DNA of 64,000 nucleotides from Haloterrigena sp. KLK7 (GTDB lineage Archaea > Halobacteriota > Halobacteria > Halobacteriales > Natrialbaceae): positions 1,860,001 to 1,924,000 of the forward strand of contig NZ_CP149787.1 of NCBI RefSeq assembly GCF_037914945.1, written 5' to 3'. The notes beneath the pieces were generated by a model. It was not told the DNA's origin. It saw nothing but the letters and a program-made list of their open reading frames with translations, and did not search any database. Within the stretch, counting starts at the first letter, position 1, and every line of letters begins with the position of its first letter. A program made the position numbers and the translations under genes. Below, piece after piece: positions 1 through 64,000 of this stretch.

Positions 1-1012
1 AGGCGACGCCGGAGCCGACGCCGAAGACGGCGACCGCGACGGCGATCGCGAGCTCGAAGTTGTTCGAGGCCGCGGTGAAGCCGATGGCCGTCGTCGTCGA
101 GTAGTCGGCGCCGACGCCCCGGCCCATGCCGAAGCTCACGAGGAACATGACGACGAAGTAGATCGTCAGCGGGACGGCGATCAGCAGGACGTCCGCCGGC
201 GCGGCGACGATGTTCTCGCCCTGGGTGGCGAACATGACGACGACGGTGAACAGCAGCGCGACCAGCGTCAGGGGATCGATCGTCGGAACGAACTCCTCGT
301 CGTACCACTCCTCGCCCTTCGCTCGAGTCCCGATGTAGCGGGTGAGGATGCCGCCCGCGAAGGGGACACCGAGGAAGATCGCGATGGCGTAGAACACCTG
401 TTCGGGCGAGACGTTGAACGTCGTGATCTCGGCAGCGAGTGCGTCCATGCCGAGTACCGGCGGCAGGTACAGCGCGAAGAACCAGACGTAGACGCCGTAG
501 GTGACGATCTGGAACAGGCTGTTGAACGCGACCAGTCCGGTCACGTACTCGGTCGATCCCTCCGCGAGTTCGTTCCAGACGAGCACCATGGCGATACATC
601 GGGCCATCCCGATGAACACGAGCCCGAGGAAGTACTCGGGGCGCGCTGGGAGGCCGGGGACGAGTCCGCTGAAGAAGAACACCGCGAGCCCGAACATCAG
701 CGTCGGGCCGATGAGCCAGTTCTGGACGAGGCTCAAACTGAGCACGCGCCAGTTGCGAAACACCGTCGGCAGCCGTCCGTAGTCGGCCTTCGCCAGCGGC
801 GGGTACATCATGGCGACGAGCCCGATCTCCACGAGGTGCAGGTCCCGAATCGGCTCGGTCACCGACGGGGCGACGTGGCCGAGGCCGACGCCGACGGCCA
901 TCGCGGCGAAGATCCAGACTGTCAGGTACTTATCGAGGACGTCCATCGACCGCGGGTCGCCGCAGGCCTCGCATCCGCAGTCCGGTCCGTGTTCGTGAGT
1001 CGCGTTACTCAT
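1..1012 (-). CDS. acr3: ACR3-family arsenite efflux permease (C-terminus beyond window)
   Basis: About 337 residues are visible from the ATG at 1012; the 3' end lies before base 1. The N-terminus is a short Cys/His-rich extension (Cys 12, 14 and 17). It is followed by a series of hydrophobic membrane segments and the conserved ACR3 motif with a Cys in the fourth membrane span (GMARCIAMVLVW). ACR3 carriers export As(III) across the cytoplasmic membrane using the proton gradient. The start codon overlaps the last 8 bases of the upstream arsR, so the two are probably translationally coupled. The Cys-rich leader could sense or bind As(III); that is inference. Confidence 0.9.
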   Translation of the reverse strand, partial: MSNATHEHGPDCGCEACGDPRSMDVLDKYLTVWIFAAMAVGVGLGHVAPSVTEPIRDLHLVEIGLVAMMYPPLAKADYGRLPTVFRNWRVLSLSLVQNWLIGPTLMFGLAVFFFSGLVPGLPARPEYFLGLVFIGMARCIAMVLVWNELAEGSTEYVTGLVAFNSLFQIVTYGVYVWFFALYLPPVLGMDALAAEITTFNVSPEQVFYAIAIFLGVPFAGGILTRYIGTRAKGEEWYDEEFVPTIDPLTLVALLFTVVVMFATQGENIVAAPADVLLIAVPLTIYFVVMFLVSFGMGRGVGADYSTTTAIGFTAASNNFELAIAVAVAVFGVGSGVA

Positions 1013-1448
1013 CGCTCACGCTCCCATTCTCGTCGCCTGTACTCCCCGCGGCCGCACCGCTGACGCTCCCCTCGAGGACCGTCACGAGCGCGACGGCGCG
1101 GTTGGTCGCCCGGTACTTCTTCCAGCGGCCGTCCTTCCGGCCGTCGACGAGTCCAGCGTCGACCAGATTCGAAAGGGCGTGGCTGAGCCCGCTCTCGCTG
1201 ACGTCGACGACCGCGTTGAGTTCGCAGACGCACAGTTCCTCCCCGGCGGCCGCGAGGACGCGAACGAGCGTATAGCGCGTCTCGTTGGCCAGCGCCGAGA
1301 GCACGTCCAGTTCGGTTTCGACTCGAGCCGTCCCGATCGTCTCCTCGAGCGCGTCGAGTTCGTCGAGGCGACACTCGAGGTCCTCGCTTCGGCACTCGCC
1401 GAGCTCGTCCTCGAGGTATCGCTGTAGTCGGTCCGTCGCTTGTGCCAT
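1005..1448 (-). CDS. arsR: ArsR-family metalloregulatory repressor
   Basis: 147 aa winged-helix protein. The metal-sensing ELCVCEL motif sits at about residues 71-77 (Cys 73 and 75), followed by a recognition helix at about 84-98 (SESGLSHALSNL) and a basic beta-wing (GRKDGRWKKYR). Extra Cys 19 and 26 in the N-terminal arm could add ligands. In this family As(III)/Sb(III) binding releases the repressor from its operator. It is the first gene of an arsR-acr3 unit, overlapping acr3 by 8 bases. A dyad just upstream of its start is a candidate autoregulatory operator. Confidence 0.9.
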   Translation of the reverse strand: MAQATDRLQRYLEDELGECRSEDLECRLDELDALEETIGTARVETELDVLSALANETRYTLVRVLAAAGEELCVCELNAVVDVSESGLSHALSNLVDAGLVDGRKDGRWKKYRATNRAVALVTVLEGSVSGAAAGSTGDENGSVSDE

Positions 1449-1458
1449 CGCGAGACAC

Positions 1459-1474
1459 TTGAGCAGATGTTCAA
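1459..1474. promoter_or_regulatory. candidate ArsR operator
   Basis: The 16-bp imperfect dyad TTGAGCAGATGTTCAA ends 11 bases upstream of the arsR start. The outer TTGA/TCAA and inner CA/TG positions are symmetric (12 of 16 bases). An AT-rich stretch right behind it (1472-1480) is at the right distance for a TATA element of a leaderless transcript, so a bound repressor would block the promoter. Placement and symmetry are seen; the function is inferred. Confidence 0.45.
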
Positions 1475-1706
1475 TTAGTCGTTTCGGTGATCGCGTTCCG
1501 GTAATTTCGGAGGATGAGTATACTATCCGTGACTACGGATCAGGTCTGGGATACCGACGTATCTATCCGGTGCGTACACTGACCACATCCAGGTACACCG
1601 ACGATATTAATTGAGGAGAAGCTAAATCAGAAGTGGTATCTGACGGCCACGCTTTCGAGGCGTCGGGCGGTCGAGTGGAAACGGCCCAGCGGCGGCACCG
1701 ATCGTC

Positions 1707-2384
1707 TCAGTAGATCAGTTCGTCGTCGTTCTCGACCATGTACAGCGTCCGCGCGGCGATGTTGACCGCGTGGTCGCCGACTCGCTCGAGGTCCCGGATC
1801 GTCAGCAACAGCCGCGAGACCTCGTCGAAGAGCGCGTCGGGGGTGAGCCCGATCTCCGCCTCGAGCTCGGTCTCGAGGAGGTCCCGAACGACGAACTCGC
1901 TGGCGTTCTCACAGAGGCGATCGATCTCGTCGTCCTCGGCCGCGACGTCGCGGGCGCCGGTCGCGTCCCCGTCGGCGTACGCCGCCATCGCCGCCGCGAC
2001 CGTCTCGACGACCCGCTCGCCGATGTAGCCGATGTCGACGTCGGCGTAGCGCCGTCGCTCGACCCGTTGGGCGTACTCCGCGAGGTTGACGGCGAGATCG
2101 GCGATCCGTTCGAGATCGGTGATGATCTTGAACGAGGCGGCGATAAAGCGCAGGTCGCTGGCGACCGGCTGCTGGAGCGCGACCAGCTCGATACACGTCT
2201 GCTCGATCTCGAGGTAGCGTTCGTTGATCGCGTGATCGCCCGTGATCACGGCGGCCGCGAGCGTGTCGTCCTGCGTCTCGAGGGCGGTCAGCGCGCGCTC
2301 GAGTCGGTCGCAGACGCGGTCGCTCATCTCGAGGACGTCCTCGCGAAGCCGCTCGAGCCGTTGCTGATACTCGTTCCGGGGCAT
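1707..2384 (-). CDS. phoU: PhoU-type phosphate signalling protein
   Basis: 225 aa, all-helical, with two PhoU repeats. The first contains the DLRFIAASFKIITDLERIAD signature at about residues 78-97; the second has the matching RDLERVGDHAVNIA near residues 197-210. PhoU proteins connect the Pst transporter to phosphate-responsive gene control. The gene lies 6 bases downstream of pstB on the same strand, as in canonical pst operons. No pstS, pstC or pstA is present in this window. Length and both metal-binding E/D motifs look intact. Confidence 0.92.
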   Translation of the reverse strand: MPRNEYQQRLERLREDVLEMSDRVCDRLERALTALETQDDTLAAAVITGDHAINERYLEIEQTCIELVALQQPVASDLRFIAASFKIITDLERIADLAVNLAEYAQRVERRRYADVDIGYIGERVVETVAAAMAAYADGDATGARDVAAEDDEIDRLCENASEFVVRDLLETELEAEIGLTPDALFDEVSRLLLTIRDLERVGDHAVNIAARTLYMVENDDELIY

Positions 2385-2390
2385 GTCCGG

Positions 2391-3245
2391 TCAGCCGAAC
2401 TTGCCGGTGATGTAGTCCTCGACGCGGTCGTGTTCGGGGTTCTCGAAGATCTTCTCGGTGTCGTCGAACTCGACGAGTTCGCCGCCGGTGAGGAAGACTG
2501 CCGTCTTGTCGGAGATACGGGCGGCCTGCTGCATGTTGTGGGTGACGACGACGACCGTGTACTCCTCGGACAGCTCCTCGATCAACTCCTCGATCTTCGC
2601 GGTGGCGATCGGGTCCAGCGCCGACGCCGGCTCGTCCATCAGGAGGACCTCCGGGTCGGGGGCGATCGCTCGCGCGATACAGAGCCGCTGTTGCTGGCCG
2701 CCCGAGAGGTCCAGTCCGCTCGAGTCCAGTTGGTCCTCGACTTCGTCCCACAGCGCGGCCCGCTTGAGCGCTCGTTCGACCGCTTCGTCGACGTCCTTGT
2801 CGCTTCCCTGAACCCGAAGCCCGAAGGCGACGTTGTCGCGAATGCTCTTGGGAAACGGGTTGGGTTTCTGGAAGACCATCCCGATCTTCCGCCGTAGGGC
2901 GACGGGGTCGACGTCGTCGTCGTAGACGTTCTTCCCGTCGAAGTACAGCTCGCCGTCGACGCGAGCGATGTCGATCAGATCGTTCATCCGGTTGATCGAG
3001 CGCAGGAACGTCGATTTCCCGCAACCCGAGGGACCGATCAGTGCCGTCACCTCCCCCTCGGGAATCTCCATGTCGATGCGCTGGAGCGCCCGATCGTCCC
3101 CGTAGTAGACGTCGAGGTCGCGCGCCTCGAGGGCGATCGACGCCGGCTCGGTTTCGGTCTCGGTCGTCGTCGGAGCGTCCGGTTTCGATTCCGAAACCGT
3201 CTCGTCGGTGGTGTGGAGTGACCCGGTCGGTGCGTCAATTCCCAT
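2391..3245 (-). CDS. pstB: phosphate ABC transporter ATP-binding protein PstB
   Basis: 284 aa ABC ATPase with Walker [10 protein letters not shown] at 71-79, Q-loop ([11 protein letters not shown], diagnostic for PstB) near 125-135, signature LSGGQQQR at 180-187 and Walker B LLMDEP at 201-206. It energises phosphate uptake by the PstSCA complex. About 35 N-terminal residues are a Thr/Glu-rich extension before the ABC domain, so translation may begin at an internal codon. The partner genes pstS, pstC and pstA are not next to it: upstream lies a divergent regulator. Confidence 0.93.
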
Positions 3246-3450
3246 TTGGCTGCGCTACCGGTGGCGTAACTAAATATGCAGCTATGTCTCCTATATAGAT
3301 CTATGTTTGAGTACTTTTGTTGGGATATAGGTATGTTTCTATTTGAACAGTATATGAGAGAATATAGCGGAATAGGGGCCAAATACGCGACTATAGATTT
3401 TCTCTATAGACTCGGGTAGATTTATGTTGTATCCATAGAAAGCGTCTCAT
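3246..3450. promoter_or_regulatory. AT-rich divergent promoter region between pstB and the AbrB-PhoU gene
   Basis: A 205-base stretch much richer in A/T than its surroundings. It holds repeated CTATA-type words: CCTATATAGATCTATG near 3290-3305 and two copies of CTATAGA at 3391 and 3403. A TTTATG element at 3421-3426 sits 25-30 bases before the start at 3451, consistent with a TATA box for a short-leader transcript. The repeats are plausible binding sites for a phosphate regulator; no protein assignment can be made from sequence. Confidence 0.55.
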
Positions 3451-4446
3451 ATGGAGACCCGAAAGGTCCAGGTGACCGGCGGATCGACGTACACGGTATC
3501 GCTTCCGAAGACGTGGGCTACCGAGAACGATATCAGTAGCGGTGCCACGGTCGAGATCTACTCGGAGGACGATACGCTACTCGTTACCCCCCAGCGCGAC
3601 GCCGACCACCAGGAGGGGACGCTCGACGTCTCCGCTCTCGAGAACGAACAGCTCGTTCGGGCCGTCCTGACGATGTACGTCAGCGGCTTCGACGTCATCC
3701 GCCTCGAGTCGGGCCGCATCACGACCGACCAGCGACGGGCGATCCGCAGCGCCGTGCAGGGACTGGTCGGCGTCGAGGTCGTCGAGGAGGGGACCGAGAG
3801 CGTCGTCATTCAGGACCTGCTCGACTCCTCGGAGCTCTCGATCGTCAACGCGGCCACGCGCATGCGCCTGATCGCGACCTCGATGCTCGAGGACGCCGTC
3901 ACGGCCCTCGTCGAGAACGACGACGACATCGCACAGGACGTCATCGAGCGCGACGACGACGTCGACCGCCTCTTCCTGGTCGTCTCGCGGATCTTCCGCG
4001 CGACGCTGCGCTCGCCGCGGGCCGCCGAAGGGCTCGGCGTCTCCCGCGAGGACTGTTTCGACTTCCACTCGAGCGCCCGCCAGCTCGAGCGGGTCGCCGA
4101 CCACGCCGTCAAGATCGGTCAGATCGCGAAGAAACTCGACGAGATCCCCGAGGACGTCGCCGAGGCCCTGCTGGAGGTCCACGACGACGTCGCGACCATC
4201 CTCGAGAAGTCGATGGACGCGCTGTTCGCCGAGGACAGCGACGAGGCGACCGACCTCGGTCATGACGCCCTCGCATCGGTCCGCGATATCGACGAGCACA
4301 CCCGCCGCATCGACGACATGCTCCGGGAACTCGAGCCGGTACAGGCTCAGTCGCTGGGACTGATCGTCGACTCGCTGTCCCGAAGCGCCGACTACGGCGG
4401 GAACATCGCCGAGACCGCGCTGCAGAAGGCCGCGCCGCGGCCGTAG
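3451..4446 (+). CDS. AbrB/SpoVT-domain PhoU-like phosphate uptake regulator
   Basis: 331 aa fusion. Residues 1-45 form a swapped-hairpin AbrB-like DNA-binding domain (KVQVTGGSTYTVSLPKTWA). From about 110 to 325 there are two PhoU-like helical repeats, the second containing SARQLERVADHAVKIGQIA. Such haloarchaeal proteins are thought to read phosphate status through the PhoU part and bind DNA with the AbrB part. It is divergent from pstB-phoU, which suggests it controls the shared intergenic region. The ATG at 3451 gives a standard AbrB N-terminus. Confidence 0.88.
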   Translation: METRKVQVTGGSTYTVSLPKTWATENDISSGATVEIYSEDDTLLVTPQRDADHQEGTLDVSALENEQLVRAVLTMYVSGFDVIRLESGRITTDQRRAIRSAVQGLVGVEVVEEGTESVVIQDLLDSSELSIVNAATRMRLIATSMLEDAVTALVENDDDIAQDVIERDDDVDRLFLVVSRIFRATLRSPRAAEGLGVSREDCFDFHSSARQLERVADHAVKIGQIAKKLDEIPEDVAEALLEVHDDVATILEKSMDALFAEDSDEATDLGHDALASVRDIDEHTRRIDDMLRELEPVQAQSLGLIVDSLSRSADYGGNIAETALQKAAPRP

Positions 4447-4521
4447 TCGGTCAGCGGGTCGCCGAGGCGACGCGGTATCGATATGCAGACGCTTTTGCTC
4501 GCGCGTCCCCACCGACTGTCC

Positions 4522-5550
4522 GTGAGCGAATTCGCGTTCGAACTCGAGCTGTGTGCCCGCCTCGAGGAGCGCAACGAGGGGATCGTCGCCCGCCAGCTCG
4601 GCGCGAGCGTCGCTGATCCCGGCGGGCGGATCCTCGACGTCGTCTGCGTCGAGCCCGGCCCCGAGTTCGACGAGCGCACCGCGATCACGAGCGAGACGAT
4701 TCCCGACGCGGCGATCGCGGCCGACGTCGGCACCGGCCGCGCCCGCTACCGGTCGGACGCGTTCGACTGCCATCCGAACCGCGCGCGGCGAGCGACGGAA
4801 CGCGCCTGTGAGATCGGCTTCTTCGAACGCGAACTCCGCAACGGTCGCGACTCCGTCCGTCAGACCGCTCGCTACCCCGACTGGTACGGCCGCCTCGTCG
4901 GCATCGAGAACAAACCCGACCTCGAGCGACCCGGCGACCTCGAGGCCCAGTTGCGGACCGACGTCAGCCTCGCGCTGGTCGACGAGGTCGTCCTCGCGAC
5001 CGAGAGCTACGTCACGCGCGCGCACCTGAACAGGATCCCCGACGAAGTCGGCGTCTGGCGCGTCCACCGCGAGGCCGATCCGGGCGACTCGAGCGGTTCC
5101 GACGGCGACGACACCGCGCTCGAGATCGAGGTCGTCCGCGAGCCGACGCCGCTTCCCGTCGACGAGCCCGGGATCGAGCCCCTCGAGTTCCGTCCCGGAC
5201 GCACCGAGATCGCCGTCGTCGACGCCGAGGCGAAGGCGCGAGCGCGCCGCCGGATCGCCGAACGCGCCTACGGCAAGGGCTGGCGGACCTACGGGTTCCC
5301 CGACTGTGAGGCCTGTCGGCCGGACGACTCGAGCGGCGCGACGCTGCCTCACTGCGCGTGGAAGGGGCGCGTCGTCGACGCGCAGTCGGAGTGTGGCCCG
5401 TCGTGTGACGGGTACGAGCCCGCGGCAGGGTCGGACTCGGCGTCGGAATCCGAAACCGACCTCGAGGCCGAGCGCGACCGCCGAACGCCCTGGGTGGCGG
5501 AACCGGAGGGGAAACGGCGCCGCCAGTCCGGACTGGATCAGTTCGGCTGA
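4522..5550 (+). CDS. DUF5787-type haloarchaeal protein, possible PD-(D/E)XK nuclease
   Basis: 342 aa from the GTG at 4522; an ATG at 4483 would add 13 residues of unlikely composition. I recognise it as a conserved haloarchaeal family (DUF5787 from memory). The region RILDVVCVEPG followed later by GIENKPDL resembles the D...ExK core of PD-(D/E)XK nucleases. Residues following it (LRTDVSLALVDEVVLATES) fit the next strand and helix. The C-terminus has a Cys cluster: C-x2-C, a lone Cys and C-x3-C (encoded about 5305-5410). The combination recalls Fe-S nucleases of the Cas4/RecB type, but that is inference. Confidence 0.6.
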   Translation: MSEFAFELELCARLEERNEGIVARQLGASVADPGGRILDVVCVEPGPEFDERTAITSETIPDAAIAADVGTGRARYRSDAFDCHPNRARRATERACEIGFFERELRNGRDSVRQTARYPDWYGRLVGIENKPDLERPGDLEAQLRTDVSLALVDEVVLATESYVTRAHLNRIPDEVGVWRVHREADPGDSSGSDGDDTALEIEVVREPTPLPVDEPGIEPLEFRPGRTEIAVVDAEAKARARRRIAERAYGKGWRTYGFPDCEACRPDDSSGATLPHCAWKGRVVDAQSECGPSCDGYEPAAGSDSASESETDLEAERDRRTPWVAEPEGKRRRQSGLDQFG

Positions 5551-5899
5551 GTCGGGCCGATCGACGGCTCCTCGCTAGCGTTTGCTGTTTTCGATGACCG
5601 GGCCAGAAGCAGTGAAACCGTCCGCTCACGCTGGCGGCAGGGAATCGCCACACCCTCCCCAGCCGCTTCGCTCACTACGTCTGCTCACGGCGTGTCACGC
5701 CGTTCGCATGGTATGCGGGACCTTCGGTCCCGCACTATTCGCTCAGCCCTCGCACGATATCGTCGGCCGTCCTCGCTGACGCTCGACCGGCCGACGGCGC
5801 GCGCCTCCGCACAGCGGACGCTCTCGGAGCACCGGTTTCAATTCGAATCGTCGTAGCGGTCTGATTTCCCTCTCATCAAGCGTTAGATATCAGCTGCAG
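5551..5899. repeat. gene-free stretch with dispersed intergenic repeat and hairpin
   Basis: 349 bases without a credible gene. Around 5605-5680 the sequence matches, on the opposite strand, the block at about 53960-54050: both share an AGAA(G)CAGTG word, a CGCTGGC word and an identical CCACACCCTCCCCAGCCG core. A perfect hairpin GCGGGACC-TTC-GGTCCCGC lies at 5715-5733. This looks like the short palindrome-rich filler repeats common in haloarchaeal genomes. No transposase remnant is visible. Confidence 0.55.
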
Positions 5900-7000
5900 T
5901 CAATCCGCGATCGATTCCGGGAACGCCGGCGGCAGCGGCTCGGGGCGATCGACGCTCGTCTCGAGGGCGACGTGACTCCCGGTTTCCGACGCCTCGCGTA
6001 TCCCGTCGAGAATCTCGAGCACGTGAGCGGCGAGGGACCCGGTCGTCCGGTGGTTCCAGTCGCCGCGGACCGCGGCCGCCAGGTCCGCGACGCCGGCGCC
6101 TCGTCCGTCGGTGTACTCGTGGGTCAACTCGACCTCTTCCGTCGCGCCGTCGCCCGAAGCGAACTCGACGGGACCCTCGAACCGATTCGGATCCGGGAGC
6201 CGGAGCGTCCCCTCGGTGCCGTAGATCTCGAAGGCGGGGGAGGCGAACGTCGATCGCCCGGGCGCGTCGAAGCTCATCAGGACGTTCGCGGTCGCTCCGT
6301 CGGCGAAGTCGATGACCCCCGACTCGTGGGTGGGGACGTCGACGTCGATGGTCTCCCCGCGGCGAGGATCGCTCGTGATCGTCCGCTGCTCGACGGTGCG
6401 GGCGGTCGACCCGGTGACCCGATCGGCGGGGCCGAGCACGGAGACCAGCGCCGTCACGTAGTACGGCCCCATATCGAACAGCGGGCCGCCGCCGCGCCGG
6501 TAGTAGAGGTCGGGCGACGGGTGCCAGCTCTCGTGTCCGCCCGACGCCCAGACGGCCGTCGCGCCCACCGGCTCGCCGATCAGTCCGTCGTCGATCGCCG
6601 ACCGGACGGTCTGCAGCCCCGCACCCAGGAACGTGTCGGGAGCCGATCCGACCAGCAATCCCTCCGCGGCCGCGGTCTCGAGGATCGCCTCGGCCTCCTC
6701 GACGCTCGCGGCCAGCGGTTTCTCGACGTAGACGTGCTTGCCCGCCGTCAGGACGTCGCGACAGGTCTCGTCGTGGACCGACGGCGGCGTCAGATTGACG
6801 ACCAGTTCGATCTCGTCGTCGTCGAGCATCCCGTCGGGATCGGACGCCCGCAGGCCGTACTCGTCGGCCGTTTCCCGCGCTCGCTCCGCGTCGATGTCGG
6901 CGCAGGCGATGATATCGTACGCGTCGAACCGATCGTCCGCACCGAGGTACGCGTCGCTGATCGTCCCACAGCCGAGGACGCCCGTTTTGACTGGCTCCAT
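5900..7000 (-). CDS. Gfo/Idh/MocA-family NAD(P)-dependent oxidoreductase
   Basis: 366 aa from the ATG at 7000; a TTG at 7018 is the only upstream alternative. The Rossmann motif GVLGCGTISDAYLG is at the N-terminus and the catalytic-lysine motif EKPLA is near residue 93, followed by the C-terminal alpha/beta substrate domain with a GGGPLFDMGPYYV motif. These enzymes oxidise or reduce sugars, inositols or related polyols in the cytoplasm. The neighbours do not specify the substrate, so the exact reaction is unknown. Confidence 0.87.
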   Translation of the reverse strand: MEPVKTGVLGCGTISDAYLGADDRFDAYDIIACADIDAERARETADEYGLRASDPDGMLDDDEIELVVNLTPPSVHDETCRDVLTAGKHVYVEKPLAASVEEAEAILETAAAEGLLVGSAPDTFLGAGLQTVRSAIDDGLIGEPVGATAVWASGGHESWHPSPDLYYRRGGGPLFDMGPYYVTALVSVLGPADRVTGSTARTVEQRTITSDPRRGETIDVDVPTHESGVIDFADGATANVLMSFDAPGRSTFASPAFEIYGTEGTLRLPDPNRFEGPVEFASGDGATEEVELTHEYTDGRGAGVADLAAAVRGDWNHRTTGSLAAHVLEILDGIREASETGSHVALETSVDRPEPLPPAFPESIAD

Positions 7001-7042
7001 ACGTTCCGTGCCGGTCAACGGGCGAAAAAAGGCATCGGTCGA

Positions 7043-7552
7043 CTACTGGCTCTCGACGACCCGGAACCCGCCGGTGAACTCCTCGCCGTCGGCGTCGCGG
7101 CTGCCGTAGCGATACGCGCCGGGGACCGTAAAGAGGCGATCGAACTCGTCGCCGCCGGACCGGTCCTCGACCGTCTCTTCGTCCACTTCCTGGTCCCAGA
7201 TACACCCCTCGGGGATGTCGATCGGATAGGGTTCCGTACTCGAGCCCGTCCACTCCCAGACGAGGAGCGTCTCCGGATCGATCTCGAACGCCGCGGGCTC
7301 GAAGTCGTTCCCCTCGGGATCGACCGTGATCGTTACCTCGTCCTGCCCGGTGCGGTCCGCGAGGTCGGCGTCATCGAGGGCCGCCGAGGCGTTGCGTTCC
7401 GCTGGTTCCTCCGATCCGTCGGTGCCGTTCGACTCGTTGGCGCCATTCGACTCGTCGAGGGCATCGGATCCGTCCTCGGTCTCACCGAGACAGCCCGCGA
7501 GCGCGGCGGTCGCCACGGTCGTCCCGACGACGCGCCGTCTGGTCCACTCCAT
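7043..7552 (-). CDS. Tat-exported cupredoxin-like lipoprotein with degenerate copper site
   Basis: 169 aa from the ATG at 7552 (a GTG at 7567 adds 5 residues). The N-terminus TRRRVVGTTVATAALAGC is a twin-arginine signal with a lipobox Cys. An acidic/Asn/Ser linker follows, then a halocyanin-like beta domain (VTVDPEGNDFEPAAFEIDPE, LLVWEWTG). The His normally found after VxWxWxG is absent (SSTEPYPIDIPEGC), and the C-x-x-x-x-H-x-x-x-x-M loop is replaced by PGAYRYGSRDADG. It is probably a surface-anchored protein with the halocyanin fold but not a blue-copper electron carrier. Confidence 0.7.
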   Translation of the reverse strand: MEWTRRRVVGTTVATAALAGCLGETEDGSDALDESNGANESNGTDGSEEPAERNASAALDDADLADRTGQDEVTITVDPEGNDFEPAAFEIDPETLLVWEWTGSSTEPYPIDIPEGCIWDQEVDEETVEDRSGGDEFDRLFTVPGAYRYGSRDADGEEFTGGFRVVESQ

Positions 7553-7640
7553 GGGTATCAACGGCACCTCGAGACGTTTGAGTGTCAGGACCGACAGGGT
7601 CTCGTGACCGTTCGATCGCCGAGCACGTCGACCGCAGCGA

Positions 7641-8471
7641 CTACTCGAGGCGGTACTGCTCGCCGTCGACCGCCAGCGGCTCCTCGAACGCCTCGTCGAC
7701 GGGATAGTAGTGTGCGAGGTGGACCAGTCGCGTCCGTTCGGCGTTCAGTTCGGCGGCCAACTCGAGGGCCCCTTCCCGGGTCATGTGTTTCGTCCCGAAC
7801 GTCCGGGGGACGCCGTCGTCGGTCTCGTGGCGGCCGCCGATCGGGTGGTACTCACAGAGGTGGGCGGGGACGATGGCGTCGGCCAGCAGCAGGTCGGGAT
7901 CTGCCAGCACCTCGCGGGACCCGTCGGGTACGTTGTAGCTCGTATCGCCGGAGATCGACAGCTTCGCCCCGGTCACGGGGTCTTCGATCGCGAGCCCGTA
8001 ACAGACCAGCGGCGGGTGTTCGACCGGCACCAGGGTGACGTCGAACCCGCAGACGTGAATCGTCTCGAGCGGCGTCGTCGGGCGGACGGTGATCGGCTCG
8101 AGGTAGTGGTAGTCGTCGCGGACCGTCTCCGCGACGCTCTTCCCGGTCTCGGGGTCGGTCTCGTCTGCGGCGTAGACGTCAAGCGAGTCGAAGACGCGGA
8201 AGACGTTGCCGAGACCGTCGAGGTGGTCGAAGTGGATGTGGGTGATGACGGCGGCGTCGGGCAGCGACAGGTCCTCCTCCCGGAGGAACTGATAGCGGAA
8301 GTCGGGGCTGAAGTCGATCAGCAGCGACTCGTCGATCCGCTCGTTCTCGACGTGGACGGAAAACCGGGTGCGCTCGACGCCGCGCTCGCGGGCGGCCTCG
8401 CAGGTGTCGCAGTCGCAGCCGACGGTCGGCGTGCCGGTGGTGTCGCCGGTGCCGAGCAGGGTCACGCGCAT
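7641..8471 (-). CDS. PhnP-like MBL-fold metallo-hydrolase
   Basis: 276 aa from the ATG at 8471 (GTG at 8483 is an alternative). The start LLGTGDTTGTPTVGC-x-C-x2-C matches the PhnP-like subgroup, whose N-terminal cysteines hold a structural zinc. The metal-binding HIHFDHLDG motif is at about 78-86, with further His ligands in VEHPP and SISGDTSY. Relatives act as phosphodiesterases on cyclic phosphates or as coenzyme PQQ-type hydrolases. The C-terminus has LVHLAHYYP as the last metal segment. The substrate is not predictable from context. Confidence 0.85.
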   Translation of the reverse strand: MRVTLLGTGDTTGTPTVGCDCDTCEAARERGVERTRFSVHVENERIDESLLIDFSPDFRYQFLREEDLSLPDAAVITHIHFDHLDGLGNVFRVFDSLDVYAADETDPETGKSVAETVRDDYHYLEPITVRPTTPLETIHVCGFDVTLVPVEHPPLVCYGLAIEDPVTGAKLSISGDTSYNVPDGSREVLADPDLLLADAIVPAHLCEYHPIGGRHETDDGVPRTFGTKHMTREGALELAAELNAERTRLVHLAHYYPVDEAFEEPLAVDGEQYRLE

Positions 8472-8726
8472 CGACGCGGCCACCTCCCCGGAGTAGTCTC
8501 GACGGGAGCGAGAACGGGCTGTGGTGCGATTCGATCCTCGAGGCCGTGTTCGTCGACTCGTCGTCGCGGATGCAGACGGATCGCGTTGCCGTCGGCCGCC
8601 GCGTCGTCCCGTGGCGATCCATCGCTCATCGAGGTGTGATTAGCAGCCGTCGCATAAAGGGTATTCCCCCTCGGGCGGGCCTCCCGTCCCCTCCCTCAGT
8701 CGGCGCGGTCGGCGCGTCGCGTCCCC

Positions 8727-9509
8727 TCACTCCAGCCCCGGCGGCGCGACCGGGTCGATGCCGTGCTCGGCGAGGTACTCCTCGAGGAAGGTCGCTCGCT
8801 CGCCGATCTCGTCCGGGCTGTGGGAGTCCGACCCCACGGTGAGGGGCACGTCGTACGATCGCAGCGTCTCGAGGAACGGTTCGGACGGGTGGACGAGCGC
8901 CATATCGGAGACCGCCCGCCCGGCGTTGATCTCGGGGATCGTCCGGGAGTCGGCGAGCGCTTCGGCCACGCGTTCGTAGTGGTCGATCGTCGCTCGCCCG
9001 CGAAGCGACGCCGTCCGCTCGATCAGATCGAGGTGAGCCGCGACGTCGAACAGTTCCGACTCGACGAGCGAGACGAGTTTCTCGAAGTAGTCGTCGACGA
9101 TCCCGTCCAGTTCCGTCTCGGTCAACTCCGCGAAGTTACCGGGTACCTGTACGTTCAGCCCGTCGACGCCGTGGACGCTGCCGATCGTGTAGTCGAAGTC
9201 TGCCTCCTCGAGAAAGTCGCGGATCTCGCTCTCGTCGCGCGGATCGTAGTCCATCTCGACGCCGTCGTAGATCTCGACCGCGAGGTCCTCGCGCTCGCGC
9301 TGCGTCTCGATGGCCCGGCGGCGCCGCTCGTAGGTCAGGTCCAGATTGAAGCCGTAGACGCTCCGGACGGTCGCGGGCTCCTCCCGCGACGAAACCGTAC
9401 AGTGATCGGTGAGCCCGATTCCCTCGAGGCCGGCCTCCTCGGCGGCCTGTACCATCCCCCGCAGAAATCCCCCGTCGGAGTAGTTCGTGTGGCTATGGAA
9501 ATCCCGCAT
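8727..9509 (-). CDS. PHP-domain phosphoesterase (histidinol-phosphatase type)
   Basis: 260 aa. The metal-binding motifs of the PHP fold are present: DFHSHTNYSDG at the N-terminus, LTDHC near 33-37, a Glu in GVEMDY, GSVHGVD, a His in AAHLDL, and a terminal SDSHSPDE. This arrangement is typical of stand-alone PHP phosphoesterases such as HisK-type histidinol phosphatase. No other histidine biosynthesis gene is nearby, so general phosphoesterase is the safer call. Length and ligands look complete. Confidence 0.85.
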   Translation of the reverse strand: MRDFHSHTNYSDGGFLRGMVQAAEEAGLEGIGLTDHCTVSSREEPATVRSVYGFNLDLTYERRRRAIETQREREDLAVEIYDGVEMDYDPRDESEIRDFLEEADFDYTIGSVHGVDGLNVQVPGNFAELTETELDGIVDDYFEKLVSLVESELFDVAAHLDLIERTASLRGRATIDHYERVAEALADSRTIPEINAGRAVSDMALVHPSEPFLETLRSYDVPLTVGSDSHSPDEIGERATFLEEYLAEHGIDPVAPPGLE

Positions 9510-9605
9510 ACGGAAACGACGCCGGGCGCGCAGTTGTCAGTTACGCCCGGCCGCGCGTCGTGGGACTCGCGATGCGGCGCGTCGCGGGTGACTGTCGGTA
9601 GAGCG

Positions 9606-11039
9606 TCAGTGGTCGTGGTCGTGATCGTGGTCGTGGTCGTGCGAGTGACCGCTCGGCTCGCCGCCGTCGCTCGCTTTCCCGAGATCGCCGCCGGCGACCA
9701 GCGCGTCGTGGTCGCCGCCCATCATGTCCATGTTCTTCAGCGTGTCCCGCTCCTCGAACTCCTCGACGGCGTTGAGCAGGTCCTCCTGTGTCAGCGTCGT
9801 CCGGTCCTCGGTCAGGGCCTCGAGGACGGCCTCGCGGAGCACCATCCGGAGGTCGCTGCCGGTCAGCCCCTGTGTCGCCTCGGCGATGAGTTGCGGATCG
9901 AACTCGTCGATCTCCATCCGCCGGGTGATCAGCGAGAGGATGTCCGCCCGCATGTCGTTGTCGGGCTTGGGGAAGTTGATGATCTCGTCGAACCGCCGCC
10001 AGGCGGCGTCGTCCAGTTGATCGGGGTGGTTGGTCGCGCCGATCAGCAGGACGTCGTCCTCGATCAGCGAGATGTTGTCGATGCTCTTGAGCAGGGTGTT
10101 GACGGCGCGCTTGAGCGCGGCGTGTTCGTCGCTGCTGCGGGTCTTGGCGACGAAGTCGAACTCGTCGATGAACAGGATACACGGCGACAGCCGCTTGGCG
10201 ACCTCGAAGGTCTTGTCGACGTTCTTCGCGGTCTCGCCTAAGTACTGGCTCGTGATCATCGAGAGTTTGACCTCGACGAACGGCAGATCCATGTCCTGGG
10301 CCAGCGCCTGAGCAGTCGAGGTCTTCCCGGTGCCCGGCGGCCCGACGAACAGCAGTTTCCCGATCTCGCGCAGGCCGATGTTCGAGAGGTAGTCGCGGTG
10401 TTCGATCGCCTTGGAGATCTTGTCGAGTTCGTTCTCCTGGTCCTCGGTGAGGACGAGGTCGTCGAGGGACATGTCGACCTCCTCGGGCGCGCGGACCTCG
10501 ACGAGGTCGAGCATCTCCTCGTCTTCCTCCTCGTCGAAGTACTCCTCGAGGAGACCGTCGATCCAGACGCGATCGGCCTGGATCGGCCGGTTTTGCTCCC
10601 GGGCCTCCTCGTGGGTGACGTCGAAGTTCTCGCCGAACTCCTCGTGGTCCGCGAAGTGTTTCGCCAGCGTCGGGTTCTCGCGCAGTCGATCGTCGTCGAC
10701 GCGATCGACGAACCACTGCTCGGCCATTCCCTGCTGGGCGAGGGTGATCGTCCCCGAAAACTCGTCGCGTTCGGTGAACATCAGGTCCGAGACGGCCTCC
10801 CAGGGTCGGTCGACGTCGGTCGCCTCCCGGGCCGTCGTCGTCGTCACCGAGAGCGGGCGACTGATGCCGGCGGGAGTGCGTCCCGACTCCTCGTCATCGT
10901 CGCCGTCGCTCTCGACGCCGCCGGTCCAGAACACGCGGCGATACGACGGCGGCAGATCGTTCTCGTCCAGCGTTCGGTCGTCCGAATACACGCTCGTCGT
11001 GAGCAGGAACTCCACGACATCGAGCGCCGCATCACTCAT
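9606..11039 (-). CDS. AAA ATPase with His-Asp-rich C-terminal tail
   Basis: 477 aa from the ATG at 11039; in-frame sequence further upstream is not protein-like. Walker A GPPGTGKT is at 233-240, Walker B CILFIDEFD at 287-295, sensor-1 GATN near 334-337, with an arginine-finger segment RRFDEI soon after. The N-terminal 190 residues are an acidic helical region without a recognised domain. The last 15 or so residues alternate His and Asp (from SGHSHDHD to the end). It resembles Cdc48/spastin-like single-ring ATPases of haloarchaea; the remodelling substrate is unknown. Confidence 0.85.
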   Translation of the reverse strand: MSDAALDVVEFLLTTSVYSDDRTLDENDLPPSYRRVFWTGGVESDGDDDEESGRTPAGISRPLSVTTTTAREATDVDRPWEAVSDLMFTERDEFSGTITLAQQGMAEQWFVDRVDDDRLRENPTLAKHFADHEEFGENFDVTHEEAREQNRPIQADRVWIDGLLEEYFDEEEDEEMLDLVEVRAPEEVDMSLDDLVLTEDQENELDKISKAIEHRDYLSNIGLREIGKLLFVGPPGTGKTSTAQALAQDMDLPFVEVKLSMITSQYLGETAKNVDKTFEVAKRLSPCILFIDEFDFVAKTRSSDEHAALKRAVNTLLKSIDNISLIEDDVLLIGATNHPDQLDDAAWRRFDEIINFPKPDNDMRADILSLITRRMEIDEFDPQLIAEATQGLTGSDLRMVLREAVLEALTEDRTTLTQEDLLNAVEEFEERDTLKNMDMMGGDHDALVAGGDLGKASDGGEPSGHSHDHDHDHDHDH

Positions 11040-11207
11040 TCGGTCAACGTACTCACCACACGTTCTTAACGTCGTCGTCCTGCGCAAGGTCTGCGGTGCC
11101 GTTTGGCACGGTCGCACTCGAGTGCGAGTGCGCGGTCCGCCGTCTCGAGGAAGCGCCGGTCCGACTGCGGCACAACGGTTTTCGTCCATCGGCGCACATG
11201 CATGGGT

Positions 11208-11576
11208 ATGAACGTCTTAGTGGGCCTCGTCGGGAGCGACGAATCCCTCAAAACCCTCCGGCAGACGATCGAGCGCACGCGGGAGGTCGGGGACGACCTC
11301 ACCGTCGCCATCGTCGAGAAGCCCGAGTCGAAACGCTCGCAGGCGGAGATGGTCGAACGGACCGAGGAGCTGCTGGCCGAGGCCGAGATCGACGCCGAGA
11401 TCGTCACGCTCGAGGGCGATCCCGGCAGCGCGCTGGTCGACCACGCCGAACAGGGCGAGTTCGACCAGCTCGTCATCGGCGGCGGGACCCTGAGTCCGAT
11501 GGGCAAGATCCAGCTCGGTCCGATCACCGAGTTCGTCCTGCTGAACGCCCCGACGACCGTCAAACTGGTGCGATAA
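11208..11576 (+). CDS. UspA-like universal stress protein (short form)
   Basis: 122 aa from the ATG at 11208 (ATG at 11202 is possible). It shows the alpha/beta Usp fold: MNVLVGLVGSDES start, a middle EGDPGSALVDHAEQGEFDQLVIGGG stretch and a final NAPTTVKLVR. The usual ATP-loop G-x2-G-x9-G-S/T is only partly present (GGGTLSPMGKIQLGPITE). It is followed two bases later by a GNAT gene, so the pair is probably co-transcribed. The role is probably in stress or energy-state response; no specific partner is visible. Confidence 0.85.
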   Translation: MNVLVGLVGSDESLKTLRQTIERTREVGDDLTVAIVEKPESKRSQAEMVERTEELLAEAEIDAEIVTLEGDPGSALVDHAEQGEFDQLVIGGGTLSPMGKIQLGPITEFVLLNAPTTVKLVR

Positions 11577-11578
11577 CG

Positions 11579-12139
11579 ATGGCCGGAACGAGACCGTATC
11601 CGGACGAGCCGGCCGGACCGTTCCCCTCGCCGCCGACGACGACCGAGGACCGCGAGGGTCGATCGATCGAGATCCGGGCCACGAACGACTTCGCGGAGAC
11701 CCTCGAGGACGTCGTCGAGATGTACGTCGCGTTCGATCCCACCGACCGGGCACAGGGGATCCCGCCGACCGGCGAGTCCCGCATCCGCAACTGGCTCGAG
11801 ACGATCGCCGAGGAGAGCGTCAACGTCGTCGCCTACCACGGCGAGGACGTCGTCGCCCACGCGATGCTCGTCCCCGACACCGACGATCCGTCGGCGATCG
11901 AGGCCCGAAGCGACGTCGAGTGGGAACTCGCGATCTTCGTCCTCCAGGAGTACCAGCGGGCCGGAATCGGGACGAAACTGCTCGAGCACCTGCTCGGTCA
12001 CGCCAGCGACATCGGGATCGAACAGGTCTGGCTGACCGTCGAACGCTGGAACAACCCCGCGATCGCGCTCTACGAGCGGGTCGGCTTCGAGGCGACCGGG
12101 ACCGAGAGCTTCGAACAGGAGATGGCGATCCGAGTGTAG
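11579..12139 (+). CDS. GNAT-family N-acetyltransferase
   Basis: 186 aa, start two bases after the Usp stop codon. The acetyl-CoA-binding motif is clear: ELAIFVLQEYQRAGIGTKLLEHLL in the middle (Q/R-x2-G-x-G/A pattern), then NNPAIALYERVGFEATG near the C-terminus. The first 30 residues are a Pro-rich extension. Some relatives with this length and a Usp partner act as protein lysine acetyltransferases (Pat-like); here that is only an inference from the neighbouring Usp gene. Confidence 0.85.
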   Translation: MAGTRPYPDEPAGPFPSPPTTTEDREGRSIEIRATNDFAETLEDVVEMYVAFDPTDRAQGIPPTGESRIRNWLETIAEESVNVVAYHGEDVVAHAMLVPDTDDPSAIEARSDVEWELAIFVLQEYQRAGIGTKLLEHLLGHASDIGIEQVWLTVERWNNPAIALYERVGFEATGTESFEQEMAIRV

Positions 12140-12323
12140 AAGTCACCACCCCGTTGCGCTACCGTCCGCTCGAGTACGTGACTCACTGCTTTCCCGCCGT
12201 CTGACCGAGTGGAACGGACGCAGACGAACGAGGGATCGGCCCGGTCCCGAGCGGACGAATTGACACGCGCGTTATCCTCCGTTAGTATTACCCACCCAAC
12301 ACGAAAACGAGACACCGGTAGCG

Positions 12324-13139
12324 ATGGAGGCGGAGTACGAGCGGCTGTTACCGGAGGGATGGACGATGGATTCCGTCCGCGCGAACGGTGTCGACCTCGG
12401 CTACTACCGGACCGGTAGCGGACCGGCCGTCGTGATGGCACACGGGTTCGGCGAGAGCGGTCTGCGATGGGTCCCGCTCGCGGACGATCTCGCTGCCGAC
12501 TACGAGGTGGTCGCGTACGACGCCCGCGGCCACGGCCGGTCGGACGCGCCCGAGACCGGCTATCGCCTTGACGACCGCATCGCGGATCTGCGCGGCCTCG
12601 TCCGCGAACTCGGTCTCGACGATCCGATCCTGCTCGGGCATTCGATGGGCGCGGCGACCGTCGCGTGGACGGCCGCGAGACACCCCGATCTCCCGCGAGC
12701 GATCGCCCTCGAGGATCCGATCGGGCTCCACGAGCGACCCGATCGAGACCCCGACGAGCGGGTCGCGATGGCACGAGAACGACGGGAGGAGGTCGTCGAC
12801 TCGACGGTCGAGGAGTTGGTCGAACAGTATCCGAACGAGGACCCGGTTCACGCTCGACGCCTCGCACTCAGCGCACTCGACTGCAGCCCGGAAACGGCCG
12901 GACGGCTCGCACGCGAAGAGTTCCCCGCACCTCACGCGGAGACGTTTTCCGAGATCGCCTGTCCGGCGCTCGTGTTGCGGTCCGACGTCGACCTCGAGCG
13001 TCGCCTCGAGGACGTCGCCGCGGTCGACTCGCTTCGAGACGGGCGATTGGTCCACGTTCCGAACGCCGGCCACCACGTCTTCGACGACGAGTACGACACT
13101 GCATACGCCGAACTGCGGACGTTTCTCCGGAGTCTGTGA
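12324..13139 (+). CDS. alpha/beta-fold hydrolase
   Basis: 271 aa. The oxyanion segment HGFGESG begins at His 40, the nucleophile elbow GHSMGA is at 105-110 (Ser 107) and the catalytic His lies in PNAGHHVF near the C-terminus. A cap region of about 70 residues (LHERPDRDPDERVAMAREPR-like helices) separates them. The family covers esterases, epoxide hydrolases and dehalogenases. Because the nucleophile is Ser, an esterase or peroxidase-like activity is more likely than dehalogenation. Monocistronic; a tRNA follows. Confidence 0.87.
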   Translation: MEAEYERLLPEGWTMDSVRANGVDLGYYRTGSGPAVVMAHGFGESGLRWVPLADDLAADYEVVAYDARGHGRSDAPETGYRLDDRIADLRGLVRELGLDDPILLGHSMGAATVAWTAARHPDLPRAIALEDPIGLHERPDRDPDERVAMARERREEVVDSTVEELVEQYPNEDPVHARRLALSALDCSPETAGRLAREEFPAPHAETFSEIACPALVLRSDVDLERRLEDVAAVDSLRDGRLVHVPNAGHHVFDDEYDTAYAELRTFLRSL

Positions 13140-13194
13140 TTCGTCGGAGCCCAGTGGGTATCCCAGCGAATCGCTGAGTGAGAACCGTCCCGCA

Positions 13195-13201
13195 CTTATA
13201 T
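13195..13201 (+). promoter_or_regulatory. TATA-like element for tRNA-Gly
   Basis: CTTATAT stands out in GC-rich surroundings, about 38 bases before the mature 5' end of the tRNA. That distance fits an archaeal TATA box with a short 5' leader removed by RNase P. Confidence 0.5.
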
Positions 13202-13235
13202 CGAGAACGTCGGTGGCGTATCGGATGCAGTCGGC

Positions 13236-13305
13236 GTGGCGGTGGTGTAGCGTAACACACGCCCGTTCCACGGGTGTGCCGAAGGTTCGAATCCTTCCCG
13301 TCACA
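13236..13305 (+). tRNA. tRNA-Gly (anticodon TCC)
   Basis: A complete cloverleaf can be drawn over 70 bases. Acceptor GTGGCGG (13236-13242) pairs with CCGTCAC (13298-13304), discriminator A at 13305. D arm GTGT/ACAC encloses a 6-base loop. The anticodon stem CGCCC/GGGTG holds the loop GTTCCAC with anticodon TCC at 13267-13269. The T arm GAAGG/CCTTC has the loop TTCGAAT. CCA is not encoded, as usual in archaea, and there is no intron. The D loop is one base shorter than in usual glycine tRNAs because only one G is present at positions 18/19. Confidence 0.87.
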
Positions 13306-13445
13306 TCCCTTCTCGGGGTTCGTCACTCGTCCAGAGCCGACGCTCTGCGGAGCGCCGCCGGTGAAAATTCCCGTGTTCGTCCCGTTGGTTCGGATCCCCT
13401 CGAGTCGCTCGCTCTCCGTAGCGTTCCGCCATCGCACTCCCGTAC

Positions 13446-13907
13446 TCACACCGACAGGACGGGCTGACTCGCGTAGGAGAGCACGTACTCGGCGGCCCGC
13501 TCGAGGACTTCGGCCGACGCCGTTTCGGTGACCGGTTCCCTGGGCAGGACGATGAAGTCGGCGTCGACGGCGTCGGCGGTGTCGAGGACGACGCTGCCGG
13601 GGTGGCGCGTCTTGCGCGTCTGCGAGAAGCCGTCGTCGACCGACGTGACGAGGGGAACGTCCGCCTCCTCCGCGATGGCGCCGATATCCGCGAAGAAGCC
13701 CTGCGTGTCCTCCGCGACGGCGTCCTCCTCGAGGGTGCCGGCGTTCATTCCCTGGATGACGCCGCGGCCGAGCACGTACAGCGCGTGGACCTCGGCGTCG
13801 TAGCGATCGGCGACGGCGACGGCGTACTCGACGGCGGTGGCGGACTCTTCGCTCCCGTCGACCGGCGCGAGTACGGTATCGACGGTAACCGGCTGGCTGG
13901 CGACCAT
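13446..13907 (-). CDS. UspA-like universal stress protein
   Basis: 153 aa from the ATG at 13907; the in-frame extension upstream is not protein-like. Usp fold features are the start VDTVLAPVDGSEESATAVEYAVAVA and the middle DAEVHALYVL. The C-terminal half (VDADFIVLPREPV to the final ASQPVLSV) lacks a clean G-x2-G-x9-G-S loop, so ATP binding is doubtful. It is divergent from another Usp gene at 14010 with about 100 bases between them, so the two may share control. Confidence 0.85.
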   Translation of the reverse strand: MVASQPVTVDTVLAPVDGSEESATAVEYAVAVADRYDAEVHALYVLGRGVIQGMNAGTLEEDAVAEDTQGFFADIGAIAEEADVPLVTSVDDGFSQTRKTRHPGSVVLDTADAVDADFIVLPREPVTETASAEVLERAAEYVLSYASQPVLSV

Positions 13908-14009
13908 ACGCGGTGGTGTGTCCCCCGTCACAAAAAAGCCATCCCACGAGCGCCCGCTCGCGGGGCGGAGCCGCCGGTGTTTAAGCCGTCTCGGCCGTAA
14001 CCCCCGTGC

Positions 14010-14474
14010 ATGTTCGATACGGTCGTGGTCGCCACCGACGGCTCCGAGAGCGTCAAGCGGGCCGTCGACGTCGCGCTCGATCTCGCCGACCGCTTCGACG
14101 CCGAGGTCCACGCCCTCTCGGTCGTCGACGCCAGCGAGGTCGACGCCTCACCCGAGCAGCTCCGGGACGAACTGCGGACCGCCCTCGAGACGACCGCCGA
14201 CGCCGCGCTCGCCACCGTCGAGGAGCGCACCGACGCGGACCTCGAGATCGATACCGCCGTCCGCGAGGGGCGGCCGGCGGCCCAGATCTGCGAGTACGCC
14301 CGCGAGATCGACGCCGACCTGATCGCGACCGGGACCCGCGGTCGCCACGGCGAGAACCGCCTCCTGTTAGGGAGCGTCGCCGAACGGGTCGTCCGGACCT
14401 CGCCGGTTCCCGTCCTGACGGTTCGACAACTCGAGCCCGCGGGCGAGGGCGAGGACGCGGCCGGTACCGCCTGA
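14010..14474 (+). CDS. UspA-like universal stress protein (ATP-loop type)
   Basis: 154 aa. N-terminal FDTVVVATDGSESVKRAVDVAL and the C-terminal GTRGRHGENRLLLGSVAERVV, which carries the G-x2-G-x9-G-S nucleotide-binding loop, followed by SPVPVLTVR. This is a canonical ATP-binding Usp monomer, expected to be cytoplasmic and to respond to stress or growth arrest. It is divergent from the Usp at 13446-13907. Confidence 0.92.
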   Translation: MFDTVVVATDGSESVKRAVDVALDLADRFDAEVHALSVVDASEVDASPEQLRDELRTALETTADAALATVEERTDADLEIDTAVREGRPAAQICEYAREIDADLIATGTRGRHGENRLLLGSVAERVVRTSPVPVLTVRQLEPAGEGEDAAGTA

Positions 14475-14618
14475 GTCGCGATCGGCGGGCGACGGGCGGC
14501 GACGCCGTCGTGTCTCGGCGACCAACGGCCCACCGGCATCGCGTCTCGAGGCCGACGGTGCGCCGCCTCGACGGCCGAGACCGGCGATTACTTCCGGACC
14601 CGTCACGCAGTCGTTTCC

Positions 14619-15905
14619 ATGGACGAAGATCTCATCGACAGCGGCGACCTCCCGATCGCCCGCAAGTCCGTGCTGCCGGGAACCGGCTTCTTCCTGCCCG
14701 ACGCGCTCGAGGAGGACGTCGAGGACGAGCAGGCCGCGGCCGCCCTCGAGGGTGCCGAGGTCGCGGTCATCGCCGACCCCGACGCCGACGGGTTGGCCTG
14801 CGTCGCCCTGCTCCGCGAGGCCTACGACGATATCCGGAACGTCCCGGAACCGGACGACGAGGACGACGCTGACGACTCTACTGACGCCGACGTGCCGACC
14901 GACGCCGCGGACGCCGCCGACGCCGTCGACGACGCCGACGAAGTGACGGCGGGACTCACCGGCGAGGCCGTCGATCCGCTCGAGGAGCCCGAGCCCACGC
15001 CCCACGAGGTGGCGCTGATCCCCGCCAGCCCCCACGACGTCGAGGACGCGCTGGCCCGCGTCGCCGAGTTCGGCGACGAGGGGATCGATATCTACGTCTG
15101 CGATCTCGCGCCGGACAGGTACGAGTACGTCGAGGAGGAACTCGACGCGGCCCTCGAGACCGGGGACCGCGTCGCGTGGTACGACCACCACCAGTGGGGC
15201 GACGACGTCGCGCAGGCGGTCCGCGACGCCGGCGTCGACCTCGTCGTCGGCGACTCCGACGAGGAGTGTTCCGCCGACGTCGTCTACCGCTCGCTCGAGT
15301 ACGACTTCTCGCCGATGTACGAGGAGTTGGCCGCCGTGACGCGGGACCACGACCTCTGGCTGCGCGAGGATCCCCGCAGCGACGATCTGGCGGACTACGC
15401 CTACTGGACCGATCCCGCGGAGTACGTCGAGGTCGTCCGCGAGTACGGCGTCGACCTCCCCGAGTGGGTCCGGGACTACCTCGCCGAGCGCCGCGAGGAG
15501 AAGGAGGCGCTGATCGACCGAGCGCTGGCCCGCGCGGAGTTCCGCGAGATCGGCGACTATACGGTCGGCGTCACCTACGGTCGCTGTTCGCAGAACGAGG
15601 TCGCCGAGGGGATGCGCGAGCAGGGCGCCGACGCCTCGGTGGTCGTCAAACCCGCCGGCTCCGCCTCGATCCGCGGCACGGACGCGTTCGACCGCTGCCA
15701 CGAGGTCGCGGGGAAGGTAAACGGCGGGGGCCATCCCAAGGCCGCCGGCTGCAAACCCGACATCTACGACGACATGCTCGACTACGCGAACCACTGGACG
15801 TCACGCGGCGCCGTGACGAAACAGGTCATCCTCGACGCGTTCCGCGAGGTCGTCGCGGACGAGAGCGAGGACGCCGACGCCGATTCGGCGACCGACGAGA
15901 CGTAA
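14619..15905 (+). CDS. DHH-family phosphoesterase
   Basis: 428 aa. The DHH domain carries IADPDADG (Asp 53, 55 and 57) and the signature YDHH at 188-191. The C-terminal DHHA1 domain has NGGGHPKAAGC at about 368-378. Residues 78-125 are an Asp/Ala low-complexity insertion rich in repeated DAAD words. Relatives include RecJ-like archaeal nucleases and nanoRNA or cyclic-dinucleotide phosphodiesterases. With no partner genes adjacent, the substrate remains open; a RecJ-like (GAN-type) or NrnA-like enzyme is the likely range. Confidence 0.88.
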   Translation: MDEDLIDSGDLPIARKSVLPGTGFFLPDALEEDVEDEQAAAALEGAEVAVIADPDADGLACVALLREAYDDIRNVPEPDDEDDADDSTDADVPTDAADAADAVDDADEVTAGLTGEAVDPLEEPEPTPHEVALIPASPHDVEDALARVAEFGDEGIDIYVCDLAPDRYEYVEEELDAALETGDRVAWYDHHQWGDDVAQAVRDAGVDLVVGDSDEECSADVVYRSLEYDFSPMYEELAAVTRDHDLWLREDPRSDDLADYAYWTDPAEYVEVVREYGVDLPEWVRDYLAERREEKEALIDRALARAEFREIGDYTVGVTYGRCSQNEVAEGMREQGADASVVVKPAGSASIRGTDAFDRCHEVAGKVNGGGHPKAAGCKPDIYDDMLDYANHWTSRGAVTKQVILDAFREVVADESEDADADSATDET

Positions 15906-16082
15906 GCGGACGGAGAAGCGGACGAAAAGCGGACGGCCGATCGAGGCCGTCGCGGCCGATCCGAGAGCGCGAGCGTCCTCCTGCTATCGGTTCCGCTTCT
16001 CTCGCTCCACGGGATCCCAAACGACTTTGGAATGATCACTAATAGGGAGACTATCTATCGTCTACGTACGGCAGGATCGCCT
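15906..16082. other. gene-free spacer
   Basis: Sequence between the DHH gene stop and the reading-frame remnant at 16083. It changes at about 16030 from GC-rich to an A/T-richer stretch (CACTAATAGGGAGACTATC). No gene, RNA or repeat is recognisable. Confidence 0.4.
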
Positions 16083-16229
16083 TCATAACCACTTGGCCGT
16101 GTCGAACCCGAGCTCCTGCATCCTGCCGGCATCCTCCCCGTCAATAGCTGCTCCCACTCCCATCCACATTTCCACCGATTTCGTACGACTGCTCGCGTCA
16201 AATTTGGTACCGCTGAGAGAACGTACCCG
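16083..16229 (-). pseudogene. in-frame coding-like remnant downstream of the BI-1-like gene
   Basis: Read on the minus strand, 48 codons stay open directly after and in frame with the TAA of the gene at 16230-16922, ending at a TGA at 16083. The translation is protein-like (segments TKFDASSRTKSVEMWMGV and GEDAGRMQELGFDTAKWL) but has no start codon in a credible position. It may be the tail of an older gene removed by deletion or a former longer 3' end of the neighbour. I do not recognise the family. Confidence 0.35.
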
Positions 16230-16922
16230 TTACCGCTGGGCGACGTACCGCATCACGAGCTGCAGGACGTGGACGAAGACGCCGGCCACGGCGACGTAGA
16301 CGCCGATCGTCTGGAGCGCGACCGAGGCGTCGCGGTGGTCTCGGACCTTCCAGATCTCGTAGCCCAGTCGGAGCAGGAATCCGAGGAAGATCAGGGCGAA
16401 CCCGGCCAGCAGGACGGGCTGGACGAACGTGCCGACCAGGATCGCGACGAGCCCTCCGATGAACGCGTAGCCCGCGTACGTCCCCCAGCTCTCGAACGTC
16501 TTCGAGCGCGCGTAGACGTAGCCGGAGATCCCGGCGGTCATGAGCGCGACGACGACCGCCGTTATCCCGAGAATCGTCAGCTGACTCTCTCGCGGGGCAA
16601 ACCGGAGCACGCCCGCTCCGAAGATCCCGAACGCGAGTTGCAGGAGTACCATCCCCACGAAGGCGATTCCCATATTTCCGCCCTCGACGCCCCGCTGAGC
16701 GACGAACTGGCCGGCCATGATCGCCGCGCCGTAGACGACCGCGCCGATGATCGGGGCCGCGAACAGGTACTCGTTGACCTGCGCTAACGGCGTCGTCGCG
16801 ATGGCGTACATCACCGCGACGTTGATCGCCATCAGAATGCTCGCGCCGCCGATCACCCGGACCTCGCGACTCGAGAGGCCGAATCCCCGGCCGGTCTCGT
16901 GTGGCGTTTCGAACGAGCTCAT
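16230..16922 (-). CDS. BI-1-like seven-span membrane protein
   Basis: 230 aa with seven hydrophobic segments (about 24-44, 52-71, 85-105, 112-134, 145-165, 166-185, 200-225). The loop YEIWKVRDHRD and the last span VYVAVAGVFVHVLQLVMRYV resemble Bax-inhibitor-1/YccA proteins, which act as pH-gated calcium leaks in the cytoplasmic membrane. The match is by pattern only. It is a single gene with no clear operon partner. The stop codon is followed by an unusual open stretch (see 16083-16229). Confidence 0.6.
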   Translation of the reverse strand: MSSFETPHETGRGFGLSSREVRVIGGASILMAINVAVMYAIATTPLAQVNEYLFAAPIIGAVVYGAAIMAGQFVAQRGVEGGNMGIAFVGMVLLQLAFGIFGAGVLRFAPRESQLTILGITAVVVALMTAGISGYVYARSKTFESWGTYAGYAFIGGLVAILVGTFVQPVLLAGFALIFLGFLLRLGYEIWKVRDHRDASVALQTIGVYVAVAGVFVHVLQLVMRYVAQR

Positions 16923-17020
16923 AGCCCGAATCTAGCCGCTCGGGCCGCAAAAGCGTGCGCCTTACCGCTGAAACGGTCGTGTGGGCCGCCCGCGAATCGC
17001 GTGCGGGCGATCCCGCCGAA

Positions 17021-17455
17021 TCAGTCGTCGGCGTCGGGGACGTTCCACTTGTCCGAATACGCCGTGCCGCACGTACACCGCGCGTACGCGTGGACGACGT
17101 CGCCCTCGGCGTAGATGCCGCCGACGTCCTCGTTCTGTTCCTCGGCGAAGGCGAAGACGAACTGGACCGCGTGGTCCTCGTCGGCCGGCGCCTCCGGACA
17201 CTGTCCGCCGGTGAGGTCGTCGTCGATGATCCCCTCGAGTTCCATTGCGGACTTGGCGAACTGCATCGCTTGCGTGCCGGTCGCCGCCTCGAAGGCGTTG
17301 CGGCCGCGCTCGCCGTCGACGACGATCAGGACGCCGTCCTCGACGCGCTCGCCGAACTCGGCCAGGCGGTCGTCGGAGACGTACGAGTCGGCCAGAAACA
17401 GCGCCACGTCCTCCGGCCGCTCGCCGGCCAGAAATTCCGCGCGTGCATCGGTCAT
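17021..17455 (-). CDS. DUF5807-type conserved haloarchaeal protein
   Basis: 144 aa from the ATG at 17455. It begins DARAEFLAGERPEDVALFLAD and ends with a Cys-x-Cys segment (ARCTCGTAYSDKWNVPDADD), which could bind a metal. The fold is probably alpha/beta and soluble. I recognise it as a conserved haloarchaeal family (DUF5807 from memory) of unknown function. It is monocistronic by spacing. Confidence 0.65.
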   Translation of the reverse strand: MTDARAEFLAGERPEDVALFLADSYVSDDRLAEFGERVEDGVLIVVDGERGRNAFEAATGTQAMQFAKSAMELEGIIDDDLTGGQCPEAPADEDHAVQFVFAFAEEQNEDVGGIYAEGDVVHAYARCTCGTAYSDKWNVPDADD

Positions 17456-17642
17456 GGGCCGGGATTGGCGCTCGAGGTGGAAAAAGGACCTCATCGAGGG
17501 CGAGCGGGACTCGAAGCCGCTGCCCGACGCCGAGAGGCGATCGATGCGGCCGCAACCGATCCCGGTCGAGGCTGTGACTCGGGAGGACGTGCGTTCTCGG
17601 GACCGTGTGATCGATACCGTTCGGGTTCGACTGCCGTCTCGG

Positions 17643-18332
17643 TTAGTTCTCGTCGGAGTCGTTCGCATCGGCCTCGGTCCCGTTGTCGAGGTCGGATTCC
17701 GCCTCGCCGTCCTCGAGGTCGGACTCGTAGACTTTCGAGTTCATGATGTTGTTCCAGAGCGTGACCTGGCCCATATCGACATTGCCGCTGCCGTCCGTTT
17801 CGTTCCCCGCGGATTCGTTCGATTCGTTGCCGGGTTCAGACTCGACGTCGTCGGCGATCGATGACTCGTCGCTCGAGCCGTCCCCGTCGGGGCCGTCGTA
17901 CTTGCGGATCCACTCGGTGTTGATTCCCCAACCCACCGCCTGCCCGTCGAACGGGTTCGAAATCTCGGCGTAGAGGAATTCGACCGACGATCCGCGCTGA
18001 ATAAGCGCTCGCTTGTAGATCTCGTAGACGATCGTGATCTCCTCGTCCGACTCCTCGACGGTCTCGGCCCCGGAGCGGTAGGTCAGATAGAGTTCGTCGC
18101 CGTCGCGAAGCAGTTCGTCGACCGCGACGTCGTTCTCCTCGAGGAAGTAGTAGAACTCGCCGGGCGAGCCCTCGCGCGGTTCGGACGGGTCTTCGGATTC
18201 GATTCGCGTCATGCCCGACGAGCCGCCGGCGAGGGCGCCGAGACAGCCGGCGGTCGCGACCGTCGCAACCGTGCCGGCGGCGACGCCGAGAAACCGTCGG
18301 CGCGAGGGGACGCTGGAGGGATGGGTTGGCAT
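17643..18332 (-). CDS. Tat-exported lipoprotein, unknown function (DUF8159-like)
   Basis: 229 aa from the ATG at 18332 (a GTG/ATG at 18359 would add 9 residues). The signal is SRRRFLGVAAGTVATVATAGC, a twin-arginine motif with lipobox Cys, so the protein should be anchored on the outside of the membrane. The central domain (FYYFLEENDVAVDELLRDGD, LTYRSGAET, YEIYKRALI) resembles a haloarchaeal domain I recall as DUF8159. The second half is an Asn/Glu/Ser-rich acidic tail. No function can be assigned. Confidence 0.6.
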   Translation of the reverse strand: MPTHPSSVPSRRRFLGVAAGTVATVATAGCLGALAGGSSGMTRIESEDPSEPREGSPGEFYYFLEENDVAVDELLRDGDELYLTYRSGAETVEESDEEITIVYEIYKRALIQRGSSVEFLYAEISNPFDGQAVGWGINTEWIRKYDGPDGDGSSDESSIADDVESEPGNESNESAGNETDGSGNVDMGQVTLWNNIMNSKVYESDLEDGEAESDLDNGTEADANDSDEN

Positions 18333-18617
18333 ACGAGTCGCTCTCGCCGGCACTCGCAAAAAGACCCGGACGATATCGAGCCCTGAGTCGCGGACTGATT
18401 CGTACCGTGAGTCGACTCGAGCGACGCTCTATACGGAACGTCGTGATCGGACCCGTCAGCGCCAACTCGCCAGTAGCGATCCGATGAATGGGATGTAATA
18501 ACAGAACGTTCGTCGACCGCTCGATCGCAATCCGCAAACGGAGCGGAAAATCCGCAATCCGCCGAAACGAGACACGCCGTATTCCTGTATTCTCTGTTTG
18601 TGTGTCGCCGACGGCGC

Positions 18618-19057
18618 TCAGACCTCGAGATCGGACGCGGCCAGCATGACCTGCAACGCCTCGCTGGGCGACATGTCGTCGTCGAGCTGGCCCGCGTACC
18701 AGGTCAGGAGGTCCACGAACACCTCGCGGACGTCGTTGGACGTCGCGCGGTGGTGTGCGATCTCTCCGTCGGTCTTCAACGCGATATCGACCCCGTGTGG
18801 TTCGGACGCGTCGGCGAGTGCGTGATGCGTGCGTGCGTGATCGCCTGACTCGCCGTGGACACCCTCAGCGGACGCCTCGTCCGCTGGCGGTGCGTCTGCG
18901 GCCTCGAGGGCCCAGACATCTCCGTGCGCTTCGAGCCGGATCCATCCGACCGAACGAGATAACGGTTCTCGCCCAACTCCTCGACGTGATCGTCTTCCAA
19001 CTGCAGCTCGTCGGGGGCGAGGACGCCGTCGTCGTGCTCGAGTGGATCGGGGGTCAT
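18618..19057 (-). pseudogene. frameshifted haloarchaeal gene (DUF7500-like)
   Basis: The N-terminal part, from the ATG at 19057, reads MTPDPLEHDDGVLAPDELQL then ENRYLVR. It then runs into a Ser/Arg-rich unlikely frame near 18955. The sequence continues sensibly in another frame (SVGWIRLEAHGDVWALEAAD, ALKTDGEIAHHRATSNDVRE, FVDLLTWYAGQLDDD) to the TGA at 18618. The total span is 440 bases, one short of a multiple of three, consistent with a 1-base deletion. The joined product of about 146 aa resembles a small haloarchaeal family I recall as DUF7500. A sequencing error is the main alternative. Confidence 0.6.
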
Positions 19058-19082
19058 TGGTTGTCAGTCGTGTGTGAGGTGG

Positions 19083-19679
19083 TTAGACCTCAACAACGCT
19101 CTTGTCGCCGAAGGTGTTCGGTACGGTCACACCGTACGTGTACTGCGCGCCGGACTGATCGACGATTTTGATCGTTGCGTCCGAGCCAGTTGACAGTCCG
19201 CTACCTTCAATCTCGACAGTGTCGATGAGGATTTGCATCCGTTCATCGGTTTGGATTAGTGACTCACCGTCGTTACCGTTGATACCATTCGTTGCGAACG
19301 ACGTGTCGTCCGCAGCGGATATGTCATTGGCTGTATCGCTGTAGGTGAGTGCAACGTCCTCGTTGTCGCTCGTATACTGGACCGTCGCCGACGTGATGTC
19401 GATAGCGTTCGACCCGGCCGACTTCTTGATAGTCAAGTTTAGTGCCGTAACGTTCTCGTTGCTGTCCGTCATTCCGACTGCGTGAACAACATCGATTTGA
19501 TTGGCGACTTCTTCCTGTGTCTCGGAGCCGGTGTTGGATGCCTGACTCTGCAGGACACCGGCAGTATTGATCAGAACACCCGCCGCGATCGCCGCGACGA
19601 GGACCATCGCGATGAAGACGATAAGGGTACCGATACCGACCTGACCGCGCTCATCGTTTTCGGTGGTGGGTTCGAACAT
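19083..19679 (-). CDS. arlA: archaellin (second copy)
   Basis: 198 aa from the ATG at 19679, one base after the TAA of the preceding archaellin. The class III signal [20 protein letters not shown] should be cut by the prepilin peptidase (PibD/ArlK) after the Gly of ERG; the hydrophobic helix then builds the filament core. The middle third is variable and Asn/Thr/Asp-rich with several N-x-S/T sites (NVT, NLT) for N-glycosylation. The last 30 residues ([20 protein letters not shown]) are nearly identical to the other copy. It forms the extracellular filament. Confidence 0.93.
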
Positions 19680-19680
19680 C

Positions 19681-20304
19681 TTAGACCTCCACCACGTTCT
19701 TGTCACCGAAGGTACTCGGCACGCTCACGCCGTACGTGTACTGGGCACCGGACTGGTCGACCAGCTTGATGGTCGCGTCGGAGCCACCGGGGAGCCCTGT
19801 AGCGTCACCGGCACCCTCAGTACCCTGCTCAATATCATTCACCTGAATGGTGAGCACGACACGCTGTTCGCTGCTCGTCAGCGAGTTGTCCTCGTAGGTA
19901 TCAACTCCACTAGTGGTATAGACAGTATCGTTAGCGTTAGTGACGTTATTGCCGCCGTGAATAAGTGTCTTAGATTTGTCATCGCTGGTGTATTGAACTG
20001 TCATCGAGGTCAGATCGATGGCGTTCGAGCCGGCTGACTTCTTGATCGTCAGGTTGACCCTGTCGACTGCCTGATTATCACCACTTGTGCCGACCTCACC
20101 AATTGCGTGGACGACGTCGATCTGGTTGGCGACTTCCTCCTGCGTTTCGGAGCCGGTGTCGGACGCTTGACTCTGCAAGACACCCGCTGTATTGATTAGT
20201 ACCCCTGCTGCAATCGCTGCGACCAGCACCATCGCGATGAACACGATGAGGGTACCGATACCCACCTGGCCACGTTCTTCGTTGTCTGTTATTGCTTCGA
20301 ACAT
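19681..20304 (-). CDS. arlA: archaellin (first copy)
   Basis: 207 aa from the ATG at 20304. It has the same prepilin-type start ([20 protein letters not shown]) and the same C-terminal block as its neighbour, with a different central segment. Potential glycosylation sites include NLT and NVT. It is the promoter-proximal gene of a two-gene unit reading away from the arl machinery genes. Base composition is visibly lower in G/C than in flanking genes, as often seen for archaellins. Confidence 0.93.
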
Positions 20305-20653
20305 AGTGCGTACACCCTGCATGCCGGCCTCGCCCCCACGCGTCACACCGCACGCGACACGCTCGAGCGCCCACATCCATGCGGACGTTCCCCACCGACC
20401 TGACGGGCCGAGCCCGTCGCTCCCTCCGCGGGCGTGGCGACGGGACGTCGGTCGTGTCCCGTCGAGGGTCGGTGGATGGCGAGAGTGGTGGCATCACAGT
20501 ATCTGGGGATGCACCCCGGTCGGGACAACGAATAGTCGGACTATCAAGCTCTGTACCATTTCGGGCGGCGTATCGAGACTCGACTCACGACTCGAAACGC
20601 GGCGCGAACTCGAGCGTACACCTTTAGGACCCTACCCGCTACTGAGGAGTAGT
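20305..20653. promoter_or_regulatory. divergent control region between archaellins and arl machinery
   Basis: 349 bases without a credible gene. It contains the palindrome ATAGTC-G-GACTAT at 20532-20544. A CTTTAGG word near 20624 is a possible TATA element for the rightward unit, about 30 bases before the micro-ORF start. No TATA box is evident close to the archaellin start at 20304, so the archaellin transcript may have a long 5' leader. Confidence 0.45.
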
Positions 20654-20767
20654 ATGAGTCTGCAACGTGTAACTGGGGACACGCCGCCCGTTGTCGGCGT
20701 CCTCGAGCCGGTTGCCGCCCTCGAGTCGACTGCGACGAACGTTCTCCCGAGTTACGAGCGCGTGTAG
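20654..20767 (+). CDS. 37-residue micro-protein heading the arl operon
   Basis: ATG at 20654 preceded by GGAG at 20646-20649, a good Shine-Dalgarno for haloarchaea, where most first genes lack one. The 37 aa product (start MSLQRVTGDTPPVVGVLEPV, end NVLPSYERV) is not part of a longer protein. Its TAG overlaps the GGAG that serves the next start at 20774, so it is placed as a translated leader coupled to arlCE. I do not recognise a family. Function may be regulatory or structural. Confidence 0.5.
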   Translation: MSLQRVTGDTPPVVGVLEPVAALESTATNVLPSYERV

Positions 20768-20773
20768 GAGACC

Positions 20774-21934
20774 ATGAATTTCGGACTCGCATCCCTCCGC
20801 GAACTCATCGAAGACTTCCTCACGAACAGCGGCGGTCGCCGCGGCCGCCAGCGCGAGCAGCGACGGGAGGAGAGCGACGAGTTCGACGGCGAGCCCGATT
20901 CCGAGTCCGTGACCGACGCGCAGTCTCGAGAGACCGATCCGTCCGACCCCAACCCCGAGTCCGGGTCGACTGAGAGCGACAGTAGCGGCGGTAGCAGCGG
21001 TGGCAGCGGCTTCTTCGGCCGCGGATCGAGCGACGACGAGGACGACATCGACGACCTCTTCTATCGAATCGAAGAGCTCGAGGCGGAACTCCAGGACAAG
21101 GAAAACGAGCTGGGGTCGGTCCAGGACTCGCAGCAACACGTCGCCGAGCAGGTCGAGGAGATGAACGATCGCGTCCAGCGCCTGCTGGGCGTCTACGATC
21201 AGGTGACCGACGACGTGAACCCGTTCACCGGCGAGGGCGAGGCCCAGAGCGGCTTCGGCGTCTTCGGCGAGGACGAGACGAGCCGCGACGACGCCTCGAG
21301 CGCGCCCGGAATCGAGAGCCGGCTCGCCGCCGACCCGACGACCGACGAGACGGTCTCGTTCGACGACCTCAAGGGCGCGATCGAGGACGCCGCGGCGGCG
21401 CAGTCGTCGGACGGCGAACGGATTCCGTTCGACGAGGACGACGGCGACGAGACGGACGATACGCGCGTCGAAGTACAGGCGACCGACAGCGTCGACGAGC
21501 CAGAGACAGCGGCGGACGCCGCCGGAACCGACGCGGGCGCCGATGCCGACTCGAGCGACGACGGCGAGTCCGACGACGATCCGGACGACGCGACGCTGTC
21601 GACGCTCGCGGACACGTACGCGACGGACATCATCGTCTTCGAGTGGCTCACCCAGCTGGTTCGGACGGGCGGGTCGGCCGCGACGCTGCGGGCGATCTCC
21701 TACTACGCCGAGATCGGCTGGATCGGCGACGACGTCGAGACGCACCTCGAGGACGTCCTCAGCGGCCCGGATCTGGACATGCACGTCGATCCGGGCTCGG
21801 CGCCGGAGGAACTGACCGCCGAGGATCACGCCGACAGCTACACGTACATCATGAAGCTCCGGGAGATCCACGAAACGAAAGCCGAGGTCCAACCGGACCC
21901 CGACCGCGCGCCCGAATCGGAGCTGGGGCCGTGA
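20774..21934 (+). CDS. arlCE: archaellum protein ArlCE (fused)
   Basis: 386 aa. The N-terminus is followed by a Ser/Asp/Gly low-complexity stretch (25-95). A coiled coil lies at about 97-150 (EELEAELQDKENELGSVQDS). A second acidic low-complexity region follows, and the FlaD/E domain starts near residue 275 (LADTYATDIIVFEWLTQLVR, TLRAISYYAEIGWI). ArlC and ArlE are fused in Euryarchaeota; with ArlD they form the cytoplasmic ring that receives chemotaxis signals via CheF. Start chosen from the GGAG at 20767-20770. Confidence 0.92.
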   Translation: MNFGLASLRELIEDFLTNSGGRRGRQREQRREESDEFDGEPDSESVTDAQSRETDPSDPNPESGSTESDSSGGSSGGSGFFGRGSSDDEDDIDDLFYRIEELEAELQDKENELGSVQDSQQHVAEQVEEMNDRVQRLLGVYDQVTDDVNPFTGEGEAQSGFGVFGEDETSRDDASSAPGIESRLAADPTTDETVSFDDLKGAIEDAAAAQSSDGERIPFDEDDGDETDDTRVEVQATDSVDEPETAADAAGTDAGADADSSDDGESDDDPDDATLSTLADTYATDIIVFEWLTQLVRTGGSAATLRAISYYAEIGWIGDDVETHLEDVLSGPDLDMHVDPGSAPEELTAEDHADSYTYIMKLREIHETKAEVQPDPDRAPESELGP

Positions 21935-21957
21935 CCCCCCGATCGAGGTGACCGAAC

Positions 21958-22395
21958 GTGGGATTCAGCACCAGTGGCGCGACGGCGATCCTCTTCGTCG
22001 GCATGCTCGTGGCCGTCGGGATCGCCTACCCGGTCGTCCAGACGGCCCACGAGGAGCGCACGACGGCCGTGGACGACCGCGACGATCGGGCGCTCGAGAT
22101 GCGCAATACGGCGATCGACCTCGAGACGGCGAGCTACGACGGGAGCGCACTCACCGTGAACGCGACCAACACCGGTTCGACGACGCTGACGGTTCCGGCG
22201 ACGGATCTGCTCGTCGACGGCGCGTTCGTAGCCGACGGCGAGTGGACGACGGCGACGGTCAACGGCACGGCCGGTCGAGAGTCCTGGCAGCCCGGCGAGC
22301 GGCTTTCGATCACCGTCACCGCGGACGACCGGCCGGACAGGGTGAAGCTCGTGACCGAGTACGGAATCGCCGCGACGACGACGGAGGTGAGCTGA
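21958..22395 (+). CDS. arlF: archaellum stator protein ArlF
   Basis: 145 aa with a GTG start at 21958. One N-terminal membrane helix (TSGATAILFVGMLVAVGIAY) is followed by a beta-sandwich with the LTVNATNTGSTTLTV motif typical of ArlF/ArlG. In other archaea ArlF binds the S-layer and anchors the motor outside the membrane. It lies 23 bases after arlCE and 3 bases before arlG. Confidence 0.9.
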   Translation: MGFSTSGATAILFVGMLVAVGIAYPVVQTAHEERTTAVDDRDDRALEMRNTAIDLETASYDGSALTVNATNTGSTTLTVPATDLLVDGAFVADGEWTTATVNGTAGRESWQPGERLSITVTADDRPDRVKLVTEYGIAATTTEVS

Positions 22396-22398
22396 TCG

Positions 22399-22860
22399 AT
22401 GGCCGGCGATTCGGTCTCGACGCTGATCCTGTTCATCGCCGCGATGCTCGTCGCGGCCGGGGTCGCGGGGACGCTCGTGACCAACGTCAACGATATCAGC
22501 AACTCGATCGACACCTACAGCGGCGACGTCAGGGACCAGATCGACACCGACATCGAGATAATCAGCGACCCGGGCAGCGACGCGGTGTACAACGGGACCG
22601 AGGAGGCCGTCACGGTCCTCGTCAAGAACACCGGCGAGAAGACGCTCGCGAGCGACGGGAGCGATCTGGACGTGCTACTCAACGGAGAGTACGTCCAGCG
22701 GGACGCGATAACGGTCGAACTGCAGGGTAATACCAGCAGCTGGCGGCGCGGCGACGTCGCCGAACTGCGGTTCGACGCGTCCCTCGAGACGGACGCCGAG
22801 CACCGGATCGTCGTCAGCACCCACGGCGACGAGGAGACGCTCGAATTCTACGTACCATGA
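22399..22860 (+). CDS. arlG: archaellum stator protein ArlG
   Basis: 153 aa. N-terminal hydrophobic helix (VSTLILFIAAMLVAAGVAGT), then a beta domain with VTVLVKNTGEKTL, the same fold as ArlF. ArlG filaments are capped by ArlF in the stator model. The stop overlaps the arlH start (ATGA), indicating translational coupling. Confidence 0.9.
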   Translation: MAGDSVSTLILFIAAMLVAAGVAGTLVTNVNDISNSIDTYSGDVRDQIDTDIEIISDPGSDAVYNGTEEAVTVLVKNTGEKTLASDGSDLDVLLNGEYVQRDAITVELQGNTSSWRRGDVAELRFDASLETDAEHRIVVSTHGDEETLEFYVP

Positions 22861-23585
22861 CTGACTATCACTCAATCGGACTGACGGGGCGGGATCGCGT
22901 GAACAACGCCATCGGCGGCGGCATTCCCGAGGGCAGCGTCGTCCTCATCGAGGGAGAGGACGGCGCCGGCAAGAGTGCGCTCTCCCAGCGGTTCTCCTAC
23001 GGGATGGCTACCGAGGACGCCTCCGTCACCTACATCTCGACGGAACTCGAGTGCTGGGAGTTCGTCCAGCAGATGAACTCGCTGTCCTACGACGTCGTCG
23101 ACCTCCTGTTGAACGAACAGTTGCTGTTCCTGCACGCGAACGTCGACACGCACGACAGAGGGCGGAACCGCCAGCTGCTGGCCCGCTTCGCGAGCGCCGA
23201 GACCCTCTGGAAGGCCGACGTGGTCTACGTCGACACGCTCTCGGCGCTGTTGCGAAACGATCCCAACTACGAGGCGGTCACCGACGAGGGCGACGAGGAC
23301 CACGTCATCCAGCGGCTCGTTACCTTCCTCCGGCACGTGACCACGCGGGGCAAGACGGTCGTCCTGACGATCGATCCGACGAGCGTTCGCGACGACGCGC
23401 TGCGGCCGCTGCGGAACGTGGCCGACGTCTACTTCCAGATCGAGACGAACGCGGTCGGCCAGGAGATCCGCCGGAAGATTCTCGTTCGTCGGTTCCAGAA
23501 CATGCGAAACCCCGTCGACGATTCGATCGGCTTCAACGTCCAGCAGGGCCGGGGAATCTCGATCGTCAGTAGAACGGTGGCATAA
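22857..23585 (+). CDS. arlH: archaellum RecA-like ATPase ArlH
   Basis: 242 aa KaiC/RecA-like protein. Walker A GEDGAGKS at 33-40, Walker B-like ADVVYVDTLSAL near 120-130, and a conserved Thr-Glu pair in YISTELECWEF. ArlH binds ATP and docks on ArlI inside the motor. Overlap of 4 bases with arlG and a 1-base gap to arlI fit a single operon. Confidence 0.93.
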   Translation: MTDYHSIGLTGRDRVNNAIGGGIPEGSVVLIEGEDGAGKSALSQRFSYGMATEDASVTYISTELECWEFVQQMNSLSYDVVDLLLNEQLLFLHANVDTHDRGRNRQLLARFASAETLWKADVVYVDTLSALLRNDPNYEAVTDEGDEDHVIQRLVTFLRHVTTRGKTVVLTIDPTSVRDDALRPLRNVADVYFQIETNAVGQEIRRKILVRRFQNMRNPVDDSIGFNVQQGRGISIVSRTVA

Positions 23586-23586
23586 C

Positions 23587-25266
23587 ATGTCCGATTTCGG
23601 CACCGCACGACTCGAGAACGAACTGGACGCACTGGCCGACGAGTACCCGCACCTGCGGGAACACCTCGAGTGGTTCTACGAGGAGTACAACGAGTATCCG
23701 AAACTGATCGACGAGCCGTCGGGCGAGTGGGAGTCCGATCGGCCGAACGTGATCTACGAGGCCGAGGCACCGATCTTCTGTCACGTCTACGGCGACCTCG
23801 GCATCAGTACTACCTACTACTGCGTCGAGCCGACCCTCGAGGGAGCGGACAAGGAGCTGTACGATCGAATCCGGCGACGGATTCTGGACAAGAGCGTCAC
23901 GCGACCGGCGCCCGGCGACAACGACGAGTTCGAGGAGCATCTCGACGAACTGCTCGACGACGTCGTCGAGGTGACTTCGGGGCTCACCGGCCAGTCGATC
24001 GGTCGGCTCAAGTCCCTCGGCACCAGCAAGATCTCCCTCTCGCGGGACCAGTTCGATCGACTCCGGTACCAGCTCCAGCGGGACATCGTCGGGCTCGGGC
24101 CGCTGGAACCGGTGATGGTCGACGCGGCCAACGAGGACATCCACGTGATCGGTCCCACGCAGTGTTACCTCGATCACGGCACGTACGGGATGATCGAGGC
24201 GACGGTCGACTTCGGCACCCCCGCGGAGTTCGAGCAGTGGCTTCGGAACATGGGCGAGCGGATGAACCACCCGGTCAGCGACTCCGATCCGGTGATCGAC
24301 GCGACCCTGCCCAACGGCTCGCGTATCAACATCATCTACTCCGACGACGTCTCCGTTCAGGGGCCCTCGATGACGATCCGTCAGGGGGAGGACATTCCGC
24401 TGTCGATCCTCCAGATCACGAAGTGGGGGACGCTCAGCCCGGAACTGGCGGCGTATCTGTGGCTCTGCCTCGAGAACGAGCAAACGGTGTTCGTCGTCGG
24501 CGAGACGGCCTCCGGGAAGACGACGACGCTGAACGCGATCCTCTCGTTCATTCCACAGGACTCGAAGATCTACACGGCGGAGGACACGGCGGAAGTGTTG
24601 CCGCCCCACGACACGTGGCAGCAACTCCTGACGCGCGAGGGGTCGGGCGACGAGTCGGCCGACGTCGACATGTTCGATCTGGTCGCGGCCGCGCTCCGTT
24701 CGCGCCCCGACTACATCATCGTGGGCGAGGTCCGCGGGGCGGAGGGACAGATGGCGTTTCAGGCGGCCCAGACGGGTCATCCCGTCATGCTCACGTTCCA
24801 CGCTAGCGACATCGTCTCGATGATCCAGCGCTTTACCGGGGCCCCGATCAACGTCCCGGAGACGTTCATGGACAACTGCGACGTCGCGCTGTTCCAGAAC
24901 CGGGTCAAACAGGGCGACGACGTCCTCCGCCGGGTCACTTCGGTCCAGGAGATCGAGGGCTACTCCGACTACGAGGGCGGCGTCGTCACTCGGCAGGCGT
25001 TCAAGTGGGACCCCCGCGACGACGAGGTCGCCTTCACGGGTCGAAACAACTCCTACGTGCTGGAAGAACAGATCGCGACCCTGCTGGGCTACCAGGACAC
25101 CCGCGAGATCTACGACGAACTCGATCGGCGCGCGGAGATCATCCGCCAGCTCATCGACGCCGACGTGCTCGGCTACCACGAGGTCAACGAGGCCATCGCC
25201 GGCTTCCAGCGCGACGGCGTCGAGGGACTGCCGATCCAGATCCGCGGTCTCAACCAGTTCGCCTGA
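23587..25266 (+). CDS. arlI: archaellum motor ATPase ArlI
   Basis: 559 aa secretion-ATPase (GspE/PilB superfamily). Walker A VGETASGKTTTLNAIL near 304-319, Asp/Glu box, Walker B-like DYIIVGEVRG near 376-385, and a His box (TGHPVMLTFHA). The N-terminal 220 residues form the domain that contacts ArlJ and ArlH. It powers both filament assembly and rotation. Confidence 0.95.
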   Translation: MSDFGTARLENELDALADEYPHLREHLEWFYEEYNEYPKLIDEPSGEWESDRPNVIYEAEAPIFCHVYGDLGISTTYYCVEPTLEGADKELYDRIRRRILDKSVTRPAPGDNDEFEEHLDELLDDVVEVTSGLTGQSIGRLKSLGTSKISLSRDQFDRLRYQLQRDIVGLGPLEPVMVDAANEDIHVIGPTQCYLDHGTYGMIEATVDFGTPAEFEQWLRNMGERMNHPVSDSDPVIDATLPNGSRINIIYSDDVSVQGPSMTIRQGEDIPLSILQITKWGTLSPELAAYLWLCLENEQTVFVVGETASGKTTTLNAILSFIPQDSKIYTAEDTAEVLPPHDTWQQLLTREGSGDESADVDMFDLVAAALRSRPDYIIVGEVRGAEGQMAFQAAQTGHPVMLTFHASDIVSMIQRFTGAPINVPETFMDNCDVALFQNRVKQGDDVLRRVTSVQEIEGYSDYEGGVVTRQAFKWDPRDDEVAFTGRNNSYVLEEQIATLLGYQDTREIYDELDRRAEIIRQLIDADVLGYHEVNEAIAGFQRDGVEGLPIQIRGLNQFA

Positions 25267-25315
25267 CGCGTTTCCCGTATCCCGCTTCAACCCCTCCCCC
25301 CTAGATCCCACCCCT

Positions 25316-27049
25316 ATGTCGACGGAATCAGAATCGGAACCCCAGCCGACGCCGGACATGAGCGCTCGCTCCCTCCTCGAGTCGCTCAACGCGGCGTACG
25401 CGAACATGGGCATGTCCACCGGACGATACCTCCTGCTCGCGATCGCGCCCGGGTTCGGACTGTTCATCGCCACAGTGGTACTGGTGGTCGTCCTGGACCT
25501 CTCGCTGTTGGTCGCACTCCCCGTCGTCCTGCTCGGACTGCTGGCGATGGTCGTCGCCGTTATCTACCCGAAACTCGCTCAGGACCGCAAGCGAAAGCAA
25601 GTCCGGCAGCGCTTTCACCTCTTCTTGACCCACATCACCGTCCTCTCGATGACGAACATCAACCGCGTCGAGATCTTTCGGACCCTCGCCGAGGAGGACG
25701 AGTACGACGCGCTCGCCGAGGAGATGGGCTATCTCGTCGCGCTGGTCGACACCTGGAACCAGAGTCTGGACGACGCCTGTCGGCTGCGGGCCAAACAGAC
25801 GACGAGCCCCCTCCTGACGGACTTCCTCGAGCGACTCGCCTACACCGTCGGCGGCGGCCAGCAGATCAGCGAGTTCCTGATGGACGAACAGGACACGATC
25901 ATCCAGCAGTTCGTCACCCGCTACGAGTCGGACCTGGCGAAACTCGACGTGATGAAGGAGCTGTACATGTCGATGATGCTGTCGGTGGCGTTCGTGCTCG
26001 TGTTCGCGATCGTGCTGCCGATTCTGATCGGAATCAATCCGACGCTGCTCATCGGCGGGACGATCGCCATGTTCGCGATCGTGCAGGTGGGGTTCGTCTA
26101 CGCGATCCACGTCGTCTCGCCGTACGACCCGATCTGGTACATCGAGGAGACGGCCGGACGCGGTCCGCTATCGCGGATTCCCCGGGCGCTGGCGATCGGC
26201 ATCGGGACCAGTCTCGTCCTCGCGACTCTCGTCTTGCTCGTTCTCCTCGGGATCCTGCCGATCGCCGCCGATCGAATCCCGCTGCCGATTCTGGCGGCGA
26301 TCCCGGTGACGCCGCTGCTGTTGCCCGGTTGGCGCATGCGCCAGGAGGAAGAGCGGGTCAAGGACCGCGACGCCGAGTTCCCCAGCTTTATCCGCGCGCT
26401 CGGGACCGTCGAGGGCGTCAAACAGACCTCGACCGGGAACGTCCTAGAGAGCCTGCGCCGCAAGGACTTCGGGGCGCTGACCGCGAACGTCGACGCCCTC
26501 TACAAGCGACTCAACATGCGGATCGACAACGTCCGCTCGTGGCGACTGTTCGCCGCCGAGACCGGCTCCTACCTCATCCAGAAGTTCGGCGACATGTACG
26601 TCGTCGGCCGACAGATGGGCGGCGATCCGAAGGTGCTGGGGAACGTGATCAACAAGAACCAGAACGAGGTGCTCAAGGTCCGCGAGAAACGCCAGCAGGC
26701 GACGACGACGCTCATCGGCGTCCTCTACGGGATCACGGCCTCGAGCGTCTTCGCCTTCTTCATCGGCCTCGAGATCGTCGAGATCATGATGGACATCACC
26801 GCCGAGATGAACATGGACGAGATGAACTCCGCCGCGGGGTCGTTCATGCACACCGAACAGTACAACCTCGTCGCGATCGAGTACCTGCTGATCATCACGA
26901 TCCTCATCAACGCGATGCTGTCGTCGATCATGATCCGGATCACCGACCGCGGCCACCTGATCAGCAGCCTCGTTCACTTCGTCTTCATGACCTGGCTCGG
27001 CGCCGTTATCGCCGTCAGCACGCAGTACATTGTCAACTTCGTGATGTAG
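25316..27049 (+). CDS. arlJ: archaellum membrane platform protein ArlJ
   Basis: 577 aa T2SF/GspF-type protein. Hydrophobic clusters occur at about 42-85, 222-270, 297-340, 465-490 and 520-575, separated by cytoplasmic basic domains, one of them with TSTGNVLESLRRKDFG. It is the only polytopic component of the archaellum and the platform on which ArlI acts. It begins 49 bases after arlI. Size and layout match the family. Confidence 0.94.
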   Translation: MSTESESEPQPTPDMSARSLLESLNAAYANMGMSTGRYLLLAIAPGFGLFIATVVLVVVLDLSLLVALPVVLLGLLAMVVAVIYPKLAQDRKRKQVRQRFHLFLTHITVLSMTNINRVEIFRTLAEEDEYDALAEEMGYLVALVDTWNQSLDDACRLRAKQTTSPLLTDFLERLAYTVGGGQQISEFLMDEQDTIIQQFVTRYESDLAKLDVMKELYMSMMLSVAFVLVFAIVLPILIGINPTLLIGGTIAMFAIVQVGFVYAIHVVSPYDPIWYIEETAGRGPLSRIPRALAIGIGTSLVLATLVLLVLLGILPIAADRIPLPILAAIPVTPLLLPGWRMRQEEERVKDRDAEFPSFIRALGTVEGVKQTSTGNVLESLRRKDFGALTANVDALYKRLNMRIDNVRSWRLFAAETGSYLIQKFGDMYVVGRQMGGDPKVLGNVINKNQNEVLKVREKRQQATTTLIGVLYGITASSVFAFFIGLEIVEIMMDITAEMNMDEMNSAAGSFMHTEQYNLVAIEYLLIITILINAMLSSIMIRITDRGHLISSLVHFVFMTWLGAVIAVSTQYIVNFVM

Positions 27050-27216
27050 GTGCCGTCGGTTCGCGACGACTTCGTCGCCGCGTTCGAGTTCCAGCGGTCT
27101 CCCGACGGCGCCGACCCGAACGACTGCGAGGACGACTCAGCGCTCGTAATCGGACGAACCTTCTTGATACTCCCCCGACTGCTATCGATAGAGTCCGGAG
27201 ACGCCGGCCAGCTACC

Positions 27217-27675
27217 ATGTCAGGATCTAAACCGTATCTCGAGACGCTCGAACGATCGGCCGGGCGGACCGACGCGACCATCCAGTGGGCCCGCTTCCTC
27301 GGCGAAACGTTCGGGACGACGGGGGCACTCAACTGCCTGCGTTACTACGAGACCCTCGGCTGGATCAGTTCGCTCGTACGCGAACAGATGGTCTCCTATC
27401 TGCGGGGCCTCTCGCTGGGCGAAATCCACAATAAACGGTACGACGAACCCACGTCGCTCGAGTACCCGCTCGAGTCGCTCAGCGGGACGCTGTTCAGCGC
27501 CCACGCCCAGAGCCTCGAGTACATCGCGACGATCCGCGGCGACGACCTCGAAGAGCACGTGATGATCGCTCGGATGGCCGACCGACGCGTCGAACGCCGG
27601 ATCGACGAGGACGACGAGTCCGACGACCCCGACGAGATGGTCAGTATCATCCGCGACGGCCCGTCGACGTATTAA
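27217..27675 (+). CDS. arlD: archaellum protein ArlD (separate FlaD/E-domain protein)
   Basis: 152 aa from the ATG at 27217. It is almost entirely a FlaD/E domain: GALNCLRYYETLGWISSLVR, then LSLGEIHNK and TLFSAHAQSLEYIA, ending in an acidic tail. It resembles the C-terminal domain of ArlCE and is expected to pair with it in the cytoplasmic complex. It follows arlJ after 167 bases, so it may have its own promoter (a TTCTTGATA word lies near 27161). Confidence 0.85.
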   Translation: MSGSKPYLETLERSAGRTDATIQWARFLGETFGTTGALNCLRYYETLGWISSLVREQMVSYLRGLSLGEIHNKRYDEPTSLEYPLESLSGTLFSAHAQSLEYIATIRGDDLEEHVMIARMADRRVERRIDEDDESDDPDEMVSIIRDGPSTY

Positions 27676-28011
27676 CCATTCATTTCACGCGTCGCCACAA
27701 AACTTATTAGCGAACTCCGGTCTCGTAGCAAAACCGTTCTACTCTGTGGTGACGATTCTAATTACTGATCGAATACGCTGCTATCGGGGCTCTCAGTTCC
27801 TAGCGATCCCGAATGGCCTACAAAACAGTTATTTTATAAATCAGGATAACTTCTAATTACGTAATCCCTGTCTGTTCCGTTCCCTGTCGTTTAATATCTG
27901 TCAGTGCCAGGGTCACAGTAGTCGTGACTGGGGCCATCGCCGCCGGCGGCAGTGCGTGGCCGACGAGTGGCTCTCCGGTTCCATTCACGCACCCCCCACT
28001 GGTGATCGTTA
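27676..28011. promoter_or_regulatory. A/T-rich spacer upstream of the PadR-type regulator
   Basis: 336 bases, the longest A/T-rich stretch in the window, with no gene. TATTTTATAAATC near 27831-27842 is a strong TATA candidate. A 10-bp palindrome ATTACGTAAT lies at 27856-27865, and an inverted repeat GTCAC...GTGAC at 27912-27928. The distance from the TATA candidate to the start at 28012 implies a leader of about 150 bases, or a further promoter near TTTAATATC (27890). Confidence 0.45.
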
Positions 28012-28512
28012 ATGCGTGAGGAAACCCCCAATACCGAGTCCGTCTTCGACGAACTGTCGAGGGCGGCGACTGCGGATTCACAGTCGGAATCGTACGATAT
28101 CTCCCTTGGAACGACGGCGGAGTCGGCCGAGGACGTCGAGCGCGAGCTCGACGAACTAATGGAGCAGGTCAACGCGGCGTTGCCGACCGACGACGTCCAG
28201 TTCGACGAGGCGCTGATCAAGGAGAATCTCGACGAGATCCTCCTGCTGCTGATCGCCCTACACGAGGAGACCCACGGGAAGGAACTGCTCTCGGACCTGA
28301 CCCATCTCTTCGGTGCCCAACTCAGTCCGGGGACCGTCTATCCGAGCCTCCACGACCTGGAGGACGAGGACGTGCTGTCGATGCACGCGAAGGTCCGAAC
28401 CAAGGAGTACTCCATCGCCGACGAGGAGTTCGTCAGGGCCACCGTCGAGCGAACGATGGTCCAGCACCTGGCCTTCGGGCTCCTGCTGTACGCGTTCCTG
28501 CCGCGACTCTGA
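28012..28512 (+). CDS. PadR-family transcriptional regulator next to the archaellum cluster
   Basis: 166 aa. A disordered acidic N-terminus of about 65 residues precedes a PadR winged helix (DEILLLLIALHEETHGKELL, LSPGTVYPSLHDLEDEDVLS, then a KVRTKEYSIADEE wing). A C-terminal hydrophobic helix (HLAFGLLLYAFLPRL) follows. PadR proteins bind palindromic promoter sites as dimers. Its position straight after arlD suggests a role in archaellum expression, which is inferred from context only. Confidence 0.82.
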   Translation: MREETPNTESVFDELSRAATADSQSESYDISLGTTAESAEDVERELDELMEQVNAALPTDDVQFDEALIKENLDEILLLLIALHEETHGKELLSDLTHLFGAQLSPGTVYPSLHDLEDEDVLSMHAKVRTKEYSIADEEFVRATVERTMVQHLAFGLLLYAFLPRL

Positions 28513-28663
28513 GACGCGGCGCGGCGGTCGCTCGCCGAGCGTTCGTGTTCCTCCCTCGATCGAACGAGTGTGACTATGAATGGCCGTAGCGACGCCGTTC
28601 GCCGGCCGTCGCTACCGTTCCACGCCATCCTGTCTGTCTCTCCGTCGAGACGGACTCCGGCTG

Positions 28664-29101
28664 CTACCGGTCCTCGAGGTCCTTCGCGATATCGCTCAGG
28701 CTGCCACTCGGCGGTTCGTACGCGTCGTAGTAGGTCGTCTCGCCGGGGGCCCGCAGTCCGTAGAGGAAGTCGGGCTCGACGACGTCGATCAGCACCGAGC
28801 CGCCCGTCGACACGCTCCCCTCGTCGATCCACTCGACGAGGCGATCCGTCGCGCCGCTCGGATCGCGCGCCGCGTCCGGCGTCTCGTAGACGCCCGGAAT
28901 CGTGAGGTCGTCGCCGGTCAACGCCCGTTCGACCCGTCCGAACAGCTCTTCTCCCTCGAGGACGAACCGGACGACCTCGTCGGTCGGAAACGCCTCCCGG
29001 TCGTCGGCCGGGATCTCGAGGCGCACGCCCGTCGTCGTCTCCGCGCAGGTCGACCGAACCGTCTGCACTGACGGATGGTCGCTCGCAATTCGATCTGCCA
29101 T
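28664..29101 (-). CDS. conserved haloarchaeal protein (DUF7112-like)
   Basis: 145 aa. It starts ADRIASDHPSVQTVRSTCAE and ends VLIDVVEPDFLYGLRAPGET then a SLSDIAKDLEDR helix. I recall this pattern as a widespread haloarchaeal family (DUF7112). The predicted fold is beta-rich and soluble. It lies 20 bases downstream of the S6e gene on the same strand and may be co-transcribed with it. Function unknown. Confidence 0.65.
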   Translation of the reverse strand: MADRIASDHPSVQTVRSTCAETTTGVRLEIPADDREAFPTDEVVRFVLEGEELFGRVERALTGDDLTIPGVYETPDAARDPSGATDRLVEWIDEGSVSTGGSVLIDVVEPDFLYGLRAPGETTYYDAYEPPSGSLSDIAKDLEDR

Positions 29102-29121
29102 GGCCGAAGAAAACTCGTCGG

Positions 29122-29526
29122 TTACTCGCCGTCCTCGGCGTCGCCCTCGCCGAGCAGTTCGTCGACGTCGGCGCTGCCGCGGTCGACGATCGAGGCGTTG
29201 ATCTGTGCGACGGCGTCGGAGACCTCGCGGCCCCGAACCGTGATTCGGCGGCGCTCGCCGTCACGGGACGGCTTGTAGCCCGTCTGGCGCTCCTTCATCA
29301 GGACCTCCTTGAGGTTCGTGCCCGCGACCTCGGGGTTCAGCGGTCGACCGGCGTCGTCGGAGCCGCCGGTGATCTCGAGCGTGTAGCCGTCGAGACCGAC
29401 CGCGCCGCCGTCGACTTCCTCGCCGATCGACTTCCCGATAAACCGGTTCGCGTCCTGTTCCTCCGCTTCGAGCTGATAGGACGACCCGGAGTCGGGGTCG
29501 CCGACGACGACAGTGAAACTTGCCAT
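29122..29526 (-). CDS. rps6e: 30S ribosomal protein S6e
   Basis: 134 aa from the ATG at 29526. It shows the S6e core ([52 protein letters not shown]) and the [19 protein letters not shown] motif. Archaeal S6e lacks the long C-terminal helix of eukaryotic RPS6; here a short acidic tail replaces it. It is a component of the small ribosomal subunit. Confidence 0.95.
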
Positions 29527-29581
29527 ACCCGACGGAAGAGGACCGTCGCTCAAAAGAACATCGATCGAACTTTTGCTCTGC

Positions 29582-29900
29582 GGGCGCGGCTACGCCGCGC
29601 CCTCGGCAAAACTTCGATGAAAAGCGCTCCTCCTTTCCCGACGTTCACTTCGTTCACTCCGGGTCAGTCGTCGGCCCGCTCGCTCACTGACTCGCGGCTT
29701 GCGCCGCTCGTCTTTCCGCGGCGCTTCGCGCCGCGCATCCGTTCGCTCGCGGTCGTTACTGGTGAACGCCTGCCCTTCCCCGAGTCGGACGGCTCTCGCG
29801 ATGCTCGAGCCGTCCTCCCGGCCATCGAGATCGGTGTGGCTCCGCTATCGAACGGTTCGAACCGAGCGTCGCGGTCGTCGCCGCTCGAACAGTCAAGTAG
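29582..29900. repeat. hairpin-rich gene-free stretch
   Basis: Between S6e and the gene at 29922 lie about 390 bases without a credible gene. Two long perfect hairpins are visible: GGGCGCGGC-TAC-GCCGCGCCC at 29582-29602 and CGCGGCGC-TTC-GCGCCGCG at 29717-29735. There are also shorter CTCGCTCACTGACTC and TTCACTTCGTTCACT repeats. The style matches the haloarchaeal intergenic filler seen at 5.6 and 53.9 kb, although the core words differ. Confidence 0.5.
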
Positions 29901-29921
29901 CTGCAACGCCTACGGCGACGC

Positions 29922-30206
29922 GTGTTCATCGATCCCGGGAAACTCGAGGTCCGCTTGCGCGACGAGTTCGGCGGTACGATGGGCCAGTCCCGCGTGGTCG
30001 TCCGACAGGCCGTCGACCTCGCCGACGCCGGCCAGTACGAGGACGACGTCGGGGTGCCGCTGACGAACGACGTCGTCGTCGACGAACTCGCGGACGCGCC
30101 TGACGGCCCACCGACCGACCGGTGGAACTGGTGGATCGGCTCGCTCGAGATCGCCTACGGCGACTACGGCCGGTTCGGAATCCAACGATATCGCACGGAG
30201 GAGTAG
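29922..30206 (+). CDS. small conserved haloarchaeal protein, unknown function
   Basis: 94 aa with a GTG start at 29922. The sequence (FIDPGKLEVRLRDEFGG, SRVVVRQAVDLADAGQYEDD, DRWNWWIGSLEIAYGDYGRF) is well-formed and predicts helices with a Trp-rich centre. I recognise it as the kind of small protein conserved in haloarchaea but cannot name a family. It is followed by a TetR regulator after 85 bases. Confidence 0.6.
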   Translation: MFIDPGKLEVRLRDEFGGTMGQSRVVVRQAVDLADAGQYEDDVGVPLTNDVVVDELADAPDGPPTDRWNWWIGSLEIAYGDYGRFGIQRYRTEE

Positions 30207-30276
30207 CGGTCGGCGTCGGGGTCCGCCGTTGCTCCGCCCGTCGTTGTTCGAACCGAAACGACTTTCCCTCCGCTGC

Positions 30277-30292
30277 CTGACCACTCGGTCAG
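30277..30292. promoter_or_regulatory. perfect TetR-type operator overlapping the regulator start
   Basis: CTGACC-ACTC-GGTCAG is a perfect 6+4+6 palindrome whose last base is the first base of the GTG start of the TetR gene. TGACC-N4-GGTCA half-sites are typical of TetR/AcrR operators. Its position strongly suggests negative autoregulation. Confidence 0.65.
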
Positions 30293-30996
30293 TGACTAGC
30301 CCAGACACTCGTGACGCGATCATGGGTGCGACGTACGAGGCCCTCTGCGAGGTCGGCTACTCCGATCTCACCGCGCAGGCCATCGCCGATCGGACCGATC
30401 GCAGCAAGTCCGCGCTGTTCTATCACTACGACTCGCTCGACGCGCTCGTCGCCGACTTCATCGAGTACCTCCTCGAGGGATTCGACTCGCGCGTCGCGCG
30501 GACGCGAGATTGGCCGGCGCTCGAGCGACTCGCGGTCATCGTCGACTGGTTCCTCTCCGGAGCGGACGACGAGCAGTTGGGCTTTCACACCGCCTTGCTC
30601 GAACTCCGGGCACAGGCGCCGTACAACGACGCCTTTCGGGACAAACTCCGCGAGAGCGACGACCGTCTTCGAGGGGCGCTCGAAGAGATCCTCCGCGACG
30701 GCATCGAGGAGGGCGTTTTTCGAGACCACGATCCGGCGGCCGTGTCGGCGCTGTTGCTCGCGGCCTTCGACGGCGCGCGGATCCGCCAGTTCACGCTCGG
30801 TCGCGACGAGTACCTCGAGGCGGTCAAGACGGAGTCCGTCGATCGGATCGTCGCGGACATCCTCGCACCGGGCGTCGAGTTTCCCGCCGACGTCGACGTC
30901 GAGTTCCCGCCCGACGACCGACTCTCGCACGGCGCCGACGAGTCGTCGACCGGCGGTGAACCGCGTTCGGATCGGGACGGCGGATCGTCCGGATGA
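30292..30996 (+). CDS. TetR/AcrR-family transcriptional regulator
   Basis: 234 aa from the GTG at 30292; the ATG at 30322 would cut into helix 1. The HTH reads DAIMGATYEALCEVGYSDLT then AIADRTDRSKSALFYHYDSL, with the conserved F/YYHYxSxxxL signature. The ligand domain contains an E. coli AcrR-like helix bundle (VIVDWFLSGADDEQLGFHTA). The C-terminal 40 residues are an acidic Ser/Asp tail. It overlaps the next gene by 4 bases (ATGA), so regulator and a prenyl-synthase-like protein are one unit. Confidence 0.9.
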   Translation: MTSPDTRDAIMGATYEALCEVGYSDLTAQAIADRTDRSKSALFYHYDSLDALVADFIEYLLEGFDSRVARTRDWPALERLAVIVDWFLSGADDEQLGFHTALLELRAQAPYNDAFRDKLRESDDRLRGALEEILRDGIEEGVFRDHDPAAVSALLLAAFDGARIRQFTLGRDEYLEAVKTESVDRIVADILAPGVEFPADVDVEFPPDDRLSHGADESSTGGEPRSDRDGGSSG

Positions 30997-31988
30997 CTGA
31001 CTTCACCGACCCCGCCGCTGTCGACGACCGCGAGGCCCGACACCACGCCGGCGACGAGTATCGGGACGCCCGGCGTCCGCGCTTCGACGAGACGATCGGC
31101 GGGCTGGCGGCACCGATCCGGACGCTGGCTACCGCATCGCTGCCGCCCCGGGACCGATCGCTGCCCGCGACGCTGTGTGCCGTCGCCGGCGAAGTCGGAT
31201 TCGAGGCCACAGACGCCCACACGCGGTCGGACGCGGACCGTATCGGCCGCCTCCTCGAGCCCGTCACCACGTCGGTCACCCTCCTCGAGGGGTACGTCCG
31301 ACTCCGCCTCGCGCTGGTGGTGAGCGCCGACGACGGTGCCGATCGCGACGCCCCGATCCGCGCAGTCGACTCGGCGCCCGACTGGCTGTCCGGCCTGCTC
31401 GCGGAGGCTCAGTTCCCGGCAGACCGGGACGCCGTCCTCCTGGCGAGCGACCGCCTGCACGCCGGCGCCTACGCGACGATCGCCGACGCGCCGCTCGCGG
31501 CCGAGCGGCAACTCGAGCTGTATCGCCTGCTGACCGAGGGGTCGTCGGCGCTCGCGCGTCGGTTCCTGGCCCTGTCCGACGCCGATCCGTTCGACGAACG
31601 GCGCGCGGCCATCGACGCCTCCGACGTCGAGGCGACGCTCGCCGAGACCGCCGGTGCGCTCGGCGCGGCCGTCGTCGACGCGCCGACCGAAACACGGACG
31701 GCGCTGCGGACCTATAGCCACGCGGTGATGACTGCACTCACGTCTCGGTCGCCGAACGCGTCCGATACCGATCTCCGGTCGCGCGCCGTTCGCGTCCTCG
31801 CCGGCGAGACGGTCGCGCGAGCGGCGCCGAGCGACGAGAACGGCACCGACGATCCGGTCGTCGAGTCACACCTCGAGCGGGCCCGCGAGGCGCTCGCGTC
31901 GCTGACCGGGGCCGTCGAGACGACCGGTGACGGTCCGACACCGCTCGATCGGCTCGAGCGCGCAACGCGGCTGCCGTTTTCCGGGTGA
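30993..31988 (+). CDS. polyprenyl-synthetase-like protein lacking Asp-rich motifs (DUF7114-like)
   Basis: 331 aa, mostly alpha-helical, start coupled to the TetR gene. The helical pattern (HHAGDEYRDARRPRFDETIG, LLEGYVRLRLALVV, RLHAGAYATIADAPLAAERQ, LELYRLLTEGSSALARRF) resembles the isoprenyl-diphosphate synthase fold. The catalytic DDxxD motifs are missing. I recall it as a haloarchaeal family (DUF7114). It is therefore probably a non-catalytic or altered homologue with a possible role linked to isoprenoid lipid metabolism. Confidence 0.55.
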   Translation: MTDFTDPAAVDDREARHHAGDEYRDARRPRFDETIGGLAAPIRTLATASLPPRDRSLPATLCAVAGEVGFEATDAHTRSDADRIGRLLEPVTTSVTLLEGYVRLRLALVVSADDGADRDAPIRAVDSAPDWLSGLLAEAQFPADRDAVLLASDRLHAGAYATIADAPLAAERQLELYRLLTEGSSALARRFLALSDADPFDERRAAIDASDVEATLAETAGALGAAVVDAPTETRTALRTYSHAVMTALTSRSPNASDTDLRSRAVRVLAGETVARAAPSDENGTDDPVVESHLERAREALASLTGAVETTGDGPTPLDRLERATRLPFSG

Positions 31989-31998
31989 GTCACGACCG

Positions 31999-32349
31999 AT
32001 GAGCGACGGCGAACTCTCGCGACCGATCTGGCCTGCGTATCCCCTCTCGGCGTTCGTCGCCGGGCTCGGCCACTGCTATCTGGGCGAGTGGAAACGCGGA
32101 GCGAGCTGGTTCGGACTGTACGTCCTCGCGCTCGCCGTCCTCTCCGCTCGGTCCCTGTCGGGCGCGTTCGACGTGAGCGAGCCGTTCCTCGTCACGGCGC
32201 TGCAGTTCGACTCGGTGAGCTATCTCGACGTCGCCGTCCCGCTCGCCGTCCTGATCGTCTGCCTACTCGACGCGTACCTCATCGGACTCACGAAGCGAAC
32301 GGCCCCCCTCGTGGCGGCGCCCGGCGAGCCCCGTTCCAACGGCTCCTGA
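31999..32349 (+). CDS. small membrane protein
   Basis: 116 aa from the ATG at 31999, ten bases after the preceding stop. Three hydrophobic segments: YPLSAFVAGLGHCYLG, ASWFGLYVLALAVLS and VAVPLAVLIVCLLDAYLIGL. The GLGHCYLGEWKRG loop recalls TM2-type membrane proteins. No enzymatic motif is visible. It is probably in the same transcription unit as the two upstream genes. Confidence 0.7.
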   Translation: MSDGELSRPIWPAYPLSAFVAGLGHCYLGEWKRGASWFGLYVLALAVLSARSLSGAFDVSEPFLVTALQFDSVSYLDVAVPLAVLIVCLLDAYLIGLTKRTAPLVAAPGEPRSNGS

Positions 32350-32388
32350 CGTCTGTACGTTTTTGTGCGTGTGAACCGAATTACAGGT

Positions 32389-32820
32389 ATGGCTCGATTC
32401 GGATCACTCCTGCTCAAGGGCGCCGGCGCCCTCCTGCTCGCGCTCGTCGTCCTCAGCGTCATCGCGACCGTCGTCGGCATCGTCCTCTCGGTCGTCGCGA
32501 CCGTCGTTACGGCCGTCGTGACGCTCGCACTGCTCGCCGTCGTCGTCCTCGCCGCCGTCGGGCTCGTCTCCCTGCTTCGGGACGACGGGGGCGGGAACGA
32601 CCTCGAGGCCGCGTACGGAAGCGACGGCGCCCGATCGACCGACGGTCGCGAGGAACGCCTCCGCTCGCAGTACGTCGACGGCGAACTCAGCGAGGCCGAG
32701 TTCGAACGGGAACTCGACCGGATCCTCGAGGACGGACACGGTCGAACCGACGGTCTCGACGCGCGGCGCTCGCGCGACTCGACGACCGCGAGCGATCGGA
32801 CGCGGCTCTGGGATCGGTAA
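32389..32820 (+). CDS. membrane protein with C-terminal SHOCT-like helix
   Basis: 143 aa from the ATG at 32389. The first 65 residues are two long Val/Ala/Leu membrane helices. After a linker, the segment LRSQYVDGELSEAEFERELD matches the SHOCT short oligomerisation domain pattern. The tail is Ser/Arg/Asp-rich. Such proteins are common in haloarchaea and of unknown function; an oligomeric membrane scaffold is a reasonable guess. Confidence 0.72.
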   Translation: MARFGSLLLKGAGALLLALVVLSVIATVVGIVLSVVATVVTAVVTLALLAVVVLAAVGLVSLLRDDGGGNDLEAAYGSDGARSTDGREERLRSQYVDGELSEAEFERELDRILEDGHGRTDGLDARRSRDSTTASDRTRLWDR

Positions 32821-32950
32821 TCGCGGCGTCGCGCCGTCGCCGACCTGCCACCGTCGGTCCGCTGCGGCCCTGCCGTCGTTGGTCCGCCGTCGCCCTGACG
32901 CCGCATCGATTTTGAAACCCCTTATTCGACTCGAGGACGCAGTGCGAACG

Positions 32951-34240
32951 ATGGAGCTCCGATTTCTCGGCGGCGCTCGCGAGGTGGGTCGCAGCGCGGT
33001 CCTCGTGAACGACGCCTTGCTGCTCGATTTCGGGATGCTGACGGCGAACCCGCCGCAGTTTCCCCTCGAGACGCCGACGCCAGAGGCGGTCGTCGTCTCC
33101 CACGGTCACCTCGATCACGTCGGCGCCGTGCCGTCGCTGCTCTCGGGCGACGCGCGGCCGCCGATCCACTGGACGCCGCCGACGTACGAACTGACGCTGA
33201 CGCTCGCTCGAGACACGCTGAACCTCCACGGCGGAACGATGCAGTGTCCGTTCACCGAGACGGACGTCCAGCGCGTCACGCAGGTCTCGCAGACCCACGG
33301 CTACCGCGAGACGTTCGAGGCGGCCGGCCACGAGGTGACGTTCTACAACGCCGGACACATTCCGGGTAGCGCGCACGTGCTCGTCGACGACGGCGAGACG
33401 CGACTGCTCTATACTGGCGATTTCCACGTCGACGATCAGCGGGGCGACGTCGCCTCGAGTCGCGCGAACGGGCCCGAAGCGGCCGTGGGCGGCCAGCGGC
33501 TCGTTTCGGGATCTACCGCGCGCCCCGACGCCGATATCGTCCTCTGTGAGAGCACCTACTCCGACGTCGAACACGACGACCGGGCCGTCGTCGAGGAGCG
33601 ATTCGCCGAGAGCGTGCAGACGACCCTCTGGGAGGGCGGCACGGTCGTCGTCCCCGCGTTCGCGATCGGCCGCACCCAGGAGCTGATGCTCGTCTGCGAC
33701 GCGCACGACATCCCCTGCTACGTCGACGGGATGGGGAAGCGAGTGACCGAGATGCTCCGCCAGTATCCCGGGTTCGTCCGGGACGAAGAGGCGTTTCGAC
33801 GGGCGATCTCCCACGCGCGGTTCGTCACCGGCCGAAACGGGCAGCGGAAACGCATCACCGATCAGAAGGCCGCGATCATCACCACCAGCGGGATGCTCTC
33901 CGGCGGGCCCGCCATGACCTACATCCCCGAGATCCGGGCGAACCCGATGAACAAGATCGCCATGACCGGCTACCAGGTCGAGGGCACCCCCGGCCGCGAC
34001 CTCCTCGAGACCGGGAGCGCCGAGATCGACGGCCGCCGGATGCCGATCAGCGCGCAGGTCGAACAGTACGACTTCTCCGCGCACGCGGATCGGGACGGGA
34101 TCCTCGAGTTCCTCGAGTCCTACCGGGACAGCGAGGTGCTGATCAACCACGGCGACCGCTGCGAGGCGTTCGCCGAGGAGTTGCGCGCCGACGGGTTCGA
34201 CGCAGCGGCGCCCGAGCGCGGCGATACCGTGTCAGCGTAG
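32951..34240 (+). CDS. beta-CASP MBL-fold RNase (aRNase J / CPSF-like)
   Basis: 429 aa from the ATG at 32951. Metal motif SHGHLDHVGA near residues 52-61, then GHIPGSAHV, YTGDFHVDDQ, and the beta-CASP motifs ESTYSD, VVPAFAIGRTQE and a C-terminal SAHADRDGILEF and NHGDRCEAFAE. This is the archaeal family that processes or degrades RNA as endo/5'-exonuclease. The absence of KH domains separates it from aCPSF1. The stop overlaps a convergent gene by 9 bases. Confidence 0.9.
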   Translation: MELRFLGGAREVGRSAVLVNDALLLDFGMLTANPPQFPLETPTPEAVVVSHGHLDHVGAVPSLLSGDARPPIHWTPPTYELTLTLARDTLNLHGGTMQCPFTETDVQRVTQVSQTHGYRETFEAAGHEVTFYNAGHIPGSAHVLVDDGETRLLYTGDFHVDDQRGDVASSRANGPEAAVGGQRLVSGSTARPDADIVLCESTYSDVEHDDRAVVEERFAESVQTTLWEGGTVVVPAFAIGRTQELMLVCDAHDIPCYVDGMGKRVTEMLRQYPGFVRDEEAFRRAISHARFVTGRNGQRKRITDQKAAIITTSGMLSGGPAMTYIPEIRANPMNKIAMTGYQVEGTPGRDLLETGSAEIDGRRMPISAQVEQYDFSAHADRDGILEFLESYRDSEVLINHGDRCEAFAEELRADGFDAAAPERGDTVSA

Positions 34241-34741
34241 TCCCGTTCGTTCCGAGTCGTCGCCCCACTCCGCGTACTCCTCGAGCGAGCCCCACGAGCG
34301 CGTCCGCTCGACGCGGATCTCGAGAACCGCGCGCTCGGCGAGGTCGTGGTCAGCGTACTGATTGTACTTCGACTCGAGGGCGGCGACGGCGGCGTCGTGA
34401 ATGGTATCAGTGCCGCGGTCGGCCTCGATGACGGCGGCGCGGCCCCGGACCTGCACCCACGCGAGCCGCGACCAGTCCTCGCTGTAGTAGTCGGCGAGCA
34501 CGGTCGCGTGCGGGTTCGTCCGTACGTCGCGGACGCGCCGGAGGTCGCGGGTCGACTTCGGTTTCTCGTCGACCGCCGAGACGACTCGGAGGTCGCGATC
34601 GGAGTCGGACGCCGAGTCGCCGCCGGCGTCCTCGAGCACCGCGTAGCAGATCGGTACCGCGTGGGGACGACCGTCACCGTCGGCCGTCGCCAGCGTCGCG
34701 ACGCGGGCGCGCTCGAGGACGGCTCGCTCTTCGGGCGTCAT
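34232..34741 (-). CDS. PPOX-class flavin/F420-binding protein
   Basis: 169 aa from the ATG at 34741; upstream in-frame residues are not protein-like. A split beta-barrel is suggested by EERAVLERARVATLATADGD then RPHAVPICYAVLED, ending with a WVQVRGRAAVI strand. The length matches TIGR03668-type PPOX proteins, which bind F420 in several archaea and actinobacteria. Probably a cytoplasmic reductase acting on an unknown small molecule. It converges on the RNase gene with a 9-base overlap. Confidence 0.8.
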   Translation of the reverse strand: MTPEERAVLERARVATLATADGDGRPHAVPICYAVLEDAGGDSASDSDRDLRVVSAVDEKPKSTRDLRRVRDVRTNPHATVLADYYSEDWSRLAWVQVRGRAAVIEADRGTDTIHDAAVAALESKYNQYADHDLAERAVLEIRVERTRSWGSLEEYAEWGDDSERTGLR

Positions 34742-34854
34742 ATCGAACGAACGACGCCGACGGGGAAAACGGTCGGTGCCGCCCGTCAACTGAACCCGGG
34801 GCTATCCACCGGAAGAGCAAACTACTCGAGTGACCCGACACTCACTCCGTCCGA

Positions 34855-36069
34855 ATGGGTCGCTCGAGCGCCGGCTACCGTCGGGAGTACGGACTCGTCG
34901 CCCTCGGCGCGCTGAGCTACACCTGTCTGATGTTCGTCTGGTTCTCGCTGCCGGCGTACCTGTCGGTGATCATCGACGACGCGGGGCTCTCGAGCACGCA
35001 AGCGGGGATTCTCACGGGCACGGTGCCGCTGACCTACATTCCGCTGGCGCTGTTCTCCGGCGTCGCCGTCGATCGAATCGGTCCGGGCCGGAGCCTCGCG
35101 GCGGGCGTGCTGATCTACGGGAGCGCACAGATCGTCCGCAGCGCCGCCTCCGGCTTTCCGTCGCTGTTCGCCGCGACGCTACTGCTCGGCGTCGGCGCGA
35201 CCGCCATCACCTTCGGGCTCCCGAAACTGGTCGGGGTGTTGTTCCCGCCCGAGAAAACCGGACGGCCGTCGGCTATCTACCTCGTCGGCGCGTCGACCGG
35301 CTCGGCGCTCGTCTTCGCCGTCGGACGGCCGATACTGGGGCCGTGGCTCGGCGGCTGGCGACCGCTGTTCTTCTGGAGCGGCGTCGTCGCCGTCGCCTAC
35401 GGGCTCGTCTGGACGGCCGTCACCCGCCGGGAGGGGATCGACGGCCGGATGGCCGACGACGACTCCTTCTCGCTCGAGTCGGTCGCCGCGGACCTCCGGG
35501 TGGTGCTCTCCCACCGCGAGCTCCGGCTGGTCGTCGTCATCGGGACGATGTACCTGCTCCTGAACCACGGCCTGCAGGGATGGCTCCCGACGCTGCTCGA
35601 GTCCCGGGGGCTCGCGGCCGGCCCGGCCGGCCAGACCACGAGCCTGCTGGTGGCGTCCACCGTCGTCGGCGTGCTCATCGTCCCGGAACTGGCCGACCGC
35701 TACGGACTGCGACGGCCCGCCCTGATGGCCTGCGGCGCCGTCGCGTTCTGCGGCGTCAGCGGCGTGATCGTCGGCGGTACCGGGCCGCTGGTCCTCGCCG
35801 GCATCATCGTCACCGGGATCGGCGTCGGGGGAATCTCGCCGCTCGTCCGGGCGATCCCGCCGGACCTCGAGGGGATCGGCGCCCGCCTGACCGGCACCGC
35901 GGTCGGCTTCATCTTCGCCGTCGGGGAGATCGGGGGCTTCTTCGGGCCGGTACTCATCGGGGCGCTGCGCGACGCGACCGGTTCGTTCGTCCCCGGACTG
36001 GTTCTTCTCGCCGGCGGCGGGCTCGTCGTCGTCCTCGCCGGCGGACTGTTGCACGCCCAGACCGGGTGA
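34855..36069 (+). CDS. MFS transporter
   Basis: 404 aa with 12 predicted membrane helices in two halves linked by a loop near 185-220 (REGIDGRMADDDSFSLESVA). The motif-A-like loop between helices 2 and 3 reads SGVAVDRIGPGRSLAAG. The general form resembles CynX/NarK-like MFS members. No substrate is indicated; the following genes (aldolase, SRPBCC, alcohol dehydrogenase) hint at organic acids or aldehydes, as inference. Confidence 0.87.
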   Translation: MGRSSAGYRREYGLVALGALSYTCLMFVWFSLPAYLSVIIDDAGLSSTQAGILTGTVPLTYIPLALFSGVAVDRIGPGRSLAAGVLIYGSAQIVRSAASGFPSLFAATLLLGVGATAITFGLPKLVGVLFPPEKTGRPSAIYLVGASTGSALVFAVGRPILGPWLGGWRPLFFWSGVVAVAYGLVWTAVTRREGIDGRMADDDSFSLESVAADLRVVLSHRELRLVVVIGTMYLLLNHGLQGWLPTLLESRGLAAGPAGQTTSLLVASTVVGVLIVPELADRYGLRRPALMACGAVAFCGVSGVIVGGTGPLVLAGIIVTGIGVGGISPLVRAIPPDLEGIGARLTGTAVGFIFAVGEIGGFFGPVLIGALRDATGSFVPGLVLLAGGGLVVVLAGGLLHAQTG

Positions 36070-36131
36070 GATCCGCGAAGACCGGTATTTGCCCCGCGAA
36101 CGTTTATTGGCGTCCTTCTGGACCACCTCCT

Positions 36132-36920
36132 ATGGCGACATCGCCACGAACGAACCGCCTCCAGCAGACGCTCGCGGACGGCGACGTCGCGCTCGGCGTC
36201 CTCGAGAACGCGTACGACCCGACGCTGGTCGAGTTCTACGGCGAACTCGGCCTCGACTTCGTCTGGATCGACCTCGAACACGCGGGGCCGAGCCCGTTCG
36301 ACGGCGACCGACTCGAGGACCTGGCTCGGGCCGCGAACGTGACGGGGACGGAACTGCTCGTCCGATTGCCCGAACCCGATCCCGGAATGGTCCGGAAGAC
36401 GCTCGACGCGGGCGTTCGGTCGCTGTTCGTCTCCCGGATCGAGTCCGCCGACGAGGTGCGGCGGGCGATCGAGGCCTCGCGGTTCGAGTACGACGGCGAC
36501 CCCGGCAAGCGCGGCTTCGCGAGTCCCCGCGCGAGTCGCTGGGGGACGACCGACGACTACGCGGGCACCGAGGACGACGAGATCGTCGTCGGCGTGACGA
36601 TCGAGAACCCGACCGCGGTCGACAATCTCGACGAGATCCTCGAGGTGCCGGGGCTGGGGTTCGTCTTCGCCGGCCCGCTGGACCTCGCGGTGTCGCTGGG
36701 TCACCCCGGCGAGCCGACCCACGACGAGGTCGAGGAGCGCGTCGAGGAGATCCGCGAGGCGGCCCTCGAGGCCGACGTCCCCCTCGGCGGGCTGGGCTTC
36801 GGGATGGACGACGTCAACGAGAAGGCCGAGTCGGGCTACCAGATACTGAATCTGGGGAGCACGACCGGCGCGCTCGGCGGTGCCGTGCGTTCGTGGCTGA
36901 ACGAATACGGAGGTGCCTGA
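36132..36920 (+). CDS. HpcH/HpaI-family aldolase
   Basis: 262 aa from the ATG at 36132. TIM-barrel class II pyruvate aldolase with the motif DFVWIDLEHAG, EPDPGMVRKTLDAGVRSLFV, the metal ligands in VGVTIENPTAVDNLDEI, and FAGPLDLAVSLG. Members cleave 4-hydroxy-2-oxo acids to pyruvate plus an aldehyde. The product aldehyde could feed the dehydrogenase two genes downstream. Gap of 2 bases to the next gene implies an operon. Confidence 0.88.
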   Translation: MATSPRTNRLQQTLADGDVALGVLENAYDPTLVEFYGELGLDFVWIDLEHAGPSPFDGDRLEDLARAANVTGTELLVRLPEPDPGMVRKTLDAGVRSLFVSRIESADEVRRAIEASRFEYDGDPGKRGFASPRASRWGTTDDYAGTEDDEIVVGVTIENPTAVDNLDEILEVPGLGFVFAGPLDLAVSLGHPGEPTHDEVEERVEEIREAALEADVPLGGLGFGMDDVNEKAESGYQILNLGSTTGALGGAVRSWLNEYGGA

Positions 36921-36922
36921 TC

Positions 36923-37648
36923 ATGTCCGAGTACTCGTTCGATTCGGCGGCCGACGAGGTATCGAATTCGATGCACCCGGGAGCGGACGCTAACGGGTCC
37001 CGATGGCGACGAGCGGGCAGCGTCGCCCTCGGCGGCGCGCTCGTCGCGTTCGGGCTCCGGCGCCGCTCGCTGGGCGGGACGGCGATCGCGCTCGTCGGTG
37101 GTTTCCTCACCTACCGGTCGCTCAGCGGCTATCTGACCGACGCCGGCGGTACGGAACCGGTCGAGCGATCGATCACGATCGGCGAATCGCCGGACGAACT
37201 GTCCGACCTCGCACGCGATCCCGAGACCCTCGAGCGCATCGTCGGCCACTTCGCCGAGGTCTCCGAGATCGACGACGACCGCTCTCGGTGGAGCGCGGGC
37301 GGCCCGCTCGCCCGGGAGCTGTCCTGGGAGATGCGGATCGCAGTGGACGAGCCCGGCGAGCGACTGCGCTGGGAGACGGTCGCCGACGACTCGAGCGGCG
37401 CGCTGTTCGACTCCTGGTCGCTGTCGTTCGACGAGGCCCCGGGCGACCGCGGGACGGAGGTGACCCTCGAGGTTCGCTTCGACCCGCCGGGCGGGACGGC
37501 CGGCAGCGCGGCAGTCGAGCGGCTCGACGTGGTCCCCGAGTCGCTGATCGGCACGGCGCTGGACCGCTTCAAGAGCCTCGCGGAGACGGGACAGATACCG
37601 ACGACCGAAAACAGACCGTCCGAACGCGGACGGGGTGATTTCCTATGA
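36923..37648 (+). CDS. SRPBCC-domain protein with N-terminal membrane segment
   Basis: 241 aa. After 25 polar residues comes a hydrophobic hairpin ([34 protein letters not shown]), then a START/SRPBCC-like ligand domain ([52 protein letters not shown]). Similar pairs of SRPBCC and zinc alcohol dehydrogenase are frequent in bacteria. The stop overlaps the next start by 4 bases (ATGA). The ligand is unknown. Confidence 0.78.
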
Positions 37649-38826
37649 CCGACGAAACGATGCAGGCGCTCACGTGGCACGGCGAAAAGGACGTTCGAAT
37701 CAGTGAGGTTCCCCGGCCCGAGATCGTCGAGCCGACCGACGCGATCGTCGAGATCACGGCCACGGCGATCTGCGGCTCCGACCTCCACCTCTACAACGAC
37801 AGGATGCCCGGCATGCGCGAGGGCGACGTGCTCGGCCACGAACCCATGGGCGAGGTGATCGAGGTCGGCGACGAGGTCGAGAGCCTCGAGCCGGGCGACC
37901 GCGTGGTCGTTCCCTTCACGATCAGCTGTGGCTCCTGTTGGTTCTGCGAGGAGGACCTGTACTCGCTGTGTGACAACTCGAACCCCAACGCGGAGATGGC
38001 CCGCAAGATGATGGGGCAGTCGCCGGCCGGCCTCTTCGGCTACTCCCACCTGCTGGGCGGCTACGCCGGCGGACAGGCGGAGTACCTGCGAGTCCCCTAC
38101 GCCGACGTCGGCCCGATCAAAATCGAGTCCGATATCCCCGACGAGCAGGTGCTGTTCCTCTCGGATATCTTCCCGACGGGGTACATGGCCGCCGAGAACG
38201 CCGACATCGAGCCGGAGGACACGGTCGCCGTCTGGGGCTGTGGCCCCGTCGGTCAGTTCGCCATCCAGAGCGCGTGGATGCTCGGCGCGAACGAGGTGGT
38301 CGCCATCGACCGCGTCCCCGAGCGCCTCGAGATGGCCAGCCAGCACGGCGACGCGACCACGATCAACTACGAACACGCCGACGTCTACGATCGGCTGATG
38401 GAGTTGACGGGCGGTCGCGGCCCGGACCGCTGTATCGACGCCGTCGGCACGGAGGCCCACGGGACGGGCCTCGACGGGATCTCGGACCGCGTGAAGGAGG
38501 GCGCGAAACTGCAGGACGACCGTCCGTACGTCCTCCGCGAGGCGATCAAGTGCTGTCGGAAGGGCGGCACGCTCTCGGTCCCCGGCGTCTACCTCGGGCG
38601 CGCGAACATCCCGTTCGGGCCGCTGATGAACAAGGCGTTGACGGTCAAGACGGGGCAGACGCACATGCAGCGCTACCTCGATCCGCTGCTGGGGAAGATC
38701 GAGGAGGGCGAGATCGACCCCTCCTTTATCATCTCCCATCAGGTCGGCCTCGAGGACGGCCCGGAGATGTACCAGACGTTCAACGACAAGGAGGACGACT
38801 GTATCAAGGTCGTCATGACGCCCTGA
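37645..38826 (+). CDS. zinc-dependent alcohol/formaldehyde dehydrogenase
   Basis: 393 aa MDR-family enzyme. Catalytic Zn ligands in [10 protein letters not shown] (Cys) and LGHEPMGE (His-Glu). The structural-Zn loop is [15 protein letters not shown], near 95-110. The NAD-binding motif is [15 protein letters not shown] near 193-207. The long form with a [17 protein letters not shown]-terminus resembles the glutathione-independent formaldehyde dehydrogenase subgroup. It is the last gene of the aldolase-SRPBCC-ADH unit. Confidence 0.9.
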
Positions 38827-38906
38827 CCGTACGGTAGTGCTGCGAATCGAGCCGTCAGCCGAAGAACGCGTCAGGTCTTTGGCGCTTCGTGGACTGACGC
38901 CCGACT

Positions 38907-40370
38907 ATGTTCCACGGTGAGGCGTTCTGGCTCGTTCGCTTCCTCTTCCAGCGGGGGCTCGCGTTGCTGTACCTACTCGCCTTCCTCGTCGCCGCCTTCC
39001 AGTTCCGGCCGCTGGCCGGCGAGGACGGTCTGCTGCCCCTCGAGTGGTACGCCGAGGGCGCCGACTTCCGTGAGCGGCCGAGCCTCTTCTACTTCGTTCC
39101 GAGCGATCGCGCGATCGCCGTCGTCGCGTGGACCGGCGTCGTCCTCTCGGCGCTGGCGCTGCTGGCGGTCCCGTACTGGCTCCCCGAACCGTACCCGACA
39201 CCCGTCTCGATGGCGCTCTGGGTCTTCATGTGGGCGCTCTACCAGTCGTTCGTCAACGCCGGGCAGACCTTCTACGGCTACGGCTGGGAGTCGATGCTCC
39301 TCGAGACGGGCTTCCTCGCGATCTTTCTGGGGGCCGGAGCGGTCGCGCCGCCGGTCGTGATCCTCCTGTTGCTGCAGTGGGTCCTCTTCCGCAACATGTT
39401 CGGTGCAGGGCTGATCAAACTCCGCGGGGACGACTGCTGGCGGGACCTCTCGTGTATGGACTACCACTACGAGACCCAGCCGATTCCGAACCCGTTGAGC
39501 TGGTTCGCACACCACCTCCCGAAACGATTTCACCGATTCGAGACGTTCGGTAACCACGTCGTCGAGCTGTTGATTCCGTTCCTCTACTTCGCGCCACAGC
39601 CCGCCTCGTCGCTGGCGGGGGCGGCGACGATCGGCTTCATGGGCTGGCTCATGCTCACCGGGAACTTCGCGTGGCTGAACGCGCTGACGATCGTGCTGGC
39701 GATCGCGACGTTCAGCGACGGCGCCCTCGAGGCCGTCCTGCCCGTGACGGCGCCCGAAACGGTAGCGACGCCGCTGTATCTCGAGGGCGCGGCGATCCTG
39801 GTCGCGATCGTCGTGATCGCGATGAGCATCCGGCCGGTCGAGAACATGCTCTCGGAGAGCCAGACGATGAACACGGCCTACGACCCGCTGCACTTGGTCA
39901 ACACCTACGGCGCGTTCGGCTCGATCACGAAGGACCGCTACGAGCTCGTGATCGAGGGGACGGCGGACGAGGAACTCACCGAGGACACGGAGTGGCGGAC
40001 GTATCGGTTCAAGGGGAAGCCGACCGACCTCGAGCGCCGGCCGCCCCAGATCGCGCCCTACCACCTCCGGCTGGACTGGCAGCTGTGGTTCGCCGCCATG
40101 GCGCCGTCGCCGCGCCGCAGCCCGTGGTTCACTCGCTTGCTGGCGAAACTGCTCGAGGAGGACGAGGGGACGCGGTCGTTGCTGGCCGAGGACCCTTTCT
40201 CCGAACGCGAGGAGTCGCCGACGCATATTCGCGCGGTTCGGTACCGGTATCGGTACACGACGCCCGAGGAACGGGACGAGACCGGCCGGTGGTGGAACCG
40301 CGAGCGCGTCGGGACCTACGTCGCGCCCGCGTCGCTCGAGGAGCTGCGGCTTCGCGGACCGGGGCTGTGA
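38907..40370 (+). CDS. lipase maturation factor (LMF1)-family membrane protein
   Basis: 487 aa. Multiple membrane helices fill the first 310 residues, with conserved LMF motifs GYGWESMLLETGFLAIFLG, FRNMFGAGLIKLRGDDCWRD and MDYHYETQPIPNPLSWFAHH. The soluble C-terminal domain has VNTYGAFGSITKDRYELVIEG and IAPYHLRLDWQLWFAAM. Eukaryotic LMF1 helps fold disulphide-bonded lipases. A DCC thiol protein lies next door on the opposite strand, consistent with a redox or folding role at the membrane. Confidence 0.9.
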   Translation: MFHGEAFWLVRFLFQRGLALLYLLAFLVAAFQFRPLAGEDGLLPLEWYAEGADFRERPSLFYFVPSDRAIAVVAWTGVVLSALALLAVPYWLPEPYPTPVSMALWVFMWALYQSFVNAGQTFYGYGWESMLLETGFLAIFLGAGAVAPPVVILLLLQWVLFRNMFGAGLIKLRGDDCWRDLSCMDYHYETQPIPNPLSWFAHHLPKRFHRFETFGNHVVELLIPFLYFAPQPASSLAGAATIGFMGWLMLTGNFAWLNALTIVLAIATFSDGALEAVLPVTAPETVATPLYLEGAAILVAIVVIAMSIRPVENMLSESQTMNTAYDPLHLVNTYGAFGSITKDRYELVIEGTADEELTEDTEWRTYRFKGKPTDLERRPPQIAPYHLRLDWQLWFAAMAPSPRRSPWFTRLLAKLLEEDEGTRSLLAEDPFSEREESPTHIRAVRYRYRYTTPEERDETGRWWNRERVGTYVAPASLEELRLRGPGL

Positions 40371-40448
40371 GCGGACGGCTGCGCTGACCGGACGTCGCAG
40401 CCGATCCGCTCGGGCGCCCGGCGACCGATTCACTGCCCGGCGTCCGAC

Positions 40449-40844
40449 TCACTGCTCGTCGTCCGACTCCCGCCGTGCCGGCGGCGTCTTCGACATCAGT
40501 TGGCCCCACGTGTCGCGGTTGTCCGCCACCTGCCGGTACCCCCACTCGCGCAATCGGTTGTAGTCCCTGAAGTTCCGGAGGAACTCGACGGCCTCGGTGA
40601 CCGGGCCGCCGCCGTCGTACCGGCGCAGCGCCTCCTCGATCGACGCCCCGCAGGAGTAGATTCGATCCGCCGTCACGAGGTGCGAACACTCCTCGTAGTA
40701 CTCGGGCAGGCGCTCGCGGAGTTCGGGGTACTCCGACAGATCGCTGAATCCCACGACGCGGAGCTCCGTCCGCTCGTCGAAGTAGTCGGCCCACCACGTA
40801 CAGAAGCCGCAGTCGTCGTCGTAGACGAGGGTCGGCTCGAGCAT
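40449..40844 (-). CDS. DCC (DUF393) thiol-disulfide protein
   Basis: 131 aa from the ATG at 40844. The signature VYDDDCGFCTWWADYF holds the C-x2-C redox pair (Cys 12 and 15) right after the first strand. Further Cys are in EECSHLV and YSCGAS. Thioredoxin-like DCC domains often accompany LMF1 or HTTM-type membrane proteins. The gene converges with the LMF1 gene across 78 bases. Confidence 0.85.
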   Translation of the reverse strand: MLEPTLVYDDDCGFCTWWADYFDERTELRVVGFSDLSEYPELRERLPEYYEECSHLVTADRIYSCGASIEEALRRYDGGGPVTEAVEFLRNFRDYNRLREWGYRQVADNRDTWGQLMSKTPPARRESDDEQ

Positions 40845-40958
40845 GGATCGGGGTACGGGCTCGAGACACAAACCGCTGTCTCGGATTCGCGTCGGCTGCG
40901 GACTCGAGGCGGCTCGCGAACGACCGGATACTTGGGTCGGGGCGGTGAACGCGGGCGT

Positions 40959-41147
40959 ATGGAGCGGTTCGTCCGACTGATCGTCGCCGGCGGCGTCGTC
41001 CTCGTCGGCGCGCTCTGGCTCGTCGACCTGGTTGCACGGGGCTCACCGCAGTGGATCGTCGGGATCGCGCTCGCGATTCTGGGCTTCGTCGGCGTGATGG
41101 CCGGAATCTTCAGCGAACTCGAGTCCGGAGCCTTTCGCGTCGACTGA
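40959..41147 (+). CDS. small two-span membrane protein
   Basis: 62 aa from the ATG at 40959. Two hydrophobic helices (RLIVAGGVVLVGALWLVDLV and WIVGIALAILGFVGVMAGIF) joined by a short ARGSPQ loop, ending FSELESGAFRVD. No family is recognised. Codon usage is like its neighbours, so it is likely real despite its size. It is followed by a hairpin that may end its transcript. Confidence 0.6.
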   Translation: MERFVRLIVAGGVVLVGALWLVDLVARGSPQWIVGIALAILGFVGVMAGIFSELESGAFRVD

Positions 41148-41175
41148 CGAATTGGACCGTTCGGAACCACCTCCG

Positions 41176-41207
41176 TGAAAGGGACGAGGTCTCTCGAGTC
41201 CCTTTCA
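41176..41207 (+). terminator. 10-bp inverted repeat, possible terminator hairpin
   Basis: TGAAAGGGAC (41176-41185) is perfectly complementary to GTCCCTTTCA (41198-41207) across a 12-base loop. It lies 29 bases after the stop of the small membrane protein and about 100 bases before the next start. There is no clear T-run after it, so a processing or regulatory hairpin is an alternative. Confidence 0.4.
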
Positions 41208-41306
41208 TTCCCGCCCGCCGGTGGACCGCCGAGCCGGCAGTAACACGGGGGGCGGTGGGAGCCGATTCGTCGCAACATTATTGGGACCGGTGACCAATCA
41301 GGAGCC

Positions 41307-42554
41307 ATGAGTAGCGCGGCCGACTCGCTCTCGGAACCGCAGGTGCTGGCCCACACCAAGCGGCGGCTCTTTCCGACCGAGGGCGGCGAGGAGCGGTCCT
41401 ACGTCGTGGCCGACACGCAGTTCTCGCGGGACGAGTGGCTCCCCGGCCGCCCCATCGAGCCGGCGATCCGGGACCGGCTGGCGCCGTTCAACCACGTACG
41501 GATCGGCGGCGGCTACCCGGACCTCGTGGGCGTTCGGACCCTCGAGTCAGAGCTGCTGGCGGTCGAGCGGCTGGGCGACGAGCCGCCGCTGATCGCCATC
41601 GAGGCGAAGGGGTACGCCAGCGGCGGCGTGGACACGCGACGCGGGATCGTCCAGGCTTACGACCGCCTCCACGAGGCCAACGCGGCCTACCTCGCGGCGC
41701 CGGCGGCGGCGATCACGGAGACCGACCGGACGCTGGCACGGGAGCTGAACGTCGGCGTGTTCGGCGTGGACGCCGCCGGCGGGGTCGAGGCGCTCGAGGT
41801 GCCCCGAATCGTCGGCAATCGAACCTCGAGCGAGGCGACGGCGTTGCGGTTTCAGGCCGGCGCGCAGGGCGTGGCGGACAAGTCGTTCGGGCTGAACCAT
41901 CCGAAGAACTACCTCGGCTATCCGTTGGCGCACTACGCCGACGGCGAGACCGCGGCACTACTGTCCGAGTACGAGGTCGTGAGCGCCGTCGACAGCGCCC
42001 GGCAGGGCGCCGCGTTCCTGGGACTGATCGAGGACGGGCCGCGGGGCGTCGAACTGACCTCGCTCGGGCGGGAGGTCGTTCGGTTCGCGACGGCCCGCCG
42101 CGGCTCCGTCGAGGCGGCCCTCGAGGAGTTCCAGGACTGGTACCGATCGCGGAAACGGTTCGTCGACCTCGCGCCCGGCTGGGGCCAGCTGGCCCGTCGC
42201 GTCGTCTTCGAGTATCCGGCGACGGAGTTGCTCGTCACCGAACTGCAGGCGATGCACGACGACTGGCAGCCGTCGCCGTCGCTCGTCGATCTCGTCGTCC
42301 ACCTCCACGAGACCCATCCGACATTCACCGTCGAGCTGTTCCTCCGCGGGGACGACGACGTGCGGCGGCGGGCGTTGACCGAGGACGGAGAACTACGGCG
42401 GGAGGCGCTCGCGGACGGCGAAGTCTACCACGCGCCGACGGTGTTCCAGCTGAAGGCGATGCTGTACCACACCGGGATCCTGACCGAGCGCGGGGCGGAA
42501 CCGCATCGACTCGAGCCCCTCGAGGACGTCTGGGCGCTTCGCGAGCCGGTCTGA
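41307..42554 (+). CDS. PD-(D/E)XK-like nuclease fused to a helical C-terminal region
   Basis: 415 aa. Residues 66-101 read RIGGGYPDLVGV (Asp 72) then PLIAIEAKGY (Glu 99, Lys 101), the PD...ExK core. It is followed by a helix (TRRGIVQAYDRLHEANAAYL) typical of this fold, as in restriction and repair nucleases. The C-terminal 230 residues contain a winged-helix-like segment (SAVDSARQGAAFLGLIEDGP, LTSLGREVVRFA) and Trp-rich helices. No methylase or other restriction partner is adjacent. Biological target unknown. Confidence 0.65.
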   Translation: MSSAADSLSEPQVLAHTKRRLFPTEGGEERSYVVADTQFSRDEWLPGRPIEPAIRDRLAPFNHVRIGGGYPDLVGVRTLESELLAVERLGDEPPLIAIEAKGYASGGVDTRRGIVQAYDRLHEANAAYLAAPAAAITETDRTLARELNVGVFGVDAAGGVEALEVPRIVGNRTSSEATALRFQAGAQGVADKSFGLNHPKNYLGYPLAHYADGETAALLSEYEVVSAVDSARQGAAFLGLIEDGPRGVELTSLGREVVRFATARRGSVEAALEEFQDWYRSRKRFVDLAPGWGQLARRVVFEYPATELLVTELQAMHDDWQPSPSLVDLVVHLHETHPTFTVELFLRGDDDVRRRALTEDGELRREALADGEVYHAPTVFQLKAMLYHTGILTERGAEPHRLEPLEDVWALREPV

Positions 42555-42622
42555 CCTCGAGGATCGCCGGCGATCGACGCTCCTTCCCCGTCACTTTTCA
42601 CGCTGTTCGGCCAGTATCAACC

Positions 42623-42976
42623 ATGACCCACGGGCTGGAGCCGACGGAGGAGTACGACGGCTCGATTACGGTGCGGCTCCTCGACGACGAATCGGGCACC
42701 GAGGAGCTCCGCTGTTCGTCCTACGAGGACGCGATCGAACGCGTCAAGGAACGCGGGGACGCGGTCACGGCGGCGAAGATCGTCGACGGGGACGGCTCCG
42801 TCGTCTTCACCTCCGCCGAGATGGACATCGACGACTGGGAGAGTATCTGGCAACGGGAGAAGCGCCGGCAGTCGGTACACGTCGAAGACCGCGACTGTCC
42901 GTACGACAGCGTCTCCTGTTTCGCCGACGATCTCTGCGTGCAGTGCCAGATCGATAAAGTGCGGGACGGCTACTGA
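42623..42976 (+). CDS. small Cys-rich conserved protein
   Basis: 117 aa from the ATG at 42623. An alpha/beta N-terminal part (SITVRLLDDESGTEELRCSS, SVVFTSAEMDIDDWESIWQR) is followed by a compact Cys cluster at the end: DCPYDSVSC and then LCVQCQIDK. Four Cys in two pairs suggest a zinc knuckle. It lies 68 bases after the nuclease-like gene on the same strand. Function unknown. Confidence 0.6.
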   Translation: MTHGLEPTEEYDGSITVRLLDDESGTEELRCSSYEDAIERVKERGDAVTAAKIVDGDGSVVFTSAEMDIDDWESIWQREKRRQSVHVEDRDCPYDSVSCFADDLCVQCQIDKVRDGY

Positions 42977-43045
42977 GTTCGCTGTCGGCCACCGAACCGT
43001 CTCTACCGATCGAACGGGTCGACCCGCTCTCCAGCGAACGGCCCA

Positions 43046-44536
43046 CTACGGCGATTCGAACCCGTGGCGCGCTCGATGCGCGGCCAAGAACTTCGCGTGC
43101 GGCCGTTCCGCTTCCGCCGAGGGGAGCGTCAACTTCTCGCCCTCGAGTCGCGCGAACTCCTCGTACCCCTCGAGATCGGGGCGGTCGGCGACCAGCACGC
43201 GGTAGTCGTCGGTCACCGCGAGCCAGCCGGCGTCGAAGGCCCAGTGGTGGAGCCGACAGAGCGCGAGGCCGTTGCGGACGTGATCGCGGCCGTTCTCGCG
43301 CTTCGGATAGACGTGCGCGGCTTCGATATCGACCGTTCCGGCGGGCGACTCGCGGGACGTCCCACAGATCGCACAGCGCTGATCGTAGGCGTCTCTGACC
43401 CGCTTCGCGAAGGCGCTCGAGCGGACGCGCCGCTGCGTCGCGGTGAACTCGTCCGCGTCCGCGGTGAGCGGCGGTTCGCTCTCGTCGAGGTCGTCGCTCG
43501 CGTCGCTCTCGGCCGACTCACGCTCGATTTCGGTGTCGCCGTCGACCACCGAGTCCGCGAGCGTCTCGAATTCGGCCGGATCCTCGATCTCGAGCCGTTC
43601 CATCGTGAACCGATAGACGAGTCGCTCGCCGTCCGGATCGGTGACGTACTCGGCGCCGACGACGTCGATCAGCCCCTCGTATCGGAGCCGATCCGCGTCC
43701 GCCGGCTGGTAGAAGAAGTAGACCGGCGCGACGCCTCCCTCGGCGCGGTCGACCAGCGCCCGATTCGCGGGCGTCAACTGCTGGTCGCCCTTCGCGGGAA
43801 CGCCCTCACCGATGTACGTGAAGCGCTCGCCCTCGAGGTCGTCGCCGTACGGACCGTCCTCGCGAGCCTTCACGATGACGTACGCCAGCTCCCCGTCGTC
43901 GCCCGTCCGCGGGTTGATCCCCTTGATGTAGGAGCCGAAACTCGTCTCGAACGCCGCCTCGAGGTCCGACTGCGCGTAGTCGGCCCCGCGCTCGAGGGTC
44001 GGCAGCCCGGACGCGACTCGCCGAGCCAGCCGTTCTCCGCTCTCGGTCAGCGAATTCAGCCCGTCAGACCGCTCGACGTAGCCGAGGCTCTGCAGCCAGC
44101 CGCGATGTTGCGCCGGACCCGCGGGATCGGTCCAGTCGAACTCCGGATGGTCGGCCGCGATCGCGTCGCCCAGTTCGGCGTCCGTCTGCGGCCCCTCGAG
44201 CAGCGCCTCGAGAACCGTCTCGAACCCGCGGACGGTCTCCGTGAGCGCGTCGAACAGGATCGCGGGGTCCGACTCCGAGACCCACCGAATCCCCCGATCG
44301 GTGAGCGTGACCCGTTCGTCGTCGAGCGCGAGCAGCCCGATCGACTCGAGGAACCGCAGCCGGTCGGTGATCCCCGCGTCGCTGGTCGCCCGCGTGTTGG
44401 CCTTCACCCACTCGAGCGCCCCCTCCAGATCCGGGTCCTCGGTGAGAACGTGGTGGCAGAACTCCTCGAGGACGACCGTGTAGTTCCCCGCACCGCCGAA
44501 GAACCGGACGGCGATATTTCGTTTCTCTTCACCCAT
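43046..44536 (-). CDS. HNH endonuclease with winged-helix and SRA-like regions (McrA-like)
   Basis: 496 aa. The first 170 residues look like two winged helices (AVRFFGGAGNYTVVLEEF; ITDRLRFLESIGLLALDDER; RGWLQSLGYVERSD). The middle, about 185-320, has an SRA/YDG-like pattern: YIKGINPRTGDD, FTYIGEGVPAKGDQQLTPAN, PVYFFYQ, YEGLIDVV. An acidic linker follows. The C-terminal HNH domain (about 385-440) carries RCAICGT, IEAAHVYPKRENG and NGLALCRLHHWAFD, i.e. the Cys pairs and catalytic His. Such layouts cut modified DNA (type IV restriction). It may act alone; no methylase is nearby. Confidence 0.78.
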   Translation of the reverse strand: MGEEKRNIAVRFFGGAGNYTVVLEEFCHHVLTEDPDLEGALEWVKANTRATSDAGITDRLRFLESIGLLALDDERVTLTDRGIRWVSESDPAILFDALTETVRGFETVLEALLEGPQTDAELGDAIAADHPEFDWTDPAGPAQHRGWLQSLGYVERSDGLNSLTESGERLARRVASGLPTLERGADYAQSDLEAAFETSFGSYIKGINPRTGDDGELAYVIVKAREDGPYGDDLEGERFTYIGEGVPAKGDQQLTPANRALVDRAEGGVAPVYFFYQPADADRLRYEGLIDVVGAEYVTDPDGERLVYRFTMERLEIEDPAEFETLADSVVDGDTEIERESAESDASDDLDESEPPLTADADEFTATQRRVRSSAFAKRVRDAYDQRCAICGTSRESPAGTVDIEAAHVYPKRENGRDHVRNGLALCRLHHWAFDAGWLAVTDDYRVLVADRPDLEGYEEFARLEGEKLTLPSAEAERPHAKFLAAHRARHGFESP

Positions 44537-44656
44537 TTACGTGGCTACCGGTCGAACTCACGAGAGATAAACGGTCTGGACGGTCTCGAGAAGTAACTGG
44601 ACGAAAATAACGAGTCGTCACTCGATCGAACGCCGGAGTACGATCGCGAAAACGGC

Positions 44657-44962
44657 CTACAGGGAGGGTCCGGTACCGGTAACTCCGGAGGATCGATCGT
44701 TACCGATGGTGACGGGTTCGAGCGAGATCTCGGTCCCGTCGCCGGTCCCGTCGACGACGACGGTGTGACCACAGTACTCGAACTCGAGCGACGAGAAGCC
44801 GGAACTCGAGGAGAGCGAGTCGATGACTTCGGGATCGATGACGTCGTAGAGGGGGTCGAGTTCGATCGGATCGGCCCCCTTCGCGGCGGCGACGAGTTCG
44901 ATAACGGCCATACTCGGGTCCTCACCGCTGTCCACCACTGTCGTCGACTGCTGGGAGTTCAT
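44657..44962 (-). CDS. HalOD1-domain protein
   Basis: 101 aa. The middle reads AVIELVAAAKGADPIELDPL then YDVIDPEVIDSL, with LEFEYCGHTVVVDG at the end of the domain, the signature of the haloarchaeal output domain 1 (HalOD1). Most HalOD1 proteins are stand-alone and thought to be output modules of phosphorelays. There is no kinase or receiver gene next to it. Function is unproven. Confidence 0.85.
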   Translation of the reverse strand: MNSQQSTTVVDSGEDPSMAVIELVAAAKGADPIELDPLYDVIDPEVIDSLSSSSGFSSLEFEYCGHTVVVDGTGDGTEISLEPVTIGNDRSSGVTGTGPSL

Positions 44963-45159
44963 AACTCATGCTGTCGGGACCGGGAGTAAAGAAAATGACT
45001 CAATTTTTCGCACGGAGTAGGACACGCAAAATCAGAGTCCGATCGAACGGACTGTCGAGATCGTCGCTACCCCCTGGAACTCGCTCGCGCAGAAGTATTT
45101 CGAACATCCGTATATGTACTTCGGAACCACGTGCACGTTTACGGGGGTTGTACGTCCCG

Positions 45160-46059
45160 TCAGTCGCGTCGCGGGACCTCGTGGCGGCCGAATCCGTATC
45201 GGAGTCGGTTCGCGAGCCGTCGGGAGAACCGACCGTCGTCGGCCCGCGAGCCGAATCGCTCGGAGAGCGCCGTGTAGATCAGCGGCAGCGGCACCTCCTG
45301 CTCGAGGGCCTCCTGGACGGTCCAGGTGCCCGTCGAGCCGCCCTCGACGCGATCGGCGACGGTCCCGAGGTCGTTGCCCTCCTCGCGGAACGCCTCCTCG
45401 CAGAGCTCGAGGAGCCACGACCGGATGACGGCGCCGTTGTTCCAGACCGAGGCGACCGACTCGAGGTCCAGGTCGTACCGGCCCTCGTGGAGGAGTTCGA
45501 AGCCCTCGCCGTAGGTCTGCATCAGCGCGTACTCGACGCCGTTGTGGATCATCTTCACGTAGTGGCCCGAGCCGGCGGGCCCCATGTGCTCGTGGCCGTC
45601 GGGACCGGTCGCGACCGCGTCGAAGACGGGCGTCAGTTCGTCGTAGGCCCACTCGGGGCCGCCGACCATCAGCGAGAAGCCCAGTTCCGCGCCCGCGGGG
45701 CCGCCCGACGTCCCGCAGTCCAGATACGCCGCGGGACAGGACTCCGCGCGGCGCACGGAGTCCTCGAAGTAGGAGTTGCCGCCGTCGACGACGACGTCGT
45801 CGCCGTCGAGGTGGCCCTCGAGTTCCTCGAGGGTCGCGTCGACGGCCTCGCCGGCGGGGACCATCAGCCAGATGCGCTTCTCCTCGCCGAGCCGATCCGT
45901 GAGATCGGCGATCGAGTCGGCCGGTTCGGCGCCGGCGTCGGCGGCCGTCGCGACGGCCTCGGGTTCGAGGTCGAAGGCGACGACGTCGTGGCCGGCCTCG
46001 AGGGTGCGGTCGACGACGATCTGTCCCATGCGTCCGAGTCCGATTACGCCCAGTTCCAT
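45160..46059 (-). CDS. gnd: 6-phosphogluconate dehydrogenase, decarboxylating (short NAD type)
   Basis: 299 aa from the ATG at 46059 (a GTG at 46068 would add three residues). The NAD-binding GVIGLGRMG starts the protein; DVVVDGGNSYFED and LDCGTSGGPAGAELGFSLMV are the substrate signatures; YVKMIHNGVEYALMQTYGEG carries the catalytic Lys. The short form lacks the C-terminal extension of the 470-aa bacterial enzyme. It oxidises 6-phosphogluconate to ribulose-5-phosphate, supplying pentoses in haloarchaea. Confidence 0.93.
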   Translation of the reverse strand: MELGVIGLGRMGQIVVDRTLEAGHDVVAFDLEPEAVATAADAGAEPADSIADLTDRLGEEKRIWLMVPAGEAVDATLEELEGHLDGDDVVVDGGNSYFEDSVRRAESCPAAYLDCGTSGGPAGAELGFSLMVGGPEWAYDELTPVFDAVATGPDGHEHMGPAGSGHYVKMIHNGVEYALMQTYGEGFELLHEGRYDLDLESVASVWNNGAVIRSWLLELCEEAFREEGNDLGTVADRVEGGSTGTWTVQEALEQEVPLPLIYTALSERFGSRADDGRFSRRLANRLRYGFGRHEVPRRD

Positions 46060-46353
46060 GGGGACCACTCGACGGGGCGGTGAGGTAGTGGTTGTGATTT
46101 CGCGGCCCCGGCCGCGTCCCGGTGTGCGGGCTCGAGCGCGTTCCGATGGCCGCTCGAGCGCATCGCGATAGACTACTCGAGCGCGTGGCGTACGCGTCGT
46201 CTTCGAGGGACCGACGCGCTGGCGTCGCGCCGGCGCGGTGTCCGCTGACGAAGGACGAAGCGACTGGCCGCTAACGGCGGTCGTGGAACGAACTGAGAAG
46301 CACTGCTAGAAACCCGCTCGCGAACAGTGTGCGAACTCGAGACGTCCGACCGA

Positions 46354-46791
46354 TCAGTGCAGCGGTTCCTCGAGTCGGGCCCAGCCGATCGCGTCGAGGA
46401 CGACGATGCGGTCGTTGTGGTGGACGTACACGCCGTTGTACTCTCCGCCGGAACCGCTGTAGTAGGGGAGGGCGCCGCGGACGGTGTCGACGACGGACCA
46501 GGCGCCGTCGCGGTCGATCGTGACGTGTTCCCATCGGTCGCGCGCGTCGTTGCGGACCGCGCGGTCGATGGCGCGTCGCGCGCCCGGAACGTCGCCCAGT
46601 CGCTGGGAGGTGCTGTCGATGACGGTCGCCCCGTCCGGAACCTCGCCGCGGCCGATGACTCGTGCGCCGAGGTTCGCTTTCGATTGCGACGGAGAATCGG
46701 TGCGCTGACCCGAGCGAAGTGCGTATCCGGCGACTGCGGCCGTACCCACCGCGAGCAGCGACAGCGCCATTTCTTTGCCCCTGATCATCAT
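46354..46791 (-). CDS. membrane-anchored conserved protein, unknown function
   Basis: 145 aa (ATG at 46791 or 46788). One N-terminal hydrophobic helix (MALSLLAVGTAAVAGYAL) is followed by a soluble part (RVIGRGEVPDGATVIDSTSQ, ARRAIDRAVRNDARDRWEHV, YNGVYVHHNDRIVVLDAIGW). The pattern suggests a small outside-facing domain on a membrane anchor. I do not recognise the family. Located alone between gaps of 294 and 125 bases. Confidence 0.6.
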   Translation of the reverse strand: MMIRGKEMALSLLAVGTAAVAGYALRSGQRTDSPSQSKANLGARVIGRGEVPDGATVIDSTSQRLGDVPGARRAIDRAVRNDARDRWEHVTIDRDGAWSVVDTVRGALPYYSGSGGEYNGVYVHHNDRIVVLDAIGWARLEEPLH

Positions 46792-46916
46792 GCGAGTACC
46801 TTACAGTAACTGACTAAGTATCTTTCGCAAGAATGTCCGATTCTTGTTGGGTTCCGGACGACACGATTGCGATCGTGAGTTTCTCCGTTCGATCGTCGGT
46901 AGCCGCCTGACGGGCC

Positions 46917-47381
46917 TCAGAGGAGACGAACGGCGTTCGTCGTGATCGCGCCGCCGACGACGAGCAGCGCGACGGCGACGACCGCCCCCGCCCGATAGAG
47001 CGGGAGCGCGTTGGCCGCCGGTTCGCGGAGCTTCTTCCCGTTGAGTCCCGTCTCGAGTCGCTTCGCGCCGACTTCGACGAGACCCGCCAGGAGCGCCCAG
47101 AGGACGACCATCGCGAGCACCAGGTGTCCGTTGGTCGTCTCGAAGAGCGTTTCCGACGTGTACCGATGTCCGGCGAGGTGGCCGCCCGAGAGGAGCAAGA
47201 CGAGGGCGCTCACGCGCGAGATAGTTGTCAGTTTCCCGGAGATCGCCTCGAGGGGTTTCGTCGTGTTGAACGCGCCGTCCCGTGCGAGGGGCAACACGAC
47301 GAACGCGACGTAGAAGACGCTGCCGGCCCAGATCCCGGCGAATATCAGGTGAATCGTCTGGGCGAGGAACACATCAACCAT
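46917..47381 (-). CDS. CopD-like four-span membrane protein
   Basis: 154 aa with four hydrophobic helices (QTIHLIFAGIWAGSVFYVAF; RVSALVLLLSGGHLAGHRY; GHLVLAMVVLWALLAGLVEV; YRAGAVVAVALLVVGGAITT). Histidines in helices 1 and 2 match the CopD/DUF2214-like copper-export domain. It may bind copper or haem in the membrane. A P-type ATPase is 7.5 kb away and not linked. Function by pattern only. Confidence 0.72.
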   Translation of the reverse strand: MVDVFLAQTIHLIFAGIWAGSVFYVAFVVLPLARDGAFNTTKPLEAISGKLTTISRVSALVLLLSGGHLAGHRYTSETLFETTNGHLVLAMVVLWALLAGLVEVGAKRLETGLNGKKLREPAANALPLYRAGAVVAVALLVVGGAITTNAVRLL

Positions 47382-47459
47382 ACCGACTGCCTCGGAGGGC
47401 TGGAGTATCAGCGTTCCGACTCGCGGCCGAGCGCGTCGCCGACTCGGGCGACGCCTCCG

Positions 47460-48014
47460 TCACTCGAGCCAGTCGGGGAGCCACGCGACCAGTCGTCGCC
47501 GGAGCGCGGCGTAGACGATCGAGAGGGCGACGCCGACGAGCACGACGACGGCGATCGGGCCGCCGAAGACCAGCAGCGCGGGCACCGCGAGGGCGGTCGC
47601 GAGCGCGGCGTCTTCGGGGGCGCCGTCGTACCGGATCCAGCGCCGCGGCCGGATCCACCGACCGCGGACGTGGTCGTAGACGGCCCGCTCGTGTCGGTGG
47701 TTCCACGGGTCCATCTCGGGACCGCTGCCGACGGCGTCGCTGACCGCGTGGAGCCACGCGGCGACCGCGAACGCCGCGAGCGCGACGGTCGCGCTCGAGG
47801 GGACGACGACGGCGAGACCGACCGCGGGAGCGGCGACGGCGGCGCCGGCGACTGGGAAGTGAAACGTCCGGCGGTGGGCGAAGACGAGGTCGAAATCGGG
47901 GGCGAGCCCGCCCAGCACCGCCCCGACGGCCAGCGGCGTCGCCAGTTCCGGCAGCAGATACGCGACGGGCGCGACGACGGCGAGTCCCGCGAAGACGTGC
48001 GTGGTCACCATCAT
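47460..48014 (-). CDS. YdjM-like membrane-bound metal-dependent hydrolase
   Basis: 184 aa. TTHVFAGLAVV near the start, GGLAPDFDLVFAHRR, and HAVSDAVGSGPEMDPW supply the His/Asp pattern of the LexA-regulated YdjM family. Between them lie several membrane helices. A DPWNHRHERAVYDH loop adds His residues. The activity of the family is not established. Two start codons are possible (48014 or 48011). Confidence 0.78.
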   Translation of the reverse strand: MMVTTHVFAGLAVVAPVAYLLPELATPLAVGAVLGGLAPDFDLVFAHRRTFHFPVAGAAVAAPAVGLAVVVPSSATVALAAFAVAAWLHAVSDAVGSGPEMDPWNHRHERAVYDHVRGRWIRPRRWIRYDGAPEDAALATALAVPALLVFGGPIAVVVLVGVALSIVYAALRRRLVAWLPDWLE

Positions 48015-48080
48015 CGGTGCGACTCCCTCCGACGGGCGGTCGCAAAAGAGTACGCGAACCGGCGCTCCGCCGCCATCGAT

Positions 48081-48563
48081 TCACTCGAGGCCTTCGCCCT
48101 GATAACTCCCGTCGTAGACGCTCTCGTGGTCGGCTTCGGCGAGGACCAGCTGGGCGATCCGGGCGCCGCGTTCGATCTCGATATCGTGGTGGACCTGCAA
48201 CAGCCCCTCGCCGCGTCCCTGGTAGCCGGCGTCCCAGACGGCCGTGTTGAGCATACAGGAGTTGCGCATCAGCGACGAGCGCGGGTAGACGAACCCGACG
48301 TGCCCTTCCGGGATTTCGATGCGCTCGCCGTAGCGAGCGACGTAGGCGCCCTCCGGCAGGTAGTAGGTGTCCGGATCCTTCTGTTCGAGCTCCTCGAGCG
48401 GACGGGCGACGCGGTCGCCGATCTGCTTACCGTCCCGGCCGATACGGCCCGGCTCGAGCTGTTCGAAGACGACGTCCAGCGTGAGATCGACGCCGTTGGG
48501 CTGGATCTGGTCGTCGGCCGTCGGCGAGACGTGCTCGGCGACGAACGTGCCGGAGCGGAACAT
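48081..48563 (-). CDS. dut: dUTPase / dCTP-deaminase family enzyme
   Basis: 160 aa from the ATG at 48563. DDQIQPNGVDLTLDVVFEQL, then YPRSSLMRNSCMLNTAVWDA followed by GYQGRGEGLLQV, the substrate-binding motifs of the trimeric dUTPase/Dcd fold. The WDAGYQGRGEG form is usually annotated dUTP diphosphatase in haloarchaea; the deaminase is the alternative. It removes dUTP and supplies dUMP for dTMP synthesis. Confidence 0.85.
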   Translation of the reverse strand: MFRSGTFVAEHVSPTADDQIQPNGVDLTLDVVFEQLEPGRIGRDGKQIGDRVARPLEELEQKDPDTYYLPEGAYVARYGERIEIPEGHVGFVYPRSSLMRNSCMLNTAVWDAGYQGRGEGLLQVHHDIEIERGARIAQLVLAEADHESVYDGSYQGEGLE

Positions 48564-48804
48564 ATACGCCAGACGCCCCGGGACGGAGAAAAGCGTATCC
48601 GTTCGGGACGGCCCGTTCGGGACGGCCACGCGTGGCATGCCGGGCGGTAGCGGGACTCGGCGATTCGGCGGTCGCGCACCGCGTGACGTCCGTCCACTCG
48701 CCCGGCAATACTTACGGGGAAACTGTCGTGTTTGCCGCGCTCTCCCCCGCGCTGGCTCGCGGAAACACGCTGGATTTATCACGACGGAAAGCCGAGTTTT
48801 GGGT

Positions 48805-50781
48805 GCTATGGGACAGACTCTCACCGAGAAGATTCTCGACGACCACCTCGTCGAGGGCGAACTCGAGACCGGCGAGGAGATCGGGATCGAGATCGACCAG
48901 GTGCTCACTCAGGACACGACCGGCACGATGGTCTGGCTCCAGTTCGAAGCGATGGGACTGGACGAGGTCCAGACCGAGATCGCCGCTCAGTACTGTGACC
49001 ACCAGACGTACCAGTTCGACTTTAAGAATACCGACGACCACCGTTTCCTCCGCTCTGCGGCCGGTACCTACGGCGCATATTTCTCTCGCCCCGGTAACGG
49101 CATCTGTCACAACGTCCACCGCGAGAACTTCGCGGCGCCCGGCAAGACGCTGCTGGGTTCGGACAGCCACACCCCGACGCCCGGCGGGCTCGGCGAACTC
49201 GCCATCGGCGCCGGCGGGATCGACGTCACCGTCGCCATGGGCGGCGCACCGTACTACATCGAGATGCCCGAGATCGTCAACGTCCGCCTCGAGGGAGAGC
49301 TTCCCGAGTGGGCGACGGCGAAGGACGTCATCCTCGAGATGCTCCGTCGCCTCTCCGTCAAGGGCGGCGTCGGCAAGATCCTCGAGTACACCGGTCCGGG
49401 CGTCGAGACCCTGACCGCGCCCGAGCGGATGACCATCACCAACATGGGCACCGAGCTCGGCGCGACCTCGTCGATCTTCCCGACCGACGAGCAGACCAAA
49501 GACTACCTCGAGCGCGTCAACCGCGGCGACGAGTACGAGGAGCTCCAGCCCGACGACGACGCCGAGTACGACGACGAGATCGTCGTCGACCTCTCCGACC
49601 TCGAGCCGCTGATCGCTCAGCCCTCGATGCCGGACAAGGTCGTTCCCGTCCGCGAGGTCGAAGGCCAGTCCGTCGACCAGGTCATCGTCGGTTCCTGTAC
49701 GAACGGCGGCTACGAGGACATCCTCCCGGCCGCGAAGATGCTCGAGGGCCGCGAGGTCAACAAGAAGACCGAGATGATCGTCGCGCCCGGTTCGAAGCAG
49801 GCCTCCGAGATGCTCGCCCGCGAGGGCTGGGTCGCGGAGATGATGGCCGCCGGCGTCAACTTCTCCGAGGCCACCTGCGGTGCCTGTATCGGTATCGGTC
49901 ACGTCCCCGCCAGCGACTCCGTCTCGCTGCGGACGTTCAACCGCAACTTCGAGGGCCGCTCGGGTATCGAGGACGACAACGTCTTCCTCTGTTCGCCGGA
50001 GGTCGCCGCCGCCGCGGCGATCAAGGGCGAGATCATCGATCCGCGCGACCTCGCCGAGGAAGAGGGCGACCTCGAGGCGCCCGGCATCGAGCTCCCCGAC
50101 GAGTACGACGGCTCGAAGACGGACCTCATCACGCCCGACGAGGCCGTCGACGACGAGCTCGTCAAGGGCCCGAACATCGGCGACGTCCCGCTGAAGGACC
50201 AGCTCGACGCCGACATCTCGGGTGAGGCCCTCCTGAAGATGGAGGACAACATCACGACCGACCACATCATCCCGGCGACCCAGGACATCCTGATGTACCG
50301 GTCGAACATCGACAAGCTCTCCGAGTTCACCCTCTCCCGGGTCGACGACACGTTCGCCGAGCGCGCCCGAGAGGCCGACGGCGGCGTCCTCGTCGCCGGC
50401 GAGAACTACGGCCAGGGCTCCTCGCGAGAGCACGCCGCGATGTGTCCGATGTACCTCGGTATCGAGGCCGTCCTCGCACAGAGCTTCGCGCGCATCCACC
50501 GCGCGAACCTCTTCAACTTCGGCATCGTCCCGCTGACGATCGACGAGGACACCTACGAGGACATCGACCAGGGCGACGAGATCGAGATCGTCGACGACGT
50601 CTACGACGCCGTCACCTCCGGTCAGGAGGAGTTCACGGTCCGCGTCAACGGCGACGAGGAGTACACCGCTACCCTCGACGCCTCCGAGCGCGAACGCGAC
50701 ATCCTCGCGGCCGGCGGCAAGCTCGCCTGGACGAAAGAACAGGCCCAGGGCGGCAGCGGCGCCGCGCCCGCCGACGACTGA
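48805..50781 (+). CDS. acn: aconitate hydratase
   Basis: 658 aa from the ATG at 48805. The 4Fe-4S ligands are in VGSCTNGGYED and FSEATCGACIGIGHV. Active-site motifs include LGSDSHTPTPGGLGELAIGA and, in the swivel domain, GENYGQGSSREHAAM. It interconverts citrate and isocitrate in the TCA cycle. The form with about 650 residues is the archaeal/mitochondrial-like type. An A/T-rich stretch (GGATTTATCACG) 25-30 bases upstream is a TATA candidate. Confidence 0.96.
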   Translation, partial: AMGQTLTEKILDDHLVEGELETGEEIGIEIDQVLTQDTTGTMVWLQFEAMGLDEVQTEIAAQYCDHQTYQFDFKNTDDHRFLRSAAGTYGAYFSRPGNGICHNVHRENFAAPGKTLLGSDSHTPTPGGLGELAIGAGGIDVTVAMGGAPYYIEMPEIVNVRLEGELPEWATAKDVILEMLRRLSVKGGVGKILEYTGPGVETLTAPERMTITNMGTELGATSSIFPTDEQTKDYLERVNRGDEYEELQPDDDAEYDDEIVVDLSDLEPLIAQPSMPDKVVPVREVEGQSVDQVIVGSCTNGGYEDILPAAKMLEGREVNKKTEMIVAPGSKQASEMLAREGWVAEMMAAGVNFSEATCGACIGIGHVPASDSVSLRTFNRNFEGRSGIEDDNVFLCSPEVAAAAAIKGEIIDPRDLAEEEGDLEAPGIELPDEYDGSKTDLITPDEAVDDELVKGPNIGDVPLKDQLDADISGEALLKMEDNITTDHIIPATQDILMYRSNIDKLSEFTLSRVDDTFAERAREADGGVLVAGENYGQGSSREHAAMCPMYLGIEAVLAQSFARIHRANLFNFGIVPLTIDEDTYEDIDQGDEIEIVDDVYDAVTSGQEEFTVRVNGDEEYTATLDASERERDILAAGGKLAWTKEQAQGGSGAAPADD

Positions 50782-50959
50782 TCGGCGACGACTCGGCCGT
50801 CACCACCGTTTGATTTTCTCCTTCTTTCGATGCGCGCTCGAGCGTAGCGGTAGCGCTCGCCGCGGTTCGGACTCGAGTGACGCACGGAGCCGGCTCCGAG
50901 AGCGACCCCACGGGCCGACAGCGTCACCGTCTTGAGCGAGCGGCCGATAGCACGAGCGA

Positions 50960-51883
50960 ATGCCATCCGGAGGACACGAAAACGCCGGCTATCGGCGCCT
51001 GTTCGACGGCGACGGGCTCTCGTTCGGCGCCGGCTTCCCGCTGACGGGAGCGAACCGCTCGACGCCCGATATCGAGGCCGAACTGCGACTCGCCGAACGC
51101 GCCGAGGCGGTCGGGTTCGACGGCCTCTGGGCGCGGGACGTTCCGACCTACTGGCCGAAGTTCGGCGATGCCGGCCAGACGTTCGATACGTGGCCGTGGC
51201 TCTCTCACGTCGCGGCCCGCACCGACGACATCGCGCTCGGGACCTCGAGCATCGTCCTCACGCTCCGCCACCCGATCCACGTCGCGAAGTCGGCCGCGAC
51301 CGTCGACCGACTCTCTGACGGGCGACTCGTCCTCGGCGTCGCTTCCGGCGACCGCGACCCCGAGTACCCCGCCTTCGGCGTCGACCGCGAGGAACGCGGC
51401 CGCGCGTTCCGCGAACGGTTCGAGGCCGTCCGGACGATCTGGCGCGAGGACTTTCCCGAACTCGAGGGCGAGTGGGGTACCCTGGAGGGCGACCTCGAGG
51501 TCGTCCCCGACCCGACGAGCGAGACGGTCTCCCTGTTGCCGACCGGGAACGCCCGCCAGTCCCGCGAGTGGATCGCCGAGCACGGCGACGGCTGGTTGTT
51601 CTATCACCTCCCGGAACGCACGCTGGAGGACTACCTCGTCGACTGGCGCGAGGCGGCCGGCGAGAAGCCGTTCGCCATCGCGGTCCGCGTCGAGTTCGCC
51701 GACGACCCGACGGCCGACGCCGAACCGCTCCATCTCGGCTTTCGGGCCGGTGTCGAGTGGTTTCGGGACTACTTCCGGCGACTCGAGGAGTACGGCCTCG
51801 ATCACGCCATCGTCGGGCTCGAGAACGACGACCGCGAGGCCGCGCTGTCGACGTTCGCCGACGAGATCATGGGTGAACTGTAA
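50960..51883 (+). CDS. LLM-class flavin/F420-dependent oxidoreductase
   Basis: 307 aa luciferase-like TIM barrel. Motifs include LSFGAGFPLTGANRSTPDIE, GFDGLWARDVPTY, IALGTSSIVLTLRHPIHVAK and DRLSDGRLVLGVASGD. It matches the TIGR03571-type subfamily by pattern. These enzymes use FMN or F420 to oxidise or reduce small organic substrates. The neighbouring genes do not suggest a pathway. Confidence 0.87.
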   Translation: MPSGGHENAGYRRLFDGDGLSFGAGFPLTGANRSTPDIEAELRLAERAEAVGFDGLWARDVPTYWPKFGDAGQTFDTWPWLSHVAARTDDIALGTSSIVLTLRHPIHVAKSAATVDRLSDGRLVLGVASGDRDPEYPAFGVDREERGRAFRERFEAVRTIWREDFPELEGEWGTLEGDLEVVPDPTSETVSLLPTGNARQSREWIAEHGDGWLFYHLPERTLEDYLVDWREAAGEKPFAIAVRVEFADDPTADAEPLHLGFRAGVEWFRDYFRRLEEYGLDHAIVGLENDDREAALSTFADEIMGEL

Positions 51884-51914
51884 CAGTCGCGGGCGCTCGC
51901 GACGCGATAGCGTC

Positions 51915-52316
51915 TCAGTCCTCGCCGTCCGCCCGATCGCGCAGCCGTCGCTTCTGGCGGCGTTCGGTCACGTGATCGATCCCGTCGGCCAGCTCGTCCC
52001 TGACCTCGGTCTCGAAGGCGTCGACCTCCTCGAGGAACTCCGCGGAGAACTCCTCGACGAGTTCGAAGGTCCACTGGTCGCTGACCGCGCCGGCGGGGAG
52101 GTGGTCGTCCCGGAGGGCGTCGGCCCACTCCTCGTGGCCGGCCTCGCGGAGGGCCTCCTCGGCGTCGCTCATCCGATCCATCGCGTGGCCGAGGTCGTGG
52201 TGGAACTCGAGCAGGGTGCCGTACGCCCGGTGAACGTGCTCGATACCGAGCTGGAGTTCGTGGAGCGCGTCCTCCTCGGCGTCGCTCAACTCGAGGTCGT
52301 CCGGGTCTGTCGTCAT
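51915..52316 (-). CDS. helical conserved haloarchaeal protein
   Basis: 133 aa, acidic, almost entirely helical with coiled-coil-like heptads (ELQLGIEHVHRAYGTLLEFH, HHDLGHAMDRMSDAEEALRE, FELVEEFSAEFLEEVDAFET). Several His are spaced in the first helix pair (HVHRAY, FHHDLGHAMD), which could bind a metal in a four-helix bundle. Family not recognised. Divergent from the Mrr-type gene with 129 bases between. Confidence 0.6.
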   Translation of the reverse strand: MTTDPDDLELSDAEEDALHELQLGIEHVHRAYGTLLEFHHDLGHAMDRMSDAEEALREAGHEEWADALRDDHLPAGAVSDQWTFELVEEFSAEFLEEVDAFETEVRDELADGIDHVTERRQKRRLRDRADGED

Positions 52317-52445
52317 AGGGGTCGGACCACGGACGCGATAAAAGCGCTTGGGCCAAACAGTGTCCGCGCCTGCCGTCGATTCTCACGGGCGATACTCGGG
52401 CCGCAACACTCTCGGCGGTCGACTCGAGAGCGAGTCGTGAACGCG

Positions 52446-53807
52446 ATGGCGATACTCGACGACCTCTCGGGCTACGAGTTCGAGGACCTGATGGAGGACG
52501 TGTTTCGACACTGCGGCTACGAGAACGTCCGGCAGTCGCGGCGGACGGCCGACGAGGGACGGGACGTCCTGATGGAAGAGGTCGTCGACGGCCGCCGCCG
52601 GGCGGTCGTCGTCGAGTGCAAACACACGGCGACCGTCAGCCGGCCGGTCATCCAGAAGCTCCACTCGGCGGTCGCGACCTACGACTACGACGGCCCGGTC
52701 CGGGGGATGGTGGTGACGACCGGCCGGTTCACCGACCCCGCACGCGAGTACGCCGCGAATCTGGGATCGAACCGAGAGGGCGGCGTCGAACTCCTCGACG
52801 GCCAGGACCTCCGGGAGATCGGCGAGGAGATCGGGTTGGACCTCTACAACGGCCGGATCGAGATCCTCTGCGAGGAGGCGCTCCGGCCGACCCACCCCAC
52901 CGCCGGTCGGGACGCGCCCGTCTTCGAGGCCGTCCGCGAGATCGAGAACCTCGAGGCCGCGACGATTCCGACGCCCGAGACGACGGTCGAACTCGAGCCG
53001 ATGGTCACGATCCGCGCGACGACCGACGCGACGTTCGAGACGTCGGTCGGCGTCGTCCACCGGATCGACGAGGCGACCGACCTCGCGATCCGCGCCGACC
53101 GCGACGAACCGCGGGTCGCGACCGGCGACGTTCGCGATCTCGTCGCGAACGCCTCGGCGTCCCGAATCGACCTCGAGTCGGCCGGCCTCGAGTCGACGTT
53201 CGACGGGGTCGAGCGTCGTCGGTTCGGGCAGACCGAGACCGAGTACAAGGAGTGGGCCGTCGACCGCCTCCGGCAGGCACAGACGACGACGGTCCAGTAC
53301 ACGGGCGGCAACAACGTCGACTACGAGAAGACCTGCACCCCCAAGCGGTCGGACGTCTCGATTCGGGAAATCGATCCCGTCTACGTTCCGCACGTCCGCT
53401 CCCGACTCTCGCTCGGCGAGTACGACTACCGGTACGCCTACCGCGCCGCCGGCCCCTCGCGGGCGACCACGCGAAACGACCTCCAGGAGTGCGTCCACTG
53501 CGGGACGGCGGGTGCGAGCGAGACCTACACCTACTGCGACAACTGCGGGAGCGTCAACTGCGAGGAGCACGTTCGGACGGAGCGACTCGAGGGCGACCCC
53601 GTCTGTACCGGCTGTGCCGTCACCGAGCGCTTCGCGCTCAAGACGAAGTACTTCTACGACGAAGCCAACCTCGAGGCCTTCCGCGAGGAGTACGCGGCCA
53701 TGCCGGTCCACGAGAAGGCCACGGAGAACGCCCCGCTGGCCGTCGGAAGCGTCCTCTGTGCGCTGCTCGCGGCCTTCCTCGTCGCGAGCTCGGTCGGCCT
53801 CGTGTGA
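52446..53807 (+). CDS. Mrr-type nuclease with zinc-ribbon region and C-terminal membrane anchor
   Basis: 453 aa from the ATG at 52446 (GTG three codons upstream possible). Residues 1-125 form a Mrr/restriction-endonuclease fold: GYEFEDLMEDVFRHCGYENV, then DEGRDVLM (Asp 40) and VVVECKH (Glu 57, Lys 59). The middle part has a beta-rich region of unknown nature. Residues about 347-395 hold paired Cys (CVHCG, YCDNCGSVNC, VCTGC) and EEH, like two zinc ribbons. A C-terminal hydrophobic helix (NAPLAVGSVLCALLAAFLVA) should anchor it in the membrane. No methylase lies nearby. Confidence 0.82.
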   Translation: MAILDDLSGYEFEDLMEDVFRHCGYENVRQSRRTADEGRDVLMEEVVDGRRRAVVVECKHTATVSRPVIQKLHSAVATYDYDGPVRGMVVTTGRFTDPAREYAANLGSNREGGVELLDGQDLREIGEEIGLDLYNGRIEILCEEALRPTHPTAGRDAPVFEAVREIENLEAATIPTPETTVELEPMVTIRATTDATFETSVGVVHRIDEATDLAIRADRDEPRVATGDVRDLVANASASRIDLESAGLESTFDGVERRRFGQTETEYKEWAVDRLRQAQTTTVQYTGGNNVDYEKTCTPKRSDVSIREIDPVYVPHVRSRLSLGEYDYRYAYRAAGPSRATTRNDLQECVHCGTAGASETYTYCDNCGSVNCEEHVRTERLEGDPVCTGCAVTERFALKTKYFYDEANLEAFREEYAAMPVHEKATENAPLAVGSVLCALLAAFLVASSVGLV

Positions 53808-54117
53808 ACTCGAACTCGCGTCCCACGTTTCTCGACGACGCGTTCGGATACCGACCGAAACGAGTACTCCGGACTTCGTCTCGGTTCGACTCGATCTACA
53901 CGCGTGCGGTGGCGCGCGCTGTCGCGCGGTGAAGCCGACGGCGAACCGCGCCACAAACACGTGCGAGGGATGAACGAGCGAACTCGTGAGCGAGTGAATC
54001 GGCTGGGGAGGGTGTGGCAATCCCTGTTGCCAGCGGGAGCACTGTTCTTGCTTCCGTCCTCGGCCGATACTCGTCGATAATTGTCGAGCGGTCGAGCGTC
54101 ACTGACCGAACAGCCCC
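53808..54117. repeat. gene-free stretch with dispersed intergenic repeat
   Basis: 310 bases without a credible gene. A hairpin GCGCG-CTGT-CGCGC lies near 53917-53930. The block at about 53960-54050, read on the minus strand, matches the block near 5605-5680 (AGAACAGTG word, CGCTGGC, and the identical CCACACCCTCCCCAGCCG core). These are two copies of a non-coding repeat family in opposite orientation. Confidence 0.55.
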
Positions 54118-54657
54118 TTACTGTACCAGTGACGAGAACTCGAGTGCGAACTCCTCCACTGCCTCCCAATCCGTGTACTCGTAGTCGCGAGACGTGTCCG
54201 TATCGCTGCCCGCCTTCCCGGCGATCCGGCGCATCACGACGCGTTTCAGCAGGCCGTACTCGCTGTACCTGAGCGCGCCAGCGACGGACAGCGTGCGGTC
54301 GGGTTCCCAGCCGGTCTCCTCGAGGAACGCCTCGAGCATCTCCCGCGCCGGCTCCCGATCGTCCGGATCCGCGTGCGCCGCGGTCAGACTCACCGAGAAG
54401 AACGCCGACGGGCGGCGATGCAGCGCCTCGAGGTGGTCGCGGACGAACTCGCCGACGTACTCCTGATGGGCGCCCATATGGATCGACGCCCCGACGATCA
54501 CCCCGTCGTAGTCGCCCGGCTCGAGGGCCGCCGGCGGATGCTTCGCGTGGACCAGCGTCGCGTCGCGTCCCTCGGCGGCGAGCGCGTCGCCGATCCGCTC
54601 GGCGATCGCCGCCGTCTGCCCCTCGCTCGTCCCGTACGCGACGAGAATTCGGGCCAT
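54118..54657 (-). CDS. flavodoxin-domain protein (HemG-like)
   Basis: 179 aa from the ATG at 54657; upstream in-frame residues are Ser/Arg-rich and not protein-like. FMN-binding start RILVAYGTSEGQTAAIAERI, then GVIVGASIHMGAHQEYVGEF, FFSVSLTAAHADPDD and VAGALRYSEYGLLKRVVMRR. It resembles the HemG-type protoporphyrinogen oxidase flavodoxins. Because haem genes are not adjacent, the substrate is tentative. Confidence 0.84.
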   Translation of the reverse strand: MARILVAYGTSEGQTAAIAERIGDALAAEGRDATLVHAKHPPAALEPGDYDGVIVGASIHMGAHQEYVGEFVRDHLEALHRRPSAFFSVSLTAAHADPDDREPAREMLEAFLEETGWEPDRTLSVAGALRYSEYGLLKRVVMRRIAGKAGSDTDTSRDYEYTDWEAVEEFALEFSSLVQ

Positions 54658-54868
54658 CACCGCCCACCACGAATCCGCTCGCGTCGGTGGCACTCGAGTC
54701 GACGGCTCTCGATTCGATGGCTCGCGATCCGATCGCCTCGAGTTCGATCGTTCTCGAGTCGAAGCCCCGCCAGTTCGGATCGAGACGCGAACGCGGTCAT
54801 ACGACGCGTTCACCGAACGGGGCTATTAACCACTAGCCCGGGACGTCCTCGAGCGGCCTCCACCCCGC

Positions 54869-57469
54869 TCACTCGTCCGCGAGCAGCCCGCGCAGGGAGT
54901 TGCTGACGATCAGCAGCCCGGTGACGGTCAGCGCACCGGTCGTGACGACCGGATTCAACAGGCCCGCCAGCGCGACGGGGATCACGATCGCGTTGTAGCC
55001 GAGCGCCAGGCCGAGATTCTGGACGACCCGACGGCGGGCGGCCCGCGCGAGGGCGAAGGCCTGCTCGACCGCGCCGAGGTCGTCCTCGACGATCGCGAGA
55101 TCGGCCGCGTCGGCGGCCAGCGCCGTCCCGCCGCCCAGCGAGAGTCCCAGATCCGCCGCCGCCAGCGCCGGCGCGTCGTTGGTGCCGTCGCCGACCATCG
55201 CCACGCGACCCTCGGCGCGCAGCCGGCGGATCGCCGCGGTCTTGCCCGCGGGCGGGACGTTCGCGAAGACCCGCGTGACGCCCGAGTGCTCCCGGAAGCT
55301 AGCCGCAGCCGAGCCGTCGTCGCCGGTGAGGACCACGACGTCGACGCCCTCGTCGGCCAGCGCCGTCACCGTCTCCGTCCACTCGGGTCGGGGCTCGTCG
55401 CCGACGACGATGAGCCCCTCCGCGCGGCCGTCCCGACCGACGACGACGGGCAAGTGGCCGGCCGCCCGCGCCTCGGCGATGCGTTCCTCGAGGCCGTCCT
55501 CGAGGTCCCAGCCCCGCTCTCGGAAGAGGTCGGGGTGACCGACGAGGACCCGCTGGCCGTCGACGATCTCGTCAGAACGCCCGCGTTCTGACGGCTCATC
55601 AGACGGAGTCTGATAAACGCCCTCGACGCCGGTGGCGTGGCGCTCGAACTCTCGGACCGTTCCGGATTCGGCGCCGTCATCGCCGTCTGCGACGTCGTCG
55701 ACGACGCCGCCGTCGGATCGGTGGTCCGACGTGGATTCCCTCGAGTCGCCGAAGGCGTCCGCGATCGCCGCGGCCGCCGGATGCGAGGCCCGTCGCTCGA
55801 CCGCGGCGGCCGCTCGCAGGAGGTCCTCGGGCGCGTCGGCCTCGAGGACGGTCATCTCGCCGGTCGTCAGCGTCCCCGTCTTGTCGAAGACGACGACGTC
55901 GATCTCGCGCAGGCGCTCGAAGACGCTCTCGTCGAAGACGACGATGCCGCGCTCGAGGGCGTCGCGGATGCTCGAGGCGATCGAGACGGGGGTCGCGAAC
56001 GCGAACGCCCACGGGCTGGCGGCGATGAGCGCCAGACAGACGGCCGCGGCGACACCGATCGCGGTCCCCTCGAGGACGACGGCGGCCAGCCCCGCGACGA
56101 CGGCCGCGGCGACGACGATCGGAAGGGCGGTGCCGGCGAGCGCGTCGGCCCGGCGCTGGACGCCGTGGTCCGCGCTCTGGAGGTTCCAGACGGTCCGCGT
56201 CAGTCGATCGATGCTGCTGGTCGTCTCGTCGTCGACGGCGACGACCGCGGCGCCGTCGGTGACGACCGAGCCGCCGATCACCGGCTCGCCCTCGGTCTTC
56301 GAGACCGGTAGCGACTCGCCGGTAACGACCGCCTCGTCGACGGTACACGTCCCCTCGGCGAGGCGGCCGTCGACCGGGATGCGCTCGCCAGCGCGAACGA
56401 GCAGGCGGTCGTCGGCCGCGACCTCCGCGACCGGTACCTCCCGCGTCGCCCCGTCGGACTCGAGGACGCGCGCCGTGCCGACCTGCGAGATCGTGAGATC
56501 GGTCAGCCGGTTCAGGGCGTCGCGTTTGACCGTCTCCTCGTAGAAGATCGCGCCCATCACGACCGCGGCGACGAGGATCGTCAGGTCGAAGTAGAGGTCC
56601 GGCCCGCCGCGGACGAAGGCGATCCCGCCGGCGGCGTAGGCGGCCACGATGGTCAGCGTCGCCAGCAGGTGCGTGCTCGGCTCGCGGAGCTTCAGGCTCA
56701 CGTACGCCCCCCGCAGGAGCGGCCGGCCGGTCAGGTAGAGAATGGCGCCGGTCATCCCCATGAACAGCGGGGCGTAGAGGCTGACCTCGTCGCTGTTGAA
56801 CTGCTGTGCGAACTGTTCGAACAGCCAGTAGTCGGTGAACGCGGCGAGATACATCGGATAGAACGTCGTGACGTACGGCACCAGCAGAAACGAGCCGAAG
56901 ACGATCCCGACGATGTAGCGCACCTCGAGGACGTTCTCCGAGCGACGCTTCCGGACTCCCTGCATCTCGCGCGACCGGCGGGTCGTGCTCTCCTCGCCCG
57001 CCGCGTCGTCGTCCTCGGCGGCCTCCTCGCGGCGGTAGGCCGTGTAGCCGGTCGTGCTCAGCGCGTCCTCGAGCGCCTCGGCCGCGATCCGATCGGGGTC
57101 GTGATCGACCCGGACCGTCTCCGTGACGTAACTGGCCGCCGCGTCCGCGACGCCGTCGCGGTTCTCGGCGACCGACTCGAGGTACGACTCGCACTGGGCC
57201 GAGTGCATCCCGTCGATTCGGAAGAACGACCGCTCGAGGTCCGCCGCTCGATCGCCGTCGGCCGTTCCGTCCGCGGTAGCTGTCTCGTCCGCGTCGACTG
57301 GTCCGTCCGCGCCGCCCTCGCCGACGCCGAGGTCCGCGGCGATGTCCCGACAGCCCGTCGAGCAGAACGGGCCGTCGGCTCCCGCGTCCGCCACCGGCTC
57401 GCCGGTCGACTCGTCGAGCGCGGTTCCGCAGAGACGACACCGCTCCCGGTCCGTTCGCGTTTCGCTCAC
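54869..57469 (-). CDS. P1B-type heavy-metal ATPase lacking the CPC motif
   Basis: 866 aa with a GTG start at 57469. N-terminal Cys motif C-x2-C...C-x3-C (Cys 11, 14, 36, 40) as in FixI/CcoI-type pumps. Then an HMA-like domain (FFRIDGMHSAQCESYLES, about 82-145) with only one Cys. Eight membrane helices; TGES near 384; DKTGT near 525-530; ASHP; GDGTNDAPALAAADLG near 757. The transmembrane metal site usually written CPC reads ASPWAFAFATP near 480-490, so the classic Cu+ ligands are missing. Substrate is uncertain. Confidence 0.88.
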   Translation of the reverse strand: MSETRTDRERCRLCGTALDESTGEPVADAGADGPFCSTGCRDIAADLGVGEGGADGPVDADETATADGTADGDRAADLERSFFRIDGMHSAQCESYLESVAENRDGVADAAASYVTETVRVDHDPDRIAAEALEDALSTTGYTAYRREEAAEDDDAAGEESTTRRSREMQGVRKRRSENVLEVRYIVGIVFGSFLLVPYVTTFYPMYLAAFTDYWLFEQFAQQFNSDEVSLYAPLFMGMTGAILYLTGRPLLRGAYVSLKLREPSTHLLATLTIVAAYAAGGIAFVRGGPDLYFDLTILVAAVVMGAIFYEETVKRDALNRLTDLTISQVGTARVLESDGATREVPVAEVAADDRLLVRAGERIPVDGRLAEGTCTVDEAVVTGESLPVSKTEGEPVIGGSVVTDGAAVVAVDDETTSSIDRLTRTVWNLQSADHGVQRRADALAGTALPIVVAAAVVAGLAAVVLEGTAIGVAAAVCLALIAASPWAFAFATPVSIASSIRDALERGIVVFDESVFERLREIDVVVFDKTGTLTTGEMTVLEADAPEDLLRAAAAVERRASHPAAAAIADAFGDSRESTSDHRSDGGVVDDVADGDDGAESGTVREFERHATGVEGVYQTPSDEPSERGRSDEIVDGQRVLVGHPDLFRERGWDLEDGLEERIAEARAAGHLPVVVGRDGRAEGLIVVGDEPRPEWTETVTALADEGVDVVVLTGDDGSAAASFREHSGVTRVFANVPPAGKTAAIRRLRAEGRVAMVGDGTNDAPALAAADLGLSLGGGTALAADAADLAIVEDDLGAVEQAFALARAARRRVVQNLGLALGYNAIVIPVALAGLLNPVVTTGALTVTGLLIVSNSLRGLLADE

Positions 57470-57510
57470 TGTCCGAACAGTCGGACTCGAGGATCATAAC
57501 GCTGTCAACC

Positions 57511-57612
57511 TCGAGCGACGACTGCCATCGGTCCCCCCTCGAGCGACGACTGCCATCGGTCCCCCCTCGAGCGACGATCGTTCCCTCCTCACCCTCGAGT
57601 GACGATCGTTCC
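57511..57612. repeat. four-copy 28-bp tandem repeat across a gene's 3' end
   Basis: Copies begin at 57511, 57539, 57567 and 57595, each with TCGAG(C/T)GACGA. Copies 1 and 2 are identical over all 28 bases; copies 3 and 4 diverge in their second halves. Copy 4 lies inside the last codons of the gene at 57589-58989, and copy 3 holds its stop codon. The repeat seems to have grown outward from the coding end into the spacer. Confidence 0.85.
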
Positions 57613-58989
57613 GTCCTCGCCGACCGCGACCGCTCGCGCCGCACCGAGCGAAACGGCCAGCAGCGCGCCGGACGCGTCGATGTCGGTGCGCTCCCAGCCG
57701 GCGGCCGCACCGCCGCGCTCGTGGACCGCGCCGTCGGCCGCACACGCCATCGCCCGTTCCTCGCGGCGGTCGATCCCGGTCAGCGCGTCGTCGGCGACCC
57801 GTTCGGGCGTCCACGTCGGGCCGTCGTAGCGGTGGACGACGCCGTCGTCGGCGCTCACCAGACAGTCGTCCCGTCCCGCGGTGGCGACGTCGGTGAGCGT
57901 CCCGTCGGCGCCCTCGAGTCCGACCCGCTCGAACGACTCGCCGCCGTCGGTCGTCTCGTAGACGCCGTCGTTGGTGTCACAGCAGTAGCCGACCGCGTCG
58001 TCGGCGAGCGCGACGCCGGAGAGACTCGAGCCGCTGCCGGGTTTCTCGGGGCCGGTCCACTCGAGGGCGCTGCCGTCGCCGTCGGCGTCGTACGCCCCGC
58101 GGAGCACGGCCCCGGAGCCGTTGATCAGGAGGACCGTCTCCGCGCCGCTCGCGCCCCCGACGGCGACGCCCAGCCAGTTGTCGGTGATATCCTCGGGGGC
58201 CGTGAAGTCCGTGTGGCGGCCCGTCTCGGCGTCGATCCGTCCGAGCGCGCCGCTGTCGCCCGCGACCCAGACCGCCTCGCCGTCGGCCGTCGCGTCGACT
58301 CCGCGGAGGTCGTTGCTCCCCGCAGCGGGGCCGTCCTCGAGGAGAGCGGTCCACTCGTCGCCCGCGTCGGCGAGGACGACCCCGCCGTCGCCGACCGCGT
58401 AGGCGGCGCTCGAGTCGGCGGTGTCGTCGGCTGCGGCGACCGCGACGTCTCGTAGCGTCGCGTCCGTCGGCGCCTCGACGGTATGCCACTCCGGCTCGGA
58501 TTCGGGTTCCGATTCCTCTCGAGCGTCTCGAGCCGCGGGATCTGCCGTCTCATCGGCCGCGGTCGATTCGCCGTCGTCGCTTGAGGGCGGTGACTCGAGC
58601 GCGTCCGTCGTATCCGTCGCGTCCGGTTTGGAACGGCTCGATGGCGACGGGTCGGATCCCGTGCGGGGCCGCTCCGGTTCGACTTCTCTGTCCGGCTCCG
58701 GCGTGTCGAGTTCCGGCTCGGATTCCGCTGGCGATTCGTCGCGCTCGGGTTCCGACGCGTCGCGGTCCGCGTTCGGGCGGTCGTCGCCTCGGCCGTGGCG
58801 CAAGTAGAGCACGATCGGCGGCACGACGTACGACGCCAGCGCGAGCGCGGCGAACCAGCGGTGGACGATCGTCAGCGTCCCGAACGCGGTCAGGCCGGCC
58901 GTCGCGACGGCGTGGATCCACGTCTTCGTGTAGGACCGGTAGAAGGGAACGAAGCCGCCGGTCTCGAGGGGCGCGTTCTCTGATGACAT
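57589..58989 (-). CDS. membrane-anchored propeller-like (BNR/WD-type) protein
   Basis: 466 aa from the ATG at 58989. Two hydrophobic helices at about 20-60 (WIHAVATAGLTAFGTLTIV, WFAALALASYVVPPIVLYL) are followed by a long Pro/Glu/Ser acidic linker to about residue 170. The rest holds repeats of the form AVGDGGVVLADAGDEWTALL, VWVAGDSGALGRIDAETGRH, GVYETTDGGESFERVGLEG, AVAVGEDGTIVTRG. That pattern (DGGxSF, GDDGxI) is typical of BNR/YCF48-like seven-bladed propellers. It probably sits at the membrane with the propeller on one side. Function unknown. Confidence 0.65.
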   Translation of the reverse strand: MSSENAPLETGGFVPFYRSYTKTWIHAVATAGLTAFGTLTIVHRWFAALALASYVVPPIVLYLRHGRGDDRPNADRDASEPERDESPAESEPELDTPEPDREVEPERPRTGSDPSPSSRSKPDATDTTDALESPPSSDDGESTAADETADPAARDAREESEPESEPEWHTVEAPTDATLRDVAVAAADDTADSSAAYAVGDGGVVLADAGDEWTALLEDGPAAGSNDLRGVDATADGEAVWVAGDSGALGRIDAETGRHTDFTAPEDITDNWLGVAVGGASGAETVLLINGSGAVLRGAYDADGDGSALEWTGPEKPGSGSSLSGVALADDAVGYCCDTNDGVYETTDGGESFERVGLEGADGTLTDVATAGRDDCLVSADDGVVHRYDGPTWTPERVADDALTGIDRREERAMACAADGAVHERGGAAAGWERTDIDASGALLAVSLGAARAVAVGEDGTIVTRG

Positions 58990-59124
58990 CGAATGTTCGG
59001 TCGCGGTATCGGTCGGCGTTCGATCGGTCGGCTCGAGTCCAACGTATCGGACTCGCGAGCAAAAGGATGCTGCAGGCACGCGCACGACGGCTTCGCGGGC
59101 CGTCCTCGATGCCGTCCCGTCCGG

Positions 59125-59790
59125 TCAGAACCCGTGATCGCCCTCGAGCAACACGAGCTGGGTCCGGTCGTCGACGCGCTCGTACTCCATCGAGACGAGC
59201 TTCCCGACGACGCTGCCCTGCCCGTAGACCTCCTCGGCGCGGGCGTCCTCGAGCGGGTACGCGTACTCCCGGACGCGTTCGACGGCTGCCTGGAAGTCAT
59301 CGACGATCTTGTTGGTCGAGCCGACCAGCACGAGGTCCTTCGCGCCGAAGGCCCACGCGCCGACGCCGTTGCCCAGGGCGTTGGCCCCGAGCAGTTCGCC
59401 GGACTCGGCGATGGCGTTGACGCTGTCGAAGAAGACGTCCGCCGTCGTCGCCTCGCGGCGGGCCTCGGAGCGCTCCTCGTCGTCGTCGATCTCCTGCACC
59501 TTCGCGCCGAGGTACTCGAACCCCTCGGCGTCCTCGAGGTCGTCGGTGAAGCCGATCTCTTCGAGGGTCGTCGAGTGGCCGTCCATCACCGTCGCGCCGT
59601 CGGGAATCTGCTCGCGGAGATGCTCGCGGGCGTCGTCGCCGTCGTCGAAGACGTGGACGTCGATATTGCGATCCTCGACGTTCGAAACGACGGTCTCGAT
59701 CGTCTCCTCGTCCGGATCGGTATCGAATCTCGACGGGTCCACCTCGAGGTCGTCGACGAAATCGTCCTTCGTGTAGTAGTCGTCTCCCAT
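59125..59790 (-). CDS. LUD-domain (LutC/YkgG) protein
   Basis: 221 aa. The segment VMDGHSTTLEEIGFTDDLED, then DVFFDSVNAIAESGELLGAN and ALGNGVGAWAFGAKDLVLVG matches the LUD fold used in lactate-utilisation LutC and LutB proteins. A conserved final VSMEYERV segment follows. Partner lutA/lutB genes are not adjacent, so its role in lactate oxidation is uncertain. Confidence 0.86.
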   Translation of the reverse strand: MGDDYYTKDDFVDDLEVDPSRFDTDPDEETIETVVSNVEDRNIDVHVFDDGDDAREHLREQIPDGATVMDGHSTTLEEIGFTDDLEDAEGFEYLGAKVQEIDDDEERSEARREATTADVFFDSVNAIAESGELLGANALGNGVGAWAFGAKDLVLVGSTNKIVDDFQAAVERVREYAYPLEDARAEEVYGQGSVVGKLVSMEYERVDDRTQLVLLEGDHGF

Positions 59791-59883
59791 GTACGCGGTC
59801 GTTCGGCGGCCCGACGGGACAAACGTGGGCCTTGTAATACCGGCAACAGAGGCAGAAGGACGCCTATCGCTGTCGCCGGGCGC

Positions 59884-60192
59884 CTATCGGGTTCGGCGAC
59901 GCGTCGTCTCGAGCGAGACCGTCAGCACGCCGTTGTTGTAGACGGCGCTGCGGTCGTCGCCGAAGGCCCACCGCGAGGGGATCGACGCCAGCGGCGACAG
60001 GATGCGGGCGCAGCGCTCGTCGTCGCGGTCGATCGCGATCCGGACTCGAGTCGCTCCCGCCTCGACGGTGAGGTCGTCGATCTCGGCCGGCGAGACGTCG
60101 GCGACGACCGCGAGGCGGTCGGCGGTGTGGTCGTGGAGAATTCGGACGGGAAACGGGAAGGGCGTCGTTTCGGCGGCACCGAACGCGGACAT
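59884..60192 (-). CDS. Hsp20/alpha-crystallin-like small protein (DUF7127-like)
   Basis: 102 aa from the ATG at 60192. Strand pattern RILHDHTADRLAVVADVSPA, EIDDLTVEAGATRVRIAIDR and a final VYNNGVLTVSLETTRRR resembles the alpha-crystallin fold, including the NGVLTV hairpin. It is shorter than true Hsp20 and lacks the C-terminal I-x-I tail. I recall it as a haloarchaeal family (DUF7127). A chaperone role is inferred. Confidence 0.62.
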   Translation of the reverse strand: MSAFGAAETTPFPFPVRILHDHTADRLAVVADVSPAEIDDLTVEAGATRVRIAIDRDDERCARILSPLASIPSRWAFGDDRSAVYNNGVLTVSLETTRRRTR

Positions 60193-60450
60193 GCGACGAC
60201 GGTTCGACTCGAGCGGCAAACGTCTCCGCGTGTACGACTGGTCGCTTGATGACGAGACGGATCGGACGTCGCTGTGACTCACCGTCCGTTCGTCGTGTGG
60301 CTCCGGACCACTGAACGCCGGTCGCTTAGCCCGAAGTGGAGCGGGGTGGAGAGTGGCGATACTGATCGACCGTCCCTCCTCGAGAGTCGCGTCTCGAGTG
60401 CCCAGTCCACGCGACCGACACAGGTGCGTACGAACCCGACAGTCCCGATC

Positions 60451-61980
60451 TCAGAGATATCCCAGATCCGCCAGTCGCTCCTTGGTCCCCTCGCGCATCT
60501 CGACCTCGCCGCTTTCGCCGGCCTCGGCGAGCGGGTCGAACCGTTCCTCGAGGCGCCGCTGCATCGCCCGCACCTGCTCGGGCTCCCGTGCGGCGATGTC
60601 GTCGCGCTCGAGCGGGTCGGTCTCGACGTCGTGGAGCCGTTCGGAGCCGTCGTCGCCGCGGACGTACTTGTACTCGCGCGTGCGGACGGCCCGGAGGCGA
60701 CGGTCGTACTCGTAGACCCGGTCGGGGAGCTCGTCGAAGCGGGCCTCGAGGCGGTCGATCGAGGGCTGGGGGGCGACGTACTCCGCGAAGACGGCGTCTC
60801 GGGGCTCGTCGTCCGAGTCGGGATGGAACGAGCGACTGGACCACTGCGCGCGCAGTTCGGGGTCGTCGATCCCGGCGGTCTCGAGCAGCGTGGCGGGGAG
60901 GTCGAGCAACTGGACGAGGTCCTCGCGCTGGCCGCCGTCGGTGAAGGGGCCGCCGTGGCAGACCAGCGGGACGTTGATCAGGGTGTCGTAGAGGTTGTAC
61001 TGGTGGCCGAAGAAGCCGTGGTCGCCGATGTGCTCGCCGTGGTCGCCGCAGACGACGAGCAGGGTGTCCTCCCACTCGCCGGCGTCCTCGAGGGCCGCCC
61101 GGAGCCGCCCGAGCTGCTCGTCGACGTAGGCGAGTTCGGCTCGGTAGAGTCCGCGGAGCAGGGCGAAGTCCCGTTCGGAGAGGCCGTAGTCGTCGCAGTC
61201 GTAGGCCCGTGGGTCCTGTCGGAGGGCCATCGCCTCGTCGACGCTCGCGCCGTCGGGGAGAAAGCGCTCGGCGTACTCGCGGGGCGGATCGTACTCGACG
61301 TGGGGTTCGATGAAGTTACAGAACAGGAAGAACGGACGGTCGCCGTCGCGGTCGTCGAGCCAGTCGGCGATCCAGGTCGTCGACCGGTCGGAGCCGTCGT
61401 CGCCCGCGGGCTGGAGGGCCTCGCTGTAGAGGATGTTCGCGGCGTTGACCAGCGGGTTGCCGTCGAAGAGTCGGTTCCGGGTGGCCTGGAGTTTCTCTCG
61501 GAGGTCCTCGCCGCGGACGACCGCGCCCATGTCCGCGTCGGACTGGATGTACTGCCAGCCCTTCCGCAGGTCGTCGAAGCCGCGGTCGAAGCCGAACTCC
61601 TCGGTGATCCAGGTGTTGTTCGAGACGCCGATGGTCTCGTATCCGGAGTCGGCGAAGGACTCCGGGAGGGTCCGCAACTCGTCGTCGAGATAGGTGTGCC
61701 CGCCGTGGGTGCCGTGCTCGGAGGGGTAGGTCCCGGTGAACATCGAGGCGTGGGACGGGAGGGTCCAGGGCGCGGTCGCGAAGGCGTTGTCGAAGGACGT
61801 TCCCTCGTCGGCGAGTCGGTTCAGTTCCGGCGTCGTCTCCGGACCGGTGCTCGTCGCACGCGCCGTATCGAGGACGACGAGTGCGACGTTCCGCACGCTG
61901 GGATGTGACTTCGGATCACGTCCGTTGGCCGACGCCGCGTCGACGTCTGTAGAATCGGATGAATCAGCTGACTCAGCCAT
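60451..61980 (-). CDS. sulfatase-superfamily enzyme with Thr at the nucleophile position
   Basis: 509 aa from the ATG at 61980. Alkaline-phosphatase-fold motifs: VRNVALVVLDTARA, PWTLPSHASMFTGTYPSEHG, FCNFIEPHVEYDPP, VVCGDHGEHIGDHGFFGHQY. The usual C-x-P-x-R is replaced by T-L-P-S-H (Thr 73), so it cannot carry formylglycine. Thr nucleophiles are known in phosphoethanolamine transferases and phosphodiesterases of this superfamily. The name sulfatase is therefore a fold name only. Divergent from a genuine CSPSR sulfatase. Confidence 0.82.
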   Translation of the reverse strand: MAESADSSDSTDVDAASANGRDPKSHPSVRNVALVVLDTARATSTGPETTPELNRLADEGTSFDNAFATAPWTLPSHASMFTGTYPSEHGTHGGHTYLDDELRTLPESFADSGYETIGVSNNTWITEEFGFDRGFDDLRKGWQYIQSDADMGAVVRGEDLREKLQATRNRLFDGNPLVNAANILYSEALQPAGDDGSDRSTTWIADWLDDRDGDRPFFLFCNFIEPHVEYDPPREYAERFLPDGASVDEAMALRQDPRAYDCDDYGLSERDFALLRGLYRAELAYVDEQLGRLRAALEDAGEWEDTLLVVCGDHGEHIGDHGFFGHQYNLYDTLINVPLVCHGGPFTDGGQREDLVQLLDLPATLLETAGIDDPELRAQWSSRSFHPDSDDEPRDAVFAEYVAPQPSIDRLEARFDELPDRVYEYDRRLRAVRTREYKYVRGDDGSERLHDVETDPLERDDIAAREPEQVRAMQRRLEERFDPLAEAGESGEVEMREGTKERLADLGYL

Positions 61981-62145
61981 ACTGCCGTCTACTCCCACCC
62001 ATGAAGGGAAGGCCACCAGCCCGGAGTATGCAGGTGGTACACGTTATTGAAACACGTTCCAGTCGCCGATATTCTCCCTCGAGAGAGCCTCTCTCGGACG
62101 GTCGGGTCCAAATCATTACTCCCCTCGTCGCCGTAGACGGCGGCC

Positions 62146-63555
62146 ATGCCACCGCATATCGTGATGGTTCACTGCCACGATCTGGGGAAGTACGTCGGGT
62201 GTTACGGTGCGGCCGTCGACACCCCCAGAATCGACGCCCTCGCGGCCGACGGCGTTCGATTCGATCGCCACTTCGTGACGGCGCCGCAGTGCTCGCCGAG
62301 TCGCTCGAGTCTGATGACCGGCCGTCACCCCCACCAGAACGGGATGCTCGGACTCGCCCACGGCAACTGGGAGGTCGGCCCCCACGAGCGGTTTCTGCCG
62401 GAGTTACTCGGCGAGGCCGGCTACGAGACGCACCGCTTCGGGCTCCAGCACGTCACCGAGTACCCCGAGCGACTCGGCTACGATCTGACGCACAACGAGG
62501 AGTCCCTGACGAGCGAAACCCCGACGTCGGTCCACGAGGGCGCCCGCGCACGCACCGTCGCCGGCGACGTCGCGACGTTCCTCGAGTCGGGAGACCGCGA
62601 CGACCCGCTCTTCGCCTCGGTCGGCTTCTTCGAACTCCACCGCGTCGCGGAGGACGGCGGCTTCGGATTCGAGGGCGAGCGGTACGATGCACCCGACCCG
62701 GACGACGTCGATCCGCTCGAGTTCCTCCCCGACCGGCCCGGCATTCGGTCGGATATCGCCGAGATGAACGGCATGGTCCGGGCGATCGACGACGGCGTCG
62801 GGACGATCGCCGACGCCCTCGAGAACGCGGGACTGGCCGAGGACACCCTCCTCGTCTTCACGACCGAGCACGGGCTGGCGATGCCGCGCGCGAAGGGCAC
62901 CTGTTTCGACGCCGGCATCGAGGCGGCGCTCCTGATGGCCCAACCGGGAACCCTCGAGGCGGGTCGGGTCGTCGACGACCTCGTGAGCAACGTCGACGTC
63001 TTCGCGACGCTGCTCGATGTCGCGGACGCGCCGGTTCCCGGTGTCGACACCGACGGCGACGGCATCGCCGGGCGGAGTTTCGCGCCGCTGTTGTTCGACG
63101 GCGAGAACGGGTTCGACGGGAGAGCCGCGTACGAGCCGCGCGATCGGCTCTTCTCGGGCATGACCTGGCACGATCGATACAATCCGATTCGGTCGATCCG
63201 AACGGATCGCTGGAAGTACATCCGGAACTTCTGGCACCTCCCCGTCGTCTACATGACGACGGACGTCTTCTGCAGCGACGCTGGCCGCGAGGTCCACGAG
63301 GAGTACTACGGCGAACAGCGACCCTACGAGGAACTGTACGACCTCGAGGCCGACCCGCTCGAGCGGGAGAACCTCGCGGCGGGGGACGACCCGGACGATC
63401 CGGCGACCGAGACCGTTCGCGATGAGCTTCGAACGGACCTGCTCGAGTGGATGGACGCGACCGGCGACCCGCTGCTCGAGGGTCCCGTGCTGCCGAACAA
63501 CTGGGAGACGGTCCACCCGCGGCTGGAGGACGACCGCGACGACATCCGGCGGTAA
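62146..63555 (+). CDS. arylsulfatase-type sulfatase with formylglycine motif
   Basis: 469 aa. Active-site FVTAPQCSPSRSSLMTGRHP carries the C-x-P-x-R formylglycine signature (Cys 49, Arg 53). Metal site HCHDLGKYVGCYG has one Asp in place of the usual Asp-Asp. Later motifs are FTTEHGLAMPRAKGTCFDAG and TDRWKYIRNF. It hydrolyses a sulfate ester after maturation by a formylglycine-generating enzyme, which is not in this window. A sugar-type kinase follows 42 bases later. Confidence 0.88.
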   Translation: MPPHIVMVHCHDLGKYVGCYGAAVDTPRIDALAADGVRFDRHFVTAPQCSPSRSSLMTGRHPHQNGMLGLAHGNWEVGPHERFLPELLGEAGYETHRFGLQHVTEYPERLGYDLTHNEESLTSETPTSVHEGARARTVAGDVATFLESGDRDDPLFASVGFFELHRVAEDGGFGFEGERYDAPDPDDVDPLEFLPDRPGIRSDIAEMNGMVRAIDDGVGTIADALENAGLAEDTLLVFTTEHGLAMPRAKGTCFDAGIEAALLMAQPGTLEAGRVVDDLVSNVDVFATLLDVADAPVPGVDTDGDGIAGRSFAPLLFDGENGFDGRAAYEPRDRLFSGMTWHDRYNPIRSIRTDRWKYIRNFWHLPVVYMTTDVFCSDAGREVHEEYYGEQRPYEELYDLEADPLERENLAAGDDPDDPATETVRDELRTDLLEWMDATGDPLLEGPVLPNNWETVHPRLEDDRDDIRR

Positions 63556-63597
63556 TCCCGACCGATATTTCTCCCTCGCGGACGAATTCGAACGCGA

Positions 63598-64000
63598 ATG
63601 CCCGACGTCGTGTGTCTCGGCAGCGTCAACCTCGACCGGACGTGGTACCTGCCGGCCGAACGGATCCGGGACCTCGAGGCCCGCTACGACTGGTTTCCGG
63701 CGGCCGGGGAGACCGTCCGCATCGAGGGGAGTCCCGACCTTCCCGCCGGCGTCCTCGAGGACGCCCAGTACCGAACCGCCGTCGGCGGCAAGGGGTCGAA
63801 TCAGGCCGTCGCGGCGGCCCGCGCTGGAGCCGACGCCGCGTTTCTCGGCTGCGTCGGGCGCGACGCGGACGAGTACGGCGTCCGCGAGACCCTCGCCGAC
63901 CGCGGGGTCGCCGTCGACGGCGTGACGACCGTCGGTCGCGAGACGGGGAAGGCGTACGTCTTCGTCGACGAGGGCGGCGAATCGTGGATCGCGATCGTCG
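63598..64000 (+). CDS. PfkB-family sugar kinase (C-terminus beyond window)
   Basis: 134 residues visible from the ATG at 63598; the gene continues past base 64000. N-terminal VCLGSVNLDRTWYLPAERIR, the first PfkB signature YRTAVGGKGSNQAVAAARAG, and GCVGRDADEYGVRETL match ribokinase/adenosine-kinase-type enzymes. It phosphorylates a sugar or nucleoside using ATP. Its proximity to the sulfatase gene suggests carbohydrate use. Confidence 0.88.
   Translation, partial: MPDVVCLGSVNLDRTWYLPAERIRDLEARYDWFPAAGETVRIEGSPDLPAGVLEDAQYRTAVGGKGSNQAVAAARAGADAAFLGCVGRDADEYGVRETLADRGVAVDGVTTVGRETGKAYVFVDEGGESWIAIV

What the first reader, a model, noticed from the sequence alone, without database searches (positions are those of the whole stretch)
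52446..53807. Membrane-tethered Mrr-type nuclease with zinc ribbons
A cytosolic restriction-type nuclease domain, a long central region, two Cys-rich ribbons and one C-terminal membrane helix are combined in one protein. Anchoring a nuclease at the membrane would place it where foreign DNA enters. I do not know of a described system with exactly this architecture in haloarchaea.
Basis: partly seen in the sequence, partly recalled or inferred. Interest (0 to 1): 0.6.

Follow-up and report, generated by a model that had tools for sequence, protein, structure and literature searches.

The report
Tail-anchored Mrr-type nuclease of haloarchaea
The gene encodes an intact DNA-cutting enzyme that appears to be moored to the cell membrane by its tail, belongs to an unstudied family found in most haloarchaea and on many of their plasmids, and is probably a one-gene barrier to viral or plasmid DNA, though nobody has tested that.

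Summary
Window 52446-53807(+) encodes 453 aa: an N-terminal Mrr_cat nuclease (E 2e-25) with D40, E57 and K59, a long middle, a Cys-rich module and one C-terminal hydrophobic helix. It is not an oddity. Matches occur in 223 of 391 genomes of the class and on some 70 haloarchaeal plasmids, annotated only 'restriction endonuclease'; full-length relatives (26-31%) occur in other families of the phylum. Among 135 full-length homologues plus the window protein, the catalytic residues and eight Zn ligands are almost invariant, and all 135 end in a hydrophobic helix.

Two corrections. The 'two ribbons' are better read as one eight-ligand cross-brace (FYVE-like) zinc module. The 'long central region' is a compact domain (AF2 pLDDT 91.5) with no Pfam family and no solved structural match (best probability 0.14).

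The gene is solitary: no constant partner, and an apparent single-gene insertion or loss beside housekeeping genes in the window's own lineage. Best reading: a stand-alone, tail-anchored nuclease, latent until its central/zinc module senses foreign DNA or damage. Purifying selection is strong (dN/dS about 0.1). The defence role is inferred from domain type, plasmid spread and a partial defence-like hotspot; nothing tested shows it.

The parts
52446..53807 (+). Gene for the 453-aa tail-anchored Mrr_cat nuclease
   Evidence: ORF intact; start supported by 131/135 homologues with ATG at this place
52455..52817 (+). Mrr_cat PD-(D/E)XK nuclease domain, residues 4-124
   Evidence: Pfam E 2e-25; only Mrr_cat match in the whole genome; Foldseek of the full model: MspJI E 1.5e-5, AspBHI 7e-4
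52563..52622 (+). Catalytic D40 ... E57-C58-K59
   Evidence: conservation; natural loss only in L025/L026 (E57A, K59E)
52893..53480 (+). Central domain, about residues 150-345, not in Pfam; invariant P185, T199, G202, Y285, N289, Y293, C297, P299
   Evidence: conservation; AF2 pLDDT 91.5, pTM 0.80; no PDB match with probability above 0.14; no Pfam domain in this stretch
53490..53615 (+). Eight-ligand zinc module C349-x2-C352-x11-C364-x2-C367-x4-C372-x2-H375-x11-C387-x2-C390, cross-brace (FYVE-like) spacing
   Evidence: site-1 ligands lost together in L130/L137 while site-2 ligands are kept
53661..53723 (+). Charged juxtamembrane helices, residues 406-418 and 421-426
   Evidence: AF2 secondary structure; K424, E427, N428 nearly invariant
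53730..53801 (+). C-terminal transmembrane helix, residues 429-452; protein ends at the membrane
   Evidence: hydropathy in 135/135 homologues; AF2 helix
52401..52415 (+). Conserved promoter-like element CCGCAACACTCTCGG (relatives: CCGAAACGCTATCGG)
   Evidence: upstream alignment of Natrialbaceae homologues; assignment as promoter inferred
52437..52440 (+). GTGA, likely ribosome-binding site before ATG 52446
   Evidence: conserved upstream of ATG with variable spacing; inferred

Best explanation
A self-sufficient, single-gene, C-tail-anchored nuclease. Shown by sequence and models: an N-terminal Mrr_cat PD-(D/E)XK domain with a complete active site, a conserved central domain of unrecognised fold, an eight-ligand zinc module of cross-brace spacing, and a C-terminal hydrophobic helix present in every full-length homologue examined. 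Inferred: the protein is inserted tail-last, leaving nuclease, central and zinc parts in the cytosol at the inner face of the membrane. Inferred: the nuclease is held quiet and is released or aimed when the central/zinc module meets its trigger (incoming viral or plasmid DNA, a modified base, a DNA end, or a signal of damage), so that DNA near the membrane is cut. In function this would be a one-protein defence or genome-guarding factor. Confidence: anatomy about 0.9; active nuclease about 0.85; membrane location about 0.85; defence against foreign DNA about 0.5.
For: Active-site and ligand conservation over 135 homologues plus the window protein and low dN/dS. Tail helix universal and confined to the C-terminus, present also in relatives at 26-31% identity outside haloarchaea (L148, L149). 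Nuclease fold nearest to the modification-dependent enzymes MspJI and AspBHI. Accessory, mobile distribution: 223/391 class genomes, several copies in many; some 70 haloarchaeal plasmids; the plasmid-rich clade mixes Haloferacaceae, Haloarculaceae, Natronomonadaceae, Halobacteriaceae and Natrialbaceae, whereas the named members of the window's clade are all Natrialbaceae. Solitary gene: no constant neighbour; occupied versus empty site between a flavodoxin gene and a 133-aa gene. One subclade lies downstream of an AddAB-like helicase-nuclease cassette with a DUF234 ATPase matching the PADLOC candidate PDC-S27, or near an N6-adenine methylase. PADLOC matches of the nuclease domain to PDC-S02, ZorD and type IV REase models.
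Against: No defence genes directly beside the window copy: neighbours are an LLM oxidoreductase, a 133-aa protein, a flavodoxin and, further out, aconitase-like and P-type ATPase-like ORFs (the last two named from their sequences, not scanned). The AddAB-like link is loose: of 29 loci with that helicase, three have the nuclease within 1.7 kb and a fourth at 5.1 kb, from the match coordinates. PADLOC and Mrr matches cover only the nuclease part. Two homologues with a dead active site (L025, L026) remain under purifying selection, so catalysis is not needed for every role. The trigger and substrate are unknown.
Confidence: 0.5

Rival explanations
1. Plasmid-competition (exclusion) factor: haloarchaeal megaplasmids carry the nuclease to keep out other plasmids; chromosomal Natrialbaceae copies are domesticated.
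For: Some 70 plasmid records, several plasmids of one strain with copies, mixed-family plasmid-rich clade; decayed copies in several genomes.
Against: A clade on non-plasmid contigs appears vertically maintained in Natrialbaceae; multiple copies coexist in one genome, which strict exclusion would hinder.
Confidence: 0.2
2. Housekeeping DNA processing at the membrane: end trimming, repair, or digestion of DNA taken up as nutrient.
For: Strong purifying selection; single copy among metabolic genes in the window's genome.
Against: Patchy: absent from 168 of 391 class genomes and from one of six species of the genus; apparent single-gene gain or loss at one site; frequent on plasmids.
Confidence: 0.17
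3. Modification-dependent (type IV) restriction enzyme that happens to be membrane-bound: the central domain reads a modified base. (This is one possible trigger within the best explanation, stated apart because it predicts methylation dependence.)
For: Nearest nuclease folds are MspJI and AspBHI, both modification-dependent; stand-alone gene without a methylase partner in most loci.
Against: Central domain shows no SRA or other reader match in Pfam or PDB; many Mrr_cat proteins are not type IV enzymes (general knowledge). No co-occurrence test with methylases was run.
Confidence: 0.25
4. Membrane signalling or scaffolding protein in which the nuclease domain is used only for DNA binding.
For: Two natural variants E57A/K59E are otherwise intact and under purifying selection.
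Against: 134 of 136 keep the catalytic set and the nuclease domain has the lowest dN/dS.
Confidence: 0.07

Closest known systems
Mrr_cat (PF04471) nucleases, incl. E. coli Mrr and Haloferax volcanii Mrr (HVO_0682)
   Same: Same catalytic domain.
   Different: No Mrr N-terminal domain match; adds central domain, zinc module and tail helix. The H. volcanii-type Mrr is reported absent from Natrialbaceae (PMC6471742), the family in which the window clade sits.
MspJI / AspBHI modification-dependent endonucleases
   Same: Best structural match for the nuclease part.
   Different: Their base-reading domain is not matched; they are not known to have a membrane helix (own knowledge).
COG4741 (Thermoplasma volcanium TVN1166), YraN-like archaeal nuclease with an N-terminal membrane helix
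   Same: Membrane-tethered PD-(D/E)XK nuclease in archaea; speculated in 2005 to guard against foreign DNA (PMC1189080).
   Different: Different nuclease subfamily, N-terminal rather than C-terminal helix; no central domain or zinc module described.
E. coli defence proteins from a functional selection (PMC9519451): Mrr-family nuclease plus beta-propeller; membrane-anchored DUF4041 protein with a DNA-binding/cleavage domain
   Same: Designs of nuclease plus sensor, or membrane anchor plus DNA-cleavage domain, recovered as anti-phage defences.
   Different: Other sensor domains; homology outside the nuclease was not sought.
FYVE-type cross-brace zinc finger (EEA1, RUFY1)
   Same: C-x2-C ... C-x2-CG-x3-C-x2-(C/H) ... 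C-x2-C spacing; profile match EEA1 E 0.006.
   Different: The R(R/K)HHCR lipid-binding signature is absent (signature from own knowledge).
TREX1, the tail-anchored DNase of animals
   Same: Works-like analogy only: cytosolic nuclease on a C-terminal membrane helix (own knowledge).
   Different: Unrelated nuclease fold; no membership claimed or tested.

Membership tests
Mrr_cat PD-(D/E)XK nuclease | Catalytic domain above curated cut-off | tested here: met
   89.6 bits vs 21
Mrr_cat PD-(D/E)XK nuclease | Conserved D...(E/Q)xK active site | tested here: met
   D40 136/136, E57 133 + Q 1, K59 134
Mrr type IV restriction enzyme | N-terminal Mrr DNA-binding domain | tested here: not met
   Nuclease starts at residue 4; no other N-terminal domain
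Mrr type IV restriction enzyme | Cleavage of methylated DNA | not testable with these tools
   needs enzyme assay or transformation test
MspJI family | SRA-like modified-base reader next to the nuclease | tested here: not met
   Central domain has no Pfam domain and no PDB match; full-model match to MspJI spans only 133-151 columns
COG4741 membrane nuclease | N-terminal membrane helix and YraN-like nuclease | tested here: not met
   helix is C-terminal, nuclease is Mrr_cat
PADLOC PDC-S02 / ZorD systems | Match over the whole protein or partner genes | tested here: not met
   matches limited to residues 3-125; no constant partner
FYVE zinc finger | Eight ligands with cross-brace spacing | tested here: inconclusive
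   spacing fits; weak profile match EEA1 E 0.006; PF01363 in only 2 of 77 members, best E 0.018; coordinated ligand loss in L130/L137 fits cross-brace
FYVE zinc finger | R(R/K)HHCR phosphoinositide motif | tested here: not met
   window reads TYTYCDNC at this place
Tail-anchored membrane protein | Single hydrophobic helix at the extreme C-terminus, none elsewhere | tested here: met
   135/135 have it; only 2/135 have a second stretch above threshold
Tail-anchored membrane protein | Located in membrane, N-terminus cytosolic | not testable with these tools
   fractionation needed

The most novel reading that the evidence does not exclude
An undescribed family of archaeal innate-immunity proteins: a solitary membrane-tethered nuclease whose central domain has a new fold and senses invading DNA at the membrane, spread through haloarchaea on plasmids and with deep roots in other families of the phylum.
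Probability: 0.3. Interest if true: 0.75.

Novelty: new variant of a known kind. Interest (0 to 1): 0.45.

Why it matters
A highly conserved, multi-copy, plasmid-spread nuclease family matched in over half of the haloarchaeal genomes examined has, as far as I found, no described function. Copies sit on plasmids of well-known strains (pNRC200 of Halobacterium salinarum NRC-1, pNG600 of Haloarcula marismortui), so a deletion or transfer test is practical. If it restricts DNA at the membrane it would be a one-gene barrier that affects plasmid transfer, virus host range and genetic work in these archaea. The central domain has no match in Pfam or among solved structures and would be a new sensor or binding fold.

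Tried and rejected
Two tandem zinc ribbons: set aside for one cross-brace module. In L130/L137 the lost ligands (C352, C372, and H375 in L137) all belong to one site under cross-brace pairing but to both under tandem pairing; the two are sister sequences, so this is one event. Obligate partner of the AddAB-like cassette: rejected, only a few of 29 such loci have it nearby. Defence island around the window copy: not seen. Viral origin: no haloviral record (one bacterial nuclease-domain hit) and only nuclease-domain matches in viral contigs. GTG 52437 as start: rejected. Central domain fold: no PDB match; best viral-library match (probability 0.84, TM 0.30, rmsd 17.6) is not convincing. Sequence search of PDB with the single protein: nothing useful. 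Fusion to DUF6498 on the H. mediterranei plasmid: the matched stretch lies mostly outside that gene, so taken as a remnant. Bacterial homologues of the central domain: none among the plasmid rows shown at E 0.01, but bacterial genomes could not be searched with a profile. Co-occurrence with methylases: not tested.

Full report
What is there. Window 52446-53807(+) is an intact gene of 453 aa. Pfam finds Mrr_cat at residues 4-124, E 2e-25; the only other hit above its cut-off, NA-iREase1, covers the same stretch. It is the only Mrr_cat match and the only copy of this protein in its 4.6 Mb genome. NCBIfam has no model for it. Start: ATG at the same place in 131 of 135 full-length homologues.

How common. 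A search of 391 genomes of the class finds a match in 223, most of them full-length at 60-93% identity, often two to four matches per genome. Some of the weakest matches are other Mrr-type proteins or remnants, so 223 is an upper figure for the family; 216 of 377 good-quality genomes match. In PLSDB, 71 plasmids hold at least 80% of the whole protein and 69 hold at least 80% of the part behind the nuclease; the full-length rows listed are all haloarchaeal and nearly all annotated 'restriction endonuclease'. Three plasmid contexts were read: pNRC200, pCBA1112-01 and pNG600. In the phylum outside haloarchaea, three genomes have relatives matching most of the length (L148, L149, L150), and two more (L220, L221) have zinc ribbons, Mrr_cat, the central domain and several zinc modules but no C-terminal hydrophobic tail in the translation. 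So the central domain, wherever found intact, is fused to an Mrr-type nuclease, and the tail is a feature of the haloarchaeal and nearest branches.

Conservation. In an alignment of 135 homologues and the window protein, D40, E57, K59, H60, R66 and K71 and the eight Zn ligands are close to invariant, and so is a set of central-domain residues (T199, G202, Y285, N289, Y293, C297, P299). Departures are informative: L025/L026 carry E57A and K59E yet are still under purifying selection; L130/L137 lost C352 and C372. Mean dN/dS among five species of the genus is 0.10 nuclease, 0.18 middle, 0.21 zinc, 0.35 tail. The tail sequence drifts but its hydrophobicity never does, as expected of a membrane anchor.

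Structure. AF2 of the full protein: mean pLDDT 87, pTM 0.68, with helix 429-452 at the end. Foldseek against PDB: MspJI (1.5e-5), AspBHI (7e-4), AF1548 (2e-3), which I take to match the nuclease part. The central domain alone folds with pLDDT 91.5 and pTM 0.80 but has no PDB match better than probability 0.14. The Zn module profile matches FYVE domains weakly (EEA1 E 0.006).

Context. The gene has no fixed partner. In the window's lineage it sits between a 133-aa gene and a flavodoxin gene; in three Natrialbaceae loci these two neighbours lie about 100-200 bp apart with no nuclease between (L178, L179, L182), which points to single-gene insertion or loss. Five of six species of the genus have it. 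The upstream regions of Natrialbaceae homologues share an element CCGAAACNCTATCGG and a GTGA before the ATG, fitting an own promoter. The tree separates a Natrialbaceae clade holding the window copy from a clade that mixes families. In some of the latter, the gene follows an AddAB-like cassette by 64-112 bp, or a DUF234 ATPase (PADLOC PDC-S27) lies between. Among 29 genomes with that helicase the nuclease is within 1.7 kb in three and 5.1 kb in a fourth (coordinates; one confirmed), so this looks like a shared hotspot, not an obligate system.

Mechanism. Shown: complete active site, conserved fold, hydrophobic tail, purifying selection, mobility. Inferred: membrane insertion with the nuclease in the cytosol; latency controlled by the central/zinc module; DNA as substrate; foreign DNA as target. 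A plasmid-borne nuclease must spare its own replicon, so some trigger or discrimination is needed; which one is unknown.

Known or new. The catalytic domain is known; membrane-tethered nucleases as guardians were proposed in 2005 for COG4741 (PMC1189080), and nuclease-plus-sensor and membrane-anchored nuclease defences are documented in E. coli (PMC9519451). I found no paper describing this architecture; the library is open-licence only. Verdict: new variant of a known kind.

Noticed in passing
L025:1501-2865 and L026:1498-2856: Natural variants with E57A and K59E in the nuclease active site, otherwise intact and under purifying selection; possible regulatory or decoy paralogues.
   Followed up: partly
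L065, L070, L085-L088, L096, upstream of the nuclease gene: Haloarchaeal AddAB-like cassette (685-aa protein without a Pfam match, 301-aa PDDEXK_1 nuclease, 1153-aa UvrD helicase with C-terminal PDDEXK_1), sometimes with a DUF234 ATPase or an N6-adenine methylase: a likely defence-gene hotspot.
   Followed up: partly
L220:1473-3092 and L221:1921-3591: Relatives with N-terminal zinc ribbons, Mrr_cat, the same central domain and an array of several zinc modules, without a C-terminal hydrophobic tail.
   Followed up: partly
Plasmid-type loci such as L044-L084: Recurring uncharacterised haloarchaeal genes (190-aa protein, DUF6166 proteins, 131-aa protein) near the nuclease gene.
   Followed up: no
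G040, G308, G246, G168, G029 (fragments): Broken or partial copies of the nuclease gene, showing frequent decay.
   Followed up: no
window 51915-52316(-): 133-aa acidic protein with distant paralogues elsewhere in the genome; no family assigned.
   Followed up: no
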